Below are positions 1 through 64,000 of a stretch of 64,000 nucleotides of DNA, piece by piece. This DNA is from Bacilli bacterium (lineage in GTDB: Bacteria; Bacillota_I; Bacilli_A; RF39; UBA660), in NCBI GenBank assembly GCA_017548925.1, contig JAFYYX010000001.1, forward strand, positions 218,829-282,828, in the 5' to 3' direction. Every line of letters begins with the position of its first letter. Positions within the stretch are counted from its first letter, which is position 1. The notes under the pieces were generated by a model, which made no database searches, was not told the origin of the DNA, and saw only the letters and a list, made by a program, of their open reading frames with translations. A program made the translations under genes and the position numbers.

Positions 1-57
1 CAACTAATTAGAAATATAATAATTATGAAAAATCTAAGAAAATGAATTAATAGTTTT

Positions 58-804
58 TTAGTTTTCAAACATATCCAAATCCTTTCCAATTAATTCATAA
101 TAGGATAAAAATAATTTTTCCTTCCTTCTTTCTATAGGTAATAAGTTTTTATCAAATTGTAGTGAGTAAATATTTTTAATGTGTGCTGGTCTTTTTGATA
201 AAACTATTATTCGATCTGATAAACTTATTGCTTCGCTAATATCGTGAGTTACTAAAATAGTTGTAATATTATTTTCTTTAGCTAGTTTATATACATCTGA
301 ACTTATTGATATTCTTGATTGGTAATCTAGTTGCGAAAATGGTTCATCAAGTAAAAGTAGTTTAGGTTTTAAACCTAAGGTTCTAATTAAAGATAACCTT
401 TGTTTCATTCCACCGGATAGTTCGCTTGGATACTTGTATTTAAATTCATATAAACCATATTTTTTTAACAAGTTATCAATATAATTATTATTATTAATAT
501 TTTTCATTTTTGCAGCAAATAAAGCATTTTTTTCAACATTAAGCCATGGGAAAAGTGCTGCTTCTTGCATCATGTAACCAATAGAATCAGTATTATCAAA
601 AAAATAATTAATATATCCAGATGATTCTTTATCAAGATTTGCTATTATATTTAATAATGTTGATTTACCACATCCAGATGTACCAACGATAGAAATAAAT
701 TCACCTTTAAATATATCAATATTAATATTGATTAGAACATTAATAGGTTCATTAACATTAAAAGTTTTGTTTAAATTTTTAATAGATAATAATTTATCAT
801 TCAT
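58..804 (-). CDS. ABC transporter ATP-binding protein, nitrate/sulfonate/taurine (SsuB/TauB) type
   Basis: This 248-residue protein is the cytoplasmic ATPase of an importer. Walker A (GTSGCGKST) is at residues 41-49, the Q-loop (MMQEAALFPW) near 80, the signature LSGGMKQR near 130, Walker B plus D-loop (LLLLDEPFSQLD) near 150 and the H-loop THD near 183. The Q-loop style and the neighbouring NMT1-type binding protein place it in the SsuB/TauB/ThiZ group. Its start overlaps the end of the binding-protein gene by 8 bp, so the two are translationally coupled. The membrane permease that such systems need is not in the window; it may lie beyond the left edge. Substrate cannot be read from sequence. 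The 57 bases beyond its stop hold nothing I recognise. Confidence 0.93.
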   Translation of the reverse strand: MNDKLLSIKNLNKTFNVNEPINVLININIDIFKGEFISIVGTSGCGKSTLLNIIANLDKESSGYINYFFDNTDSIGYMMQEAALFPWLNVEKNALFAAKMKNINNNNYIDNLLKKYGLYEFKYKYPSELSGGMKQRLSLIRTLGLKPKLLLLDEPFSQLDYQSRISISSDVYKLAKENNITTILVTHDISEAISLSDRIIVLSKRPAHIKNIYSLQFDKNLLPIERRKEKLFLSYYELIGKDLDMFEN

Positions 805-1768
805 AGTTTTTAACTAGTTTCTTATATGGAACATAATCTTTTATTAAGTTATTCTTAATTAGTAAATCTTCAAGATTTTTTAATGACGATTCAGTTACAA
901 TACTATTACTTAACCATGTATCAGCATCTTTATAATGTTTTATCATTTGTTCTAACTCTTTTATTGAATTATCAGGAAATTGTTTACTAATAATTTCTGC
1001 TATTTCGATAGGTTCATGATTTTTAACATATTCTAGCCCTTTATTAATAGCACTAGTAAATTTTTTACATAAATCACTATTGTTATTTATATAACTTTTT
1101 TTAGCATAAAAAACAGTATAAGGCATCTCACCTGAGTATTTACCAATTGATGATAATATGTAACCTTGATTATTTTTTTCAAGCATTGTTGCATTAGGTT
1201 CAAATAGATTTACATAATCACCTGTACCAGATATAAATGCACCACTAAGTGATGCAAAATCTATTTGATAATTAATATTGATATTTTTAGTGTTAACCAC
1301 ACTATTATCAAGTGCATTAATAAAGTTAAGTGATGGCATACCACCTTTTCTTCCAACAAGAACTTCTTTATTCTTAAGTTTATCTAGAGTAAATTTTTCA
1401 TCTCTTTTTCGTCCTAAAATGAATTGCCCGTCTCTTTTGGTTAAACCACTAAATATTTGTAGGTAATCTTTTTCTCCACTATTATAAATATAAATTGCTG
1501 ATTCAGCTCCAGCTAATCCTATTTGCGCATCACCACTTATAATGGCAGCTGATACTTTATCTGCTCCACTTGTTAAAACAAGTTCAATATCAAGACCTTC
1601 ATCTTTAAAATAATCATTTTCTATTGCAACATAAAGTGGGGCATAAAAAATACTATGTGTAACTTCAGCAAGAGTAATTTTATTGCTATTATGATCTTTT
1701 TTATTATGACTAAATAGATAAAAAATTAATAATAGAATTATTAAAAATATAAGTAATATTTTTTTCAT
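797..1768 (-). CDS. NMT1/THI5-like substrate-binding protein of an ABC importer, membrane-anchored
   Basis: The 323-residue protein starts with a basic MKK and a hydrophobic segment (about residues 3-20), then an NMT1/SsuA-like domain (FYAPLYVAIENDYFKDEGLDIE near residues 42-62; SGADKVSAAI; GDAQIGLAGAE). No lipobox cysteine follows the hydrophobic segment, so it is probably held by an uncleaved N-terminal helix. It captures substrate outside the membrane for the ATPase downstream (8-bp overlap). Family members bind sulfonates, nitrate or thiamine/riboflavin precursors; which one is unresolved. The leader is very short and contains no TPP-riboswitch signature. Start ATG has GAGGT a few bases upstream. 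Confidence 0.9.
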   Translation of the reverse strand: MKKILLIFLIILLLIFYLFSHNKKDHNSNKITLAEVTHSIFYAPLYVAIENDYFKDEGLDIELVLTSGADKVSAAIISGDAQIGLAGAESAIYIYNSGEKDYLQIFSGLTKRDGQFILGRKRDEKFTLDKLKNKEVLVGRKGGMPSLNFINALDNSVVNTKNININYQIDFASLSGAFISGTGDYVNLFEPNATMLEKNNQGYILSSIGKYSGEMPYTVFYAKKSYINNNSDLCKKFTSAINKGLEYVKNHEPIEIAEIISKQFPDNSIKELEQMIKHYKDADTWLSNSIVTESSLKNLEDLLIKNNLIKDYVPYKKLVKNYE

Positions 1769-1781
1769 ATAAACCTCATTT

Positions 1782-1816
1782 CTTCAGTATTATATGCAAG
1801 AAAAAATAAAGTGATA
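1782..1816 (-). promoter_or_regulatory. Candidate sigma-A promoter for the ABC importer genes
   Basis: On the minus strand a TTATCA -35 and a TATAAT -10 (plus-strand ATTATA at 1789-1794) are separated by 17 bases. Transcription would start only about 15 bases before the ATG, leaving room for an RBS but no riboswitch. Confidence 0.45.
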
Positions 1817-1878
1817 AGGATATATAAATATATAAAGTCAATACAAAAAAATTAATTAATAATAAATTGTACTTTTAG

Positions 1879-1907
1879 TTTACAAGAAAATAATAATTTG
1901 TTAAAAT
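1879..1907 (+). promoter_or_regulatory. Candidate sigma-A promoter for the three-gene unknown operon
   Basis: TTTACA (1879-1884), 17-base spacer, TAAAAT (1902-1907) preceded by TG one base upstream (extended -10). The operon's first ATG is at 1935 with AGAAGGTG just before it. Confidence 0.5.
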
Positions 1908-1934
1908 ATTATATAGAATAAGAAGGTGTTACAA

Positions 1935-3371
1935 ATGAAAGTATTATCAAGTGAAACAAAGGCTTTATTAGATAAGTTGTATAACTTAAGAAGTTCAGAT
2001 AGTTATATACTTGCTGAAATGGAACAAGAAAAAGAAGTTGCAGAAGATACTAAAGCTAAAACTGCTAAAGAAAAGGAAGAATTACAAGATAAAATATCTA
2101 AATTAACTGAAGAAGAATCTGTTCTTGCAGAACAAGGAGCTCATTTAAGAGAAATTTTATCTGGAATTAATCCTGATGATTTTAAAATTGTTCTAGAGAG
2201 ATTAAATATTGAATTTGATCCTGCTGCTATCAAAAACAAAGTTGATGAAGCATTACCTGGAACTATTGAAGAAGTAGTAAAAGCAACTAAAGAAGCCGAA
2301 GATGAGTTAGTAAAAGTTGAAGAAGAAATGAATAGTGCCATAACTAAAATTGATGAACTTGCTGTTCGAAAAGACACTGAACTTGCTAACCAAGAAAAAC
2401 TTAACGAATACTTTGAATTAGCATTAAGTGGAAATATCAATATAACAAGAGAAGCAATAACTTCACTTATAAGTCAGTTTAATTTTACTGAAGAAGAACA
2501 AAGAGAAGCTGCTAAATTAATGATGTTCCCAGAAGATGCACTTTATGAGTACGATAAAAATTATCAAGATGCTAATAATTCTGGTAAATCAATTTCTGAT
2601 GTTTTAATTGAAGCTAAAGAATCTGTTTCTAAACCTATTGGTGAAATTTTTAGTGATATAAAATCTGATAATGCAGATGAAGTTGTTGAAACACCATTTG
2701 TTGAAGAAACTGATAAAAATGAAGAAGAAATACCTGTTATATCTCTTGATGAATCAAATAACGTAGAGCCAACTTCAATCAGTGATCTATTAAAATCTTC
2801 TGAAGAAACTGATTCATTCCCATTTGAAATTGATAAAGAAGAAGAAAAAGAAGATGAACCAGTATTTAAAAAAGAAGAAGATGATCAAGATTATTTTCTA
2901 GATGGAATTATAAATGATGATTTTAAATCAGTAGAAGAAAATACACCAGATGAGAAAGTAGAAATAGAACCAATAGAAAATAAAGTTGAAGAAGAAAATG
3001 TTTCTAATGATGAAGAAGAAACAATGATGGATTTATTTAAAAGATTAGGTTTAAGTGAGATTATGTTTGTTGAAAGTGAACTTAATGATCTTATAAATCT
3101 TGAGGATAAAGCTATCGTGGAAAAGAATGTTAATATTTTAAATAAATATGGAATTAATTTAGATATTGTTAGTGATAACGTAAATATTCTATCTGATCCT
3201 GAATTAGATGAAAAAATTTCTAAAATACTAGAAGTTGGTAAAACAACTGATGATATTTACTTTAATCCATCAGTATTAAAAAAATATGATCTTAATGGTT
3301 TAGAAAATGCTATTAAACTATTAGAAGAAAATGGATTAGACCCACAAAAAGTTCCTTTAATGGCATTTTAG
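1935..3371 (+). CDS. Coiled-coil acidic protein of unknown function
   Basis: About 478 residues, no recognised family. The start is set at ATG 1935 (MKVLSSETK) because AGAAGGTG lies at the right distance; the upstream in-frame GTG is part of that Shine-Dalgarno. The N-terminal 170 residues are Glu/Lys-rich and heptad-like (long coiled coil), the middle (about 210-370) is very acidic and low complexity, and the C-terminal 110 residues form short helical units containing an N-(I)-L/LL-x-x-x-G-(I/L) pattern (NILNKYGINLD, AIKLLEENGLD). No signal peptide or membrane segment, so cytoplasmic. It is 16 bp from the next gene and the three genes appear to be one operon. Function unknown. Confidence 0.8.
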   Translation: MKVLSSETKALLDKLYNLRSSDSYILAEMEQEKEVAEDTKAKTAKEKEELQDKISKLTEEESVLAEQGAHLREILSGINPDDFKIVLERLNIEFDPAAIKNKVDEALPGTIEEVVKATKEAEDELVKVEEEMNSAITKIDELAVRKDTELANQEKLNEYFELALSGNINITREAITSLISQFNFTEEEQREAAKLMMFPEDALYEYDKNYQDANNSGKSISDVLIEAKESVSKPIGEIFSDIKSDNADEVVETPFVEETDKNEEEIPVISLDESNNVEPTSISDLLKSSEETDSFPFEIDKEEEKEDEPVFKKEEDDQDYFLDGIINDDFKSVEENTPDEKVEIEPIENKVEEENVSNDEEETMMDLFKRLGLSEIMFVESELNDLINLEDKAIVEKNVNILNKYGINLDIVSDNVNILSDPELDEKISKILEVGKTTDDIYFNPSVLKKYDLNGLENAIKLLEENGLDPQKVPLMAF

Positions 3372-3387
3372 TTAGGGGGAATTATAT

Positions 3388-3882
3388 ATGGCTGATAACT
3401 CAGTCCCTAATATAATCGGTGTTATAAAAAGATTAGATATAGTTGATGAGAATTATAAAGATGTTATCAATCATTTATTACCACTATATGGTGCACTAAA
3501 TGTAGATGATATTGAAAAAAATGTTGAATTAATTTTACCTCATTCAGAATGCAAAAAGATTACTGGAAGACAAGACTTACCATTTCTTACGCTAACTGAG
3601 GAAGAAAGAAATACTATTTTAAATGGTTTTGTATCAACAGATAATGATTTAAAATTACGTAGTTTATTTTATTTCAAATTTGGTAGTAAACTTAATAAAA
3701 TGTTTGAAGCAATTAAAACTTGTATTGAACAAGATATTCCATATAAAAATGAAAATAATCTTGTTTATGATGAACTATTTAATAATGATGCTTTAAGTAT
3801 AATAGGTCAAACTAACGAAATAAGTTCAATTAACCAATCAATTCCTTTTGATTATGAAATTGATAGAAGGAATAGACGATGA
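3388..3882 (+). CDS. Small soluble protein of unknown function
   Basis: A 164-residue cytoplasmic protein without recognised motifs. ATG follows a strong GGGGG-A Shine-Dalgarno. It sits between the coiled-coil protein and a 95-residue helical protein; its TGA stop overlaps the next ATG (ATGA), which indicates translational coupling and a shared role. Helix-rich with several acidic loops (NVDDIEKNVELILP; EEERNTILNGF). I cannot assign a function. Confidence 0.75.
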   Translation: MADNSVPNIIGVIKRLDIVDENYKDVINHLLPLYGALNVDDIEKNVELILPHSECKKITGRQDLPFLTLTEEERNTILNGFVSTDNDLKLRSLFYFKFGSKLNKMFEAIKTCIEQDIPYKNENNLVYDELFNNDALSIIGQTNEISSINQSIPFDYEIDRRNRR

Positions 3883-4166
3883 ACTATTTAGAAAAAATTG
3901 GGTTTACTAGTGAAGAAATAGCAATGGTTAAAGATTCAACTACTAAAGTAATTTTTAATCTATTAACAGAGCAAAAAAAAGTTGTTAATGCTAATATTTT
4001 ATATTTAAAAAATATTGGTATTAAAAACTATAAAGAAATATTTATTAAATATTCAGATTTATTCTTAATGGATAATAGTAATTTTATTGAAATATTTGAT
4101 AAATATGATCAAGACGATTTAGTTGAAAAACTAAATAATAATATTGATATATTTGCATATCTATAA
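3879..4166 (+). CDS. Small helical-repeat protein of unknown function
   Basis: A 95-residue protein coupled by a 4-bp overlap to the preceding gene. It contains a unit (NILYLKNIGIKNYKEIFIKY, then a second related helix pair) in which a helix ending in L-K-x-(I/L)-G-I is followed by a second helix. This resembles mTERF-type repeats and is also seen at the C-terminus of the first protein of the operon. The similarity is a pattern judgement, not a proven homology. A terminator overlaps its stop codon and closes the operon. Confidence 0.7.
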   Translation: MNYLEKIGFTSEEIAMVKDSTTKVIFNLLTEQKKVVNANILYLKNIGIKNYKEIFIKYSDLFLMDNSNFIEIFDKYDQDDLVEKLNNNIDIFAYL

Positions 4167-4188
4167 GCAGTCAAATGACTGCTTTTTA
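4165..4188 (+). terminator. Intrinsic terminator of the three-gene operon
   Basis: Stem AAGCAGTCA / TGACTGCTT followed by TTT; it overlaps the TAA of the preceding gene. Confidence 0.8.
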
Positions 4189-4210
4189 AATGTAAATTTA
4201 TAGGTGGTTA

Positions 4211-4219
4211 TGTTATAAT
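4211..4219 (+). promoter_or_regulatory. Extended -10 promoter of pcrA
   Basis: TGtTATAAT with no good -35 (TGTAAA at the correct distance). Start of transcription near 4226, about 17 bases before the ATG. Confidence 0.6.
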
Positions 4220-4242
4220 ATTTTTTAGTAAGGATGGTTTAT

Positions 4243-6333
4243 ATGGACATATTTAAAGATTTAAATGAACAACAAGAAAAGGCCGTTAAACATATAGATG
4301 GACCATGCCTTGTCGTTGCTGGAGCAGGAAGTGGAAAAACAAGAGTTCTAACTTCAAGAATTGTTAATTTAATTAATAATGGAGTAAGACCTCAAAACAT
4401 TCTTGCTATAACATTTACTAATAAAGCTGCAAATGAAATGAGAGAAAGACTAATTAGATTTGGCGTTGATGGTGCTGATCAAGTGTTTGTTGGAACATTT
4501 CATCAGTTTGGTTTAAAAGTTATAAGAGAAAACTTAGATAAATGTGGACTTGATAGAAACTTTTCTATCGTTGATAGTGATGATGTTATAAACATTATAA
4601 AAAAGATTTTAAAAGAACATAACTATGATCCTAAACAAGTTAGCCCATCATATATCAAAAATAGAATTAGTTTTATAAAAAATGAGAATTTATCTGATAA
4701 AGATATATCAGTTTATTTTTCATCTAATAATGAACAACTAGCGCTTGATATTTACCATGAATATCAAAGTGTACTTAAAAATAATAATTCAGTTGATTTT
4801 GATGATTTATTATTACTTCCAACAAACCTATTTAAAAATGATGATGAAATACTAGATAGATACCAAGAACATTTTCAATATATTTTAATAGATGAATATC
4901 AAGATACTAATGAAGTTCAGTATCAAATGACTAAGCTACTTTCTAGTAAGTATAGAAATTTATTTGCAGTTGGTGATCCTGATCAATCAATTTATATGTT
5001 TAGGGGAGCTAACTATAAAAATATTTTAAATTTTGAAAGAGATTATCCAGATGCTGTTGTTTATCCACTTTTAATCAATTATCGAAGTACGCAAAATATA
5101 CTAAATGCTGCTAATGGAGTAATATCTCATAATTTAGAAAGAAAAGAAAAGGACTTATCAAGTGTTCTTGGAATAGGTGAAAAAGTAAAACTAACTTCAA
5201 GTTATGATGAAAAACACGAAATTACTTTAGTAGTTGAAGAAATAAATAAACTAATTAATAAAGGGTATAGTTATAAAGATATTGCAATTTTTTATAGAAC
5301 TAATGCACAGTCAAGAGTTGTTGAAGAAGGAATTGCAAAAGCTAATATTCCATACAAAATTGTAGGTAGTTTTTATTTCTATTCACGAAAAGAAATCAAA
5401 GATTTAATTTGCTACTTAAGATTAATTGTTAATCCACATGATGATATTTCACTAAGAAGGGTTATAAATGTACCTAAAAGAGGTATTGGGGATAAATATA
5501 TTAGTGATCTAGAAGAAAAAGCAAGAAAAGAAAATATTTCGATGTTTGATGCAATAGATGATTCAAAAGGACAAGTATTTAAAGATATTATTTTAAAACT
5601 ACAAAAAGATAAAGAAATATTATCTTTAACAGAATTAATAGATAAAGTTTTAGATGAAACTAAAATGAAACAAGAACTAGAACTAGACGAATCGCTTGAA
5701 AATGAATTGAGACTAGATAACTTAAATGAATTTAAAAGTATAACAGAAGCATTTATTAACCGTACCGGAAGTAATGATATATCAGATTTTCTAGAAGAAA
5801 TAAGTTTGGTATCTGATATTGAAGAACATAGAAAAAATGATAATGCTGTTACTTTAATGACTCTTCATAGTGCTAAAGGACTTGAGTTTAAAGTAGTATT
5901 TATTGTTGGAATGGAAGATGGAATCTTTCCACATCAAAATTCATTTTGTGAAGCTGGTGGTCTTGAAGAAGAAAGAAGACTTTGCTATGTTGGAATTACA
6001 AGAGCTAAAGAGAAATTATATTTAAGTAATGCTAAAAAAAGAATGTTATATGGAAAAGAAAATTTAACTGTTCCAAGTAGATTCTTAAAAGAAATACCAG
6101 ATGAATATATCGAAGTAACTTCATCAAGTGTTAAAGAAGCAAAAAAACTTGATAAATCTAGTATGTTCTATGAAGAAGAACAAGAATATAATGTTGGCCA
6201 AGTTGTAATGCATGATATATATGGTAAAGGAGTAGTTGTTGGAGTTGATGATAAATTCCTAACAATTGCTTTTAATAAAAATCATGGTATTAAAAAACTT
6301 ATGAAAAATCATTCAAGTATAAAGAAGGTGTAG
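4243..6333 (+). CDS. pcrA: ATP-dependent DNA helicase PcrA/UvrD (SF1A)
   Basis: 696 residues, normal length for PcrA. Start chosen at ATG 4243 (MDIFKDLNEQQ): AAGGATGG just upstream acts as Shine-Dalgarno, so the ATG at 4234 inside it is unlikely. Motifs: Q-motif LNEQQEKAV, Walker A GAGSGKT (27-33), motif Ia TFTNKAANEMRER, motif II DEYQDTN, motif III GDPDQSIYMFRGA, motif IV NYRST, motif V TLHSAKGLEF, motif VI YVGITRAKEKL. The C-terminal ~50 residues (VGQVVMHDIYGKGVVV) form the Tudor-like RNA-polymerase-binding domain typical of PcrA. It unwinds DNA 3' to 5' in repair and removal of replication blocks. Two bases separate it from the next gene; ligA further downstream matches the common pcrA-ligA neighbourhood. 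Confidence 0.98.
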   Translation: MDIFKDLNEQQEKAVKHIDGPCLVVAGAGSGKTRVLTSRIVNLINNGVRPQNILAITFTNKAANEMRERLIRFGVDGADQVFVGTFHQFGLKVIRENLDKCGLDRNFSIVDSDDVINIIKKILKEHNYDPKQVSPSYIKNRISFIKNENLSDKDISVYFSSNNEQLALDIYHEYQSVLKNNNSVDFDDLLLLPTNLFKNDDEILDRYQEHFQYILIDEYQDTNEVQYQMTKLLSSKYRNLFAVGDPDQSIYMFRGANYKNILNFERDYPDAVVYPLLINYRSTQNILNAANGVISHNLERKEKDLSSVLGIGEKVKLTSSYDEKHEITLVVEEINKLINKGYSYKDIAIFYRTNAQSRVVEEGIAKANIPYKIVGSFYFYSRKEIKDLICYLRLIVNPHDDISLRRVINVPKRGIGDKYISDLEEKARKENISMFDAIDDSKGQVFKDIILKLQKDKEILSLTELIDKVLDETKMKQELELDESLENELRLDNLNEFKSITEAFINRTGSNDISDFLEEISLVSDIEEHRKNDNAVTLMTLHSAKGLEFKVVFIVGMEDGIFPHQNSFCEAGGLEEERRLCYVGITRAKEKLYLSNAKKRMLYGKENLTVPSRFLKEIPDEYIEVTSSSVKEAKKLDKSSMFYEEEQEYNVGQVVMHDIYGKGVVVGVDDKFLTIAFNKNHGIKKLMKNHSSIKKV

Positions 6334-6335
6334 GA

Positions 6336-7232
6336 ATGAAAAAGAAAATATTAGTTATTTTAGCAGCAGGAATGGGTTCAAGATTTGGTGGACCTAAACA
6401 GTTATATCCAGTTGGTCCAAATGGTGAATTTATAATGGATTATTCTATTTATTCAGCTATTAAATATGGTTTTACCAAAATTGTATTTGTAACTAGAAAA
6501 GAATTACTTGATGATCTAAAAAATACTATAGGTAAAAGAATAAATGGTAAAGTTGAAGTATCTTATGTTCTGCAAGATATAAATAATATACCAGAAGGGT
6601 TTACTGTACCAGATGAAAGAGTAAAACCATGGGGTACTGCACATGCAATATATTCAGCTAAGGATGAAGTTGATTCTAATTTTGCTGTAATCACATCAGA
6701 TGATTTTTATGGTGATGAAGGATTTAAAGATTTATCTAAAGCTTTAGATGAAGATAAATGCTGCGTAATAGGATATAAATTAGGTGATACACTATCTAAA
6801 AATGGAACTGTAAAAAGAGGAATTATTCTTTCAGAAAATGGAGTTATTAAAGATATTATTGAATCATCATGTTACTATGATGAAAACATTAAAAAAGTAA
6901 TTTGCACTCCATTAGATGATACAAAACCTTTAATGAAATTAGAACCTAATAATTCTGTTTCAATGTTAATGAATGGATTTACCAGGGATATAATGGATGT
7001 ACTTGAAAGTGAAATAGTAAATCAGTTTAATAAAAACAAAGATAAGTTAGATACATTTGAATACATGATGCCAGATATTATGGCTTTAGAAATAAAAAGA
7101 GGTAGAACTATTTTAGATATTCCGACTAACTCTAAATGGATTGGTTTAACCTATAAAGAAGATATTGAAGAACTTCAAAAATATTTAGATAAAATTATAA
7201 ATGAAGGAATTTATCCTAATAAATTATGGTAG
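6336..7232 (+). CDS. Sugar-phosphate nucleotidyltransferase-like protein
   Basis: A 298-residue protein with an N-terminal nucleotide-binding signature LAAGMGSRFGGPKQL (residues 9-23), matching the G-x-G-x-R-(F)-G-x-x-K-P/Q-x-L motif of Rossmann-type NTP-transferases that make NDP-sugars. Two acidic residues at TSDDFYG near 128 fit the metal site. The exact sugar and nucleotide are not readable; the motif differs from canonical RmlA/GalU in GGPKQ. It is separated from pcrA by 2 bases and so is co-transcribed with it, then ends in a strong terminator. It probably supplies an activated sugar or alcohol for surface polymers; that role is inference. Confidence 0.8.
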   Translation: MKKKILVILAAGMGSRFGGPKQLYPVGPNGEFIMDYSIYSAIKYGFTKIVFVTRKELLDDLKNTIGKRINGKVEVSYVLQDINNIPEGFTVPDERVKPWGTAHAIYSAKDEVDSNFAVITSDDFYGDEGFKDLSKALDEDKCCVIGYKLGDTLSKNGTVKRGIILSENGVIKDIIESSCYYDENIKKVICTPLDDTKPLMKLEPNNSVSMLMNGFTRDIMDVLESEIVNQFNKNKDKLDTFEYMMPDIMALEIKRGRTILDIPTNSKWIGLTYKEDIEELQKYLDKIINEGIYPNKLW

Positions 7233-7236
7233 AAAC

Positions 7237-7268
7237 AAGGATTGAAAATAAGTTTTCAATCCTTTTTT
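7237..7268 (+). terminator. Intrinsic terminator after the nucleotidyltransferase gene
   Basis: 12-bp stem AAGGATTGAAAA / TTTTCAATCCTT with TAAG loop and T-run. The ligA promoter starts immediately after the T-run. Confidence 0.9.
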
Positions 7269-7269
7269 A

Positions 7270-7278
7270 TGATATAAT
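7270..7278 (+). promoter_or_regulatory. Extended -10 promoter of ligA
   Basis: TGaTATAAT placed directly after the upstream terminator; no recognisable -35 beyond T-rich sequence. Confidence 0.6.
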
Positions 7279-7286
7279 ATTTATAG

Positions 7287-9316
<2,030 letters not shown>

Positions 9317-9388
9317 ATTACCTTCAAACATTGATAAATACTAAGAAATGTTGTATAATTATCTTACCTGAAAAAAAGAGGTGTAATT

Positions 9389-9859
9389 ATGAAAAAATTA
9401 AAAAATTTATGGGCTAATAATCGTATTTTACTAATACTTGGAGTTATATTAATTGCATGTATTATAGCCATAATTATTGTATTCCTTACATATTTTGTAG
9501 GAACTAAAAAATCAGTATATGGTTCTCGTTTTGATAACATGAAAACTCATATAAAAGAAGCTGAACAAAACTCTTATATTCAGGCTGTTGAAGAAAGAAG
9601 TGGAGTTGAAAAAGCAACTCTTAGAGTTAAAGGTAAAACTATGTATATTAGAGTTGTTTTTAAAGACGATATTAAACTTGATGATGCAAAAAAAATTATT
9701 GATTCATCACTTGAAAAATTCTCTGATGATGTAAAAGAAACATATGATATGAATTTTACAATAAAGAATTCATCATTTGTTTTAATGGGTGCTAGAAATG
9801 CATCTGGTAACGGATTATCATGGAATAACAATACTCCAGTTGAAAAAACAAAAGAGTAG
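9389..9859 (+). CDS. Single-pass membrane protein of unknown function
   Basis: 156 residues: short basic N-terminus, one membrane segment (about 13-37, LLILGVILIACIIAIIIVFL), then a small alpha/beta domain of about 95 residues (GVEKATLRVKGKTMYIRVVF, then an amphipathic helix, then a second strand). The strand-helix-strand arrangement is reminiscent of Asp23/AmaP-like or BON-like domains but the resemblance is weak. GAGGTG-AATT precedes the ATG. It lies 9 bases upstream of the GGDEF-like sensor and is probably co-transcribed with it. Confidence 0.75.
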   Translation: MKKLKNLWANNRILLILGVILIACIIAIIIVFLTYFVGTKKSVYGSRFDNMKTHIKEAEQNSYIQAVEERSGVEKATLRVKGKTMYIRVVFKDDIKLDDAKKIIDSSLEKFSDDVKETYDMNFTIKNSSFVLMGARNASGNGLSWNNNTPVEKTKE

Positions 9860-9868
9860 TGAGGTTTT

Positions 9869-11884
9869 ATGAAAGATAAAAGAAAATTAATAATAATTAT
9901 TTTAAGTAGCATTGCAGTCATTTTACTTGCATTTGCTATCTTTTCATTTTTAAATGATAAAAATAAGTTAACAAAAAAAGAAAAGACATGGATTTCTGAT
10001 AACTTAACAACAGTTCAAAATATTAACATAATTAATAATGCTAAAATATTTGGTGATAATGGTACTGGTGTATTTTATGACTTTATCAAAGATTTTCAAA
10101 CTGAATATCGTTTAGAAATTAATCCAATTACATTCCAACAAGGTGAAAAGGTTGAAGGAATATCATTTAATGCTGGAAATACAATTTCTAAAAATGATAC
10201 CATTTTTTATGAAGATCATTATGTAATAATTGGTAAAAATGATACTATTATATCTTCCATTAATACATTATTAACTAACAAAATTGGTATATTATCAACT
10301 GATAGTGAATACTTAAATAAATATTTAAGTGGTGTTGAATTTTCATTATATGAATCAACAGATAAATTATATGAAGGTTTTAAAAATGGCGAAGTATCGT
10401 ATGTTATTGCACCAAATTTAAGAGATATCGATTATGTTTTATCAAATAGTTATTATATTTTATATCACTTAAGTGATATTAAATACTATTATTATTTTGA
10501 TGGTTTAAAAGATGATATTTTATCTTCTGTTATTAATAAATACTTTAATAACTGGAAAGATAAATACTTTGATCAAATATTTTATTCAAATGAATTTGAT
10601 GAATTTGTAACTGACTTAGGTTTAACTGAAGCTGATGTATCAAAAATAAGATCTGTTACATATAACTATGGATTTATTAATCAAAATCCATATGAAGTAA
10701 TAACAGGTGGAAACTTCGGTGGAATTGTAGCAGTATACTTAAAACAATTCTCTGACTTTGCTAATATTGAATTCAATTTTAAAAAGTATACAAGTCCTAA
10801 AAAATTTACTAAAGCTGTTGTAAAAGGCGATATAGATTTATATTATGACTACTATACATATAGCAATAAACTAACTAATATTGGTTCATATGAACCTATA
10901 AATATCGATATTATTGCCCCACTAGAAAGTAATATTACAATTAATTCTTTAGATACACTTAAAGAAGAAGTATATGTTCAAAAAGATAGTAGAATTGAAA
11001 GATATTTAAAACAAAATACTAAATTAAATATTAAAAATTATGAAACTCAAAAGGGTATGGTAAAACTTGCAAGAAAAAATAAAATTATTGCAATTGATTC
11101 AAATATGTTTGATTATTACCATACAAATAAATTAAAGAAATATCAATCAAGATACCATATGGTAGTTGAAGATTCATATTCATTTAAAGTAAAAAATGAT
11201 GAGAGTTTTATTAAATTATTTAAATCATATATAAGATCACTTGATCCTGAAGTTGTAAAAATTGAAGGATTAAATAATCATAGAAAGACTGTTCAAAAAG
11301 GATCTATTCTTGCAAGAATAGCTCAGTACATCATGGTTATATTCTTATTTATTGCAGCATTTATGGTTTTCTTCTATAAAAAAGGAAAACATTTAAAAAT
11401 TGCTAAAAAGATAAAAAATGAAGATAAGATTAAGTATATTGATTTACTTACTAGTTTAAAAAATAGAAATTATTTAACTGAAAACATGGAAGTATGGAAC
11501 AATAACAAAATCTATCCTCAAACAATGATTGTAATAGATTTAAATAACATAGCTTATTTAAATGATACAAAAGGTTATGAAGCCGGAGATCATCAAATTA
11601 CTGCTATGGCTAACATCTTAATTAAAACTCAACTTGATAATTCAGATATTATGAGAACAAATGGTAATGAATTCTTAGTATATTTAGTTGGATATCAACA
11701 AAAACATGTTGTTAACTATATTCATAAACTTAATAAAGAACTTAAAAAACTTCCATATGAATATGGTGCAGCAATAGGTTATAGTATGATTACTGATGAT
11801 ATTAAAACAATTGAAGATGCCATAAACGAGGCTTTAGAAGATATGAAAAAACAAAAAGCCAAGATTAAAGAGGTAAAGAATTGA
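9869..11884 (+). CDS. Membrane sensor with extracytoplasmic binding-protein-like region and degenerate GGDEF domain
   Basis: 671 residues. N-terminal membrane segment (about 7-27), a ~450-residue extracytoplasmic region that looks like two family-3 solute-binding lobes (INPITFQQGEKVEGI; EVSYVIAPNLRDIDYVL; NFGGIVAVYLKQFSDFANI), a second membrane helix near 488-505, then a ~160-residue GGDEF fold (DLLTSLKNRNYL; DLNNIAYLNDTKGYEAGD). The catalytic GG(D/E)EF is replaced by NGNEF at 598-602, which removes the loop glycine and the metal/catalytic acidic residue, so diguanylate cyclase activity is doubtful. It could be a receptor or an output-less sensor. Ends TGA, overlapping the TTG start of the next gene. 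Confidence 0.85.
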   Translation: MKDKRKLIIIILSSIAVILLAFAIFSFLNDKNKLTKKEKTWISDNLTTVQNINIINNAKIFGDNGTGVFYDFIKDFQTEYRLEINPITFQQGEKVEGISFNAGNTISKNDTIFYEDHYVIIGKNDTIISSINTLLTNKIGILSTDSEYLNKYLSGVEFSLYESTDKLYEGFKNGEVSYVIAPNLRDIDYVLSNSYYILYHLSDIKYYYYFDGLKDDILSSVINKYFNNWKDKYFDQIFYSNEFDEFVTDLGLTEADVSKIRSVTYNYGFINQNPYEVITGGNFGGIVAVYLKQFSDFANIEFNFKKYTSPKKFTKAVVKGDIDLYYDYYTYSNKLTNIGSYEPINIDIIAPLESNITINSLDTLKEEVYVQKDSRIERYLKQNTKLNIKNYETQKGMVKLARKNKIIAIDSNMFDYYHTNKLKKYQSRYHMVVEDSYSFKVKNDESFIKLFKSYIRSLDPEVVKIEGLNNHRKTVQKGSILARIAQYIMVIFLFIAAFMVFFYKKGKHLKIAKKIKNEDKIKYIDLLTSLKNRNYLTENMEVWNNNKIYPQTMIVIDLNNIAYLNDTKGYEAGDHQITAMANILIKTQLDNSDIMRTNGNEFLVYLVGYQQKHVVNYIHKLNKELKKLPYEYGAAIGYSMITDDIKTIEDAINEALEDMKKQKAKIKEVKN

Positions 11885-12735
11885 AAAAGTTTAAGAAGAG
11901 GTTAAAATTATTTTTTAGAAATTTTAAATCTGCATTAACTAGACCTGAGATGTTAGTTCTTCCAGGTCAACTTGCCTTCTTCTTTATCCTTTCAATTGTT
12001 CCAACCATTACTTTAATAGGTTATGGTGCAGGTTTATTAAATTTATCAACCGATGTTATTTATAATTTTTTAGCTGAAGCATTTAGTAAAAATGTTGCTA
12101 ATATATTAATTGTACATCCAGCAAAAACTTTAGGTGCAGGATATATAATTACTATGTTAGTAGGTTACTATTTTGCATCTAATGGTGCAGCATCAATTAT
12201 TGTTACTTCAAATTCTATATACGGATTAGAAAATAAATCATTTTTTAGAAGAAGATTAAAAGCATTTATAATGACACTTATTATAATTCTTCTATTTATA
12301 TTTATGATAATTGTTCCTGTACTTGGAAATAAAATAACTGAAATGATTGCCTATGTTAACATGAAACAATCAGTTACAACAAAAATATTACATGTCTTTA
12401 ATTTTTTAAAAGGTCCTATTACTTGGTTTATAATGTTTATCTTTATTAAACTAATATATACAATGGCACCTGATAAAAAAACTGAAAGTAGACATACAAA
12501 TAAAGGAGCAATCTTTACAACATTTGGTTGGGTACTTTCAACAAATATTTATAGCTATTATATTACACACTTTGCAAAATACGATATTTTCTATGGCGGT
12601 CTTGCAAACATAATCGTGTTAATGTTATGGTTCTTCTTACTAGCTTATATCTTGACAATAGGAATAGCGCTAAATCAAAAAGTTGAAGAAGAAGAACTGG
12701 AAAAAACTAGTAAAATAAATATTGTTAAAGAGTAA
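11881..12735 (+). CDS. YihY/BrkB-family inner membrane protein
   Basis: 284 residues starting at TTG 11881, coupled to the preceding gene by a 4-bp overlap (TTGA); AGAGGT lies just upstream. Family marks: LPGQLAFFFILSIVPTITLIGYGA near residue 22-45, about six membrane segments, and a conserved C-terminal segment YGGLANIIVLMLWFFLLAYILTIG. YihY/BrkB proteins (formerly confused with RNase BN) are of uncertain function. It follows a sensor-like protein, but no functional link can be shown. Confidence 0.9.
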   Translation: MKKFKKRLKLFFRNFKSALTRPEMLVLPGQLAFFFILSIVPTITLIGYGAGLLNLSTDVIYNFLAEAFSKNVANILIVHPAKTLGAGYIITMLVGYYFASNGAASIIVTSNSIYGLENKSFFRRRLKAFIMTLIIILLFIFMIIVPVLGNKITEMIAYVNMKQSVTTKILHVFNFLKGPITWFIMFIFIKLIYTMAPDKKTESRHTNKGAIFTTFGWVLSTNIYSYYITHFAKYDIFYGGLANIIVLMLWFFLLAYILTIGIALNQKVEEEELEKTSKINIVKE

Positions 12736-12740
12736 ATAAT

Positions 12741-12786
12741 AATATTATGTACAACAGGTATTACTTAGTACATAATATTTTTTTTG
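12741..12786 (+). terminator. Intrinsic terminator after the yihY-like gene
   Basis: Perfect 12-bp stem AATATTATGTAC / GTACATAATATT, 15-base loop, long T-run. Confidence 0.85.
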
Positions 12787-12832
12787 ATACAATTTAAATG
12801 CTTGTTATTTATAGTATTGAAAAGTAATATCT

Positions 12833-12869
12833 AAAAGAAGAATAAAGGTAATTTTTATTCTTCTTTTTT
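12833..12869 (+). terminator. Second perfect hairpin with T-run
   Basis: 14-bp perfect stem AAAAGAAGAATAAA / TTTATTCTTCTTTT with a 7-base loop and T-run, only 47 bases after the previous terminator and before the next gene's promoter. It may be a backup terminator or end a very short transcript. Confidence 0.7.
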
Positions 12870-12888
12870 AAGTCAAAAATGAAAATTG

Positions 12889-12897
12889 TGTTATAAT
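12889..12897 (+). promoter_or_regulatory. Extended -10 promoter of the LTA-synthase-like gene
   Basis: TGtTATAAT, 25 bases before the ATG, no clear -35. Confidence 0.6.
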
Positions 12898-12921
12898 ATT
12901 TTATAGAAAGTGGTTGTAAAA

Positions 12922-14874
12922 ATGAAAACAAAATTAAAACTTAAATTAAATACTTTTATTACATATGGATTTTTAATTTTATTAACAGAAATAATTTTTA
13001 AATTATTTGTATTTCATAGGGTAGGATTAGTATCTTTAATATATACAATGATATTTTCTTTACCTATAGTATTTTTTCTTACTATACTTACAAATATATT
13101 TAATCAAAAAGCAAGTAAGATAATATATTATGTAACTTTAGTAATAATCACATTATTATATGAATTCCAATATGTATTCTATAAATTATTTTCAGTATTC
13201 TTTTCATTTCATACAATTGGTTTAGCAGGACAAGCAGCTGATTTTAAAAATATTATTGTTGATTCAATAAAAATGTATTATGCGGGAATCCTTTCAATAT
13301 TACTTCCATTAATTATTGTTATTGTTATAAAAAAATATGTTAAATTTTATGAATTTAGAAAGAAAAATTTAAGATCTATAATACTATTATTTGTTGCAGC
13401 AATAGGTATTTCATATTTATCACTAATACCAGGCAAAAATAAATTATATTCTGCAAATAGTTTATATTTTAAAGTAAATGATCAAGAAAAAACTATTGAT
13501 AAGTTTGGACTACTTACTGCAATGCGTATTGATATCAAAAGAGTAGTATTTGGTTTTGAAGAAAAGCTAGTTAATAATGGTGGAGGTATTGTTGATGATA
13601 ATGGCAAACCTAATCCAGAAAAACCTATTACTTATAATAAAATAGATATTGATTTTGAATCTTTAAAATCATCTGCTGGAAATAATACTTTAAAGAATTT
13701 ATATGATTATTTTGAAAATAGTAGTGCATCTAAACAAAATGATTATACAGGATACTTTAAAGGTAAAAACTTAATATTCATTCTTGCTGAAGGTTTTAAT
13801 AGTATTGCTGTTTCTGAAGAACTTACTCCAACACTATATAAAATGGTTAATTCATCATTTGTATTTAATAATTATTATTCACCAGTATTTTTATCAACAA
13901 CTGGTGGTGAGTTCCAAGCAACAACTGGTTTAATACCAACACAAGAAATATTAAAAGTATGGAAAAATAAACAACCAACAATTAGTTATGCTCTTGGTAA
14001 TCAGTTTAATAAATTAGGTTATGATGTTAATGCATTCCATAACTGGACTTATTCATACTATCAAAGAGATAAAACTATGCCTACACTAGGTTATAAAAAA
14101 TACTTAGGATGTAGAAATGGATTAGAAAAAGAAATGAAGTGTGGATGGCTTCCAAGTGATGTTGATATGATGGAAGTAACAGTTCCAAAATATTCTTCAT
14201 CTGAACACTTTATGACATACTATATTTCAGTTAGTGGACATGCACCATACAACTTTGGTGGTGGAAACTCAATAGCTAAAAAGAATAAATCATTAGTTGC
14301 AAACCTACCATATGATGATGCAACTAAAGCATACATTGCAACTCAAATAGAGTTTGATAGAGCTATTGAAAAATTAATAAATAAACTTGAAGAAGCAGGA
14401 AAACTTGATGATACAGTAATTGTTATTACAGGTGATCATTATCCTTATACACTTACTTTAGATGAAGTAAATTCTGTTTCATCATTTAAACGTGATGATG
14501 TAGTTGAAATTAATAGAAGTAATTTAATTATTTGGAATAATCAAATGACTGATAAAGTTGAAGTAAACAAAGTTGGATCTCAAATAGATGTTCTTCCAAC
14601 AGTGCTTAATTTATTTGGTATTGATTATGATTCAAGATTAATTATTGGTAAAGATATCTTAAGTGATTACCCAGGTCTTGCAGTATTCGCAAACCGCAGC
14701 TGGGTATCAGATAAAGGTACATATTATTCAAAATCTAAAAAGTTTGAACCTAAAGAAGGCGAAGAAGTAGATGATTCATATGTTAAAAATATGAATGTTG
14801 AAGTAGCTAATAGATTTACTATAAGTGGTCAAATAATCAATAATAACGTATACAAAAAAATACTAGGAGATTAA
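12922..14874 (+). CDS. LTA-synthase-family (sulfatase-fold) membrane phosphoglycerol transferase
   Basis: About 650 residues. Start set at ATG 12922 (MKTKLKL), 25 bases after the -10 box; an in-frame GTG at 12910 exists but lacks a better RBS. Five membrane helices in the first ~165 residues, then an extracytoplasmic alkaline-phosphatase-like domain: KNLIFILAEGFNS (metal Glu region, near 288), STTGGEF (nucleophilic Thr region, near 325), SGHAPYN, ITGDHYPY (metal Asp/His, near 512). This is the LtaS/MdoB architecture that polymerises glycerol-phosphate from phosphatidylglycerol or decorates surface polymers. The nucleophile loop is STTGGEF rather than the GKTSD-type loop of LtaS, so substrate may differ. 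AsnB follows after 1 base. Confidence 0.9.
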   Translation: MKTKLKLKLNTFITYGFLILLTEIIFKLFVFHRVGLVSLIYTMIFSLPIVFFLTILTNIFNQKASKIIYYVTLVIITLLYEFQYVFYKLFSVFFSFHTIGLAGQAADFKNIIVDSIKMYYAGILSILLPLIIVIVIKKYVKFYEFRKKNLRSIILLFVAAIGISYLSLIPGKNKLYSANSLYFKVNDQEKTIDKFGLLTAMRIDIKRVVFGFEEKLVNNGGGIVDDNGKPNPEKPITYNKIDIDFESLKSSAGNNTLKNLYDYFENSSASKQNDYTGYFKGKNLIFILAEGFNSIAVSEELTPTLYKMVNSSFVFNNYYSPVFLSTTGGEFQATTGLIPTQEILKVWKNKQPTISYALGNQFNKLGYDVNAFHNWTYSYYQRDKTMPTLGYKKYLGCRNGLEKEMKCGWLPSDVDMMEVTVPKYSSSEHFMTYYISVSGHAPYNFGGGNSIAKKNKSLVANLPYDDATKAYIATQIEFDRAIEKLINKLEEAGKLDDTVIVITGDHYPYTLTLDEVNSVSSFKRDDVVEINRSNLIIWNNQMTDKVEVNKVGSQIDVLPTVLNLFGIDYDSRLIIGKDILSDYPGLAVFANRSWVSDKGTYYSKSKKFEPKEGEEVDDSYVKNMNVEVANRFTISGQIINNNVYKKILGD

Positions 14875-14875
14875 T

Positions 14876-16693
14876 ATGTGTGGAATAGCTGGATTTATAA
14901 GTTCTAGTAAAGATAAGAAAAAAATCATTAAAGCTATGACCGATAAAATTATTCATAGAGGCCCTGATGCAGAGGGCTTCTATGTTGATAATGATATTGC
15001 GCTTGGTCATAGAAGATTATCTATAATAGATTTATCAAAAGGTGATCAACCTATTTATAATGAGGATAAATCTGTTGTAGTTATTTTTAATGGGGAAATA
15101 TATAACTATTTAGAACTTAAAACTGAACTAGAAAAAAAGGGACACAAATTTAAAACAAGTTGTGATACAGAAGTATTAGTTCATGGATATGAAGAGTGGA
15201 AAGATAATCTTCCAAAAAAACTAAGAGGTATGTTTGCTTTTGCTATCTATGATATAAAAAATAAAACATTGTTTTTAGCAAGAGATAATTTTGGAATTAA
15301 ACCATTATATTATTATGAAAATAATGGAGTATTTATGTTTGCATCAGAAATTAAATCTTTCTTAGTTCATCCTGATTTTAAAAAAGAACTAAATAAAGAT
15401 TTAATTGCACCATACTTATCATTTAGTTTTACTCCAACAAAAGAAACATTATTTAAAGGTGTTTATAGAGTTGATCCTGGAACATGTATGATTATTAATG
15501 GTGGTAATGTAGAAACTAAAAAATATTATCATTTAGAATTTAATCAAAAGAATATGTCATATGAAAAAGCAGTTGAAGACATTGATAAACTAATGAAAGA
15601 TTCAGTTGAAAAACATATGATAAGTGATGTTGAAGTAGGATCATTTTTATCAAGTGGAGTAGATTCATCTTATTTAGTTGCTTTAGCTAGACCTGATAAA
15701 ACATATACTGTTGGTTATTCTGATAAAAAATATAATGAAATTGAATATGCTAAAAATCTAACTAAAGAATTAGGTATAAATAATACAAGTAAAATTATTA
15801 CTAAAGAAGAATACCTAAAAATTATTCCTAAAATTATGTATCACTTAGATGAACCAACATCAGATCCTGCCGCGGTTGCACTATATTTTGTTGCTAAACT
15901 AGCAGCTAAAGATGTAAAAGTAGTTCTATCAGGTGAAGGTGCAGATGAGTTCTTTGGCGGTTATAATACATATCATAACGAATTTGATTTAAGTTGGTAT
16001 AGTAAAGTTCCATATTTTATAAGACATAGTGTTGCACTTATTTGTTCACATTTACCTGAAGTAAGAGGAATAAATTTCTTAGTAAGACGTGGTATGAAAC
16101 TTGAAGATAACTATATAGGAGTATCTAAAGTTTTTGGAGAAAAGGAAATAAAGAAATTTACTAAAGTGTCATCTAAATATAAAAATAAAGAAATTACTAA
16201 AGAAGTATATGATGAGTTTAGTGATAAAGATAATGTTACTAAAATGCAAGCTATAGATATTAACTTTTGGCTTATTAAAGATATCTTACAAAAAGCTGAT
16301 AGAATGACTATGGCAAGTAGCTTAGAAGGAAGAGTTCCATTTATTGATAAAGAAGTATTTGCTTATGCATCAAGTCTTCCTTTTGAATATAAAGTAACAA
16401 AAGAAAACACTAAAGTAGCTTTAAGAGACGCTGCTAAAAAAGTAATACCTACTGAAGCATATAAGAAAAAGAAATTAGGTTTCCCAGTTCCACTTAGAGC
16501 TTGGATGAAGGAAGAAGATTTTTATAACGAAATAAAATCTACATTTAATAGTGATTTTTCAAAAGAAGTTTTTGATAACAAATATATTAATAAACTTTTA
16601 GAAAAACATGTAAGTGGTAAAAAAGATAATTATAAAAAAGTATGGACAATATACTGCTTCTTAAAGTGGTATGAAGTATATTTTGTAAATTAA
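14876..16693 (+). CDS. asnB: Asparagine synthetase, glutamine-hydrolysing
   Basis: 605 residues. Processed N-terminus MCGIAGF with catalytic Cys2, class II glutaminase domain (RGPDAEGF, FNGEIYN), then the ATP-pyrophosphatase synthetase domain with P-loop SSGVDSS near 259 and SGEGADEFFGGY near 355. Converts Asp to Asn; in some Firmicutes AsnB homologues instead amidate meso-diaminopimelate of peptidoglycan. Placement directly after an LTA-synthase-like gene (1-base gap) is compatible with a cell-envelope role, but that is inference. Ends in an intrinsic terminator. Confidence 0.96.
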   Translation: MCGIAGFISSSKDKKKIIKAMTDKIIHRGPDAEGFYVDNDIALGHRRLSIIDLSKGDQPIYNEDKSVVVIFNGEIYNYLELKTELEKKGHKFKTSCDTEVLVHGYEEWKDNLPKKLRGMFAFAIYDIKNKTLFLARDNFGIKPLYYYENNGVFMFASEIKSFLVHPDFKKELNKDLIAPYLSFSFTPTKETLFKGVYRVDPGTCMIINGGNVETKKYYHLEFNQKNMSYEKAVEDIDKLMKDSVEKHMISDVEVGSFLSSGVDSSYLVALARPDKTYTVGYSDKKYNEIEYAKNLTKELGINNTSKIITKEEYLKIIPKIMYHLDEPTSDPAAVALYFVAKLAAKDVKVVLSGEGADEFFGGYNTYHNEFDLSWYSKVPYFIRHSVALICSHLPEVRGINFLVRRGMKLEDNYIGVSKVFGEKEIKKFTKVSSKYKNKEITKEVYDEFSDKDNVTKMQAIDINFWLIKDILQKADRMTMASSLEGRVPFIDKEVFAYASSLPFEYKVTKENTKVALRDAAKKVIPTEAYKKKKLGFPVPLRAWMKEEDFYNEIKSTFNSDFSKEVFDNKYINKLLEKHVSGKKDNYKKVWTIYCFLKWYEVYFVN

Positions 16694-16720
16694 AAAATAT
16701 CTAGTGATAGATATTTTTTT
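16693..16720 (+). terminator. Intrinsic terminator of asnB
   Basis: Stem AAAAATATCTA / TAGATATTTTT with GTGA loop and T-run. Confidence 0.85.
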
Positions 16721-16733
16721 TATGACATAATTT

Positions 16734-16742
16734 TGATATAAT
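16734..16742 (+). promoter_or_regulatory. Extended -10 promoter of the epimerase gene
   Basis: TGaTATAAT, 39 bases before the ATG. Confidence 0.6.
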
Positions 16743-16780
16743 AATCATGAAATAAATAATTACAAAGAAGGTGTAATTAA

Positions 16781-17710
16781 ATGAAAAAAGTACTTATTAC
16801 TGGTGCTGCAGGAACAATTGGTATAAATGTTATTAAATATTTACTTAGTGAAGGTAAATATGAAATAACTGCAGTAGATTTAAAAAACTCTGGTAATTAT
16901 AAAAGATTAAAAAAATATAAAAGAAGAATAAATTTACTTTTTGGTGATATTTCTGATGCATCTTTTATGGAAGATGCCATTAAAGAAATGAATTATGTTA
17001 TTCATCTTGCTGGTGTTGATTTACCAATGGGAAATATCAACAATAAATTAACTAGAGAAATAGATTTTAAAGGTACAGAAAATATAGTTAGAATTATAGA
17101 TTTTTATAATCCTGAATGTTATTTATTATATGCATCTAGTGCAAGTGTTTATGGTAATCAAGAAAAAGATGAAGTAACTGTATCTACTAAACCTAATTTA
17201 AATAATAATGATTATTATAGTTTGTCTAAACTAGAAGCTGAAGATATTATTAAGTTAAAACTTGATAACTATGTTATTTTTAGAATACCTGTTGTTCTAA
17301 CAAATATTACAAAAGAAAATTTTATTTATTCATACAACCCAACATCCAAAATGGAAGTAGTTACTGATACAGATGTATCATATATGTTTGTAAGAGCAAT
17401 AGATAAAATTGATAAAATTAATAAAAAAACATTTAATGTTGGTGGAGGAGAAAACTGTAGAACCACTGGTAAAAAATTAAATGAAGATATACTTAAAGTA
17501 TTTGGTATAACAAAAAAATATATAGATAATAAATTATTTATTGATAAAGGTTTTTATTCATATTATTTTAAAGATTCAGATAAACTAGAAGATATTCTTC
17601 AATTTAGAAATGATTCTATATCATCTTATTTAATGAGAATAAAAAGAAGAGTTAAAAATAGAGGTCTTCAAAAAACTATTGCTAAATTGTTTATAAAAAA
17701 AGAAAAATAA
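16781..17710 (+). CDS. NAD-dependent epimerase/dehydratase (extended SDR)
   Basis: 309 residues. Rossmann motif GAAGTIG (residues 8-14), D-(L/I) binding position at VDL (33-35), VIHLAGVD, catalytic S-A-S and YYSLSK (Y-x-x-x-K, near 147-151), all typical of nucleotide-sugar epimerases/dehydratases. The C-terminal substrate domain is poorly conserved and ends in a basic tail, so the substrate is unknown. AGAAGGTG precedes the ATG. Single-gene unit between two terminators; near asnB and the LTA-synthase-like gene, hinting at surface-polymer metabolism. Confidence 0.87.
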   Translation: MKKVLITGAAGTIGINVIKYLLSEGKYEITAVDLKNSGNYKRLKKYKRRINLLFGDISDASFMEDAIKEMNYVIHLAGVDLPMGNINNKLTREIDFKGTENIVRIIDFYNPECYLLYASSASVYGNQEKDEVTVSTKPNLNNNDYYSLSKLEAEDIIKLKLDNYVIFRIPVVLTNITKENFIYSYNPTSKMEVVTDTDVSYMFVRAIDKIDKINKKTFNVGGGENCRTTGKKLNEDILKVFGITKKYIDNKLFIDKGFYSYYFKDSDKLEDILQFRNDSISSYLMRIKRRVKNRGLQKTIAKLFIKKEK

Positions 17711-17729
17711 TGTGTGGACATTATTTTTC
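17703..17729 (+). terminator. Intrinsic terminator of the epimerase gene
   Basis: 11-bp stem AAAAATAATGT / ACATTATTTTT, GTGG loop, overlapping the stop codon. Confidence 0.85.
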
Positions 17730-17775
17730 TATTTGTTTATAATATACAAGGAAATTTTAAAAAGGACGTGTTAAT

Positions 17776-18492
17776 ATGGGAAGAGCATATGAAGTAAGAA
17801 AAGCAAGTATTGCAAAAACTGGAGCTGCTAAAGCTAAACTTTATTCTAACTTTGCAAAAGAAATTTATATCGTTGCAAAAAAAGGTGTTCCAGATCCAGA
17901 TTGTAATATCGATTTAAAACATTTAGTTGATAAAGCAAAAAAACAACAAGTTCCTGCTGATATTATTAATAGAGCAATTGATAAAGCTAAAGGTGCTGGT
18001 GGAGAAGAATACGAAGTAGTTACTTACGAAGGTTTTGGACCTGGCGCATCAACACTTATTATTAAAACAATGACTGATAATGTTAATCGTACTGTTGGTT
18101 TTGTTAGAGCAGCTTTTAATAAAGTAAATAAAAGTTTAGGAGTAACAAATAGTGTTTCATATAATTATGATCATTTAGGAATGTTAGGTCTTAAAACTGA
18201 TAAAGGTGAAGAACTATTTGAAAAACTTTTAGATGCTGGAATTAATCTAGTTGATTTTGAAGATGAAGATGGTTATGTATTAATGAGCGTTAATCCAAAT
18301 GAATTTTCACAGTTAAAACAAGAAGTTGAAAAAATAATACCAAATCCAGATTATGAAATTGATGAAGTTGGTATGTATGCTAAAAATAAAGTAACTCTTG
18401 AAGGAGAAGATTTAGAACTATTTAATAGACTTTATAATCTACTTGATGAAATTGAAGATGTTACAGATATTTATCATAATGTAAATCTATAA
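17776..18492 (+). CDS. yebC: YebC/PmpR (TACO1) family protein
   Basis: 238 residues, standard length. MGRAYEVRKASIAKTGAAKAKLYSNFAKEI at the N-terminus (a variant of the MAGHSKW/MGR... start), YEVVTYEGFGPGASTLIIKTMTDN in the core, and the C-terminal DVYHNV-like end (TDIYHNVNL). YebC-family proteins were long annotated as transcription regulators; recent work shows some act on translating ribosomes at proline stretches. GGACGTG precedes the ATG. Confidence 0.95.
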   Translation: MGRAYEVRKASIAKTGAAKAKLYSNFAKEIYIVAKKGVPDPDCNIDLKHLVDKAKKQQVPADIINRAIDKAKGAGGEEYEVVTYEGFGPGASTLIIKTMTDNVNRTVGFVRAAFNKVNKSLGVTNSVSYNYDHLGMLGLKTDKGEELFEKLLDAGINLVDFEDEDGYVLMSVNPNEFSQLKQEVEKIIPNPDYEIDEVGMYAKNKVTLEGEDLELFNRLYNLLDEIEDVTDIYHNVNL

Positions 18493-18496
18493 AAAT

Positions 18497-18521
18497 ATGA
18501 CAATTTTGTTGTCATTTTTTT
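18497..18521 (+). terminator. Intrinsic terminator of yebC
   Basis: Stem ATGACAA / TTGTCAT with T-run; the pduL -10 box starts right after it. Confidence 0.8.
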
Positions 18522-18522
18522 A

Positions 18523-18531
18523 TGATATAAT
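18523..18531 (+). promoter_or_regulatory. Extended -10 promoter of pduL
   Basis: TGaTATAAT directly after the terminator T-run, 25 bases before the ATG. Confidence 0.6.
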
Positions 18532-18555
18532 ATATATAGAATATGAGGGATAAAT

Positions 18556-19125
18556 ATGTATCATAATGTAAAAGTTGCTATATCTAATAGACATGTCCAC
18601 TTAACAAAGGAAACATACGAAAAATTATTTGATTTTCCACTTACTAAAAGAAATGATTTAAATCAAATAGGTCAGTTTGCAGCAAATGAAACTGTTGATT
18701 TAATAAGTGGTGATAAAGTAATCGAAAATGTAAGAATAGTAGGTCCATTTAGAAATTATAATCAAGTAGAAATTTCTAAAACTGATGCATACAAATTAAA
18801 ACTTAATCCACCAGTTAGAACATCTGGTGATTTATCTGGATCAGAACATATTACCCTTAGAACTGACAAAGCATCTATTACTTTAGATGAAGGATGTATT
18901 ATAGCTGATCGACATGTTCACTTTAATATAAGTGAAGCAGATAAATATCATGTTAAAGATAAAGATAAATTAAAACTTCATATTTTAGGTGAAAAAAGAG
19001 GAACTATTGAAGTATTTGCAAAAGTATCAGATGATGGATTTTATGAAGTCCATTTAGATACTGATGATGCTAATGCATTTTTACTTAATAATGGTGATGA
19101 AGTAGTTTTAGAAGCAAATGATTAA
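18556..19125 (+). CDS. pduL: PduL-type phosphate acyltransferase
   Basis: 189 residues with the two PduL beta-barrel repeats: VAISNRHVHLT (residues 7-17; metal-binding His pair), QIGQFAANETVDLI, RTSGDLSGSE, and a second metal motif ADRHVHF. Interconverts acyl-CoA and acyl-phosphate (acetyl/propanoyl). No microcompartment shell genes are nearby, and the N-terminus lacks an obvious encapsulation peptide, so it probably serves as the housekeeping phosphotransacetylase. It is followed after 17 bases by the next gene with a perfect AGGAGG. Confidence 0.93.
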   Translation: MYHNVKVAISNRHVHLTKETYEKLFDFPLTKRNDLNQIGQFAANETVDLISGDKVIENVRIVGPFRNYNQVEISKTDAYKLKLNPPVRTSGDLSGSEHITLRTDKASITLDEGCIIADRHVHFNISEADKYHVKDKDKLKLHILGEKRGTIEVFAKVSDDGFYEVHLDTDDANAFLLNNGDEVVLEAND

Positions 19126-19142
19126 ATAAACAGGAGGTTTTC

Positions 19143-19973
19143 ATGAAGTTAACTAATGAATTATTTGAACGAGGAAAAAATCAAAAGGAAATTTGTTCAA
19201 TAATTGATGATGAATATGTACTACTTAAAAAATTAATGCCTTGTACAGATGATAAATTACAAGACTATATAGATTTAATAAAAAAAGCCAAAGAAGAAGG
19301 CGTTAATATTGCACAAATAGTTGATTACAAACTTATAGATGAAACAACTTGTACTTTTGGCGATAAATCATATACAACAGGTGTATTTCTTGAAGAAAGA
19401 GCAAAAGGATCACAAATGCCAGAATTTAAAATACCTATTAAATCAACAACTGATTTATGGGCATATCAAACAACCGTTAATGACTATATAACTGAACTTG
19501 AAAAAAGAGCAAGTGCTGATCAAAGCATATATGATAAATACTTAGAAGATTTTTTGAAACTAAATGATATGGGCATAATCCCTGATCCCAAACCATTAAA
19601 TGTTTTCTTTGATGAAAACAAAGGATATTCTATAATTGATGTTATAGATTCAAAACAAAATAATAATCAATACTTTGTATCATATATTTTAATGGGCGTA
19701 TTTGGTTATGGAATTCCACATACTTATCAACTTAGTAATAGCTATTATAGTTTCACAACAAAATCGCGTTACAAAAAATATGAAGAAGCATGTAAGACTA
19801 TTTTTGAAAAGGTTACTAAAGCAGCCAAGAAATACCAAATTGAAGAAGAGTATATCAAAAATGATTTAAAAAGAATGAATGATAATTGTTTTGCTAATAC
19901 CCTTGTAATAGATGATAAAGATTTAAACATATTTATAGAAAATTTTGATTTGAAAAATAATAAAAACCGTTAG
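19143..19973 (+). CDS. Protein-kinase-fold-like protein of unknown function
   Basis: 276 residues, preceded by CAGGAGG. No close family recognised. The segment GIIPDPKPLNVFFDENKG then YSIIDVID (about residues 141-168) has the layout of a kinase catalytic loop (D-x-K-P-x-N) followed after a short hairpin by an I-I-D metal motif, as in divergent kinase-like folds. The N-terminal part has no glycine loop I can identify, although VFLEERAKGSQ could be the hinge. Probably an atypical kinase or pseudokinase; unproven. Co-transcribed with pduL. Confidence 0.6.
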   Translation: MKLTNELFERGKNQKEICSIIDDEYVLLKKLMPCTDDKLQDYIDLIKKAKEEGVNIAQIVDYKLIDETTCTFGDKSYTTGVFLEERAKGSQMPEFKIPIKSTTDLWAYQTTVNDYITELEKRASADQSIYDKYLEDFLKLNDMGIIPDPKPLNVFFDENKGYSIIDVIDSKQNNNQYFVSYILMGVFGYGIPHTYQLSNSYYSFTTKSRYKKYEEACKTIFEKVTKAAKKYQIEEEYIKNDLKRMNDNCFANTLVIDDKDLNIFIENFDLKNNKNR

Positions 19974-19993
19974 ATTTTGTCTAACGTTTTTTT
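19966..19993 (+). terminator. Intrinsic terminator
   Basis: Stem CGTTAGA / TCTAACG with T-run, overlapping the stop codon of the kinase-like gene. Confidence 0.8.
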
Positions 19994-20015
19994 TATTGAA
20001 TAAATAATATAAGAG

Positions 20016-20024
20016 TGCTATAAT
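20016..20024 (+). promoter_or_regulatory. Extended -10 promoter of the first TPR gene
   Basis: TGcTATAAT, 33 bases before the ATG. Confidence 0.6.
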
Positions 20025-20056
20025 ACTTTTCACACTCAAAAAAAGGGGATATTTAT

Positions 20057-21607
20057 ATGGAAAGTACATATAAAGAAGAAATAGATAATCTAATAAATAG
20101 CGGTGAAAAAAAGATTGTACCAAAACTTTATGAATTAGCTAAAAAAAATAATAATGATCCATATATATTATTTAGAATAGCTGTTTATAAATATGAATAT
20201 GGTACACCAAGTGCTGAGGATGACTTTATTAACTTAATGAATAATAAAGATTATTTCTATGCATCAAATTATTATTTAGGTTTAATTAGTATAAGAAATA
20301 AAAAAAGAAATAATGCTATAAAATATTTAAAAAAAGCAGCGGTTGTAAATAATGAGTATTCTGTTGATGCAAAAAGATTACTTGTTCAAGAATATTATGT
20401 TATAGGAGATTATCAAACATCAATAAAATATTTTAATATATTACAAAAAGAAAACGGTAATAATGAAAACTCATATAATTATGCTGCACATTCATTTTTA
20501 GAACTAAAAATGTATTATGATGCTATAAATCAAATTAAAGAAGCAATTAAACTTAATCCACAAGAACCAAAATATATTAAGTTTATTGAAAGAATTCCTG
20601 CTGATAAGAAAAATAGTCCACTTCTATTAAAATTATTAAATGAAATAATTCCTTTAAATACACCATATACTAGAGAATTAAGATTAATGGTTCCAGATTT
20701 AATGTATAAAGCAAGATATTTAAAAGAAGCTCTAGCTTTAATTAAAAATTATGAAAAACATAATCTTACATCAGTTGATCAAACATTACTAAGTTTTAGA
20801 ATTAATTCTAAAATTAATAATGATAAAGAAGCTGAAAAATTATTTTATAGTGTAGAGAATAAAGATTTAATTAATGATGATTATTACAAAATGTTATTTA
20901 AAATGTATAATAAAGAAGCATTATTTGAAAAATCTTTAAGTGTAATTGATGAAATTGAGTATAATGAAAATATAGCATATAAATATATTTTATATTATAG
21001 AGCATCAACATTAATGCAAATGGGTTCTTATGAATCAGCTATAGTATTACTTGATGAAGCGATAAGAGATATCGTTGATACAAATGATAATGAACAAAAT
21101 ATCGCACAGTTCTATCGTTTAAGAGCATTATGTTATTATTTAAATGGTGATTATGATGATGCTAAAGATGAAATATTATCACTTGATCAAAATGATGGAA
21201 GAAAAATTGAATTATTAATAAGAAATGAATTTGATTTACCAATAGATATAATAAATAAAGAAGATTTAGCATACTATCAATTACTAAATAATTATGATGG
21301 AACAATTGTATATAATTTCATAAAAGGATTATTTGGATCAAAGAAAAGTTCATGTGGTGTAACTCCTGAAACAAATGTTGGAAGATTAATTTATGATTTA
21401 AATGAAATTATTAGTGATTTAAAACCTAATTATGGAACAAAATTAGATTCTTACTTAATTAATCTTGAAAGACCAATTGGACTTTTAAATGATATTCCTA
21501 CATCATATTTTATAATTGATGCCATGCCTGATGGAAAACTATACAATATAAAACCAATAATTCCAACAGAAGATGGAAAGAAAAATTTTCGAAGAATACG
21601 TTATTAA
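20057..21607 (+). CDS. TPR-repeat protein, paralogue A
   Basis: 516 residues, cytoplasmic (no signal peptide). Tandem helix pairs of TPR type fill residues ~1-390 (for example YYDAINQIKEAIKLNPQEPKY and YESAIVLLDEAIRD). The last ~110 residues form a separate domain: LLNNYDGTIVYNFIKG, a conserved RLIYDLNEII helix, and a final strand-rich element with PTSYFIIDAMPDGKLYNIKP. The same layout and the same C-terminal domain occur in the next gene, so the two are a tandem duplication. AAAGGGG precedes the ATG. Function unknown; the C-terminal domain may be the effector part and the TPR array the ligand-binding part. Confidence 0.8.
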   Translation: MESTYKEEIDNLINSGEKKIVPKLYELAKKNNNDPYILFRIAVYKYEYGTPSAEDDFINLMNNKDYFYASNYYLGLISIRNKKRNNAIKYLKKAAVVNNEYSVDAKRLLVQEYYVIGDYQTSIKYFNILQKENGNNENSYNYAAHSFLELKMYYDAINQIKEAIKLNPQEPKYIKFIERIPADKKNSPLLLKLLNEIIPLNTPYTRELRLMVPDLMYKARYLKEALALIKNYEKHNLTSVDQTLLSFRINSKINNDKEAEKLFYSVENKDLINDDYYKMLFKMYNKEALFEKSLSVIDEIEYNENIAYKYILYYRASTLMQMGSYESAIVLLDEAIRDIVDTNDNEQNIAQFYRLRALCYYLNGDYDDAKDEILSLDQNDGRKIELLIRNEFDLPIDIINKEDLAYYQLLNNYDGTIVYNFIKGLFGSKKSSCGVTPETNVGRLIYDLNEIISDLKPNYGTKLDSYLINLERPIGLLNDIPTSYFIIDAMPDGKLYNIKPIIPTEDGKKNFRRIRY

Positions 21608-21636
21608 AAATAGATGCATTTTGCATCTATTTTTAT
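21606..21636 (+). terminator. Intrinsic terminator of TPR paralogue A
   Basis: 13-bp stem AAAAATAGATGCA / TGCATCTATTTTT overlapping the stop codon. Confidence 0.9.
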
Positions 21637-21659
21637 TATTTGTAATAAATAAATCGTTA

Positions 21660-21668
21660 TGTTATAAT
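21660..21668 (+). promoter_or_regulatory. Extended -10 promoter of TPR paralogue B
   Basis: TGtTATAAT, 29 bases before the ATG. Each TPR paralogue therefore has its own promoter. Confidence 0.6.
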
Positions 21669-21696
21669 AAACCTCACTTAAAAAAGAGGGATTTTA

Positions 21697-23226
21697 ATGA
21701 ACGAATTTTATAAAGAAGAAATAGATAAAATATTAGATATAGAAAAAGCATCAAAAGCTAAAAAAGAATTTGATAAATTAATTGAAAGTTCAAATCACAA
21801 TCACTATGTTATTGCAGAAGCGATTAAGTTTAGATTTAAAAATAATTTTCAACAAATTCAAATTAAAGAACTACTTGAAGAACTTGATGGTGATGATGAA
21901 TATTATGATTTAACAACTTACTATAATGCTGTTTTAGAAAGTAGAAAAGTTGATAAAGAAAAAGCTATTGATGGATTAGAAAATATTCTACATAAAAATA
22001 GTGAATACGCTGAAAAAGCAAGAAAACTATATCCAGAGTTGCTTTATGATACTGAAGATTATGATACAGTTATGTCATTTTATGAATACTTAAAAGAAAA
22101 TAATGACGTAAATGATGCTGCATTATTTTATGTATCAAAAATTTATTACTTTCATCATGATATTGATAAAGCAAAAGAATTTGCTGAAGAAGCAGTAAAT
22201 TTAAATCCAAATGAAATAAAATATCATACTTTTTTACGTGCATTATACCAAGATACTAAGGACTATAAAAATGCCCTTAAAGAAGTAAGAAAACTTCAAT
22301 CTATGAATATAAATCCAAGTTTAAGAAATAAACTAGATATCTTACTTCCAGTTTTATATAACGAAATAAATTATACTGGAAAAGCATTTGAAGCAATAAA
22401 AGCAAATATCCAAAATGGAATTAATAATACAAATCAAGAATTATTATATTTTAAACTTGCAGCTGCTTATGGAGATTTTAAAACTGTAGATGAACTAACC
22501 GAAACTGTAAAAAGATTAAATAATTTCTGTTCTCAATATTTCAGAACTTTAGTTATTTCATATCAAAGTGAAAATTTATGTGACAAAGCTATTGATGTAT
22601 TTAATAGTGATGATGTTGATAATTCAGTTTTTGAAGTAAAAGTTAGCAAAGCTAATACATTAATTCAAATGAATAGAATTTCTGAAGCAAAAAAAATAAT
22701 ATCTGATTTATTGAAAAAAAGTAATAATCCACAATATAAAAGAAGTTATGCATTTTGTTTATTTCTTGAAGGCAATTATGATGATGCACGTAATATAATG
22801 CAAAAAATACCATGTATAGATAATAGATTAGATTATTATTTAAGATATAAATTAGGTATTTTAGATATTAATATGTTTAGAAATATTCCTACATATGTAA
22901 AATTATTAAATAATTATGATTTTGAAAGTGTATATAGAGATATTAGAAATAGAATATGTTCTGATGATAAACCATGTAGACTTAATAAAGATGTAAATGT
23001 AAAAAAATTTGCTTATGAAATGAGAGATTATGTTAATAGTGTTAATCCTACATACTCATTTGATAAGGATACATATTTAATAGATTATGGTTATAATATA
23101 GCTCATGTAAATGGAACACCAACAAGTTTTTTCCTTGCTGATGCAATTCCAGGCGGAGAGCTAATAACAATGAAACCTGTTATTCCGTCAAAAGATGGAT
23201 TAAAAAATTATCAGAGAGTACGTTAA
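21697..23226 (+). CDS. TPR-repeat protein, paralogue B
   Basis: 509 residues, same organisation as the preceding gene: TPR-like helices through residue ~390 (IDKAKEFAEEAVNLNPNEIKY, RISEAKKIISDLLKK) and a C-terminal domain with LLNNYDFESVYRDI, a KKFAYEMRDYV helix and PTSFFLADAIPGGELITMKP. Both proteins begin with a similar (Y)KEEIDxxL helix. Sequence divergence is high while architecture is retained, so the duplication is old. Cytoplasmic; function unknown. Confidence 0.8.
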   Translation: MNEFYKEEIDKILDIEKASKAKKEFDKLIESSNHNHYVIAEAIKFRFKNNFQQIQIKELLEELDGDDEYYDLTTYYNAVLESRKVDKEKAIDGLENILHKNSEYAEKARKLYPELLYDTEDYDTVMSFYEYLKENNDVNDAALFYVSKIYYFHHDIDKAKEFAEEAVNLNPNEIKYHTFLRALYQDTKDYKNALKEVRKLQSMNINPSLRNKLDILLPVLYNEINYTGKAFEAIKANIQNGINNTNQELLYFKLAAAYGDFKTVDELTETVKRLNNFCSQYFRTLVISYQSENLCDKAIDVFNSDDVDNSVFEVKVSKANTLIQMNRISEAKKIISDLLKKSNNPQYKRSYAFCLFLEGNYDDARNIMQKIPCIDNRLDYYLRYKLGILDINMFRNIPTYVKLLNNYDFESVYRDIRNRICSDDKPCRLNKDVNVKKFAYEMRDYVNSVNPTYSFDKDTYLIDYGYNIAHVNGTPTSFFLADAIPGGELITMKPVIPSKDGLKNYQRVR

Positions 23227-23270
23227 TAAATATTTTATTGTATAATAAATATAGTAGAAGGTGATTATAT

Positions 23271-24275
23271 ATGTCAGCATATAAAGGTTTTTATATAGGA
23301 AATGTTTATATTAAAAATCCTATTATATTTGCACCTATGGCTGGTGTATCTGATACATCTTATAGAAAAATAATTAAAGAAATGAATCCAGGACTCATAT
23401 ACTGTGAAATGGTTTCTGATAAAGCAATAGTTTATGATAATAAAAAAACTATGGATATGCTTATTATGGATGAAAAAGAAAGACCTATATCACAGCAAAT
23501 ATTTGGTAGTGATATAGATTCATTTGTTAAAGCAGCTAAGATAGTTGAAGAAACAATGAAACCAGATATCATAGATATTAATATGGGTTGTCCAGTTCCT
23601 AAAGTGGCACTTAAAAATCAAGCTGGTAGTGCACTACTTAAGAATCCAGAAAAGATAAAAGAAATAGTTAAAGCAGTAGTTAGTGCTGTATCTATTCCCG
23701 TTACAGTTAAAATAAGAAGTGGCTGGGATGAAAAAAGTATTAATGCAGTTGAAGTAGCTAAAATATGTGAAGAAGCTGGAGCAAGTGCTATAGCTATTCA
23801 TGCTAGAACTAGATCTCAAGGATATAGTGGAACTGCCAACTGGAATATTATAAAAGATGTAGTTAATGCAGTTAGTATTCCTGTAATTGGTAATGGTGAT
23901 GTAACAACTCCAGAACTAGCAAAAAAAATGCTTGATGAAACTGGATGTGCTGGAGTAATGATAGGTAGGGGAGCAATTGGTAACCCATGGCTTATTCAAA
24001 ACTCAGTTGATTATTTAGAAAAAGGAACATATCAAGAAGAAATATCTATCAAAGAAAGAATAGATATGATGAAAAAACATTTAGATATGTTAATAAAAGA
24101 TAAAAATGAACATACTGCTATTTTAGAATTTAGAAATCACTTAATGTTTTACTTTAAGTATTTACCTAACAGTAAAGAAACTAAAGTAAAATTAGTTCAA
24201 GCTAAATCTAAAGAAGAAGTATTAAACATACTAGATGAATATAGTAAATCTATTGATAAATTAAATAATAATTAA
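23271..24275 (+). CDS. dus: tRNA-dihydrouridine synthase (DusB-like)
   Basis: 334 residues, FMN TIM-barrel of the Dus family: NPIIFAPMAGVSDTSYR (17-33), QIFGSD, DINMGCPVPKV with catalytic Cys near 109, KIRSGWD, AIHARTRSQGYSG, and the FMN phosphate-binding NGDV and GRGAIGNPWLI. Reduces uridines in the tRNA D-loop. The promoter of the downstream short RNA lies within its last codons, and it has no other terminator of its own. Confidence 0.96.
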   Translation: MSAYKGFYIGNVYIKNPIIFAPMAGVSDTSYRKIIKEMNPGLIYCEMVSDKAIVYDNKKTMDMLIMDEKERPISQQIFGSDIDSFVKAAKIVEETMKPDIIDINMGCPVPKVALKNQAGSALLKNPEKIKEIVKAVVSAVSIPVTVKIRSGWDEKSINAVEVAKICEEAGASAIAIHARTRSQGYSGTANWNIIKDVVNAVSIPVIGNGDVTTPELAKKMLDETGCAGVMIGRGAIGNPWLIQNSVDYLEKGTYQEEISIKERIDMMKKHLDMLIKDKNEHTAILEFRNHLMFYFKYLPNSKETKVKLVQAKSKEEVLNILDEYSKSIDKLNNN

Positions 24276-24281
24276 TATAAT
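24253..24281 (+). promoter_or_regulatory. Strong sigma-A promoter of a short RNA
   Basis: TTGATA (24253-24258), exactly 17 bases, TATAAT (24276-24281). One of the best full promoters in the window, placed over the end of dus and reading toward a GC-rich short RNA. Predicted start near 24288. Confidence 0.75.
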
Positions 24282-24287
24282 ATAAAT

Positions 24288-24359
24288 GTAAGTGTTACCT
24301 AGTCGGGTGGCGCCTACTGCAGGTTGACGCCACACACTATGTGCTGGCGTTCTTTTTTT
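24288..24359 (+). ncRNA. Candidate short structured RNA (~70 nt), possible type I antitoxin
   Basis: Between the promoter above and a terminator lies a ~70-base segment far richer in G+C than its surroundings and without a reading frame. It can form two mutually exclusive hairpins: GTGGCG (24307-24312) with CGCCAC (24328-24333), or the terminator ACGCCACACA (24327-24336) with TGTG-C-TGGCGT (24340-24350) followed by seven T. There is no downstream sense gene to regulate (murC is on the other strand), so it is not a riboswitch. It is antisense to the 3' part of a minus-strand transcript that would encode a 22-residue hydrophobic peptide. Not recognised as SRP RNA, 6S, tmRNA or RNase P. The remaining intergenic DNA to 24613 is covered by the following entries. 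Confidence 0.6.
24327..24359 (+). terminator. Intrinsic terminator of the short RNA
   Basis: 10-bp stem with one bulged C, CTA loop, then TTCTTTTTTT. On the minus strand the same hairpin is not followed by a T-run. Confidence 0.85.
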
Positions 24360-24426
24360 AAACTAATTTTAAAATAACTATAATTAATAAAATTATAATA
24401 ACATATGGTACTGAACTCTTTGTCAT
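24358..24426 (-). CDS. Candidate 22-residue hydrophobic peptide, type I toxin-like
   Basis: On the minus strand ATG at 24426 opens a 22-codon frame: MTKSSVPY followed by a run of Val/Ile/Leu (VIIILLIIVIL) and a terminal KLV, stop TAA at 24360-24358. Such short single-helix peptides are typical of type I toxins (Ibs, Fst, TxpA classes). The nearest Shine-Dalgarno, AAGAAAGG, is 12 bases upstream and is locked in a hairpin with AACCTTT, a usual feature of translationally silenced toxin mRNAs. The stop codon abuts the 3' end of the plus-strand short RNA. Caution: AT-rich DNA yields Ile/Leu-rich frames by chance. Confidence 0.4.
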   Translation of the reverse strand: MTKSSVPYVIIILLIIVILKLV

Positions 24427-24437
24427 TACTCTTCACA

Positions 24438-24470
24438 ACCTTTCTTAAACCCAAAGGTTATTTTTTTACT
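24438..24470. promoter_or_regulatory. Hairpin that would mask the peptide's ribosome-binding site
   Basis: AACCTTT and AAAGGTT pair across a 9-base loop. Read on the minus strand, the 3' arm contains the AAAGG Shine-Dalgarno of the 22-residue peptide. Read on the plus strand the same hairpin is followed by ATTTTTTT and would be a terminator. Confidence 0.5.
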
Positions 24471-24499
24471 GCAAGATTAAGTCTTGATGTGAAAAGTAG

Positions 24500-24518
24500 A
24501 CCCACAGACATAGGTAAC
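24500..24518. repeat. Inverted-repeat arm pairing with 24294-24308
   Basis: TAGGTAAC (24511-24518), GAC (24507-24509) and ACCC (24500-24503) are complementary in order to GTTACCTA (24294-24301), GTC (24302-24304) and GGGT (24305-24308): 15 pairs with small bulges. In a minus-strand transcript starting near 24519 this would pair its 5' end with its 3' end. Confidence 0.6.
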
Positions 24519-24525
24519 AAATTTA

Positions 24526-24553
24526 ATTATATTTATAGATAATTATATTTCAA
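24526..24553 (-). promoter_or_regulatory. Minus-strand promoter for the candidate toxin mRNA
   Basis: TTGAAA (plus-strand TTTCAA 24548-24553), 16 bases, TATAAT (plus-strand ATTATA 24526-24531). Predicted start near 24519, just at the outer end of the inverted repeat, giving a transcript of about 220 bases toward dus. Confidence 0.5.
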
Positions 24554-24584
24554 TAGAAGTACCATTATATCGACAAAACATGAT

Positions 24585-24615
24585 AAAAAAGATGCTTAAT
24601 AAAGCATCTTTTTTT
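24585..24615. terminator. Bidirectional terminator downstream of murC
   Basis: Stem AAAAAAGATGCTT / AAAGCATCTTTTTTT with AAT loop; ends murC (minus) and isolates it from the convergent RNA locus. Confidence 0.85.
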
Positions 24616-25993
24616 AACATCCACAATTAGGTTTATCAATTAGTTTTTGACTTATCTTATCAACAGGGCCACAACCAATTGAACATATAACATCATTTTC
24701 TTCTAAGTGTTCATTTAAGAATTTAATTAACTCATCAGTATTACTAAAATGATATACATTTGGATTAAGTGGTTTAATCTTTTCTACTAAATCTTCAGTT
24801 TTAATATTATATATATCTTTTTCTCTACCAGCATATATATCAGTTAAAACTATATTATCAAAACCAGATAATACATTAGCAAACTCATCTAAATGATCTT
24901 TAGTTCTTGTATAAGTAAATGGTTGATGTAGTGCCCATGTTCTATTATGTTTAACTTTATTAACAGAATATAGTGTAGTAGCTATCTCTGTTGGATGATG
25001 CGCATAATCATCATATATCTTAGCACCTTTTTTACTTAAACCTAAGAATTCAAATCTTCTATGAACTCCTCTATAACCTTTAAGTGATTCACTAACAATA
25101 TTTAAATCAATACCATAAGTATTAGCAACAGCAACAGTTGCAAGTGCGTCGTATAAATTATGCTCTCCTGTAACAGCTAAATTAATATGAGTAATAATGT
25201 TACCATTATGTAAAACATCAAATGATGGATGACCATCTTCATCATAACTTGCATTTATTGCTTGATAGTCTGATTCACTATTAAGTGAGAAGTAAATAAC
25301 TTTTCCTATAGTATCATCAATTACATGCTTACTATTTTCATCATCTTTATTTATAAAGATATATCCATCTTCAGGAACTAATTTAGCAAAATTATTAAAA
25401 GATTTTTTAACATTATCTAAACTACCAAAGTATTCTAAGTGATCTGCATCAACATTAAGTATGATAGCATACTTAGGATTAAAATGTAGATAACTATCAT
25501 GATATTCACAAGCTTCTAATATAAATACATCAGAAGTACCAACATGGTTATTACCGCCAATTTCAAATGAAGTAGCACCTATTTGAACTGTTGGATCTAT
25601 TTTGGCATCTACAAAACATTTTGTAATCATACCAGATGTTGTTGATTTACCATGAGTTCCAGCAATACATATAACATTGTTATACGCTTTAGTAATTAAA
25701 CCTAAAAATTCAGCTCTTTCCATTTGTGGAATTTTAAGTTCTTTAGCTTTAACTCTTTCAGGATCATCCTCTAAAATAGCAGCTGAGTAAACTATTAAAT
25801 CTATTGAATTATCAATTACTTCTGGATGATGTCCAACACTTATTTTATAACCTTTATTTAAAAGTTTTGTAACATAATAAGTTTCTTCCATATCTGAACC
25901 AGTAACTGTAACACCTAAAGCTTCAGTTATTTCAGCTATACCACTCATAGAGCTTCCGCCGATACCAATCATGTGTATTTTTTTGTAATCCAT
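24614..25993 (-). CDS. murC: UDP-N-acetylmuramate--L-alanine ligase MurC
   Basis: 459 residues, normal length. N-terminal HMIGIGGSSMSGIAE (UDP-binding Rossmann loop), Mur-ligase P-loop GTHGKSTTSG at 112-121, EACEYHDSYLHFNP, NVDADHLEYFG, GxHNLYDALA, and DDYAHHPTEI, which is the MurC hallmark. Adds L-Ala to UDP-MurNAc in the cytoplasm, first step of the stem peptide, and proves that this organism builds peptidoglycan. Single-gene unit on the minus strand. Confidence 0.98.
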   Translation of the reverse strand: MDYKKIHMIGIGGSSMSGIAEITEALGVTVTGSDMEETYYVTKLLNKGYKISVGHHPEVIDNSIDLIVYSAAILEDDPERVKAKELKIPQMERAEFLGLITKAYNNVICIAGTHGKSTTSGMITKCFVDAKIDPTVQIGATSFEIGGNNHVGTSDVFILEACEYHDSYLHFNPKYAIILNVDADHLEYFGSLDNVKKSFNNFAKLVPEDGYIFINKDDENSKHVIDDTIGKVIYFSLNSESDYQAINASYDEDGHPSFDVLHNGNIITHINLAVTGEHNLYDALATVAVANTYGIDLNIVSESLKGYRGVHRRFEFLGLSKKGAKIYDDYAHHPTEIATTLYSVNKVKHNRTWALHQPFTYTRTKDHLDEFANVLSGFDNIVLTDIYAGREKDIYNIKTEDLVEKIKPLNPNVYHFSNTDELIKFLNEHLEENDVICSIGCGPVDKISQKLIDKPNCGC

Positions 25994-26078
25994 TTATATC
26001 ACCTTTTAAAAATTTATTCTAATAATATTATATATTTTTAAATCTTTTAATACAACTTATATTTACAAGTAAAAAATA

Positions 26079-26107
26079 TTGCCTTTTTTCTTATTTATTT
26101 GTATAAT
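26079..26107 (+). promoter_or_regulatory. Promoter of the Ig-like surface protein gene
   Basis: TTGCCT (26079-26084), 17 bases, TATAAT (26102-26107), 29 bases before the ATG. Confidence 0.6.
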
Positions 26108-26136
26108 TTATACATAATAGGAAAAGGGGTCTAGAT

Positions 26137-27789
26137 ATGAATACAGACAATACTAATTTTGAAAATGGTATTGGTTCAGAATCTTTAGGTGCTGTTAGTG
26201 AAACACCTATAAATAGTGAACTAATAAATAATATGGGAGAAGAAACATTTACTCCATTTGAAGACTTAAATAATGCACCACTTAATGTTCCAACTGATAC
26301 TGTTAATGTTCAAGCACAACCAGAGTTTCAAACAGAACCAAGTTTTGATAATCAAGTTCCTGTTGATAGTGCTCCTAGCGCTCCAGTTGATACTTTAAGT
26401 GAACCTGCTACTCCTAGTTTTGATGCTGCACCTGTAAATAATACAGATGTGTTTAATGCAGCACCAACTATGGAACCACAACCAACTGAAGTTCCAACTT
26501 CTTTTGCAACTGAACAAGCAGCACCAACTATTGATACATTTGAATCTGTTCAAAGTGCACCTGTAGTTGATACTATTCCTGAAGCTGCACCAGCTCCTGA
26601 AGTTGTTCAAGAACAACCAGTTGAAACAAATAATAATCTTGGTATAAATGATGTTGTTATGCAAAACACAACACAAATGCCAACAGTTAATAATGCTATA
26701 AATGAGACTCCAACAATGCCTATTCCTGATCAAATGCCTGTAACTGATTATCAAGCTGGTGTATCAACTCCAGTTGATTATGCAACACCTATGACAAATT
26801 TTGATGAAATAGGTACAACTCCGGAACTTGATCCAAATGCAAAAGGTAAAAAGAAATCTAATAAGTTAGTTCTAGCTTTATTACTTCTTATCATTATTGG
26901 TGGAATTGGTTATGGCGTTTATTATGCAATTAATGTAATGGGTATTTTTAACCAAAGTAGTGTTACTTTAAAACAAGTTACTGCTGAAAAAGGTGAAGCT
27001 TTATCAACTAATCTAGAAGATTATGCTACATTTAAAAATACTTCTTCATCCAACTGTGTTTTAAATACTACTAAAGTTGATATAAATACTGCTGCAACAT
27101 ATGATTTTACTGTTACTTGTGGTAAAAAATCTTATACTGGTAAAATTACAGTAAAAGATACTAAAGCTCCTGAAATAGAAGTTAAAACAAATGTTATTAT
27201 TGCTGGTACAGAATTAACTCCAGAAATGCTTATAGCATCTACATCAGAAGAAGCAAAATATGCTTATGCATCTGATACTGAAGCATCTCAATATAAAACT
27301 GCTGGTTTAAAGAAAATCAAAGTAAATGTAACAGATAATAGTTCTAATACTAAAGCATACTTTATTCCTGTTGTAGTTACATCTAGTGAATATAGTATGG
27401 GTCTTGTTGCAAAAAAAGATGTTACATTAGATAATACTGAAGCAACTATATATGAGAAAAATGTAATTTTATATAACAATAGTGGTGGAAATGTAAATGA
27501 TACATCATATACTGCATATATAATTAACTTTTCTAATGCAACATTCTATAATGCTGCAGTTAGTAAGTATGATGATTCTGGAAGCCTAACATATGATAAA
27601 TATACTGGAACTCCATTATTTTATAAAAATACAAATACTTTAGTTCTTGTTAAAGACATTAATACAGATTTAATTAAAGATAGTTATAGTGATACATTTA
27701 GTGGATTAAATAATCAAAATGGTTACCAAGTTTTACTTGTTAATCAACTAGGTGCAAATAAACAATTACTTGAGTTTAATAAGATTTAA
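26137..27789 (+). CDS. Membrane protein with Pro/Gln-rich cytoplasmic tail and extracytoplasmic Ig-like domains
   Basis: 550 residues. Residues 1-235 are acidic low-complexity sequence rich in Pro, Thr, Ala and Gln with repeated AAP/SAP/VPT motifs. A basic stretch (KGKKKSNK) then precedes one membrane helix (about 248-270), so the tail is predicted cytoplasmic. The C-terminal ~280 residues are outside and contain a beta-sandwich unit with DTKAPEIEVKTNV ... ADNS-like VTDNSSNTKAYF, the signature of Ig-like (HYR/DUF5011-type) domains. AAAAGGGG precedes the ATG. Likely a surface adhesion or structural protein. No sortase signal. The neighbouring genes also encode exported Ig-like proteins. Confidence 0.75.
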   Translation: MNTDNTNFENGIGSESLGAVSETPINSELINNMGEETFTPFEDLNNAPLNVPTDTVNVQAQPEFQTEPSFDNQVPVDSAPSAPVDTLSEPATPSFDAAPVNNTDVFNAAPTMEPQPTEVPTSFATEQAAPTIDTFESVQSAPVVDTIPEAAPAPEVVQEQPVETNNNLGINDVVMQNTTQMPTVNNAINETPTMPIPDQMPVTDYQAGVSTPVDYATPMTNFDEIGTTPELDPNAKGKKKSNKLVLALLLLIIIGGIGYGVYYAINVMGIFNQSSVTLKQVTAEKGEALSTNLEDYATFKNTSSSNCVLNTTKVDINTAATYDFTVTCGKKSYTGKITVKDTKAPEIEVKTNVIIAGTELTPEMLIASTSEEAKYAYASDTEASQYKTAGLKKIKVNVTDNSSNTKAYFIPVVVTSSEYSMGLVAKKDVTLDNTEATIYEKNVILYNNSGGNVNDTSYTAYIINFSNATFYNAAVSKYDDSGSLTYDKYTGTPLFYKNTNTLVLVKDINTDLIKDSYSDTFSGLNNQNGYQVLLVNQLGANKQLLEFNKI

Positions 27790-27814
27790 AAAAGCATTGT
27801 AAAATGCTTTTTTT
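27788..27814 (+). terminator. Intrinsic terminator
   Basis: Stem AAAAAGCATT / AATGCTTTTT, GTAA loop, T-run, adjoining the stop codon. Confidence 0.85.
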
Positions 27815-27902
27815 CATGTACATTTAAATATGTTTTTTATTTGTAAATAAGTGCTGTAAGTGATATACTAAAAGAGTATATATATAATCAGAAGGTGGAT
27901 AT

Positions 27903-30623
27903 ATGAATAAGAAGAATAAGGGATTCACATTAATAGAAATGTTAGCAACAGTAGCAATTATTGCTGTTGTTACTTTAATTGCTACTGTTACATATACTAA
28001 GGTAAGAAAAAACATTATAAATAGACAATATAAAAACTTAAAAGCCGTAATTGAAATTGCTGGTGTTAGGTATACATCTAAAACTGGTGAGATAAAATAT
28101 TACGTTCAAGAATTAATAGATGAGGGTTATTTAGATCCAGATGATGAAACTGGAAATATTTATGACCCAAGAGATAACCATTCTCTTAACTGTCATATAG
28201 TAAGCGTTGATATTGATAATACAAATTATTTTGCTGAACTAGGTGAGATTGATTTTAGAGAAAAAGATGGATGTCAAACACAATTCTATGATGACCCTTT
28301 CTTAACTTTAACTGCTAAGATTCATGGTAAAGACAAAGATTATTTAACTGCATCCAATGAATTTAATAAATTATTGAATAAAGATCCACAAGATATTTAT
28401 AAAAATATAGATGTTGTTATATCTAAAGGTCTAAGATGGACTAATAAACAACTTGATTTAACAGCTAACATAAATCCAAATTCTGCATATTACTATGATT
28501 TAAGAGGAATTAAATATATTTGGAATAATGATGCATCAACAATGTCTGAAAATAATACTCACACAACAAGTGTTGAAGTTGTTTATAAAAGCCCATATAC
28601 TGTTGAGGCTATTACTAAAAATAACAAACACTTAGATGCTCATATAGATTATTATTTTGATAGAAAACCACCAGAAATTAAAAAAGGTTCTGTAGGTTAC
28701 GTAAATAATGATAAAGATGTATGGAAGAAAAGTAAGTGGATATACTTTAACATAACTGCTGAAGATGATGTTGGAGTAGATAGAATCTATGCTGGAAAAG
28801 AACCATGCTCTGAGTTAAAAAGAAATAAAAATTTAGGTGTTCAAGTACCAGATGCTGATAGTCATAATCATGTTAAACTTTATGAAGTAAAAATAGAAGC
28901 TGGTAAAGATGGTGAAAATGGTGAAATAAACATTTGCGCTATTGATAAACTTGGTAATATTGTTACTGATGATAAAACTGAAACATTTAAAATAATGAAA
29001 ATTGATATTACTAAACCACATTGTACAAAAGAACTTAAAGCAAATAGAAGTAGAGATGTAATTGGTGAACATAATAAATATCAATATGCATCAAGAACAA
29101 TACGTCAGTATTGTTATGATAACAACATGATAAATGGTGTACTTGTTGTAGGTTCACAGTGTAATGCAAGTGCAGAAGGTGGACATACCGACGGAGAATA
29201 TATATACTTCCAAAAAACATTTAATCCAAATGTTGGAACAGCTATAAAAGGTGGATATATTACTATTTATGATAAGGTTGGATGGTCTACTAAATGTTCT
29301 GTTGATGTTTATGTAGATAGAAAAGGACCACTTTGTGCTAAAAAAACAGGTAATACAAGTATTGGTCAAACAAAAAATGGTGGATCTAGTTCAACTAACG
29401 GAGCAACAACACTTGGTGTTGGTTCAACTAACAATTGGGACCAAAGATTTAGACATATAACACAATATTGTTATGATGAACATGTTGGTTGTAGAAGTGA
29501 TAATAATCCATCAAAGAGTCACGAATGGGATTATAACGATGGTGAAATTATTAGAACAGGTACAATAACTCTTTATGATAAAGTTCCTTATTGTTCTAGA
29601 AAAGAAACTAAAACAAGTACTAATTGTTCTGGTAGCGACTGGGATAGTAGTTATAATAATTCTCACTACAATAATAAAACTGTTTGTACTGTTGGTGTAT
29701 ATATAGACCATATTGCACCAGAAGCTTCTAATGATGGTGGTGGTAGTGTACATGGAGGAAACAGAATTAAATTTGTTTGTTCAGATCCATCATGGAATGG
29801 CGTTAGTGGTTCTGGAGTAATGAGATTTGAAGCAGAAGCATCCAGCGGTTCTGGAACAGAAATTCGCCCTTGTAACTCATCTAGCGACTGTAATACAAGC
29901 TATGGTCCTAGAATAAATAATAATTCTGGCAGTAGACTACAATTTAAAATAATATCAAAAAGCTCGAATATAGCATCTCCTAGAGATGATATAACAGTTG
30001 AAACTTTATGTGAAGATAAGGCACACAATATAGAAACACATACATCTGATAATAGCAATGCATTTAATATTTGGCATCATCTGGCTGATAGTTTTGGTAA
30101 TCCATATATGGATGAAGGAACACCGTCATACGGGCCTTCAGGCAGCTGCTATTTAAGAGAGTTTAGACCATCAATTTCAGAGAATTGTTCAATGTATAAT
30201 TACGATTGTGAAAAATATGATACTCCATGTAACTCAAATAATGATGGAGAAGGAGTTTCATGTTGTTTACAGGGACATAGTCCTATTTATGGATGTAAAA
30301 CATATGACGATACGCAAACAGTGAATTTTGGTGATGATTTAGAATATTCTTTATTTCCACATGGTGCTCAAGGAGTTAGGTATTATGTGTATGGTAATAG
30401 TTCAAACGTTGAAAATAATTTATATGTAATACCACCATACGAAGCGGATCCTAAAACAGAAAAAGCTAAGAAACATAATGCTGATAGACTAAAATGCTGT
30501 CTTGATTATAACAATACAACTTGTCATTGTGGATATAAATGCACAGTCTTTAACTGTTATCCAGATAATTCTACGGGAAATAGTCAAAAACAAATGTATG
30601 TTTGCGGTAATACATATAAATAA
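27903..30623 (+). CDS. Very large prepilin-like, cysteine-rich surface protein
   Basis: 906 residues. The N-terminus (KNKGFTLIEMLATVAIIAVV) is a classical type IV prepilin signal: basic leader, G|F cleavage site, Glu at +5, hydrophobic helix. Ordinary pilins are 120-200 residues. Here the pilin helix is followed by about 870 residues of beta-rich repeats: Ig-like units ending in D-x-x-x-P (DRKPPEI, DITKPHC, DRKGPLC, DHIAPEA) and at least two copies of a unit with QYCYD ... G-x-I-T-(I/L)-Y-D-K-V ... C-x-V-x-V-Y-(V/I)-D. I count 32 cysteines, concentrated in the last 200 residues (CCLQ, CCLDY, CHCGYKC), suggesting extensive disulfides. No pilus assembly ATPase or prepilin peptidase is in the window. 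The lipoprotein gene follows after 10 bases. Confidence 0.8.
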   Translation: MNKKNKGFTLIEMLATVAIIAVVTLIATVTYTKVRKNIINRQYKNLKAVIEIAGVRYTSKTGEIKYYVQELIDEGYLDPDDETGNIYDPRDNHSLNCHIVSVDIDNTNYFAELGEIDFREKDGCQTQFYDDPFLTLTAKIHGKDKDYLTASNEFNKLLNKDPQDIYKNIDVVISKGLRWTNKQLDLTANINPNSAYYYDLRGIKYIWNNDASTMSENNTHTTSVEVVYKSPYTVEAITKNNKHLDAHIDYYFDRKPPEIKKGSVGYVNNDKDVWKKSKWIYFNITAEDDVGVDRIYAGKEPCSELKRNKNLGVQVPDADSHNHVKLYEVKIEAGKDGENGEINICAIDKLGNIVTDDKTETFKIMKIDITKPHCTKELKANRSRDVIGEHNKYQYASRTIRQYCYDNNMINGVLVVGSQCNASAEGGHTDGEYIYFQKTFNPNVGTAIKGGYITIYDKVGWSTKCSVDVYVDRKGPLCAKKTGNTSIGQTKNGGSSSTNGATTLGVGSTNNWDQRFRHITQYCYDEHVGCRSDNNPSKSHEWDYNDGEIIRTGTITLYDKVPYCSRKETKTSTNCSGSDWDSSYNNSHYNNKTVCTVGVYIDHIAPEASNDGGGSVHGGNRIKFVCSDPSWNGVSGSGVMRFEAEASSGSGTEIRPCNSSSDCNTSYGPRINNNSGSRLQFKIISKSSNIASPRDDITVETLCEDKAHNIETHTSDNSNAFNIWHHLADSFGNPYMDEGTPSYGPSGSCYLREFRPSISENCSMYNYDCEKYDTPCNSNNDGEGVSCCLQGHSPIYGCKTYDDTQTVNFGDDLEYSLFPHGAQGVRYYVYGNSSNVENNLYVIPPYEADPKTEKAKKHNADRLKCCLDYNNTTCHCGYKCTVFNCYPDNSTGNSQKQMYVCGNTYK

Positions 30624-30633
30624 GGAGTAAGAA

Positions 30634-31680
30634 ATGAAGACTTTTAAATCAAACAACCAAAAATTATTAATTACATCATCATCTGCGTTGGCTGGAATAA
30701 TACTTGTAACAACATTCGCGGGATGTACTAGAAAAGATCCTGATACATCAAATGATTCAACTTTAAATCCAACTGATACTTATAATACTGCGATAGATGT
30801 TACTACAGATACAACACTTGATTCCTCTACCAATGAAACATATAATTTTACATGGGATGATAATGCATCAAAAGAATTTGATACTTATTTAAATAGTAGA
30901 CTTCACATTTCGATTACAAAATACGTTTTATATTATGGTTTTACAGATGAATTTAATCAGGTTTTTACAGATTTTTGTAACAAAAAATACGGACTGAATT
31001 GTAAGTCCGTACCTGAATCTAAAGCAAACTATTTCCTTAATTATATTCATGATAAATTATATCATAATTGTAATGACGATTTTGAATATTTTAAGTTGAC
31101 TAAATTGGATAAAGAAGATATTAATGTTGGAACATTTTCAAATAAACTAATTATGAGTTACCTTGTTCAAAATCAAATTCCTCTTGGTTCCAGAGTACCT
31201 TTAGATAACTTAAAGTCAATAATGGGCGATGAGGTATATACATACGATCAAGGTTTAAGCGAAATTATTAAAGACCCTAAAATTGGTAATTATCCAGCAG
31301 ACCATAAATATACTAAAGGTCAATTATTTGATGCCTTAAAGCGATATAACTTTGCCGTTTATTATTTATGCGTTGATTATTCAATAAAAACAGGAAATCC
31401 TTTCGATAAAATTGAATCATTTGACAAATGTAATGAGCATCTTAGAAAGGTTTATGGAGAGAATGCTCCTCAAATTGGTCAAAAAATTACACCAGAACAA
31501 TATGAAAAAATATGGGGTGAACCTGTACTTGATATTTCATATATTCAAGGTGCTGTTGTTCAAACTCCTCAAGAAACTATGGCTAGTCCTATATCATATA
31601 TAGATTATGATAACTATAATGTATATTATAATCCAAATTATAATATGACTAGTGAAGAAGAAAGAGGAAGATCAAGATAA
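30634..31680 (+). CDS. Lipoprotein of unknown function
   Basis: 348 residues. Signal sequence with lipobox TTFAGC (Cys about residue 32), followed by a Thr/Asn/Asp-rich linker (to about 65) and a folded helical domain of ~240 residues ending in an Arg/Glu tail. AAGGAGTAAGAA precedes the ATG. It lies 10 bases after the prepilin-like gene and ends in a terminator, so the two form an operon: probably a surface assembly partner of that protein. No family recognised. Confidence 0.75.
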   Translation: MKTFKSNNQKLLITSSSALAGIILVTTFAGCTRKDPDTSNDSTLNPTDTYNTAIDVTTDTTLDSSTNETYNFTWDDNASKEFDTYLNSRLHISITKYVLYYGFTDEFNQVFTDFCNKKYGLNCKSVPESKANYFLNYIHDKLYHNCNDDFEYFKLTKLDKEDINVGTFSNKLIMSYLVQNQIPLGSRVPLDNLKSIMGDEVYTYDQGLSEIIKDPKIGNYPADHKYTKGQLFDALKRYNFAVYYLCVDYSIKTGNPFDKIESFDKCNEHLRKVYGENAPQIGQKITPEQYEKIWGEPVLDISYIQGAVVQTPQETMASPISYIDYDNYNVYYNPNYNMTSEEERGRSR

Positions 31681-31686
31681 TTAAAT

Positions 31687-31719
31687 AAATCATTCACTTT
31701 AAAAGTGAATGATTTTTTT
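31687..31719 (+). terminator. Intrinsic terminator of the prepilin-like/lipoprotein operon
   Basis: Stem AAATCATTCACTTT / AAAAGTGAATGATTT with T-run. Confidence 0.85.
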
Positions 31720-31816
31720 AATATTTATAATTTTTATATAACACATACATATTTCGACATATATTTTTTGTTACTAATATTATAATAACAATCCTAAAGA
31801 AAAGGAGGTTATTATA

Positions 31817-32671
31817 ATAAAAAATATTGAGTCTAAAATAGTAGTAAAAAATCATAATATAAGAATATTAGGTTATAAAGGAGTTAATTATATATCATTA
31901 ACAGATTTAGCTAAAAAACATAATCATGATGATCCGTCTGGAGTTATTAGAAATTGGATGTCAAATAAAAATTCATTTGAATTTTATTCTTTATGGGAAG
32001 AAATAAATAATGATAATTTTAATTCCGTGAAATTACACGGAATTAAAATAAATGAAGTACCATATAATAGATTTACTATGACTCCAAACAGATGGATAAA
32101 AGAATATAATTCTATTGGATTTGTTTCGGCATCAGGAAAATATTCAAGTGGAACATATGCTCATCCAGATATCGCATTTGAATTTGCAAGTTGGATTTCC
32201 CCAGAATTTAAAATATATTTAATCAAAGAATTTAGAAGGTTAAAACAAAATGAAATTCAAAACAATTCAAATAATTGGGATGAATGTAGATTTTTATCTA
32301 AGTCAAATTATTTACTTCAAACAGATGCAGTAAAAAACTATATTGTTCCAAAACTTACTAATAAACAAATAAAATACATATATGCTGAAGAAGCTGATGT
32401 ACTTAATGTAGCTTTATTTGGAACAACAGCAAAAGAGTGGAGAATAAATAATCCAATCTTTGCTAAGGAAGGTAATATTAGAGATTACTCAAATACAATA
32501 CAATTAATAATCCTTAGCAATTTGGAGGCCATAAATTCTGAATTAATAAGAAAGAATATTCCTCAATCAGAAAGGCTTATTACTTTAAATAAAATTGCAA
32601 GAAATCAAATGAATACATTTATAAATAATAGATTAAAAACAAATGAAAAAAATCAATTACTAATAAAGTAA
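31817..32671 (+). CDS. KilA-N domain protein with apparent AUA start
   Basis: From ATA 31817 the frame gives about 284 residues. The N-terminal half is a KilA-N domain: strands IRILGYKGV, YISLTDLAKK, GVIRNWM, then FEFYSLWEE, GTYAHPDIAFEFASWISPEFK and the L-I-K-E-F-(R)-R-L-K helix. The part before Met 31958 (VNYISLTDLAKK ... SGVIRNW) is needed for the domain, yet no ATG, GTG, TTG or CTG occurs in frame between the stop codon at 31775 and 31958. A perfect AAAGGAGG (31801-31808) lies 5 and 8 bases before ATA codons at 31814 and 31817, so initiation at AUA is the simplest reading. KilA-N is DNA-binding and common in phages and large viruses; here it stands alone with no phage genes. Confidence 0.75.
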   Translation: MKNIESKIVVKNHNIRILGYKGVNYISLTDLAKKHNHDDPSGVIRNWMSNKNSFEFYSLWEEINNDNFNSVKLHGIKINEVPYNRFTMTPNRWIKEYNSIGFVSASGKYSSGTYAHPDIAFEFASWISPEFKIYLIKEFRRLKQNEIQNNSNNWDECRFLSKSNYLLQTDAVKNYIVPKLTNKQIKYIYAEEADVLNVALFGTTAKEWRINNPIFAKEGNIRDYSNTIQLIILSNLEAINSELIRKNIPQSERLITLNKIARNQMNTFINNRLKTNEKNQLLIK

Positions 32672-32681
32672 TTGATTTTTA
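32647..32681. terminator. Bidirectional terminator between KilA-N and sortase genes
   Basis: Stem AAAAAATCAATTACT / AGTAATTGATTTTT serves the convergent genes on both strands and overlaps the KilA-N stop. Confidence 0.85.
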
Positions 32682-34253
32682 TTATTCAATCATAACTGCG
32701 TGTACTACAAGTCTTCCTTTAGGAGCACATGTAGATAAAGTAAGTATTTTATCATTTACATTAATACTTACACCAAAGTCATAAATACTTTTTTGTTTTA
32801 AACTTTGTATAAACATAAGCCATTCTTCATCAGAATCAAATTTAACTTGTAAATAATCACTAGTAACAGGAGTATTATAAATAGAGAATATCCTCCATTT
32901 ATGTTCTCCATATAAAGTATCAAATTTTATAATTTGATTTTCTTTATTTGTATACCAACTTTTATATGCTGCTTTATATAGTGAACCAAACATAACTCCA
33001 CTATAATATCTATTATGAGCATATATAATAGTATTTTTACTTAGGTTTACTGCATCATCTCTATAATCCATATAAACCCAACCATCTCTATCTTCTTCAA
33101 AGTTAAAGTTATGGTCTAGATAATATTTATTATTAGTTCCTTGAACAACTGGATAATCAATATTAGTATTATTAACATTAATCCAACCAACTGTTTGTGG
33201 ATTAAGTTGAAGTAAAGATGCAACATAACCATTTGAAACAAGTGGTTCATTTTCTTCTTTTTCTTTATTAAGTTCTTCTATTACTTTAGTAGAATCTGTT
33301 TTTTCAACAACTTCATTTATCTCTGCTTTAATCTTATTAACTCTTTTCATAGCTCTATAGTTAGATATTAAAACGTACGAAATAAATGTGGTTACTAAGA
33401 AAAATGTAAGTAGTCCACAAACTTTTAATACATTAACAACAACTTGTTTAAATAAATTATCTTTTAAATATGTATCAGAATATTTAAGTTCGATTTTAAT
33501 TTTACTATGTTTATGCTTATTATTAAGTTTCTTTAAAGAATTAATATCTGATTCTTTATTAACGTTATCATGAACATAAATCTTAATATTTTTAATTTTT
33601 TCTTCTTTTAAAATACAAATTATTTTATCAAGTTCAGATTTACTATATTTGTTAACATGTATACTTCTTAAATATTTATTAATACGGCAGAAGATTTTAA
33701 AGTCTTCTAAATCTTGATTTTTTAAAGGAAACTCAATTCTAACAGATAACTTATAGAATATTTTACTATATTGAAGTAGATTGTTTCCTTGCATGAAAGA
33801 AGAAGTAAACATAATTTCTGATCTAGATTCTGTTTTAATACCTCTTTGATCAAAACATTCAAGCATATAAGGAGGCATATTATAACAATTTATTATTCTA
33901 ATATGTTTATTTGTTAATACTTTTTCACATATATCAAAAGAAAGTTGTTTTTCTTCTCTAAAAAAGATAGCTTTAACTTTATCATTATTATTTATTAAAT
34001 CAAGGGCAGTAAAGGTTAACTCTGATTCCTTAATTATAAGTTGTTTTATATTATATTGATCTATTAATTCTCTAACAAATCCAATAACTATTTTTTTATT
34101 TTCTTCAATGTACTCTTCATTAAATACAAGTTCATTATGAGTAATAATATTTGTATTAACTAAATTATTATCAATTTTATCAGTGCTCTTTTTGTATTTA
34201 AAAGTGAGTGCATTATCTTTAATACCAATCAGAACTTTCTTCAACTTAATCAA
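32682..34253 (-). CDS. Class B-like sortase with a long cytoplasmic N-terminal region
   Basis: 523 residues. The C-terminal ~190 residues are a sortase: INVNNTNIDYPVVQGTNNKYYL, TIIYAHN (catalytic His), and TLSTC ... RLVVHAV (catalytic Cys and Arg near the end). The class B resemblance rests on the NxxIDYPVVQ opening and helix before the catalytic strand. Unusually, a single membrane helix is at about 275-297, so the first ~270 residues are predicted cytoplasmic; this region has alternating strands and helices and no family I know. Most sortases have only a short N-terminal anchor. The divergent neighbour (34383) carries a C-terminal sorting-signal-like tail and is the likely substrate. Confidence 0.88.
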   Translation of the reverse strand: MIKLKKVLIGIKDNALTFKYKKSTDKIDNNLVNTNIITHNELVFNEEYIEENKKIVIGFVRELIDQYNIKQLIIKESELTFTALDLINNNDKVKAIFFREEKQLSFDICEKVLTNKHIRIINCYNMPPYMLECFDQRGIKTESRSEIMFTSSFMQGNNLLQYSKIFYKLSVRIEFPLKNQDLEDFKIFCRINKYLRSIHVNKYSKSELDKIICILKEEKIKNIKIYVHDNVNKESDINSLKKLNNKHKHSKIKIELKYSDTYLKDNLFKQVVVNVLKVCGLLTFFLVTTFISYVLISNYRAMKRVNKIKAEINEVVEKTDSTKVIEELNKEKEENEPLVSNGYVASLLQLNPQTVGWINVNNTNIDYPVVQGTNNKYYLDHNFNFEEDRDGWVYMDYRDDAVNLSKNTIIYAHNRYYSGVMFGSLYKAAYKSWYTNKENQIIKFDTLYGEHKWRIFSIYNTPVTSDYLQVKFDSDEEWLMFIQSLKQKSIYDFGVSINVNDKILTLSTCAPKGRLVVHAVMIE

Positions 34254-34338
34254 CCCTTACCATGTAATAATATAATATCACAAACTTGACATAATTTACT
34301 ATTATTTTTAAAAAAATAATAGAATAAAAGTAATTTCA

Positions 34339-34347
34339 TGCTATAAT
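34339..34347 (+). promoter_or_regulatory. Extended -10 promoter of the sortase substrate gene
   Basis: TGcTATAAT, 35 bases before the ATG, in the 129-bp gap shared with the divergent sortase gene. Confidence 0.6.
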
Positions 34348-34382
34348 TAGGTTATAATAAAAATAATAGAAAGAGGTATGTT

Positions 34383-34946
34383 ATGAAGAAAGTAAGTTAT
34401 ATTATTGCTTTACTTGCACTAATTATTTTACCAATTAAAGTAAGCGCATCATCATCACTTGAATATACTGTTAGTGAACCAGATGCAAATGGAGTTTATA
34501 CTGTTGAAATTTCAGAAAAAATTACATCAGGAGATATAATTCCTGCAGAAGGTTTTACATTTAGCATTGTTGGTCAACATAATTTAATCCAAACAATAAA
34601 TGGAACATCTGATTGGATTATTGATACTGCAAATACTACTTCAGGTACAAATTTAAAAGCTGCAACAGTTACAGTTTTACCAACTGCTGGAACTTATACT
34701 GGAACTGGAAGTAGTGTAAAAGTATTTACTTTTACATATATTCATGATCCATCATATACTGGTGATGAAGAAAACAAATTATCTATTACTCCAGCTGGTG
34801 GAACAGAAGTTGCAATAACAGAAAAAACTACTAAAAATGCTAAAACAGGAAATTTCATTTCTTATGTTGGTATTGCTATTGGTGTAGTTTTAATTGGCGC
34901 TGCTTATATCATTTCTAAAAAATCAACAAAACTTTATAAAATGTAA
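34383..34946 (+). CDS. Secreted protein with NAKTG sorting-type tail, likely sortase substrate
   Basis: 187 residues: Sec signal peptide (residues 1-22, cleavage after KVSA), a ~125-residue beta-rich domain with a cohesin-like feel (GDIIPAEGFTFSIVG; VKVFTFTYIHD), then a C-terminal tail with NAKTG at about 152-156, a hydrophobic helix (ISYVGIAIGVVLIGAAYII) and a basic end (SKKSTKLYK). That order is the cell-wall sorting-signal layout; the motif is closest to NP(Q/K)TG-type signals with Ala for Pro. Divergently transcribed from the sortase gene, supporting a dedicated enzyme-substrate pair. Confidence 0.8.
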   Translation: MKKVSYIIALLALIILPIKVSASSSLEYTVSEPDANGVYTVEISEKITSGDIIPAEGFTFSIVGQHNLIQTINGTSDWIIDTANTTSGTNLKAATVTVLPTAGTYTGTGSSVKVFTFTYIHDPSYTGDEENKLSITPAGGTEVAITEKTTKNAKTGNFISYVGIAIGVVLIGAAYIISKKSTKLYKM

Positions 34947-34953
34947 TAAAAAT

Positions 34954-34982
34954 AAGTTCTGATGAAATCAGAACTTTTTTTA
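34954..34982 (+). terminator. Intrinsic terminator of the sortase substrate gene
   Basis: 10-bp stem AAGTTCTGAT / ATCAGAACTT, GAA loop, T-run. Confidence 0.9.
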
Positions 34983-35001
34983 TGGAAAAATCTCTAAAAT
35001 A

Positions 35002-35010
35002 TGGTATTAT
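35002..35010 (+). promoter_or_regulatory. Extended -10 promoter of lysS
   Basis: TGgTATTAT, 23 bases before the ATG. There is no room for a T-box leader. Confidence 0.55.
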
Positions 35011-35033
35011 ATTAGGGAAAGAAGTGAAGAAAA

Positions 35034-36518
35034 ATGAGAAAATTAACAGATCAAGAAATTGCTAGACGTGATAAGATGAAAAAGATTCAAGACATGGGTC
35101 TTGATGCTTTTGGTCAAAAATTTGAAAGAGATGCTTACGCTAAAGATTTACAAGAAAAATATAAAGATGTAGATCATGATGCTTTTGAAAATATGGATGA
35201 TACTGCAACAGTTGTTGGCCGTATTATGTTTATTCGTAAAATGGGTAAAGCTTCATTCTTCTCACTTAAAGATAGAACTGGTAAAATCCAAGTTTATGTA
35301 TCAATTAATGATATAGGTGAGGAAAGCTATAATTTATTTAAAACAGCTGACTTAGGAGATATTGTTGGCGTTTATGGTAAAATTATGAAAACTCAAACTG
35401 GTGAGCTTACTATTAAATGTTTAAAATATACACATTTAGTAAAAGCTTTAAGACCACTTCCAGAAAAATTCCATGGACTTCAAGACGTAGAAGATAGATA
35501 TAGAAAAAGATATCTTGATTTAATTACTAATGATGATTCTATGAGAGTTGCCCAAATGAGACCTAAGATTATTAGAACTATTCAAAAGTTTTTAGATGAT
35601 CGAGGATTTGTTGAAGTTGAAACTCCAATTTTAACAACTCTTTTAACTGGTGCATCTGCAAGACCATTTATAACTCATCATAATACACAAGACTTAGATA
35701 TGTATTTAAGAATCGCTCTAGAACTTAATTTAAAAAGACTTCTAGTTGGTGGTATGGAAAGAGTATATGAAATAGGTCGTACATTTAGAAATGAAGGTAT
35801 GGATCCACAGCATAATCCTGAATTTACTTTAATGGAAGTATATGAGGCATACTCTGATCTAGAAGGTATGATGGACTTAACTGAAAATATGTATAAAACC
35901 ATTGCAAATGATGTTTGTGGTAAAACTACATTCCATTATTTAGGTCATGACATTGATTTAGCAGGTGATTGGAAACGTATTTCCATGACTGATGCTATTA
36001 AAGAAAAAACTGGTATTGATTTTAAATCTATAACAGATTTAGATGAATGTTTAAAGCTAGCTAAAGAACATAATATTGAGCTAGAAGAACATGAAAAACA
36101 ATATGGGCATATTATTAATAAATTCTTTGAAAAGTATGTAGAAGAAACTTTAATTCAACCAACATTCCTATATGGTCATCCAATTGAAATTTCTCCACTT
36201 ACTAAAAAAGATCCAGAAGATGGAAGATTTACTCAAAGATTTGAACTATTTATCTCTGGTCATGAATGTGCTAATGCTTATACAGAACTTAATGATCCAA
36301 TTGATCAACTTGAAAGATTTGAAGCACAATTAAAAGAAAAAGAATTAGGTAATGATGAAGCTAATGATATTGACTATGACTTCATTGAAGCTTTAGAGTA
36401 TGGTATGCCACCAGCTGGTGGAATAGGTTATGGAATAGATAGAATGATTATGTTATTTACTGAATCAGAATCCATTAGAGATGTTATTTTATTCCCAACA
36501 ATGAAACCAAGAGATTAA
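35034..36518 (+). CDS. lysS: Lysine--tRNA ligase, class II
   Basis: 494 residues, full length. N-terminal OB-fold anticodon domain (TVVGRIMFIRKMGKASFFSLKDRTGKIQVY), then class II motifs: motif 1 near VEVETPILTTLLTGASARPF, motif 2 RVYEIGRTFRNEGMDPQHNPEFT, motif 3 GGIGYGIDRMIML. Charges tRNA-Lys. One-gene transcription unit with its own terminator. Confidence 0.98.
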   Translation: MRKLTDQEIARRDKMKKIQDMGLDAFGQKFERDAYAKDLQEKYKDVDHDAFENMDDTATVVGRIMFIRKMGKASFFSLKDRTGKIQVYVSINDIGEESYNLFKTADLGDIVGVYGKIMKTQTGELTIKCLKYTHLVKALRPLPEKFHGLQDVEDRYRKRYLDLITNDDSMRVAQMRPKIIRTIQKFLDDRGFVEVETPILTTLLTGASARPFITHHNTQDLDMYLRIALELNLKRLLVGGMERVYEIGRTFRNEGMDPQHNPEFTLMEVYEAYSDLEGMMDLTENMYKTIANDVCGKTTFHYLGHDIDLAGDWKRISMTDAIKEKTGIDFKSITDLDECLKLAKEHNIELEEHEKQYGHIINKFFEKYVEETLIQPTFLYGHPIEISPLTKKDPEDGRFTQRFELFISGHECANAYTELNDPIDQLERFEAQLKEKELGNDEANDIDYDFIEALEYGMPPAGGIGYGIDRMIMLFTESESIRDVILFPTMKPRD

Positions 36519-36524
36519 TTAAGA

Positions 36525-36554
36525 AAAGTATCTTTTAAAAAAGATACTTTTTTT
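36525..36554 (+). terminator. Intrinsic terminator of lysS
   Basis: Stem AAAGTATCTTT / AAAGATACTTT with T-run. Confidence 0.85.
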
Positions 36555-36623
36555 AATCTTCATTTAAGTTTTTTCGTTTATTTATAATTGTATGAGTGCT
36601 ATAATTATTATGGGAGGAAAAAG

Positions 36624-38354
36624 ATGAAAAAATTATTTGAAAAACATACTATTGCTAAGATAGTAGGAATTACTATTTTCGTTACTATAGTTCTTACATG
36701 GATTTTAAATATTGGTGCTTTCCAAGGAACTGAGTATTTAGAATATGGTAAAAATCGTTTAGGTTTTAACGATATTCCATCAATTGTATATAATAGTATT
36801 TATTTTGCAATTGATAAAATAATTTATCTATTTGTATTAGGTGGTTTTTATGCTGTTTTATCTAAAACAAATGGATATAATAAAATTGTTTCGAATATCG
36901 CTAAAAAAATTAAAGGAAAGGAACATATTTTTGCTGTTGTAGTTGCAGTTGTAATTGCCGCACTTACATCAATTACTACTTCAACATTTGCAATGATTTT
37001 ATTTATTCCAATGTTAATTACAATTATGCTTAACGCTGGATTAAATAAATTAACTGCATTTGCATCAACATTTGGAGCACTACTTGTTGGTGTACTTGGA
37101 GCAACACTTGGTACAGATGCACTACTTAATTTCGATGCATATTTCTCACAATCACTTGCAGAAACTGGTGCAGATGCATCACTTAAATACAGAATTATTA
37201 TTGCATTTATTAGTGTTGCACTATATTCATTCTTCTTATTCTTTACTGCTAAAAAAGCAATGAACAATAAGAAAAAAGAAGAAATAGCTGAAGAATTTAA
37301 AATTGTAGAAGCTGGTAAAAAAGAAAAAGTAAAAACTTTACCTATTATTATTACTTTATCTATATTAGCTGTAATTACACTTTTAGGTTTCTTAAACTGG
37401 AGTGGAACTTTTAAAATAGAAATATTTAATGATTTCCATGAATGGTTAACAGGAATTAAAGTTGGTAAGGACTTTAATATAGTATCTAGTCTACTTGGTA
37501 CTAATGCAGTTTCATTTGGTGCATTTGATCTATTTACTATATCAACAATTATTTTAATCTTTACTGTTTTAATAGCTGTTTTATATTCTATTAAATTTGA
37601 TGATTTAATTGAAACATTTGGTCAAGGAATTGTTAGAATTATTAAACCAGTTGGTTCTCTAGTTGCAGTATACTGTGTATTTATTATCGTATACATGAGC
37701 CCAATTGTTCCAACAATGGTTAAATCAATCATGCATAAAGATGGCATTCCTGATATAAATATTGATTATAATGGATCTGCTTATGCATTCTTTAATATTG
37801 ATTCAGATGATGATGGAAAAGCTGATTATAATCTAATTAATCAAGATAAAGATAAAGATGGTAAATGTGATATCAACTGTGATACTAACAAAGATGGATA
37901 CCCTGATAAGAACCTAGATTTTAATGCTGATGGTGTTGTTGATGATAATGATGCTGCTATATTAGAACAAATAGGTGATGGTACTTCAACAAATAACTTT
38001 GATGTTGATGGTGATGGTATTGCAGATGTTAATCTTGATACTGACTTTAGTTTACCAAGAACTATAATTGCATCTACTTTAACAAATATATTCCATGTTG
38101 ATGCTGGATATACTGGTTATGCAATAGGAGCTTACTTAGTTTCAGGATTTGGTAGCGCTTCATTAGCATTAGTATTCTTAGTATTCTTCGCAATATATGG
38201 ATTATTACAATTCTTCATCCCAACTAGTATTCTATTAATGCTTGGTTTAACTTATGCTAAAGTAGAATATAAAGATTGGATGAAATTCATCTGGCGTTTC
38301 ATTTTAGGAATGCTATGTGTACTATTAATAATCTTTATATTTATGGCATTATAG
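36624..38354 (+). CDS. YfcC/DcuC-like multi-pass transporter with an inserted Ca-binding-repeat loop
   Basis: 576 residues from ATG 36624, which follows GGGAGG; the in-frame TTG at 36588 has no RBS. Two blocks of membrane helices (residues ~8-345 and ~475-575) resemble C4-dicarboxylate/YfcC-type carriers, with the paired LVGVLGATLGTDALLNF and SFGAFDLFTIST re-entrant-like segments. Between them, residues ~370-472 form a hydrophilic insert with repeated D-x-D-x-D-G-x-x-D motifs (DSDDDGKAD, DKDKDGKCD, DTNKDGYPD, DFNADGVVD, DVDGDGIAD), as in thrombospondin type 3 / dockerin / EF-hand-like Ca-binding repeats. I know of no transporter family in which this is usual. Substrate unknown. Confidence 0.8.
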   Translation: MKKLFEKHTIAKIVGITIFVTIVLTWILNIGAFQGTEYLEYGKNRLGFNDIPSIVYNSIYFAIDKIIYLFVLGGFYAVLSKTNGYNKIVSNIAKKIKGKEHIFAVVVAVVIAALTSITTSTFAMILFIPMLITIMLNAGLNKLTAFASTFGALLVGVLGATLGTDALLNFDAYFSQSLAETGADASLKYRIIIAFISVALYSFFLFFTAKKAMNNKKKEEIAEEFKIVEAGKKEKVKTLPIIITLSILAVITLLGFLNWSGTFKIEIFNDFHEWLTGIKVGKDFNIVSSLLGTNAVSFGAFDLFTISTIILIFTVLIAVLYSIKFDDLIETFGQGIVRIIKPVGSLVAVYCVFIIVYMSPIVPTMVKSIMHKDGIPDINIDYNGSAYAFFNIDSDDDGKADYNLINQDKDKDGKCDINCDTNKDGYPDKNLDFNADGVVDDNDAAILEQIGDGTSTNNFDVDGDGIADVNLDTDFSLPRTIIASTLTNIFHVDAGYTGYAIGAYLVSGFGSASLALVFLVFFAIYGLLQFFIPTSILLMLGLTYAKVEYKDWMKFIWRFILGMLCVLLIIFIFMAL

Positions 38355-38359
38355 TATTT

Positions 38360-38387
38360 AAAAAACGACAATTATGTCGTTTTTTTA
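38360..38387 (+). terminator. Intrinsic terminator of the transporter gene
   Basis: 11-bp stem AAAAAACGACA / TGTCGTTTTTT, ATTA loop. Confidence 0.85.
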
Positions 38388-38455
38388 TGCCATAATATTT
38401 AATGGATAAAGATTAATAAATTATTATTTGAATATAATATTTTTAGGAGAACATC

Positions 38456-40213
38456 ATGAAAAAAGAAAATGATATTTTAAATGAAATATTAAGTATTGCT
38501 GAAGAAGAAAGATATAACTTAAATCATCCTTATGTTGGTTCAGAACATTTACTTTTAGCTATATTAAAAGAAAATAATTCGGTAGGTAAATATCTAAAAG
38601 ATTATAAGGTAACATATTCTTCGTTTAAAAATGAATTACTAAGTGTTATTGGAACATCTACAAAAAAATTCAGTGAAAATTTATACACACCACTTTTAAG
38701 AAAAATTATAAAAAGAAGTAAAACAGTTAATAAAGATATAAATGATATTTATGAAAATTTATTTATATCATTATTAGATGAAGGAGAAGGTATTGCAATA
38801 AGAATTCTTCTTAAAATGAATGTTGATCTAGATGAAATATATGTATACTATAAAGAAAAAGAAAAACTAAATAATAAAGAAGAACTTAATAAAGTAGGGA
38901 TTATTTTAAATGATAATATATGCATGAGTGATAAAGTTATATGCCGTGATAAAGAAATAGAAAAAGTAATTCTTACATTAACAAGAAAGAAAAAATGTAA
39001 CCCATTATTAATTGGACCAGCTGGAGTAGGTAAAACAGCAATTGTTGAAGAACTTGCAAGAAGAATAAATAAAAAACAAGTTCCTGATAGTTTAAAAAAA
39101 TATAAAATATACATGATAGAAATGGGAAGTTTAATATCTGGTACTAAATATCGTGGTGAGTTTGAAGAAAGACTAAATAAAGTAATAAAAGAAATAATAA
39201 ACTCAAAAAATATCATAATATTTATTGATGAAATACACTCGATGGTTGGTGCTGGAGGAGCTGATGGAGCTATTAATGCATCTGATATTTTAAAACCTTA
39301 CTTAGCAAGAGGAGATATTAAATGTATTGGTGCAACTACAGTAAGTGAGTTTAACAGTTCAATATTAAAAGATAAGGCATTAGCAAGAAGATTTGATGTA
39401 ATTAATATATCAGAACCATCAAGCTTAGACATGTACAAATTATTAACCAAAATAAAAAAAGAATATGAGACTTTTCATAATATTAAAATAACTAATAAAA
39501 TTATAAAAAGAATAGTTGATTTATCGGATTATTACATGAAAAGTATTGTTAATCCAGATAAATCAATTGATTTACTTGATTCATCATGTGCATATGCAAA
39601 AATGAATCATAAGTTAATTCTATCTGAAGAAGATATTATAGATACTATTTTTAATAAAACAAATAATTGTTTAATTAAAAATAATGAATTTATTAATAAA
39701 GTAAATAGTAAGTTGGAAAAGTATTTTGATAAAAAAACAATTAATAAAATAGTAGATGTTTTTAAACAAAAAAATAATAAACCAGTTAGTATACTACTTA
39801 ATAACGTTGAAATTAAAAATGTTATTAAAGATTTATTAGAAAGCATCAATGTAGTTAATATTAATTTAAATTTGATTAATGATAGTTTATTTTACGATAA
39901 AAATATTGAGAATACATCATTTTCTACCTTAATTGAAAAACCATATACATTAATTAATTTTGATAATATTGATTCTGCAAATAAAATGATCGTTGATGAA
40001 ATAATTAAAATAAACACTGAAGGCTTAATTATATTTAAAAATAATGAAAAACTTTTCTTTAATAACGCTATTATAATTGCATCATCTGATTCAAATAAAG
40101 TTTATGAAACAGGTTTCAATAAATCTTCAAAAACAAAAAAATTAAGTGATAGTTTAATAAATAGTTTTAAACTAGATTTAAGAAATATTACTTTAAAGCA
40201 TCTAGCTATTTAA
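38456..40213 (+). CDS. ClpC/ClpB-like AAA+ protein with degenerate second ATPase domain
   Basis: 585 residues; ordinary ClpC is about 800-850. Clp N-domain (YVGSEHLLLAILKE near 23-36), then a complete D1 AAA+ module: Walker A GPAGVGKTA at ~187, LISGTKYRGEFEERL pore/sensor region, Walker B IIIFIDEIHSM, KPYLARGDIKCIGATT, and arginine finger KALARRFD. After a short linker the D2 region (about 435-585) keeps order and strand pattern but has lost the P-loop (KPVSILLNNVEIKN instead of a GPTGVGKT loop) and Walker B (YTLINFDNID for VVLLDEIEKAH). FFNNAIIIASSD still matches the sensor-1 strand. No ClpP-binding loop is visible. Likely works through D1 alone. Confidence 0.88.
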   Translation: MKKENDILNEILSIAEEERYNLNHPYVGSEHLLLAILKENNSVGKYLKDYKVTYSSFKNELLSVIGTSTKKFSENLYTPLLRKIIKRSKTVNKDINDIYENLFISLLDEGEGIAIRILLKMNVDLDEIYVYYKEKEKLNNKEELNKVGIILNDNICMSDKVICRDKEIEKVILTLTRKKKCNPLLIGPAGVGKTAIVEELARRINKKQVPDSLKKYKIYMIEMGSLISGTKYRGEFEERLNKVIKEIINSKNIIIFIDEIHSMVGAGGADGAINASDILKPYLARGDIKCIGATTVSEFNSSILKDKALARRFDVINISEPSSLDMYKLLTKIKKEYETFHNIKITNKIIKRIVDLSDYYMKSIVNPDKSIDLLDSSCAYAKMNHKLILSEEDIIDTIFNKTNNCLIKNNEFINKVNSKLEKYFDKKTINKIVDVFKQKNNKPVSILLNNVEIKNVIKDLLESINVVNINLNLINDSLFYDKNIENTSFSTLIEKPYTLINFDNIDSANKMIVDEIIKINTEGLIIFKNNEKLFFNNAIIIASSDSNKVYETGFNKSSKTKKLSDSLINSFKLDLRNITLKHLAI

Positions 40214-40266
40214 TAAAGTATATTTCTTTTTTTATTTCATATATTTTATTGAAGGAAAATAAATAT

Positions 40267-42807
40267 ATGAAAATAGGACTAACTGATAAAGAAGTGAAAG
40301 TAAATAAGGATAAATATGGAACAAACGAATTACCAAACCCTAAAAGAAGAACAATACTTAACCTTATAATTGAATCATTTGGAGACCCTATTATAAAAAT
40401 CCTATTAATTGCCCTTGCAATAAAAATAGTATTTTTATTTAAAGATTATAACTGGTATGAAACATTAGGCATTCTAATTGCAATATTTCTAGCGACTTTA
40501 ATATCAACTTTATCAGAATATGGTAGTGAAGAAGCGTTTAAAAAACTACAAGATGAGAATAAAGATATTATTGTTAAAACATTTAGAAATAATTATTTAA
40601 CAAATATAAAATCAAGTGAAATTGTAGTCGGAGATATTATACTTCTTGAATCTGGAGATATCATTCCAGCAGATGCTAGATTAATAGACGGAAACATTTT
40701 AGTTGATGAATCAATGTTAACTGGAGAATCAAAACTGCAAGAGAAAAAATTAAATAATAATAAAGAAGTAAAGTTATATAAAGGTACAGTGTGTTATGAA
40801 GGAACAGCAAAATGCACTATAACAAGTGTTGGAATAAATACTTTATATGGAAATATTGCAAAAGAAATAGTTGAAAATAATACAATAAGTCCACTAAAAA
40901 AAAGATTAGTTCATTTGTCAAAGATTATTAATAAAATAGGTTATGTAGGAGCTATACTAGTAGTTTTTTCATATTTATTTTCAGTAATATTTATATCAAA
41001 TAACTTTGATAAAGATTTAATAACAAAATATATTACAAATAAAAAAATCATTAATGATTTAATATATGCTTTAACACTTTGTGTAACAACCATAGTTGTT
41101 GCAGTCCCAGAAGGACTACCAATGATGATAACATTGGTCTTATCTAGTAACATGAAAAGGTTAATCAAAAGTAATGTACTGGTAAGAAAAATGGTAGGAA
41201 TTGAAACATCAGGTAATATTAGTTATCTATTAACTGATAAAACCGGAACAATTACAAAAGGGAAGTTAAATTGTATTAGTTATATAAGTGGTGATTTAGT
41301 TAAATATAATAGTATTTCTAATTTAAATAATGATTATAAAAGTATTATAGTAGAATCTCTTTTATATAATTCATCAAGTACTTATAATAGTGATGAAATA
41401 ATAGGTGGTAATACAACTGATAGGGCTATTCTTGAATTTATAAAAGATGAGATTTTTGAGAAAAAGGAAAAATATAAATATATTCCCTTTAATAGTGATA
41501 ATAAATATAGTGAAGTATTTATAAATAATCATAATTATATAAAAGGAGCTTATGATAAATTACTTCCTTTATGTAATTATTATTTAGATCATAATAATAA
41601 CTTAAAGAAAATTAATATTAATATAATAAATAATTATATTAAAACGTTAACAACTAAAGGCTTAAGAGTAATAGCAAATATTGATAAACATGATGATAAG
41701 GTAATATTTCTAGGTTTAATTATTATTAAAGATGAAATAAGAAAAGAATCTGTTGAAGGAATAAAAAAAATTAAAAATGCAGGAATAAATGTAATTATGA
41801 TTACAGGAGATCATAATGATACTGCTATATCTGTTGCAAAAGAAGTAGGAATATATGAAATTAATAAATCAATAAGTTTAACATCAGAAGAATTAAATAA
41901 ACTTTCATATGAAGAAATATTTAAAATAATTGATAATGTTAAAGTAATTTCAAGAGCTATGCCTAGTGATAAAAGTAAACTAGTAAGAATTCTTCAAGAT
42001 AAAGGATATGTTGTTGGAATGACTGGTGATGGAGTAAATGATGCACCTGCACTAAAAAAAGCCGATGTTGGTTTTTCTATGGGTAGTGGAACAAGCGTTG
42101 CAAAAGAAGCATCGGATATTGTTATTCTTGATAATAATTTATTATCTATATCTAAAGCCATTTTATTTGGTAGAACTATTTTTAAAAATATTAGAAAGTT
42201 TATTGTGTATCAGTTAAGTGTAAATTTTTGCGCATTAACACTATCAATAATTGGCCCATTTATTGGTGTTATTGCACCTATTACCATAACCCAAATGTTA
42301 TGGCTTAATATGATAATGGATACATTTGCAGGTCTTGCTTTTTCATTTGAACCATCATTTGATAAATACTTAACTGAATCACCAATTAGTAAAAACGAAC
42401 CAGTAATAAATAAAAAAATGTATTTAGAAATTGCTGTTAATGGGTTATATAGTGCTTTTCTATGCATTATTTTTTTAAAACTTCCATTAATAAAGAAAAT
42501 AATAAATCCATCAAATAAGTATTTCATGACATCATACTTTGCTTTATTTATTTTTCTTGGAATATTTAATGCTTTTTCATCAAGAACTAGTAGTATTAAT
42601 ATTTTTAAAAATATAAATTTAAATAAACCATTTTTATTTTTGTTTATATTTATTTTTATAGCTCAGATTTTAATTATATATTTAGGTGGAAATATATTTG
42701 GAACATATGGAATGAGTGTTCATGATTTGATATTTGTACTTATATTATCAACAACAACATTAATAGTTAATACAATAAGAAAAATATACATAAAAAAAAG
42801 ACTTTAA
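40267..42807 (+). CDS. P-type Ca2+-transporting ATPase (P2 type)
   Basis: 846 residues from ATG 40267 (an in-frame TTG at 40249 lies within the RBS region). P-type landmarks in order: A-domain SMLTGES, PEGLPMMITLVL in M4 (Ca-site helix), phosphorylation motif DKTGT with Asp 324, KGAYD in the N domain, MITGDH, and GDGVNDAPALKKADVGFSMG. Ten membrane helices expected; M6 segment LNMIMDTFAGLAFSFEP (Asp/Asn/Thr ligands) is typical of SERCA/PMCA-like exporters. It exports Ca2+ using ATP. It is 53 bases after the ClpC-like gene and probably co-transcribed. The end overlaps the convergent trmL gene by 4 bp. Confidence 0.95.
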   Translation: MKIGLTDKEVKVNKDKYGTNELPNPKRRTILNLIIESFGDPIIKILLIALAIKIVFLFKDYNWYETLGILIAIFLATLISTLSEYGSEEAFKKLQDENKDIIVKTFRNNYLTNIKSSEIVVGDIILLESGDIIPADARLIDGNILVDESMLTGESKLQEKKLNNNKEVKLYKGTVCYEGTAKCTITSVGINTLYGNIAKEIVENNTISPLKKRLVHLSKIINKIGYVGAILVVFSYLFSVIFISNNFDKDLITKYITNKKIINDLIYALTLCVTTIVVAVPEGLPMMITLVLSSNMKRLIKSNVLVRKMVGIETSGNISYLLTDKTGTITKGKLNCISYISGDLVKYNSISNLNNDYKSIIVESLLYNSSSTYNSDEIIGGNTTDRAILEFIKDEIFEKKEKYKYIPFNSDNKYSEVFINNHNYIKGAYDKLLPLCNYYLDHNNNLKKININIINNYIKTLTTKGLRVIANIDKHDDKVIFLGLIIIKDEIRKESVEGIKKIKNAGINVIMITGDHNDTAISVAKEVGIYEINKSISLTSEELNKLSYEEIFKIIDNVKVISRAMPSDKSKLVRILQDKGYVVGMTGDGVNDAPALKKADVGFSMGSGTSVAKEASDIVILDNNLLSISKAILFGRTIFKNIRKFIVYQLSVNFCALTLSIIGPFIGVIAPITITQMLWLNMIMDTFAGLAFSFEPSFDKYLTESPISKNEPVINKKMYLEIAVNGLYSAFLCIIFLKLPLIKKIINPSNKYFMTSYFALFIFLGIFNAFSSRTSSINIFKNINLNKPFLFLFIFIFIAQILIIYLGGNIFGTYGMSVHDLIFVLILSTTTLIVNTIRKIYIKKRL

Positions 42808-43313
42808 TCTTCAATGATAAAGTCTTTACTTTTATGTGGTTCATCAAATAATAAATCATTATAGTTTTGCTGTCTTAGAGCTTCATATACAACGATTGCT
42901 ACCGTATTTGATAAATTAAGCGATCTAACATTTTTACTCATAGGAAGCCTAAAACAATTGTCTAAATTAGGTCTTAAATATTTTTTTGGAATTCCTGTTG
43001 ATTCTTTACCAAAAACAAAATATATGTTTTCTTTACTATTACTAAAATCACCAGTTGTATGAGGTTTATGACCATATCTAGTTAAGTAGTAAAAAGTACC
43101 ATTATTCTTACTATAAAAGTCTTCCATATTTTCATATATTGATAAATCAATTTTATCAATATAATTAACACCACTTCTTTTAACTGATTTTTCATCAAGA
43201 GAAAACCCAAGTGGTTTAATTAAATGAAGTTTAGCATTAGTTGCAATACAAGTTCTCATTATATTTCCTGTATTCATAGGTATTTCAGGTTCAAATAAAA
43301 CAACATTAATCAT
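42804..43313 (-). CDS. trmL: tRNA (cytidine/uridine-2'-O-)-methyltransferase TrmL
   Basis: 169 residues, SPOUT fold. EPEIPMNTGNIMRTC (residues 8-22), LIKPLGFSL, VFGKESTGIPK and the knot helix RSLNLSNTVAIVVYEALRQ are diagnostic of TrmL/CspR. Methylates the 2'-OH of wobble position 34 in tRNA-Leu in the known homologues. Strong AAGGAGATAT before ATG. Its stop overlaps tail-to-tail with the Ca-ATPase gene. Confidence 0.96.
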   Translation of the reverse strand: MINVVLFEPEIPMNTGNIMRTCIATNAKLHLIKPLGFSLDEKSVKRSGVNYIDKIDLSIYENMEDFYSKNNGTFYYLTRYGHKPHTTGDFSNSKENIYFVFGKESTGIPKKYLRPNLDNCFRLPMSKNVRSLNLSNTVAIVVYEALRQQNYNDLLFDEPHKSKDFIIED

Positions 43314-43329
43314 TTATATATCTCCTTAT

Positions 43330-43355
43330 AAAAAATAGCCTAAAGGCTATTTTTA
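43330..43355. terminator. Hairpin terminator between the thioredoxin-fold-like gene and trmL
   Basis: Stem AAAAATAGCC / GGCTATTTTT, TAAA loop; read on the minus strand it overlaps the stop of the upstream gene. trmL therefore depends on read-through or on a promoter inside that gene. Confidence 0.7.
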
Positions 43356-43864
43356 TCTATCTTTTTAATAAATTTTTCTAAATCTTTATGAGACTTAATT
43401 TTTTTATAAGAATTAATCTGCCCATCTTCATAATAAATAATAACTGGATAATCATTAACATTTATATCAAGATAGTTATTTATTATATTCTTATAATTTT
43501 TATTATTTTCTTTAATATCAGTTATATCAAATAAATAGAAAATATCACTTATATTATAGTCTTCAAAAATATGATCATATTTCTTTTCAATATTATAAAT
43601 CTTTGAATTATTTCTATAACTTATATAAAGAAGTAATCTCGATGAATTCTCTGTAATAACATTTTTAAGTTCATCAATAGAACTTGTTTGATTATTAATT
43701 AATTTATGTTCTATTAAATAACTTTGTGATACTTTTTCATCTTTTTTAATTTGATACCATTTGAATAAATATAGTGTAATTAATATAACTGCAAGGAACA
43801 TTAATATAACTAATATATAATTCTTAAATGGAATATATCTTGTGTTTTCATCATTAGTTTTCAT
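43340..43864 (-). CDS. Membrane-anchored thioredoxin-fold-like protein without CxxC
   Basis: 174 residues: one N-terminal membrane helix (about 13-32, YILVILMFLAVILITLYLF), then a domain whose secondary structure (SRLLLYISYRNNSKIYN; DINVNDYPVIIYYEDGQI; C-terminal helix) resembles a thioredoxin fold including a cis-Pro-like DYPVIIYY. The usual CxxC is absent (YRNNSK at the place), so redox activity is unlikely. Ends close to trmL; starts 29 bases downstream of ftsK's stop on the same strand, so it belongs to the ftsK transcription unit. Confidence 0.6.
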   Translation of the reverse strand: MKTNDENTRYIPFKNYILVILMFLAVILITLYLFKWYQIKKDEKVSQSYLIEHKLINNQTSSIDELKNVITENSSRLLLYISYRNNSKIYNIEKKYDHIFEDYNISDIFYLFDITDIKENNKNYKNIINNYLDINVNDYPVIIYYEDGQINSYKKIKSHKDLEKFIKKIDKNSL

Positions 43865-43893
43865 AATTATATATCTCCTATGTTAATTAAATT

Positions 43894-46125
43894 TTACTGA
43901 TTATCATCAGGTAGTTTAACTAAAACTTCACGAGGTTTAGAACCATTTTGTGGGCCTATAATACCTCTTTCTTCAAGTAAGTCAATGATTCTTGCAGCTC
44001 TATTATAACCTAGTCTAAACTTTCTTTGAATTAAAGATGCACTAATTTTTCCAGTAGCAAGTGCAAAGTCAACTACTTCTCCATAAACAGGATCATCATA
44101 TTCATCATGTCCTGAACCGGATCCAGAAGAAGTTCCAATTTGTGGTGTATCTAAATTCATACCATCATCATATTTTGCTGCTTGTTGTTTAGAAACATAA
44201 TCAATCAATTTTTTGATTTCTTCATCGGATATAAAACATCCTTGAATACGAGTAGGTGTATTTTCACCCATTGGTAAATAAAGCATATCACCTTTACCAA
44301 GAAGTTTTTCAGCACCTGACATATCAAGAATTGTTCTTGAATCTATACTTGATGCAACAGCAAATGCAATTCTTGATGGAATATTTGCTTTAACAACGCC
44401 AGTAATAACATCAGTAGATGGTCTTTGCGTTGCAACTATTAAATGAATACCAGCAGCACGAGCCATTTGTGTGATTCTTAAAATAGAATCTTCAACATCT
44501 TTAGCAGCAACAAGCATTAAGTCTGCAAGTTCATCAATGATTGTAACTAAGTAGTGCATTTTCTTCATTGGTGTTTCAGGATGCTTTTTATTTTGTTTTA
44601 ATACATAATCATTGTAGCCTTCAATATTTTTAACACCTTTTTCACTAAATTCATCGTATCTTCTTTCCATCTCAGCAACAACTTTTTGTAGTGCAATAGA
44701 TGCTTTTTTAGGATCAGTTACAACAGGTGTTAATAAATGAGGTATTCCGTTATAGTTTGATAATTCAACCTTTTTAGGATCAACTAAAACAAGTTTTACT
44801 TCATCAGGTCTATAGTTCATAAGAATTGAACATATAATACTATTTGTACAAACGGATTTACCTGAACCTGTAGAACCAGCTATTAATAGGTGGGGCATCT
44901 TAGATAAATCTGCAAGGATTGGATTACCCATAATATCTTTACCTAAAGCAATGTTTAATTTTCCATCACCTTTAGTTAAAAGTATTTCTTTAATTCTAAC
45001 AGCATTAACAGCAGAGTTAGGTATTTCAATACCTATAGTATTTTTACCAGGAATAGGTGCTTGAATTCTAACATCTTTAGCGCTCATTGCAAGAGCTATT
45101 TCTTTATTAACTGTTGTTATTTTAGATACTTTAGTACCATTTGGAACAGTAAGTTCATACTGAGTTACTGCTGGTCCAATATGTATCTTAACAACTTTAG
45201 CAGATACACCAAAATCTTTTAAGACATTTTCAAGCATATCTTTATAATGTCTTGTTTCATTTTGACTTACAGTATTACCACCAGTAACAGGATCAGTTAA
45301 TATACTTAGTGGTGGAAGTTTATAATGAGTATTTTCTGGAGTATCATCTTTTTTATTTATATTATCAAGTGTATCGTTTTCTAAAATCTTAGGAAGTGGA
45401 GTTTTAAGTTCTGCAACATTAGTAATAACAATTCGATCATCCTTTTGTTTTTCTTCTTGATTTTTTAAGTGAGCATTATAATCATTTATTTCAACATCAT
45501 TTGGAACAATAGATTCTTCTTTATTATTTTCTTTCTTTTTGAATATTGCTTTAAGTTTTTCTAAAACATCAGCAAAAGTAATATCAAATAATAAGATTAA
45601 ACCAAATACTAGTAAAACAACTTCAACTACTTTAGTTCCACTAAACCCAAATAAACTACTAAATAAAAATGAGAAAGTAGCACCAACTACACCGCCACCA
45701 ACTTCAATAGAAGTTGATCCAGAAGTAAATAGTGCAGTTTTACCATTTATAGTAGATATTCTTTCCATATAATTATCCATTGTTGTTTTAAATATATCTT
45801 TGCTAGCTTTTGCGTGTTCTATAAATCCAAAATGACTAGCAACAAGAATAACAATAAAAATAACATAAAGACCAATTAGTTTGCCTGAGAAAAACTTAGG
45901 AAGTTTTCTTTTAAATAGCATATAAGAACCAAGTACAAGTAAACCAATAAGTAAAAACATCCACCAAGTACCAACTAAAAAGATACTAAACTTTTTAAGT
46001 AGTGAACCAACAGGACCAAAGCCAAAGCCAATAATACCTATTAAAATTAAAAATAGTCCAGTAAGCTCAACACTATATTTAAAATTTGATGTTTTTTCAT
46101 TCTTTCTTCTTTTATGCTTTTTCAT
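43894..46125 (-). CDS. ftsK: DNA translocase FtsK/SpoIIIE
   Basis: 743 residues. Start assigned at 46125 (MKKHKRRKNEK) because GGTGA sits 6 bases upstream, whereas the ATGs at 46140/46137 have no RBS. Four N-terminal membrane helices (about 22-180), an acidic linker, alpha domain, RecA-like motor with Walker A GSTGSGKSV near 418 and Walker B VTIIDELADLM, ATQRPSTDVITG, and a C-terminal winged-helix gamma domain (SLIQRKFRLGYNRAARIIDLLEERG). Pumps chromosomal DNA through the division septum. Confidence 0.97.
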   Translation of the reverse strand: MKKHKRRKNEKTSNFKYSVELTGLFLILIGIIGFGFGPVGSLLKKFSIFLVGTWWMFLLIGLLVLGSYMLFKRKLPKFFSGKLIGLYVIFIVILVASHFGFIEHAKASKDIFKTTMDNYMERISTINGKTALFTSGSTSIEVGGGVVGATFSFLFSSLFGFSGTKVVEVVLLVFGLILLFDITFADVLEKLKAIFKKKENNKEESIVPNDVEINDYNAHLKNQEEKQKDDRIVITNVAELKTPLPKILENDTLDNINKKDDTPENTHYKLPPLSILTDPVTGGNTVSQNETRHYKDMLENVLKDFGVSAKVVKIHIGPAVTQYELTVPNGTKVSKITTVNKEIALAMSAKDVRIQAPIPGKNTIGIEIPNSAVNAVRIKEILLTKGDGKLNIALGKDIMGNPILADLSKMPHLLIAGSTGSGKSVCTNSIICSILMNYRPDEVKLVLVDPKKVELSNYNGIPHLLTPVVTDPKKASIALQKVVAEMERRYDEFSEKGVKNIEGYNDYVLKQNKKHPETPMKKMHYLVTIIDELADLMLVAAKDVEDSILRITQMARAAGIHLIVATQRPSTDVITGVVKANIPSRIAFAVASSIDSRTILDMSGAEKLLGKGDMLYLPMGENTPTRIQGCFISDEEIKKLIDYVSKQQAAKYDDGMNLDTPQIGTSSGSGSGHDEYDDPVYGEVVDFALATGKISASLIQRKFRLGYNRAARIIDLLEERGIIGPQNGSKPREVLVKLPDDNQ

Positions 46126-46259
46126 ATTATTCACCATCATAATTATATCTTATTTAAGTTTAATTTGCAAAGTAAATAGGTTAGTAATTTATGCTATTTA
46201 AAATAAAAAAACATTGAAAAATATGCTTATTTAAAATATAGTTAAATAAAGGTGATATT

Positions 46260-46706
46260 ATGAACAAAATTATTGAATTTACAAAAAATCATTTTGTAGA
46301 AGTATTGGGTTTCACTGCAATATTAGTTGTAATCATTTTAATATCTTATTTAAAAATGTATAAAAAAAGTTTTGTTTGTGAACAAAGAACAACTGAAGGC
46401 ACATCAAAAATATATCAAAAATATACTATTAAACAAACAAATAATAAGCTAAAAAGTATTCATTATTACTATAGAGCTAAAACACCAGATAGTAAAACTA
46501 AAAAAGAAATGTCTAAATTTTATCAAAGTATGATTGCTGAAAATGAAGATAAACTATTTGAAAATGATATTAAATTAACTTTTAAAGATGACATGTTAGT
46601 GTTATCTTATGATATTAATTTAAAAGAGTTAAAAAACAATAAAAACTATAAAAAAGCATCAACATTTATTAAAAATATCAAGGCAAGTGGATTTACTTGT
46701 AAATAA
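46260..46706 (+). CDS. Single-pass membrane protein of unknown function
   Basis: 148 residues: membrane helix at about 15-32 (VLGFTAILVVIILISYL), then a basic, strand-rich extracytoplasmic domain with two Cys (FVCEQ near 39 and the final GFTCK), which could form a disulfide. AAAGGTGA precedes the ATG. Resembles small DUF1307-type exported proteins in organisation only. Single gene between ftsK (divergent) and the rimP-nusA operon. Confidence 0.7.
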   Translation: MNKIIEFTKNHFVEVLGFTAILVVIILISYLKMYKKSFVCEQRTTEGTSKIYQKYTIKQTNNKLKSIHYYYRAKTPDSKTKKEMSKFYQSMIAENEDKLFENDIKLTFKDDMLVLSYDINLKELKNNKNYKKASTFIKNIKASGFTCK

Positions 46707-46755
46707 TATTAAAACAACTGCATATTATATATAATGTAATAAATGAAATAATCTC

Positions 46756-46783
46756 TTGCAAAGAAAAAATAATATGTTATAAT
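46756..46783 (+). promoter_or_regulatory. Promoter of the rimP-nusA-infB operon
   Basis: TTGCAA (46756-46761), 16 bases, TATAAT (46778-46783) with TG at the extended -10 position. Strong combined promoter. Confidence 0.7.
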
Positions 46784-46798
46784 AAGTTTACAGATTTT

Positions 46799-46819
46799 GA
46801 GTGGGCTAAAACCCACTCA
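46799..46819 (+). promoter_or_regulatory. Leader hairpin of the rimP-nusA operon
   Basis: GAGTGGG / CCCACTC with CTAAAA loop, just after transcription start and before the rimP RBS. A similar hairpin often precedes rimP-nusA in Firmicutes. No T-run follows, so it is not a terminator; possible stability or NusA-autoregulation element. Confidence 0.6.
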
Positions 46820-46844
46820 TTTGTTGTATAAGAGGTGATTAATT

Positions 46845-47102
46845 ATAGAAACACAGTTAAAGCTTTTAAAAGAAAAAATAAGCAAAGTTTTATCAAGCAA
46901 AAATATCATTGTTGATGAAGTAACTTATCGTAAGGAAGGTACTATTAATTTCTTAGAGATTGTACTTGATCAAGATGGTGGAATAGATCTTGATACTATA
47001 GTTGATGCAACAAACATTATTAATCCAATAGTTGATGAAATGGATTTTATTGATGAATCATTTATCATGGATGTTGTTAGTAAGGAAAGAGGAGACGAAT
47101 AA
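46845..47102 (+). CDS. rimP: Short RimP-like ribosome maturation factor with apparent AUA start
   Basis: Frame of about 85 residues: (M)ETQLKLLKEKI, then VDEVTYRKEG, INFLEIVLDQDGGIDLDTIVDAT and MDVVSKERGDE. This matches the N-terminal domain of RimP (EVEYxKEG..W.LRVYIDK-GGI.LDDC). RimP normally has about 150 residues; the C-terminal SH3-like domain is missing. An in-frame TGA at 46836 bounds the start, and no ATG/GTG/TTG occurs before a Met late in the frame, so ATA 46845 (6 bases after AGAGGTGA) is the best start. Position directly before nusA confirms identity. Assists 30S maturation. Confidence 0.8.
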   Translation: METQLKLLKEKISKVLSSKNIIVDEVTYRKEGTINFLEIVLDQDGGIDLDTIVDATNIINPIVDEMDFIDESFIMDVVSKERGDE

Positions 47103-47105
47103 AAA

Positions 47106-48263
47106 ATGGCAAAGAAACAAACAAATTATAGTGCTGGTATGAATCCTGCTGAATTCATGAAAGCACTTGATAATATTATTGCAGAAAAAAATATTTCTAA
47201 AGAAGTAGTTCTTGAAGGTATGGAACAAGGTTTAATTACTGCCTATAAAAAGAATTTTGATTCTAAAACAAATGTAAGAGTAGAAATTAATCCCGATACT
47301 GGAGAAATCAAAGTATTTTCTTATTTAGTAGTTGTTGATGATTATGATTATGGAGAAGAAACAACTGATGAAGAAGGAAATGTAACTGTAATTCCACCAG
47401 AAGTTCCACTTGATGCACAAATTCTTTTAGAAGATGCACAAAAGAAAGTTCCAGGAATTAAAGTCGGAGAAACTATTGAAGAAGAAGTTACTCCACATGA
47501 TTTTGGTAGAGTAGCTGCTGGTACTGCTAAACAAGTATTAACTCAAAAAATTAGAGAAGCAGAAAAAAACAGTATTATTGCTGATTTTGCTGATAAAGAA
47601 TTTGAAATGATGGTTGGCTTAGTAGCTATGGAAGATCAAAATAATTACTATATTGATCTTGGTAGGACTAGAGGAATCCTTCCAAAAGCTGAATGTATTC
47701 CTGGTGAAGAAATCAAAATGGGTTCTAATATTAAAGTTTATATTACTAAAGTTGAAAGTAATACTAAAGGACCACTTATTCTTTTATCAAGAAAACATTA
47801 TGGTTTTGTTAAAAGATTATTTGAATCTGAAATACCTGAACTTCAAGATGGTACAGTAGTTCTTTATAGCGTAGCTAGAGAACCTGGGGTAAGAAGCAAA
47901 GTTGCTGTTTATTCAACTAATCCAAAAGTTGATGCTAAAGGTGCTTGTATTGGTGAAAAAGGTTCAAGAATTGCTGGTATCTTTAAAGAACTTAATGGAG
48001 AAAAAGTTGATTTAATTGAATATAATGAAGATCCAGTTGAGTTTATCAAAAATGCACTACAACCTGCAAAAGATGTAATTGTAAGCATTACTGATGAAAC
48101 TAAAAAAGAAGCTCTTGCTATTGTTAATGATGAAAACTTATCACTAGCAATTGGTAAAAAAGGTACTAATGTTAAACTTGCATCAAGATTAACTAAGTAT
48201 AAAATTGATGTTAAGACTATGGATCAAATTACTAAAGAGGGAAATAAAGCGGAGGAAGAATAA
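47106..48263 (+). CDS. nusA: Transcription termination/antitermination factor NusA
   Basis: 385 residues, the usual Gram-positive length without the extra C-terminal acidic repeats. N-terminal RNAP-binding domain (MKALDNIIAEKNISKEVVLEGMEQGLITAYKK-like), GRVAAGTAKQVLTQKIREAE, S1 domain (VGLVAMEDQNNYYIDLGRTRGILPKAE), KH1 and KH2 (GACIGEKGSRI; LAIGKKGTNVKLASRLT). RBS is GAGGAGACG from within the end of rimP. Overlaps the next gene by 1 base. Confidence 0.97.
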   Translation: MAKKQTNYSAGMNPAEFMKALDNIIAEKNISKEVVLEGMEQGLITAYKKNFDSKTNVRVEINPDTGEIKVFSYLVVVDDYDYGEETTDEEGNVTVIPPEVPLDAQILLEDAQKKVPGIKVGETIEEEVTPHDFGRVAAGTAKQVLTQKIREAEKNSIIADFADKEFEMMVGLVAMEDQNNYYIDLGRTRGILPKAECIPGEEIKMGSNIKVYITKVESNTKGPLILLSRKHYGFVKRLFESEIPELQDGTVVLYSVAREPGVRSKVAVYSTNPKVDAKGACIGEKGSRIAGIFKELNGEKVDLIEYNEDPVEFIKNALQPAKDVIVSITDETKKEALAIVNDENLSLAIGKKGTNVKLASRLTKYKIDVKTMDQITKEGNKAEEE

Positions 48264-48517
48264 TGAAAAAAATTCCAATGCGTTCTTGTGTAGTATCTCA
48301 TGAAAAATGTGAAAAGAAAGATCTACTAAGAATTGTTAGAACTCCTGAAAAAGAAGTAATTATAGATGAAACTGGAAAAGCTAATGGACGTGGAGCTTAT
48401 TTAAAGAAAAGCAAAGAAGTAATTAATAAAGCTAAACAAACAAAAGTACTTGAAAAAGTATTAGAAGTTAGTATTCCAGATAGTCTTTACGATGAAATGC
48501 TTGAAAAAATAAATTAG
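48263..48517 (+). CDS. rnpM: RnpM (YlxR) RNA-binding protein
   Basis: 84 residues with MRSCVVSHEKCEKKDLLRIVR and the signature GRGAYLKKS near residues 47-55. YlxR is now known to bind RNase P RNA and was renamed RnpM. GGAGG inside the end of nusA is the RBS; start overlaps the nusA stop. The L7Ae-like ylxQ that usually follows is absent; infB comes next. Confidence 0.95.
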   Translation: MKKIPMRSCVVSHEKCEKKDLLRIVRTPEKEVIIDETGKANGRGAYLKKSKEVINKAKQTKVLEKVLEVSIPDSLYDEMLEKIN

Positions 48518-48533
48518 AAAGAGGTGATTTAAC

Positions 48534-50648
48534 ATGATGAGTGTTAAAGAATATGCCAATGATGTTAATTTATCTATTGCAGAAATACTTAAAAAATGTA
48601 ATGAAATGCAAATTGAAGTAAAAAGCGGAGATGATGAATTATCTGAAGATGATATCATTATCTTAGATAATGCAATATCACTAATTTCTACTGATGAAGA
48701 AGCATCTTATGAAGAAGAAGATGCTATTGATGAAATAGTAGATGAAATTATGGAACAATCTGATATTAAATCAAATTTCCATGATGAAGAAAAGAAAGAA
48801 AAATTCAAACAAAAACCTGTTAATAATAAAGAAGCTAGTGAGTATAATACCTTAAAAAAAGAAATGTACAAACATAAAGAAAAACTTCAAGGTAATAGTG
48901 CTCAAGAAAATATAGTTTTATATAAAGAAGGAATGACAGTTTCTGATTTAGCAAATGAACTTGGTGTTTCAGCTACAGAACTTGTTAAAAAATTAATTGG
49001 TCTTGGTTTAATGCTTTCTGTTAATCAAGCTGTTGATTATGACGCAGCAGAACTTATTTGCGAAGAATACAAAAAAGTTTTAAAGAAAGAAGAAACTCAA
49101 GATGTAACTAACTTTGATTCATATGAGATCGTAGATGATGAAAAAGACTTAGTTAAAAGACCTCCAATTGTAACAATTATGGGACATGTCGATCATGGTA
49201 AAACAACACTTCTAGATTACATTAGAAACTCTCATGTTGTTGATGGAGAATTTGGTGGTATCACACAGCATATTGGTGCATACCAAATTGAATATAATGG
49301 TGAAAAAGTAACATTTATTGATACTCCAGGACATGCAGCATTTACTGAAATGCGTGCTCGTGGAGCAAGTGTTACAGATATAGTTATAATTATTGTTGCT
49401 GCAGATGATGGTGTAATGCCTCAAACTAAAGAAGCAGTAGATCACGCACTATCTGCAAATGTACCAATAGTTGTTGCTGTTAATAAAATTGATAAACCAG
49501 ATGCTAATATTGAAAGAATCTATACTGAAATGGCTGGCATAAATATTACTCCTGAATCCTGGGGTGGAAATGTTCCATTTATTAACATTTCTGCTAAAAC
49601 AGGTGAAGGTGTTGATAAGTTACTAGAAACTATTTTAGCAATAAGCGAAGTATCTGAACTTAAAGCTAATCCAAATAGATATGCTGTTGGTTCAGTTATT
49701 GAATCTAAAATAGATAAAAAAGTTGGTGGAATCGCATCACTTTTAATCATGAATGGTACACTTAGAATTGGTGATCCAATTGTTGTTGGTACTGGTTATG
49801 GTAAAGTAAGAACAATGAAAAGTGATTCTGGAAAATCAATCGTTGAAGCAGGACCTGCTACACCGGTTGAAATTACAGGGCTTTCAGAAAATCCATCAGC
49901 TGGAGATAAATTCATGGCTTTTGAAACTGAAACTGAAGCTAAGAGTGTAGCAGAAAAAAGAACTATTGCTGCAAGAGAAAATAAATTCAAAAAACAAACA
50001 TTAACTTTAGATGATTTATTTGCAAGAATTGATGCAGGTCAAAAAGAAATTAACGTTGTTTTAAAAGCAGATGTTAGAGGTTCTGAAGAAGCTGTTAAAA
50101 ATAGCTTAGAAAAAATTGATGTTGAAGGCGTTAAAGTTAAAGTTATAAGAAGTGGTATTGGTGCCATTACTGAAAGTGATGTAGTACTTGCAAACGCATC
50201 AGATGCTATTATTATTGGATTTAACGTAGTACCTTCTAATACAGCTAAAGAAGTTGCTAAAGAATACAGCGTAGATATAAGACTTTATACTATTATTTAT
50301 AAAGCAATTGAAGAAATGGAACTTGCCATGAAAGGTATGCTTGATCCAGAATATGAAGAAAAAGTTATTGGTACTGCTGAAATCAGAAAGATATTTAAAT
50401 TCAGTAAGATTGGTAATATAGCAGGATGCTATATTACAGATGGTCTTGCTAAGAATGCTGCTAAAGCAAGAATTATTCGCGATGGCGCAGTTATCTATGA
50501 TGGTAAAATTGCTTCTATTCAAAGAGAAAAAGATACTGTTAAAGAAGTTAAAAAAGGTTTTGAGTGTGGTATAACACTTGAAAACTTTAGTGATATTAAA
50601 GAGGGCGACATTATTGAAATGTTCGAACTTGTAGAGGTTAAAAGATAA
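48534..50648 (+). CDS. infB: Translation initiation factor IF-2
   Basis: 704 residues. Start ATG 48534 after AGAGGTGA. Short N-terminal IF2N module ([22 protein letters not shown]), acidic linker, second IF2N ([22 protein letters not shown]), then the G domain: G1 [10 protein letters not shown]2 GGITQHIG, G3 DTPGHAAF, G4 NKID, followed by domains II-IV (C1/C2). Brings initiator tRNA to the 30S subunit. Overlaps rbfA start (TAATG). Confidence 0.98.
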
Positions 50649-50989
50649 TGAGTAAAATTAAATGTGAAAGAGTAGCTAGTGAAATAGTTAGAATAGTAAG
50701 TACAATTCTGGCACAAGATTCAAGAGATGAACTACTTAAAACTGTAACTATTACTGGTTGTACTGTTTCAAACGATTTAAGTTATGCAAAAGTATATTTT
50801 ACAAGTACAAGTAATTTAACTAACAAAGAAATGGAAAAAGAACTTAAAGAAGCAGCTGGTTATATTCGTCATGAACTTGCTGAACAACTTGAGGTAAGAC
50901 ATACTCCAGAACTTCAATTTGTATATGATGTATCTATTGCATACGGAAATCGTATCGAAGAATTAATTAAAGAAATTAATAACAAATAA
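50648..50989 (+). CDS. rbfA: 30S ribosome-binding factor A
   Basis: 113 residues, KH-like fold: ERVASEIVRIVSTIL at the N-terminus, VTITGCTVSNDLSYAKVYFTS and the C-terminal ELAEQLEVRHTPELQFVYD. Helps 16S 5'-end maturation. Coupled to infB. A terminator overlaps its stop, so the operon from rimP ends here. Confidence 0.96.
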   Translation: MSKIKCERVASEIVRIVSTILAQDSRDELLKTVTITGCTVSNDLSYAKVYFTSTSNLTNKEMEKELKEAAGYIRHELAEQLEVRHTPELQFVYDVSIAYGNRIEELIKEINNK

Positions 50990-51013
50990 ATCAACTTTAA
51001 AGTTGATTTTTTT
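50986..51013 (+). terminator. Intrinsic terminator of the rimP-rbfA operon
   Basis: Stem AAATCAACTT / AAGTTGATTT with T-run, overlapping the rbfA stop. Confidence 0.8.
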
Positions 51014-51025
51014 GTTTATTATTTA

Positions 51026-51034
51026 TGCTATAAT
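51026..51034 (+). promoter_or_regulatory. Extended -10 promoter before the 153-residue protein and truB
   Basis: TGcTATAAT, 19 bases before the ATG. Confidence 0.6.
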
Positions 51035-51052
51035 TAAAGTAGGTGAGTTAAT

Positions 51053-51514
51053 ATGAATTATGTTAAGTATTTTATAACTCTTATTCTATCAATTTATATA
51101 ACTAATTTATCAAGTTTATTTTATGATGATGGAATATACCAAATAAATAAACTTGAATATTCATATTCAAATGGATATGGTATGAATCAAGATGTATCGT
51201 ATAAAATAGATTGTGAAGATGACTGCGTTTTATATATTAAAGAATACGAAAAAAGTGAAGATGATTTAATTAAAATAAAACTTTCAAGCAAAAATATGGA
51301 TGAGTTTGAAAACATACTAAATAAATGCCATGTATTATCATGGAGAGGATTTAGTAAAAGTGACCCTAATGTATTAGATGGCGATTCATTTTCTTTTAGA
51401 TTAAGATATAATGATGATGAAAAATTATCAGCAAGCGGATATATGATGTATCCAGATTACTATAGTAAATTTCAAAAAGAATTTGAAGAATATGTTTCTT
51501 CACTTAAAAAGTAG
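51053..51514 (+). CDS. Exported or membrane-anchored protein of unknown function
   Basis: 153 residues: hydrophobic N-terminal segment (about 6-22, YFITLILSIYITNLSSLF), then a soluble domain with an acidic CEDDC pair and a motif CHVLSWRGFSKSDPNVLDG. No family recognised. AGGTGAGTT precedes ATG. It separates rbfA from truB, which are normally adjacent, and shares a transcript with truB (its stop TAG is part of truB's RBS). Confidence 0.7.
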   Translation: MNYVKYFITLILSIYITNLSSLFYDDGIYQINKLEYSYSNGYGMNQDVSYKIDCEDDCVLYIKEYEKSEDDLIKIKLSSKNMDEFENILNKCHVLSWRGFSKSDPNVLDGDSFSFRLRYNDDEKLSASGYMMYPDYYSKFQKEFEEYVSSLKK

Positions 51515-51523
51515 GTGATAAAT

Positions 51524-52360
51524 ATAAACGGTGTTATAGTTGTTAATAAACCTGAAGGTTACACATCTAGAGATGTTGTAAATAAACTAGTTTGTATTTT
51601 TCATACAAAGAAAATTGGTCATACAGGAACGCTTGATCCTCTTGCAACAGGGGTACTAGTTGTTGCAATAGGCTCTTATACAAAACTAGTTAATCATATA
51701 ACAAGTTATGATAAAGAATATATTGCAGAAATAAAACTGGGAATAAAAACTGATACTTCTGATATAACAGGAAAAGTTCTTGAAGAAAATTATAATTATA
51801 ATTTAGATTCATCAACAATAATAAATGTATTTAATAACTTTCCTAAAACATATAGTCAAGAAGTGCCAAAATATTCTGCTGTTAAAATAAATGGTAAAAA
51901 ACTTTATGAATATGCAAGAGAAAATATTGATATTGAATTACCTACAAGAGAGGTTAATATTTATTCTTTAGAACTACTAGAATTTAATAATGGAATTATT
52001 AAATTTAAAACCAAAGTATCTAAAGGAACGTATATAAGATCTTTAATTGAAGATATATGTAAAGAATTAAATGTAATTGGTACTATGAATAGTTTAATTA
52101 GAACTAAACAAGGTTCTTTTGATATAAGTAGTGCTGTAGATTTACTTAATATTAATGAATCTACAAAATTACTTGAAACTGAAGACTTCCTAGATGTTAA
52201 AAGATTACAAATAGGAAAAGATGAAAAGAAGTTAGTTGTTAATGGAAATAAACTAAATAAAGAAGTGTCAGATGGATACTATAATGTATTTGTAAAAGAT
52301 AATAAACTTGCTTTATATGAGTTTAAAGAAAATGAGGGAAGATTAGTAATGTTTTACTAA
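51524..52360 (+). CDS. truB: tRNA pseudouridine(55) synthase TruB, apparent AUA start
   Basis: 278 residues from ATA 51524: (M)NGVIVVNKPEGYTS matches the usual TruB N-terminus almost exactly (MNG-(I/V)-(I/L)-x-(I/V)-x-K-P-x-G-x-T-S). Motifs: KIGHTGTLDPLATGVL with catalytic Asp near residue 38, YDKEYIAEIKLGIKTDTSDITG, PKYSAVKINGKKLYEYAR, VSKGTYIRSLIEDI. The only canonical alternative is GTG 51515, which is inside the Shine-Dalgarno TAGGTGA. The C-terminal PUA-like part is short. Makes pseudouridine 55 in all elongator tRNAs. ribF, its usual follower, is absent. Confidence 0.93.
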   Translation: MNGVIVVNKPEGYTSRDVVNKLVCIFHTKKIGHTGTLDPLATGVLVVAIGSYTKLVNHITSYDKEYIAEIKLGIKTDTSDITGKVLEENYNYNLDSSTIINVFNNFPKTYSQEVPKYSAVKINGKKLYEYARENIDIELPTREVNIYSLELLEFNNGIIKFKTKVSKGTYIRSLIEDICKELNVIGTMNSLIRTKQGSFDISSAVDLLNINESTKLLETEDFLDVKRLQIGKDEKKLVVNGNKLNKEVSDGYYNVFVKDNKLALYEFKENEGRLVMFY

Positions 52361-52367
52361 TCTTTTT
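52340..52367 (+). terminator. Intrinsic terminator of truB
   Basis: Stem AGATTAGTAA / TTACTAATCT followed by T-run; overlaps the last codons and stop of truB. Confidence 0.85.
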
Positions 52368-52441
52368 ATTGACTTTAACACTATATTTTAGTAGTATATT
52401 ATCGTTATTTGTTAACTAACATGTAAACAAATGATAATTCG

Positions 52442-52470
52442 TTGATTTTTAATTATTAATGTCATATAAT
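52442..52470 (+). promoter_or_regulatory. Promoter of rpsO-pnp
   Basis: TTGATT (52442-52447), 17 bases, TATAAT (52465-52470). Start near 52477, immediately before a structured leader. Confidence 0.7.
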
Positions 52471-52479
52471 TAAAAAGAA

Positions 52480-52541
52480 GTTTGGATTTGGTTTAAACGC
52501 AACTCCATGCATTTATTCTAGATCAAAACCGATTACTAAAC
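52480..52541 (+). promoter_or_regulatory. Structured rpsO leader, probable S15 autoregulation element
   Basis: GTTTGG (52480-52485) pairs with CTAAAC (52536-52541, position 52537 G.U) and TTGGTTT (52488-52494) with AAAACCGA; the ~30-base loop contains AACTCC ATGCATTT. It ends 11 bases before the AAGGAGG of rpsO. rpsO mRNAs in several bacteria carry unrelated S15-binding leaders; this fits that role by position, not by known sequence. Confidence 0.5.
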
Positions 52542-52563
52542 TAAAAAAGGAGGATATTTTAAA

Positions 52564-52833
52564 ATGGCTGTAACTAAAGAACAAAAAGAAAAAATCGTTA
52601 AAGATTTTAAAATCAATGCTAAAGACTGCGGTAGTGCACAAGTACAAATCGCAATTCTTACTGCAGAAATTAACGATTTAACAGAACATCTTAAAGTACA
52701 TATTCATGATTTCCATTCTAAACGTGGACTTTTAAAGAAAGTTGGTAAAAGAAGAAAATTACTTGCTTATTTAAAAGATAATGATGTAGTAGCATATAGA
52801 GATGTTATTAAACGATTAAATTTAAGAAAATAG
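52564..52833 (+). CDS. rpsO: 30S ribosomal protein S15
   Basis: 89 residues, normal length. [38 protein letters not shown] and [23 protein letters not shown] are the S15 helices. Preceded by AAAGGAGG. Followed by a terminator and pnp, the common rpsO-pnp order. Confidence 0.99.
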
Positions 52834-52863
52834 GCACTAAAAATTTTTTAGTGTCTTTTTTTT
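52833..52863 (+). terminator. Intrinsic terminator or attenuator between rpsO and pnp
   Basis: Stem GGCACTAAAA / TTTTAGTGTC and T-run. No clear promoter follows before pnp, so read-through probably feeds pnp. Confidence 0.8.
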
Positions 52864-52904
52864 ATAAAGATGGTAGAAATTAAAAAAGAAGGAAGTAGAA
52901 GAAA

Positions 52905-55118
52905 ATGGCAAAAAAAGTATTTAAAATGGATTTCTATGGTAAAGAATTAGTAGTAGAAAATGGTCAAGTTGCTAAACAAGCTCATGGTGCTGTTTTAGTT
53001 AGATATGGTGACACTGTTGTTTTATCAACTGCAGTTGTATCTAATAATGCAAACGTACTATCTGACTTTTTCCCACTAATGGTTTTATATCAAGAAAAAT
53101 TATATTCAGTAGGAAAAATTCCTGGTGGATTTATTAAAAGAGAGGGTCGTCCAACTGATGCTGCAACACTTGCTGCACGTATGATTGATAGACCTATGAG
53201 ACCAATGTTCCCAGAAGACTTTAGAAATGAAGTACAAGTAGTTAACACTGTATTATCAGTTGATACTGATAATTCTCCAGAACTAACAGCAATGTTTGGT
53301 TCATCACTTTGTACAAGTATTTCTAAAATACCTTTTGATGGACCTATAGCTGGTGTTAAAGTTGGTCGTGTTAATGGTAAATTTATTATTAACCCAACAC
53401 CTGCAGAACTTGAACAATCAGATATTGATTTAACTGTTGCTGGTACTAAAGAAGCTATCAACATGGTTGAAGCTGGTTCTAAAGAAGTATCTGAAAAAGA
53501 TATGTTAGAAGCTTTAATGATTGGTCATGAAGCTGTTCAAAAATTATGTGAATTCCAAGAAGAAATCATTGCTGAAATTGGCCAAGAAAAAATGGAATAT
53601 GAAAAACTTGAAATCACAGATGAACTTAGAAATGAAGTTACTAAACTTGCTGCTGATAAATTAGATGCAGCAATGCGTATTAAAGAAAAACTTGAAAAAT
53701 ACGCTGCTATTGATGCAGTTAAAGAAGAAGTAGTAAATAAATATACTGAAGAAAATGCTGATCTTGATAAAGATGAATTAACAGTACTTATTACTAAAGT
53801 TAAATTAGTTCTTGAATCAATTGAATATGATATCTTTAGAAATATAACTGTTAAAGAAAAAACCAGATCTGATGGACGTAAGATGACTGAAATTAGACCT
53901 TTATCAACAGATATTGATTTACTTCCAAGAACTCATGGTTCTGCATTATTTACTCGTGGTGAAACTCAAGCACTAGCTATTACTACTTTAGGTGCTTTAA
54001 ATGAATATCAAGCTTTAGATGGTTTATCATTGGAAGCTGAAAAACATTTCATGCTTCATTACAACTTCCCAGCATTCTCAGTTGGTGAAACTGGTAGATA
54101 TGGTTCTCCTGGAAGAAGAGAAATTGGACATGGTGCACTTGGTGAAAGATGTTTAAAACAAGTTATGCCATCTGAAGAAGAATTCCCATACACAGTTCGT
54201 GTTGTATCTGAAATTCTAGAATCAAATGGATCTTCATCTCAAGCTACTATTTGTGCTGGATGTATGTCTCTAATGGCTGCTGGAGTTCCAATTAAAGCAC
54301 CTGTTGCTGGTATTGCAATGGGATTAATTACATCAAAAGATGGTAAGAAATATACTATTTTAACTGATATCCAAGGTATGGAAGATCACTTAGGTGATAT
54401 GGACTTTAAAGTTGGTGGTACAAGAAAAGGTATCTGCTCACTACAAATGGATATTAAGATTAAAGGTATTACTAAGAAAATCTTAAAAGAAGCATTAGAT
54501 CAAGCTAAAGATGCAAGAATGGAAATTCTAGATGTTATGGAAGCACAAATTGCTGAACCAAGAAAAGAATTATCTAAATATGCACCTAAGATTGAATCAT
54601 TTAATATCAATCCTGATAAAATCAAAGATGTTATTGGAAAAGGTGGAGAAACAATTACTAAGATCATTCAAGAATCAAGTAATGTTGTATCTGTAAGCGA
54701 TATTAATGCTGTAAAAATAGATATCGATGATGATGGTAGAGTACTTATTTACCATACTGATAAAGATGTTATTGCTAAAGCAAGAGAAATGATTGAAAAT
54801 ATCACAAGAGAAGTAGAAACTGGTAAAATCTATACAGGTAAAGTAGTTAAAGTAGAAGACTTTGGATGCTTTGTACAATTATGGCCAGGATGTGAAGGAT
54901 TAGTACACGTTTCACAACTTGCTTGGGAAAGAGTAGAAAAACCATCTGACCTTTATAAAGAAGGCGATGAGATTGTTGTTAAATCTCAAGGCTATGATAA
55001 TAAAGGTAGATTAAACTTATCTCGTAAAGAATGTCTTCCAAAACCAGAAAGAAAAGAAGAAACAAAAGAAGATAAGAAAGACAAAAAAGATAAAAAATCT
55101 AAAAAAGAAGATAAATAA
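52905..55118 (+). CDS. pnp: Polyribonucleotide nucleotidyltransferase (PNPase)
   Basis: 737 residues. Two RNase PH-like domains (first with [15 protein letters not shown]; second with [22 protein letters not shown] and [15 protein letters not shown], plus [18 protein letters not shown]), a KH domain ([18 protein letters not shown]) and an S1 domain ([28 protein letters not shown]). The last ~20 residues are a Lys/Glu/Asp-rich tail. Degrades RNA 3' to 5' by phosphorolysis. Own terminator downstream. Confidence 0.98.
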
Positions 55119-55120
55119 TT

Positions 55121-55148
55121 AAGAGTTCACAATTATGTGAACTCTTTT
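55121..55148 (+). terminator. Intrinsic terminator of pnp
   Basis: 11-bp stem AAGAGTTCACA / TGTGAACTCTT with T-run. Confidence 0.85.
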
Positions 55149-55230
55149 ACATTTATTATACAATCATTTACAAAATATATATTGTAAATAATTTGTAATA
55201 ATAATATGATTAACATAGGAGGAGATTCCT

Positions 55231-55584
55231 ATGGATAAAATTAAAAATATTGAAAATATAAAGATAACAAAAATATCTAGTTTTGATTCTGCTTCTGAAG
55301 AAGAAAAGAAAAAAAGAAATGAAACTGTTACTTTTGGTTTGCTTACTTTATACACTTATATAAATTTAAGTGATAAAAAGAAAGATTTAAATGATGCAAT
55401 AAAAGTTGCTATCACTAAAGTAGGTGAAAATCCTGAATTAACTCCATATTTAATTTCTTTTTCTATAAGAGAAATCCTAAATGTATCACGTTCAGCTCTA
55501 GCTAAATGTACTGATATTATTAAATCTGGTACTATAGATTTCTTAAATCTTGGTAGTGAACTAAGTTTAAGTAGAGGAATGTAA
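55231..55584 (+). CDS. Small cytoplasmic protein of unknown function
   Basis: 117 residues after a strong AGGAGGAGA. Helix-rich; a charged N-terminal half (SASEEEKKKRNETV) and a conserved-looking C-terminal half (YLISFSIREILNVSRSALAKCTDI). No family recognised. Three bases from the next gene, so the pair is co-translated. Confidence 0.7.
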   Translation: MDKIKNIENIKITKISSFDSASEEEKKKRNETVTFGLLTLYTYINLSDKKKDLNDAIKVAITKVGENPELTPYLISFSIREILNVSRSALAKCTDIIKSGTIDFLNLGSELSLSRGM

Positions 55585-55587
55585 TAT

Positions 55588-55803
55588 ATGTTTAAACAGG
55601 GAGATGTATTAGAACTAGAAGGCTTAGAAGATAAGTTTGTAGTTCTAAAGTTAATAAATGATTTAGGTAAATTCTTTTTAGTACTTGCACCAGAGGATGA
55701 TCCAACACAACTTAAATTTTGTGTGCTTGAAAATAATACTGTAAAAATAATTCAAGACCCAAAAGTAATCGAAGAAATTACAAATAAATTAGAAGCAAAA
55801 TAA
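55588..55803 (+). CDS. Small DUF1292-like beta protein
   Basis: 71 residues: KQGDVLELEGLEDKFVVLKLINDLGKFFLVLAP and a C-terminal helix VIEEITNKLEAK. The strand pattern around LEDKFVVLKLI ... FLVLAPEDDP resembles DUF1292/YrzB-type small proteins. Function unknown. Ends in a terminator shared with the convergent VanY-like gene. Confidence 0.65.
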   Translation: MFKQGDVLELEGLEDKFVVLKLINDLGKFFLVLAPEDDPTQLKFCVLENNTVKIIQDPKVIEEITNKLEAK

Positions 55804-55833
55804 AATGATACACATTCGTGTATCATTTTTTTT
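55802..55833. terminator. Bidirectional terminator
   Basis: 12-bp stem AAAATGATACAC / GTGTATCATTTT with ATTC loop, serving convergent genes. Confidence 0.9.
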
Positions 55834-56902
55834 AATGTTCCTTTATGTATAAGTCATAATATTCATCAAACGTTATTTTTTTGTCATGTATTTCTTTTGC
55901 TACATCTTTACCAACATATCTTATATGCCAGTCTTCTTCTTGGTATCCTGTTATGTTTTCAGAATTTTCTGGATATCTAATAATAAAGCCATATTTATAT
56001 GCATTCTTTTTTATCCATTCATAATCGTCACGCGATACTCTTTTTTCACTATAATTTGGATCATTTAAATCTACTGAATAACCTAACTGATGTTCTGAGT
56101 ATCCAGGTCTTGCAGAATATGTATCAGCTTTTGCTTTTCCATCCTTACTAACATATGAATCATATAAACTTTTTTGCCATCCAGCATCCCTATAAGCTGT
56201 TGTACCAATAAATGTAATTCCATCTTCTTTTGCTGCTTTGACAAATTCTTCATATGCATCAGCTGCAACTTTTACCATTTTAATATTACTATTATTAAAT
56301 AGTGGTACTAAGTTTTTAGGAACATAACTCATATCTACATAATTATATTTATTAACAAGAGCATATATATCATCTTGTTTTTCTATTCTTTTAGTATCTG
56401 TATAATATGGTTTATCTAAATTAAGATTAACTCTAGTTACAATGTCTTGCTTTTTAAGTTCAGGGTTTTTGTTTTTAAATGCACTATATCTTTTTGCGTT
56501 ACCAATTTCAAAATTAGAATATGAAGAATAACTTGAAAGTATTTCATCAATTTCATTAATTGCTAAACCATCTTTAGCTAAATTATTAATATAGATTATA
56601 AAGTTATCATTATCAACATACTTAATATTTTCATAGTAAGTTACAAAATCTATATTAAACTCATCACTATATATAGCAGTATCTAAGGTTTTGCTATATT
56701 TTTTAGTATCAACTTTATTTTTAATGTTTAACTCATTCATTTTATTAAGTGATTCTTTTGAATATGTAGTGGTATCTTTTTTGTTTACTTTTTTAGTTTC
56801 ATCTTTATTAAATATAAGAGAACAACCTTTTATAATTAAAACTATAACTATAATAAGAATTAAAATATTTTTAACTTTAAGTTTTGTTTTTTTTCTCTTC
56901 AT
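55832..56902 (-). CDS. VanY/LdcB-type D-alanyl-D-alanine (or LD-) carboxypeptidase, M15B
   Basis: 356 residues. N-terminal basic stretch plus membrane helix (about 9-26) ending near a Cys (KGCSLIF), so either a lipoprotein or anchored. A ~190-residue linker region precedes the M15B peptidase: TAYRDAGWQKSLYDSY, SARPGYSEHQLGYSVDLND (Zn His and Asp) and EDWHIRYVG (third Zn His and Glu-like catalytic residue). Trims stem peptides of peptidoglycan outside the membrane. Short single-gene unit. Confidence 0.93.
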   Translation of the reverse strand: MKRKKTKLKVKNILILIIVIVLIIKGCSLIFNKDETKKVNKKDTTTYSKESLNKMNELNIKNKVDTKKYSKTLDTAIYSDEFNIDFVTYYENIKYVDNDNFIIYINNLAKDGLAINEIDEILSSYSSYSNFEIGNAKRYSAFKNKNPELKKQDIVTRVNLNLDKPYYTDTKRIEKQDDIYALVNKYNYVDMSYVPKNLVPLFNNSNIKMVKVAADAYEEFVKAAKEDGITFIGTTAYRDAGWQKSLYDSYVSKDGKAKADTYSARPGYSEHQLGYSVDLNDPNYSEKRVSRDDYEWIKKNAYKYGFIIRYPENSENITGYQEEDWHIRYVGKDVAKEIHDKKITFDEYYDLYIKEH

Positions 56903-56958
56903 ATTATCACCTATGAAAATTATAACACATAAAATTATAAAAAAATTTTAAAAAAGTG

Positions 56959-56987
56959 TTGACAATTTTTTTTGACGGGAATATTAT
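56959..56987 (+). promoter_or_regulatory. Consensus promoter of the small peptide gene and downstream operon
   Basis: TTGACA (56959-56964, perfect -35), exactly 17 bases, TATTAT (56982-56987). The only perfect -35 I saw upstream of a gene here; start near 56994. Confidence 0.8.
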
Positions 56988-57028
56988 AAACTCAATATCA
57001 AATATTAGAGATTAATTATGGAGGCATT

Positions 57029-57136
57029 ATGAAGAACATACTAGTTTGGAAATCATCTAAAAAAGAAGTTAAAACAAATTGGCTTAGATTTGTTCTTTTA
57101 AATGTTATCTGGTCTCTTTTTGCAGTAATTATTTAA
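57029..57136 (+). CDS. 35-residue Trp-containing peptide, leader-peptide-like
   Basis: ATG 57029 follows GGAGG (57020-57024). The peptide has a basic N-terminal half (MKNILVWKSSKKEVK) and a hydrophobic C-terminal half (FVLLNVIWSLFAVII), with Trp at residues 7, 18 and 28. Its stop codon is the first part of a strong terminator, and no separate promoter is evident in the ~50 bases before the decarboxylase gene. This is the layout of an attenuation leader peptide, and TrpRS is the last gene of the cluster. Alternatives: a small membrane peptide in its own right, or a peptide substrate of the cluster. Which is right cannot be told here. Confidence 0.6.
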   Translation: MKNILVWKSSKKEVKTNWLRFVLLNVIWSLFAVII

Positions 57137-57167
57137 AGCATCCCGGTTTTTGCGCCGGGTTGCTTTT
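57136..57167 (+). terminator. Strong GC-rich terminator/attenuator after the small peptide
   Basis: AAGCA-t-CCCGG pairs with CCGGG-t-TGCTT (10 pairs, one T.T mismatch) around TTTTTGCG, then a T-run. It overlaps the peptide's stop codon. Confidence 0.9.
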
Positions 57168-57224
57168 TTAATTTATGTAACATGATAAATGATTTACCAA
57201 AAATGAACAGGGAGGATATTGACC

Positions 57225-58613
57225 ATGGAACTACCAGAAATTGAAAAAATTCTAATAAAAAGCGATGATACACTAAGTGATGAAGAAGAAGCTGAATTAA
57301 AGAATTGGCTTGAAAATATTATAATGCGCATTCAAAATGATGAAAAGTTCATTGCAAATATTGGAAGACTTTTAGATTATAATAGATTAAAAAAACAAGG
57401 CTTCACAAAAGAACAAATAGCCGAGTTTAGTTTAAAAGACGAGGAAATTATGAAGTTTACTCAAGATCTAGTTAATCAGCATAAAATAGATCATGATTAT
57501 ATGTTTGGCTATCCAGCTAATATGCAAAAAGATAGTTACGTTATTAGATATTTAAGATACCTTGAGTCAAAATTATATTTTACAAATAGTTGTGGTAATG
57601 CCTATTCCCAAGGAAATTATAGAATGAATAATGCTAAGCAAGAATTAGAAGTAATTGAAAAAGTTAAAGAGAATCTTGGCTTAAATATGGATGATTTTTG
57701 GGGTTATATTACAATGGGTGGAACAGAAGGAAATATGTGGGGCATTAGAGAAGGCTTTAATAATTTTCCTAATGGAATATTGTATTACTCAGATGCATCA
57801 CACTATAGTGTTACTAAAATGTCAGATATGATAAGAGCACCTAAGCATGAAATTATAGAATCAACAAATGAAAAAATTAATATAGAAAAATTAATAGAGA
57901 GGATTAAAATAAACTATCAAACATCTATGGCTCCAGCAATTTTATTATTAACTTTTGGAACCACTACATTAGGAAGTATTGATGATATTGATATTATATG
58001 TGAAAGACTAAATGAATTAGGAATCCCACATTATATTCATGTGGATGCAGCATTATATGGGGGTATACCTAATAATCAAATTAGTTCACCAGCTGAAAAG
58101 TTTAGATTATTAAATTCAACGGATATTGATAGTATTTCAATCAGTTTTCATAAATACGTTGGCAGTCAAAAATCAAATGGAGTTCTTTTATCAAAAAGTA
58201 AAAAATATGACAAATTTATCGATTACATTGGAAATAATGATGTAACGTTTTGTGGATCAAGAGATTTTCCAACGTTTTCATTGCAGCAAAGAATTGAAGA
58301 ACTATATCATCGAACTAATCCTGATGTATACATTGAAAATGTCCGATATTTTGAAAAATTATTAATTGATAATAATATTTACTATATTAAGGGTATTGAA
58401 TTTGGAAATATATTTGTTATTAATAAACCTAATGAAGAAATATGCAAAAAATATCAATTAGCAACATTTATGAAAGACGGTATAGAATACGCTCATGTAA
58501 TCATATTTCCATATCATAACAAAAAAATAATGAATGAATTAGTTAACGAATTAGTATATAATAAAGTTAGTATTCAAAGAAAAAGAGAGGAAGATAATAA
58601 TGGTAAAAACTAA
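57225..58613 (+). CDS. Group II PLP-dependent decarboxylase, histidine-decarboxylase-like
   Basis: About 462 residues; ATG 57225 with GGGAGGA ten bases upstream. Fold-type I decarboxylase marks: FGYPANM near 90, GGTEGNMWG near 165 (PLP phosphate), DASHYSV near 190, TFGTTTLGSIDDID, HVDAALYGG (PLP-ring Asp), and SFHKYVGS with the Schiff-base Lys at 310. The arrangement matches the PLP-type histidine decarboxylase family (also plant serine decarboxylases), not the tyrosine/tryptophan decarboxylase branch. The SGHK of classic enzymes reads SFHK. Has an extra ~80-residue N-terminal helical region. Substrate unresolved. Overlaps the next gene by 14 bp. Confidence 0.88.
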   Translation: MELPEIEKILIKSDDTLSDEEEAELKNWLENIIMRIQNDEKFIANIGRLLDYNRLKKQGFTKEQIAEFSLKDEEIMKFTQDLVNQHKIDHDYMFGYPANMQKDSYVIRYLRYLESKLYFTNSCGNAYSQGNYRMNNAKQELEVIEKVKENLGLNMDDFWGYITMGGTEGNMWGIREGFNNFPNGILYYSDASHYSVTKMSDMIRAPKHEIIESTNEKINIEKLIERIKINYQTSMAPAILLLTFGTTTLGSIDDIDIICERLNELGIPHYIHVDAALYGGIPNNQISSPAEKFRLLNSTDIDSISISFHKYVGSQKSNGVLLSKSKKYDKFIDYIGNNDVTFCGSRDFPTFSLQQRIEELYHRTNPDVYIENVRYFEKLLIDNNIYYIKGIEFGNIFVINKPNEEICKKYQLATFMKDGIEYAHVIIFPYHNKKIMNELVNELVYNKVSIQRKREEDNNGKN

Positions 58614-58935
58614 TGAAATTAAAGAATTGACAATGAAAGAATTAAGTGATTATCAACAACAATTTTTGAGTTTAGATAATAGAAAAATATATGAAACAAT
58701 AGTATCTTGTGATGAAACAAAAGACGAATTAATAATGAATTTGATAGCTAATCAACCTGATTTCATTACAACTTTTGTTCTTAGTGTAAAAGAAGCTTAC
58801 AATAATAGAGATTTAAATTTTATTCCCTGGCTAAGATATAAGTCATTTTTTGCTGAGTATTTAATTATTATGAAGTCAATGAATAACCGCATAGAATCAG
58901 AAGTCTCAGCTTCAAGACAGAGGATAGCTGAATAA
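58600..58935 (+). CDS. Free-standing copy of the C-terminal domain of the downstream synthetase-like protein
   Basis: 111 residues, ATG 58600 inside the end of the decarboxylase gene after GAGAGG. From residue ~22 it aligns with the C-terminal domain of the next gene's product: (Q)xIV-S/N-C ... (D/E)E-(L/V)-I, then the identical VKEAYNN (63-69 here; 345-351 there) followed by R/K-D, and W-L-x-Y-K ... E. DNA is also similar across this block. It starts just after the point where the KMSKS loop would be, so it is the helical C-terminal domain without catalytic core. Likely binds the same partner (tRNA, protein or the synthetase itself). The duplication is visible in the sequence; the role is inference. 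Confidence 0.75.
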   Translation: MVKTNEIKELTMKELSDYQQQFLSLDNRKIYETIVSCDETKDELIMNLIANQPDFITTFVLSVKEAYNNRDLNFIPWLRYKSFFAEYLIIMKSMNNRIESEVSASRQRIAE

Positions 58936-58976
58936 AAATATACTTAAAATATAGAATTATTTGAGAAGGGAAAACT

Positions 58977-60164
58977 ATGAGTAAAAAAATTGATATATCA
59001 AGAGAAGAAATTGAAGAAATAGCAAGAAAAACAAATAAAACAATTGATGAAGTAGTAAACGATTATAAGTATGCATTGAAAGATTTAGAATATTCATTAA
59101 GTAAGATCAATTCAATAATTGATGAGAATAAATATATAAGATTTCCTTCGAAAGTAAGTATCCTTAATTATGGTAAAAATGGTGAACTAAATGATAAATA
59201 TAGTTGTTATGATGGACTTGAACAAATGCAAAACCTTAGTAAAGATGAGCTTGCAATAGTAACAGGGTTTGGACCTACAAATCCACCTACAGCTGGGACA
59301 CTTGCATCTATTTTTAAAGTATTAGAATTGCAAAAGGAAACAGGAATATATACTCATATTATTGTTTCTGAATTGAGTGCTTTAAACTCGAGACAAAAAC
59401 CACTTAATGAGCTTTTTAAATATACTCGACAATTTATAGATTTTATAAAGAAACTTGGTTTTGATGAAAATAATGGAGAAATACGTACTCATAATTATCT
59501 TGATCATTCGCGAACATTTTCAATAATTTCGAGTGTTTTTAAAGTTGAAGATTTTGCTGATGGTGAAGCAACGGATGAAATGTATAGGAGATTAAACTTA
59601 ATGGGTAATGATTATTCTACAATGGTAAGCCAAGCATATACTGTGGCAGATATTGTATTACCATTAATGAGGGATAAGAAAAAAGGAGTAATAGTTCCTG
59701 CTGGACTTGAAGAACATTTGTATCCGTATTTAGCCAGAGTAGCAGTTGAAAGAATGAAAACCAAGGATAATGGAATAAGTAGTCTTGTAGATAAGGACGC
59801 AAAAGTAGGGGCTGTATATGGAAAATTAATAAGTGGTTTATTTCCTTATGTAAAAATGTCAAAAAGTATCAAAGAGTCATCAATTAATTTAGGGGATTCC
59901 GATGATGAAATTAATCAAAAGATTGTTAATTGCGGAAAAAGAAATGAAGAAGTAATTTTGGAGATGATGATGTTAGCATCAAACTGGAATTATAAGAAGA
60001 TAATTGACGTAAAAGAGGCATACAATAATAAAGATAAGTGTTATAATAAGTGGTTGTCATATAAAGAAGAATACTGTGAGTTTTTTAAAGAATTAAAAAA
60101 ACTTTGGGATTCATCTGAAGTTATCGATGAAATAAATACATATGATGAATTATTTAATAAATAG
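58977..60164 (+). CDS. Class Ic aminoacyl-tRNA-synthetase paralogue (Trp/TyrRS-like)
   Basis: 395 residues after GAGAAGGG. The first ~75 residues are an extra helical region. The class I core begins at AIVTGFGPTNPPTAGTLASI: the HIGH element reads TAGT (~105-108). TVADIVLPLM and VPAGLEEHLYPYLARVAVERM match the TrpRS/TyrRS binding helix and (V/P)VGxDQ-xH region, and KMSKS is intact at 293-297 (VKMSKSIKESSINLGDSDDEI). A C-terminal helical domain follows. A true TrpRS with standard motifs is encoded two genes later, so this is a paralogue. It may activate another amino acid or use AMP chemistry without tRNA. Operon with the decarboxylase and HAD genes. Confidence 0.82.
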   Translation: MSKKIDISREEIEEIARKTNKTIDEVVNDYKYALKDLEYSLSKINSIIDENKYIRFPSKVSILNYGKNGELNDKYSCYDGLEQMQNLSKDELAIVTGFGPTNPPTAGTLASIFKVLELQKETGIYTHIIVSELSALNSRQKPLNELFKYTRQFIDFIKKLGFDENNGEIRTHNYLDHSRTFSIISSVFKVEDFADGEATDEMYRRLNLMGNDYSTMVSQAYTVADIVLPLMRDKKKGVIVPAGLEEHLYPYLARVAVERMKTKDNGISSLVDKDAKVGAVYGKLISGLFPYVKMSKSIKESSINLGDSDDEINQKIVNCGKRNEEVILEMMMLASNWNYKKIIDVKEAYNNKDKCYNKWLSYKEEYCEFFKELKKLWDSSEVIDEINTYDELFNK

Positions 60165-60173
60165 GTGATAGTA

Positions 60174-60971
60174 ATGAAAAAATTAATTATTTGTGACATG
60201 AGCGGAATTGCTAGTACAAGAGGAGTTAATAATGATGAATTACTAAATGTTTTGAATAACATGATAAACTATGATTCCTCTTTTTGTACTGGTAAAGGAT
60301 ATTGTGGAGGATATCAAACGATTAAAAATATTGATATGAAGGTTCCTTTTATATGTGAAAATGGATCTTTAATTGTTGATAAACAAGGTAATATTAAATT
60401 TTGTGATCATATGAATCCAGCAGACGTTAAAGAATTAATTGAAACAATTGCCAAAGAATGTAATTTTGAGTTTTTAGCATATATAGATACAAAAACTCAT
60501 AGATATAAATTTTTGAAGGGAAATAAGAATTTAACTGAGGATTTAACTCAACCATGGTTTTATAGTGAGGAAATCTATGAAAATGTTAATGAATTTTTAG
60601 AAAATATTGACTTAAATAATGTATGTAGAATCACAACAAGAGGTTTAGATTTTGATGAAGGCCTTGAAATATTCAAGAAATTCCATGTTGTTGTATCAGA
60701 AGGAGAATTCCATTCTATATGTAATATTGGTACAAACAAAGGTTTTGGGGTAAAAAAACTTGCAGAGATTTGTAATATAGATATTAAAGATATTGTAATA
60801 ATAGGTAACGATATGAACGATATAGATATGTTTAAAACAAATTGTGGATATAAAATAGCAACAGGTGCCATAATGCCACCTCAAGAATTATTAGATTTAG
60901 CAAGTATATATGTTCCGTTAGGAGAATTACCAAATTTTCTTAAGAAGTTTGACAAAAATATAAAAAATTGA
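60174..60971 (+). CDS. HAD-superfamily (Cof-like) protein with altered motif I
   Basis: 265 residues from ATG 60174 (AGGTGA upstream; the in-frame GTG 60165 is inside it). HAD fold with C2-type cap: motif I is CDMSGIAST where D-x-D-G-T is expected, so the nucleophile Asp 8 is kept but the general acid-base Asp is Ser 10. Motif III NKGFGVKKL (Lys) and motif IV GNDMNDIDMF are intact. Loss of the second Asp is seen in HAD members that do not act as ordinary phosphatases. Probably a phosphohydrolase or phosphotransferase acting on a product of this operon; substrate unknown. 32 bases before trpS. Confidence 0.85.
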   Translation: MKKLIICDMSGIASTRGVNNDELLNVLNNMINYDSSFCTGKGYCGGYQTIKNIDMKVPFICENGSLIVDKQGNIKFCDHMNPADVKELIETIAKECNFEFLAYIDTKTHRYKFLKGNKNLTEDLTQPWFYSEEIYENVNEFLENIDLNNVCRITTRGLDFDEGLEIFKKFHVVVSEGEFHSICNIGTNKGFGVKKLAEICNIDIKDIVIIGNDMNDIDMFKTNCGYKIATGAIMPPQELLDLASIYVPLGELPNFLKKFDKNIKN

Positions 60972-61003
60972 TATAAGTATTCATGTAAAGGGAGAGGATG
61001 TAT

Positions 61004-62143
61004 ATGGGTAATATAATTCTTACTGGAGATAGACCAACAGGTAGATTACACGTTGGACACTTAGTAGGTTCTCTATCTCAAAGAGTAAAATTACAAAATG
61101 AAGGTCAGTATGATGAAATGTATATTGAAATAGCTGATGCACAAGCAACAACTGATAACTCTGGAAATATTCAGAAGGTTAAAGATAATATTATTGAAGT
61201 TGCATTAGATTATTTATCATGTGGATTAGATCCATCAAAATGTGTTATATTTTTACAGTCACAAGTTCCTGAATTAAGTGATTTGACATTCTATTATATG
61301 AATCTTGTTACAGTTGCTCGTTTACAAAGAAACCCAACTGTTAAGCAAGAAATTATTTATAGAGGTTTTCAAAATACACTGCCAGTTGGATTTATGACTT
61401 ATCCAATTAGTCAAGCAGCTGATATTACAGGATTTGATGCTAACATAGTTCCGGTAGGTGATGATCAATTGCCTATGGTTGAACAAACTAGAGAAATAGT
61501 AAGAACATTTAATAGATTATATGGAGATACACTTGTAGAACCTGAAGCTGTTTTACCAGAAAATGAAGCTTGCCATAGATTACCAGGTACTGATGGACAG
61601 GCTAAAATGAGTAAATCAATTGGTAATTGTATTTACTTAGCTGATAGTGAGGAAGAAGTTAAAAAGAAAATTATGGGTATGTTTACCGACCCTGGTCATT
61701 TAAGAGTTGAAGATCCTGGAAAAACAGAAGGTAATCCAGTGTTCATTTATTTAGAGGCTTTTTCTGAAGAGAGACATTTTGCTGAGTATTTCACTAATCA
61801 AGAAACAGGTGAAATTGAATACAAAAATTTAGATGAACTAAAAGCTCATTATGAACGTGGTGGTCTTGGTGACATGAAAGTTAAAAAGTTCTTAAACTAT
61901 GTTATGCAAGATACTTTAAGACCAATTCGAGAAAGAAGACACGAATTAGAAAAACATATACCAGAAGTATATCAAATTTTATTTGATGGTAGTGCAAAGG
62001 CTAGAGCAAAAGTTTCTAAAGTATTAGATAGAGTAAAGAAAGCTATAGGCTTAGACTATGAAAATGATCTTGAATTAATTAACAGTCAAGTCCAAAAATA
62101 TGCCGAATTACATGAAGCTCAAGAACAAAAAAAAAAGAGATAG
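61004..62143 (+). CDS. trpS: Tryptophan--tRNA ligase
   Basis: 379 residues from ATG 61004 with GGGAGAGG upstream. Class I motifs LTGDRPTGRLHVGHLVGSL (HIGH = HVGH) and KMSKSIGNCIYLAD; VPVGDDQLPMVEQTREIVRTFN is the Trp-specific region; AYPISQAADI-type segment TYPISQAADITGF. Long C-terminal charged helix and basic end. Charges tRNA-Trp. It is last in the operon that begins with a Trp-containing peptide. It could serve the whole cell or be a dedicated copy; no other trpS is in view. Confidence 0.96.
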   Translation: MGNIILTGDRPTGRLHVGHLVGSLSQRVKLQNEGQYDEMYIEIADAQATTDNSGNIQKVKDNIIEVALDYLSCGLDPSKCVIFLQSQVPELSDLTFYYMNLVTVARLQRNPTVKQEIIYRGFQNTLPVGFMTYPISQAADITGFDANIVPVGDDQLPMVEQTREIVRTFNRLYGDTLVEPEAVLPENEACHRLPGTDGQAKMSKSIGNCIYLADSEEEVKKKIMGMFTDPGHLRVEDPGKTEGNPVFIYLEAFSEERHFAEYFTNQETGEIEYKNLDELKAHYERGGLGDMKVKKFLNYVMQDTLRPIRERRHELEKHIPEVYQILFDGSAKARAKVSKVLDRVKKAIGLDYENDLELINSQVQKYAELHEAQEQKKKR

Positions 62144-62145
62144 AC

Positions 62146-62178
62146 AAAAAAGAAGTTGCTGAATAGCAACTTCTTTTT
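62146..62178. terminator. Bidirectional terminator after trpS
   Basis: 14-bp stem AAAAAGAAGTTGCT / AGCAACTTCTTTTT, GAAT loop; also ends the minus-strand kinase-like gene. Confidence 0.9.
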
Positions 62179-63289
62179 ACATGTTATTTAGAATATCATT
62201 AAAATGTTCTTTATAATCAAATGCTGAGTTAATCTCACAACTTTTGGTATTTTCAAATATTTTCATTAATTGTTGCTTTCTTGTAATCCTATCCACGTCG
62301 TAATAGTCAAGTAATTCTGTAAATAGCATTACAGTTGGTGCTAAACTTAGATGAAGAAAAGCATTAACATTTTCAAGCATGGAACATTTTTTAATTTGGA
62401 ATTTATCATCTTTTGAAATAGATACTTTTAAAGAATTAGTAATATATTTATTATCAAGTGTTTTAAAAACACCTATTTGCTCAAAATCAATAGATTTTTG
62501 ACCTTCCTTACCGATGCTAAATAACTCTTCAGAAGATAGATCACTCATATTAATAAAATCTTTAAATATAATTCCTTTTGATTTAAAAAAGTCAAGAAAG
62601 TTTAGATAAGTGCCAACACGAATATTAAAATAGTTGCGAATATTAAAAGGAAGTATTTCACCACTGGAAGTTATATATGTTGTTTCTTCAGTTATTATAT
62701 CCCATCCATTACTTGCAAATAACAAAGCAAAAGTCGTTTTACCACCTAAACTTGCATTGTTAATAAGAATATTTTTAATTCCTTTGTTAACTAATCCACC
62801 ATGAACTGCAAATAATTCTCCATACATTAAATATGGTGTCAAAATTAATATATTTATCATAGTTAATACTTTGATATCATCTTTAATAATCATGAATGCT
62901 CTTTTATAAGTTTTATCAAAAATATAAATGAAGTAATCATAACATTTCATTATATAAAAATTTTTAGCCAAATCGCATTTTGCTTTAGATGTAGTACGTG
63001 TTGCAACGTTAAATTCATCTAGTGCTTTGGTGGTTATTAAACTCTCATCTTTTAAAACAATCTCAGCTAGATTAAATATTTCATCATTATAAATAATATA
63101 ATTATTAATTATGTTTAAGTCGCTAGTACAATTAAACAAAGAATTAAAAGCTATAGAAAAATCTGTTAATTCCTTATTAAAAATTGAAGAAGTAGCATAT
63201 ATATTTGTTGTTAGTTTATTGCTTCTTAAAACATATTTAAAGTTATTACTAGATATTACATTTTCAATATTTTTAATTAAATCATTCAT
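62177..63289 (-). CDS. HPr-kinase-like P-loop protein
   Basis: 370 residues. Central AVHGGLVNKGIKNILINNASLGGKTTFALLFASNGWDIITEETTYI (about residues 157-202) contains a Walker A-like GGKTT after a short beta hairpin and a later acidic strand. That layout is typical of HprK-related kinases, with FAVHGG as the usual strand before the P-loop. Canonical HPr kinase reads G-x-S-G-x-G-K-S and has a separate N-terminal domain and capsule motif not seen here, so it is not the housekeeping HprK. Relatives occur in peptide-modification (lasso/other RiPP) clusters. AGGAGGTT before ATG; 11 bases after the next gene's stop, so one operon. Confidence 0.7.
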   Translation of the reverse strand: MNDLIKNIENVISSNNFKYVLRSNKLTTNIYATSSIFNKELTDFSIAFNSLFNCTSDLNIINNYIIYNDEIFNLAEIVLKDESLITTKALDEFNVATRTTSKAKCDLAKNFYIMKCYDYFIYIFDKTYKRAFMIIKDDIKVLTMINILILTPYLMYGELFAVHGGLVNKGIKNILINNASLGGKTTFALLFASNGWDIITEETTYITSSGEILPFNIRNYFNIRVGTYLNFLDFFKSKGIIFKDFINMSDLSSEELFSIGKEGQKSIDFEQIGVFKTLDNKYITNSLKVSISKDDKFQIKKCSMLENVNAFLHLSLAPTVMLFTELLDYYDVDRITRKQQLMKIFENTKSCEINSAFDYKEHFNDILNNM

Positions 63290-63300
63290 ATATAAACCTC

Positions 63301-64000
63301 CTACTTACTATCAATATGGTAAAGTTCTAAAACATTATAAGAGAAGAATCTATCTATAATGTTTTTAGAAGTAACATATTTAATACGTGTATTATATTGA
63401 TCAAAAATTGTGTTTATAATATTCTTAGAACTTATCCTATTTTCTATTTTTTTTAATAATTGAGTAATTTCTTTAGTTTCAAAATCATTAAAAAGTGATG
63501 ATATATTTATTAATGTGAAATATACAAAATCATAAGAATTTGTATAAGATATAGTTTTTTCAAGTTCAGTAAAGTTTATGTTCTTGTAGAATTTTTTAAT
63601 TAGATAGTAAATATCTAAAACTTTATATAAGTCAAACACTTTTCTTTTACTAACAATATCCAAAAGTGCCATATCTTTATAAAAATGTGCACAAAGCTCG
63701 ATTAAATTATAATACATGTTTGCAGAGTAAATGGAATCATTATCAATATCTATTTTAATTCTACTATCTAGTATAGTATTAATAATGTTTGTATCATAAT
63801 TTGGATCCCAATCAAGAGAAAAATTTACATCAACATCAATAGTTTTAATTGTTAAATTATTGGATACCTTAACAAATGGACAAGTTTCACCTTTTTTAAT
63901 AATACTCTCCTTTAATTCGTCTTCTGAAAAAGGTTCAATAGTATTAGTTTTATAATTATACTTTCCTTGTATAAATCCAATATTTTTCAAAATTTTAGTT
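63301..64000 (-). CDS. Nucleotidyltransferase-like protein, 5' end beyond the window
   Basis: At least 233 codons on the minus strand; the frame stays open to the right edge, and the TTG at 63990 has no RBS, so the true start is outside. Motifs: TIDVDVNFSLDWDP and YNLIELCAHFYKDM, then DIVSKRKVFDLYKVLDIYYLIKKF ... FTELEK. The (L/I)xxLCAHxYK followed by xxL-x-D-I-Y-x-L-(I)-K helix set resembles the C-terminal half of NTP_transf_5 (PF14907-like) nucleotidyltransferases, which often sit beside HprK-like kinases. The catalytic N-terminal part is not in view, so the assignment is tentative. Confidence 0.55.
   Translation of the reverse strand, partial: TKILKNIGFIQGKYNYKTNTIEPFSEDELKESIIKKGETCPFVKVSNNLTIKTIDVDVNFSLDWDPNYDTNIINTILDSRIKIDIDNDSIYSANMYYNLIELCAHFYKDMALLDIVSKRKVFDLYKVLDIYYLIKKFYKNINFTELEKTISYTNSYDFVYFTLINISSLFNDFETKEITQLLKKIENRISSKNIINTIFDQYNTRIKYVTSKNIIDRFFSYNVLELYHIDSK

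Follow-up and report, generated by a model that had tools for sequence, protein, structure and literature searches.

Gene content and organization of the operon

Five open reading frames lie in one tight forward-strand run (57219-62143) in the 64,000-nucleotide stretch of DNA analyzed here (the window), which comes from the genome of a Bacilli bacterium (G000). The original prediction of five genes in a row with overlaps or short gaps was borne out by the ORFs and gap lengths: the decarboxylase and small-protein ORFs overlap by 14 bases, 41 bases separate the small protein from the synthetase paralogue, the paralogue and HAD ORFs abut with zero gap, and 26 bases lie between the HAD and TrpRS genes. 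The features of the region are as follows.

56959..56987, + strand: promoter-like site, TTGACA-17-TATTAT
57029..57136, + strand: leader ORF of 35 codons behind GGAGG, MKNILVWKSSKKEVKTNWLRFVLLNVIWSLFAVII
57137..57169, + strand: intrinsic terminator, core stem 57142-57159 and then a T-run
57219..58613, + strand: PLP-dependent decarboxylase, histidine/serine decarboxylase family, 464 aa from TTG
58600..58935, + strand: small protein, 111 aa, similar to the C-terminal part of the paralogue (sequence comparison)
58977..60164, + strand: class Ic synthetase-like protein (the paralogue), 395 aa, HIGH changed to TAGT, KMSKS intact
60165..60971, + strand: HAD-IIB (Cof-like) protein, 268 aa, Hydrolase_3 (9.6e-25)
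60998..62143, + strand: tryptophanyl-tRNA synthetase (TrpRS), cassette type, 381 aa, trpS TIGR00233 (2.7e-68)
62147..62178, + strand: terminator-like inverted repeat at the operon end (from sequence)
62177..63289, - strand: 370 aa, with a GGKTT stretch resembling a P-loop; HPr-kinase-like by eye
63301..63990, - strand: NTP_transf_5-like protein, PF14907 (2.3e-6; 27.8 bits, below the cut-off of 31.2)

The promoter-like site has 11 of 12 consensus matches and ranks top of the 60 sites in 55500-63500; shuffled sequence averages 59.2 such sites, so the support for this one comes from its score and position only. Downstream, the 370-residue protein had no family match in Pfam or NCBIfam searches, and the NTP_transf_5-like protein extends beyond the window end (368 aa in locus L006). 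The five operon genes include no transporter, carrier protein or recognized biosynthetic marker, and profile searches recovered no resistance family above cut-off in the operon. A known anti-phage defense system was also considered and rejected. In a PADLOC scan of nine proteins, the paralogues, HAD protein, decarboxylase, small protein, 370-residue protein and a 556-residue protein from a related locus (G357) had no match; the weak matches of TrpRS to JetA (7e-4) and of the PF14907 protein to two AbiEii models (6e-4 and 0.06) were taken for chance or shared fold.

A tryptophan-codon leader precedes the first gene

The leader ORF contains three Trp codons (57047, 57080 and 57110), and the probability of at least three Trp in 35 codons is 5e-4 at the window Trp frequency of 0.44%. 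Under the criteria applied in our scan it was the sole Shine-Dalgarno-led ORF of 10-60 codons outside genes in the window. The original prediction began its region at 57029, the ATG of this leader, which goes unmentioned in its text. A search of 146 other genomes returned one weak match (E 0.009) that was discounted, and the leader is thus not conserved.

The terminator lies immediately 3' of the leader stop codon and had pairing probabilities of 0.93-1.0 in the core and 0.81-1.0 in the outer stem in the four folds containing both arms. Two elements of a Trp-sensing attenuator are therefore present, the terminator and a leader ORF containing Trp codons, but no antiterminator forming on ribosome stalling was found: with the RNA masked up to each of the three Trp codons, the core terminator pairs still formed (0.93-1.0). 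Only a ribosome at the stop codon covered the left arm in the masked folds, which would argue for a direction opposite to induction by Trp limitation. The arrangement suggests Trp-dependent control of the operon, which may run in either direction.

The decarboxylase, small protein, HAD protein and TrpRS

Translation of the decarboxylase likelier begins at ATG 57225, nine bases after GGGAGG, than at TTG 57219. The protein matched PF00282 (3.3e-10) and reached 232.7 bits with the histidine decarboxylase model PRK02769, below the model cut-off of 305. Against PDB 7erv (6.5e-39), its SHYSV and SFHKYVGS motifs align to THYSV and SGHKMIGS. Its kinship to the histidine decarboxylase family is clear. 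The small protein is without a Pfam family and was found in the window only. The proposal that it duplicates the C-terminal domain of the paralogue reflects a genuine similarity: it matches the window paralogue at 29% over 72 residues (E 8.6e-9) and the G434 paralogue described below at 24% over 74 residues (E 6.8e-7), both in a database of 11 sequences. It also surfaced unprompted in the genome search (E 7.1e-7).

The HAD protein passed the HAD-SF-IIB model (44.4 bits, cut-off 41.8), and Lys and GNDxND stretches can be made out by eye. Motif I reads CDMSG (D-x-S) in both the window and G434, departing from what we take to be the consensus, DxDG (D-x-D), in one residue of the acid-base pair. 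Dephosphorylation by this protein, given D-x-S, may be less safe an assignment than it sounds.

No TrpRS other than the cassette one was found in G000 (genome 92% complete). TrpRS type varied within one genus: G002 and G003 have type 1, G001 and G004 type 2, and G000 the cassette type. All six type-2 TrpRS read, including the ordinary ones of G434 and G005, have Gln at the place of His43, presumably the indolmycin-sensitive site of TrpRS; because ordinary enzymes share it, this Gln is no resistance marker.

The paralogue is a divergent class Ic protein

The paralogue matched tRNA-synt_1b (PF00579, 2.7e-10; 40.5 bits, cut-off 21.1) and fell far below the cut-offs of the NCBIfam TyrRS (48.2 of 220 bits) and TrpRS (45.3 of 478 bits) models. 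We compared it with the two relatives that were found, in G434 and G357. The altered HIGH element noted originally was read as PTAGT in the window and G434 and as PHLGT in G357, in each case short of the full set of His residues, and KMSKS is intact in all three. We take TrpRS of B. stearothermophilus to have TIGN at HIGH, so loss of both His residues alone is no proof of inactivity. At the D-Q pair site, where Gln presumably holds the amino group in TrpRS, the paralogues lack the Gln: they have GLEE, GLEE and GIDE, whereas the Haloferax TrpRS reads VDQ and that of the window DDQ.

By sequence, the paralogue is a divergent class Ic protein, kin of archaeal-type TrpRS/TyrRS. It is not a copy of the neighboring TrpRS; it is also not the ordinary TyrRS of the organism, an identity that would have undone the original prediction, since the genome TyrRS lies elsewhere (C3:943298, 259.7 bits). 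A Pfam search recognized no tRNA-binding domain in the paralogue, whose C-terminal region is short. The structure model was too poor to use (mean pLDDT 42.5), apart from fair confidence in a helical stretch after KMSKS (residues 310-380).

Related loci and synthetase copy number

The closer relative, G434 (contig CALVXO010000009.1), keeps the order paralogue-HAD-TrpRS at 73, 68 and 86% identity, though infB is only 63% identical and the paralogue was not found in any of four genus mates of G000 (71-93% complete). Directly before the G434 paralogue (locus L005), a 429-base gap holds the decayed remains of a decarboxylase where one would be expected, collinear over residues 361-412 with a score reached by none of 1000 shuffles; no copy of the small protein was found at the locus, and the leader is absent from the gap read. 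The shared block continues through five further genes (47-76% identical), so the linkage can partly be explained by inheritance of the region as a unit. The 370-residue and NTP_transf_5-like proteins have G434 counterparts at equivalent places (60 and 53% identical).

The paralogue of G357, a family member, is distant (28% identical) and shares its gene run with a pair of TyrRS genes, 3-7 kb or five genes away; this cluster also contains CatA-like and GNAT acetyltransferase genes and a phosphotransferase gene. No decarboxylase was found in the stretch read, and the HAD protein there is of another kind. A functional set, as originally proposed, is therefore supported for paralogue, HAD protein and TrpRS by their order in G434, and for the decarboxylase through its decayed remnant, whereas co-occurrence of all five genes did not recur.

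We counted PF00579 genes in 17 genomes of our choosing. Among the 14 without the paralogue, 13 have two and one has one. G000 has three (TyrRS, TrpRS and the paralogue), G434 has four, with one extra TrpRS next but one to the paralogue, and G357 has five, with two extra TyrRS if the copy on contig C9 is the housekeeping one. A second TrpRS or TyrRS thus occurs in two of three paralogue genomes (not G000) and in none of the 14 others, and at all three loci the paralogue shares its gene run with a TrpRS or TyrRS. Homologues standing always alone would have counted against the prediction; both relatives instead lie in a run with an additional TrpRS or TyrRS copy.

Potential function of the operon

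Our preferred reading, tentative and given somewhat less than an even chance, is a small biosynthetic operon for an amino-acid-derived metabolite, in which the paralogue catalyzes activation of a carboxylate and its coupling to an amine and the TrpRS is a self-protecting or dedicated synthetase. The decarboxylase would convert an amino acid to an amine; the paralogue, with its KMSKS, altered HIGH and altered amino-group residue, would form an acyl-adenylate and transfer its acyl moiety to this amine or to a different acceptor, perhaps with the small protein as a partner of its C-terminal domain; and the HAD protein would act on a phosphorylated intermediate or leaving group. Chemistry of this kind, an amine with an acyl-AMP or aminoacyl-tRNA, had been predicted and would fit here. 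The product would hit TrpRS (TyrRS in G357) by mimicking the adenylate or amino acid, and we propose that the operon for this reason carries a tolerant TrpRS, which would now serve G000 as its sole TrpRS. Through the leader, expression would depend on the supply of Trp or Trp-tRNA. The original prediction did not include a second synthetase as a means of self-resistance, an idea now placed first.

In favor of this biosynthetic reading are the location of the second synthetase copies within the paralogue's gene run, the G434 conservation and decarboxylase remnant described above, a TrpRS tree that pairs the two cassette genes as sisters (100/99) and places the other G434 TrpRS outside their clade, and the precedents of AgnB2, indolmycin-resistant TrpRS, SbzA and MshC. 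Against it, a set of five genes without transporter, carrier or marker is small for an antibiotic, the sample is limited to three loci, and the distant G357 has other partner genes, with its TyrRS genes five genes off. The cassette TrpRS of G000 is also the housekeeping enzyme, so its presence needs no resistance, and because the G434 decarboxylase is dead and the rest intact, the remaining genes must function, or be retained, in its absence.

The TrpRS might instead be a supplier, charging tRNA-Trp for a paralogue that transfers the aminoacyl group to an amine or other acceptor. This is unlikely, although the paralogue accompanies TyrRS in G357 but TrpRS in the other two genomes, which would suit a donor that changed alongside the synthetase, and the helical stretch after KMSKS also speaks for it. 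SbzA, a class I synthetase-like protein, is reported to transfer Ile from Ile-tRNA to a metabolite, but a housekeeping synthetase would suffice, as shown there for IleRS (PMC6331615). G434 and G357 each possess another synthetase copy, and the paralogue lacks a recognized tRNA-binding domain. Some altered synthetase paralogues, HisZ among them, are regulatory or amino-acid-metabolism proteins, and a distinctly unlikely alternative makes the paralogue, decarboxylase and HAD protein such proteins in an operon that induces TrpRS at low Trp-tRNA. The leader and terminator, the single TrpRS of G000 and predicted attenuators before trp operons and trpS2 in Streptomyces (PMC1262725) favor it; a terminator that forms with RNA hidden at any Trp codon and the missing G434 leader do not, and the second TrpRS of G434 and the TyrRS pair of G357 would be left unexplained.

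Differences in TrpRS type inside one genus, as if replacement had recurred, together with the acetyltransferase, phosphotransferase and TyrRS genes of G357, would suit an island for resistance or detoxification only, with a tolerant TrpRS and enzymes destroying a foreign synthetase inhibitor. We consider this very unlikely, a decarboxylase and a class Ic ligase-like protein being odd tools for the task and resistance families being absent above cut-off. Least probable, and hardly likely at all, are chance neighbors, with trpS adjoining unrelated accessory genes in a variable region: there are only three loci, second copies in two, and further genes without evident link in the G434-shared block, but the spacing is tight, the order is kept in G434, and the synthetases accompany the paralogue at every locus and are duplicated in none of the other genomes.

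Extending the biosynthetic reading, it is conceivable, though rather unlikely, that the paralogues are a new ligase family, related to class Ic archaeal-type synthetases, that makes small metabolites aimed at TrpRS or TyrRS in Bacilli with small genomes; a protected synthetase of the matching kind would then sit in each operon, its identity revealing the target. If so, a genome of ~1.07 Mb (G000) would keep a very short pathway to a synthetase-directed compound, the neighboring synthetase would predict its target (TrpRS here, TyrRS in G357), ligase and resistance would both be testable from five genes, and a class Ic lineage would join the synthetase kinds recruited to small-molecule ligation. 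Class Ic genes with an altered HIGH near a second TrpRS or TyrRS offer a search handle for more.

Comparison with known systems

In self-resistance, a second divergent synthetase gene lies in the genome of a producer whose inhibitor targets the housekeeping copy, as reported for AgnB2 LeuRS of the agrocin 84 producer, indolmycin TrpRS, albomycin SerRS and mupirocin IleRS (PMC7916415, PMC9437257). In G000 no TrpRS besides the cassette one was found, and the inhibitor, its production and the resistance are hypothetical here. Resistant TrpRS is known for indolmycin (PMC9437257, PMC6804068), and no resistance gene is detectable in the indolmycin cluster itself, according to a review (PMC6804068), whereas here TrpRS lies inside the operon. 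Predicted Streptomyces attenuation likewise places a short Trp-codon leader ORF and then a terminator ahead of a trpS-containing operon (PMC1262725); here the Trp codons are scattered rather than in doubles or triples, and an antiterminator was not found by folding. Like the paralogue, SbzA (SB-203208) is a class I synthetase-like protein in a pathway gene cluster, its HIGH and KMSKS described as slightly changed (PMC6331615), but it is a multidomain class Ia IleRS relative, whereas the paralogue belongs to class Ic, has 395 residues and is accompanied by a normal TrpRS.

The class I fold is reused, or predicted to be, for amino acid-amine joining outside protein synthesis in MshC (mycothiol ligase, a CysRS paralogue) and a methionyl-tRNA synthetase paralogue (Aravind and others 2010), and a class Ic-like catalytic domain serves amide bonds in cyclodipeptide synthases (PMC2922099). 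The first two are of other synthetase kinds with other partner genes, and no cupin or lysine monooxygenase occurs among the five genes. Cyclodipeptide synthases use aminoacyl-tRNA and are not known to keep the ATP-site motifs, whereas the paralogue retains KMSKS and matches PF00579. The operon arrangement is rare, and its five-gene set was not seen in the relatives found.

Operon Layout and Identity of the Synthetase Paralogue

The operon is real, rare, well-bounded and out of the ordinary. ORF calling, family searches and spacing bore out the five-gene arrangement of the original prediction, and the start that it had given, 57029, is the ATG of a 35-codon leader ORF. The genes concerned are:

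57219-62143, forward strand: operon encoding a PLP decarboxylase, a 111-residue protein, a synthetase paralogue, a HAD protein and TrpRS
58977-60164, forward strand: the class Ic synthetase-like paralogue

The host genome is 1.07 Mb in size and 92% complete, and a binning error was rejected given that the window contig itself measures 1.04 Mb; the window occupies bases 218829-282828 of it. No tRNA genes were found within the 64-kb window. An opposite-strand gene pair (62177-63990) adjoins the operon both here and in G434, a second genome with the paralogue (L006:5506-7736 in the host locus reaching past the window end, corresponding to L005:11293-13542 in G434); it encodes a 370-residue P-loop-like protein, which matched nothing in Pfam or NCBIfam, and a nucleotidyltransferase resembling PF14907. 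An aldo-keto reductase-like gene follows the pair (L006:8262-8756); it is missing its first part (164 codons vs. 277 in L005:13810-14643) and may be in decay. A lasso-peptide cluster, of which we took the HPr-kinase-like and PF14907 gene pair to be a hint, was rejected, as no further lasso-type genes were seen by eye.

The paralogue gave a clear match to PF00579, and none of the curated synthetase models was close. In a comparison of 11 proteins, it matched its two relatives from other genomes at E 5e-29 and better, followed by a Haloferax TrpRS (25% identity over 237 residues, E 4e-11), with which its profile alignment covered 205 columns at a probability of 97.3. Among TrpRS of these bacteria, the best value in this comparison was E 0.006 (genome G005), and the TrpRS neighboring the paralogue in the operon reached E 0.047, on which ground a recent duplication of that neighbor was rejected. 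A profile search of solved structures ranked an archaeal-type TyrRS first (2.4e-7, paralogue residues 86-162 only) and recovered the TrpRS 3a04 at 2.8e-5 (residues 89-310). In NCBIfam, a TyrRS model ranked just ahead of the TrpRS models. Because of the protein comparison and these structure-profile and NCBIfam rankings, the paralogue is, by sequence, assigned to a class Ic lineage of its own that sides with the archaeal-type enzymes and may be nearer to either TrpRS or TyrRS. The genome encodes an ordinary TyrRS elsewhere, and the paralogue is thus not the housekeeping enzyme, a possibility that the original prediction had considered damaging to its proposal.

All three paralogues have an intact KMSKS motif, and their HIGH elements read TAGT, TAGT and HLGT. 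In all three, the Gln that holds the amino group is replaced by Glu. These proteins may be able to bind ATP and activate a substrate, but probably do not activate Trp or Tyr as an ordinary synthetase would. An AlphaFold model of the paralogue from a two-row alignment had a mean pLDDT of 42.5, too low for use.

Related Loci in Two Other Genomes

A scan of species genomes recovered one close relative of the paralogue (73% identity) on contig CALVXO010000009.1 of G434, at a locus referred to here as L005. The order paralogue-HAD-TrpRS is the same as in the window, and so are the next five genes downstream, up to and including deoA. At the decarboxylase site, two collinear pieces of the last quarter of the protein (residues 361-412; 24.3 and 28.5 bits) were detected, with all three frames broken. 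None of 1000 shuffles reached 28.5 bits (best 23.1), and since this remnant lies ahead of the paralogue and scores above all shuffles, the decarboxylase is taken to have been part of the ancestral set. No trace of the 111-residue protein was found in L005, where the 429-base gap leaves no space for its gene. At L005:583-3025, about 5.7 kb 5' of the G434 paralogue, a 571-aa ORF that by eye resembles a serine recombinase stands immediately ahead of the apparent remainder of a gene for D-Ala-D-Ala carboxypeptidase, which an element may have entered. Besides that of the window, one decarboxylase relative was observed in 60 genomes (L030:5250-6668 in G062, 46% identity); by eye, acyltransferase-like and oligopeptidase-like genes flank it, and there is no synthetase in 14 kb, so this type of decarboxylase also occurs alone.

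When 385 genomes from the order were searched with a profile, one more paralogue was recovered, 28% identical, in G357, a genome of the same taxonomic family. Its gene run (L021:3181-12864) begins right after a relA-like gene that is 80% identical to the one preceding the G434 paralogue, and encodes an APH-like kinase, a 556-residue protein, the paralogue, a CatA-like acetyltransferase, a HAD protein, an amidohydrolase-like protein (by eye), a YgjV membrane protein, a GNAT protein and two TyrRS with 49% mutual identity. The 556-residue protein had no family match and nothing better than 0.5 in a structure search; by eye, it has a phosphoribosyltransferase-like stretch. The whole looks like a biosynthetic cluster in its own right.

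Genomes were drawn from relatives (98), genus (5), order (385), class (395) and phylum (392); these draws overlap and are not additive. Apart from the window genome, G357 was the sole genome in which they revealed the paralogue, and it came up in the order draw but in no other. The scan of contigs that led to G434 requires exact 8-residue words and could miss relatives near 50% identity. Plasmids gave one weak match to the window paralogue, an archaeal TrpRS, and none to that of G357; phages gave no paralogue match, nor did viral contigs with a single-sequence query. The paralogue profile A3 had two viral loci, L045 and L046, among the matches listed, of which L045 was rejected, its ORF being NPPTTGH nucleotidyltransferase-like by eye, and the HAD profile had no match in viral contigs.

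Spread of the Gene Block and Turnover of TrpRS

The paralogue was found in none of the four genus mates examined (G001-G004). Identity of infB is 90-93% within the genus but drops to 69% for G357 and 63% for G434, and the TrpRS within the operon (cassette TrpRS) is 86% identical between the window genome and G434. The last gene of the shared block, deoA, was found in L005 only and in none of seven further genomes including the four genus mates, several of these seven being incomplete and none a positive control. Transfer of the gene block would fit this distribution. Old inheritance with many losses is a tenable alternative, in favor of which deoA (76%) and the relA-type genes (80%) have identities close to those of the cassette.

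PF00579 genes were counted in 17 selected genomes, and some of the genes were read. Thirteen genomes without the paralogue had two such genes, whose frame lengths suggest a TyrRS and a TrpRS, and G010 had one; the paralogue genomes had 3, 4 and 5. Second copies of TrpRS or TyrRS thus occurred in two of the three paralogue genomes vs. none of the 14 others. G434 has a second TrpRS on another contig, adjoining a patatin-like gene (in G005, such a gene is two genes away from trpS), and G357 a third gene of TyrRS length on another contig; in the window genome, the cassette TrpRS is the sole TrpRS found. A TrpRS or TyrRS is present in the paralogue gene run in 3/3 cases. Neither of the two homologues is thus found alone; homologues always standing alone were the other outcome that had been named as speaking against an operon function.

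In a tree of ten TrpRS, the cassette genes of the window genome and G434 were sisters (100/99); their nearest neighbors were those of genus mates G001 and G004, and the clade of four likewise had 100/99. The other TrpRS of G434 and that of G005 fell outside this clade, with the fork between them unsupported. The other deep TrpRS type occurs in the remaining genus mates, G003 and, by motif only, G002; given two deep types among genus mates, TrpRS has been exchanged inside a single genus. Across the five genomes of the genus (window 60998-62143, L023, L038, L033 and L022), three kinds of TrpRS were seen (cassette type 2, other type 2 and type 1), a turnover unusual for a housekeeping gene.

A Tryptophan-Containing Leader Ahead of the Operon

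Three features were recognized upstream of the first gene:

56959-56987: promoter-like site TTGACA-17-TATTAT, upstream of the operon
57029 (start): leader ORF of 35 codons, GGAGG ahead of the start
immediately 3' of the leader stop codon: strong terminator

Under the search criteria used, no intergenic ORF of 10-60 codons other than the leader was preceded by an SD site anywhere in the window, and the leader has 3 Trp codons vs. 0.15 expected (P = 5e-4). A search of 147 genomes matched the window genome and one other at E 0.009, which was discounted because by eye it sits within a longer gene. Because neither the 146 other genomes nor the gap read in G434 yielded a trusted relative, the role of the leader is argued from the window itself. 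No known RNA families were detected in 54000-64000 at E 1.

A leader with Trp codons and a terminator ahead of an operon invites the classical attenuation reading, in which Trp shortage turns the operon on. RNA folds do not support it: when the 5' part was hidden as if a ribosome stood on one of the Trp codons (7, 18 or 28), pairs of the terminator core still formed at 0.93-1.0, and the left terminator arm was covered only by a ribosome on the leader stop codon. Either the leader peptide would hold the ribosome at the leader end, or a fast-moving ribosome would keep the terminator open, such that plentiful Trp-tRNA would switch the operon on.

Possible Function and Parallels in Known Systems

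Inferring function throughout, we tentatively propose, as the simplest reading and a possible rather than probable one, that a few enzymes of the operon make an amide-like product and that its synthetase is protected or dedicated. The decarboxylase would make an amine, the class Ic paralogue would activate an acyl group and the HAD protein would handle phosphate. HAD motif I reads CDMSG in the window genome and G434, with the second Asp absent; an ordinary phosphatase role is not assured, but with a good leaving group this loss would not necessarily be fatal to catalysis. Considering the three loci, resistance or a dedicated synthetase is the best of several readings.

Among the matches listed from open-licence literature, no described operon of this make-up was found, which is weak evidence of absence. 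Published accounts offer parallels in AgnB2, a synthetase from the agrocin 84 system (PMC7916415), the resistant TrpRS of indolmycin (PMC9437257, PMC6804068) and SbzA of SB-203208, whose cluster was discovered through IleRS genes (PMC6331615), with MshC and a methionyl-tRNA synthetase paralogue as further class I cases (PMC2922099). As far as the literature searched extends, none of the agrocin 84, indolmycin, SB-203208 and MshC systems parallels the whole gene set, and each parallels one of its ideas.
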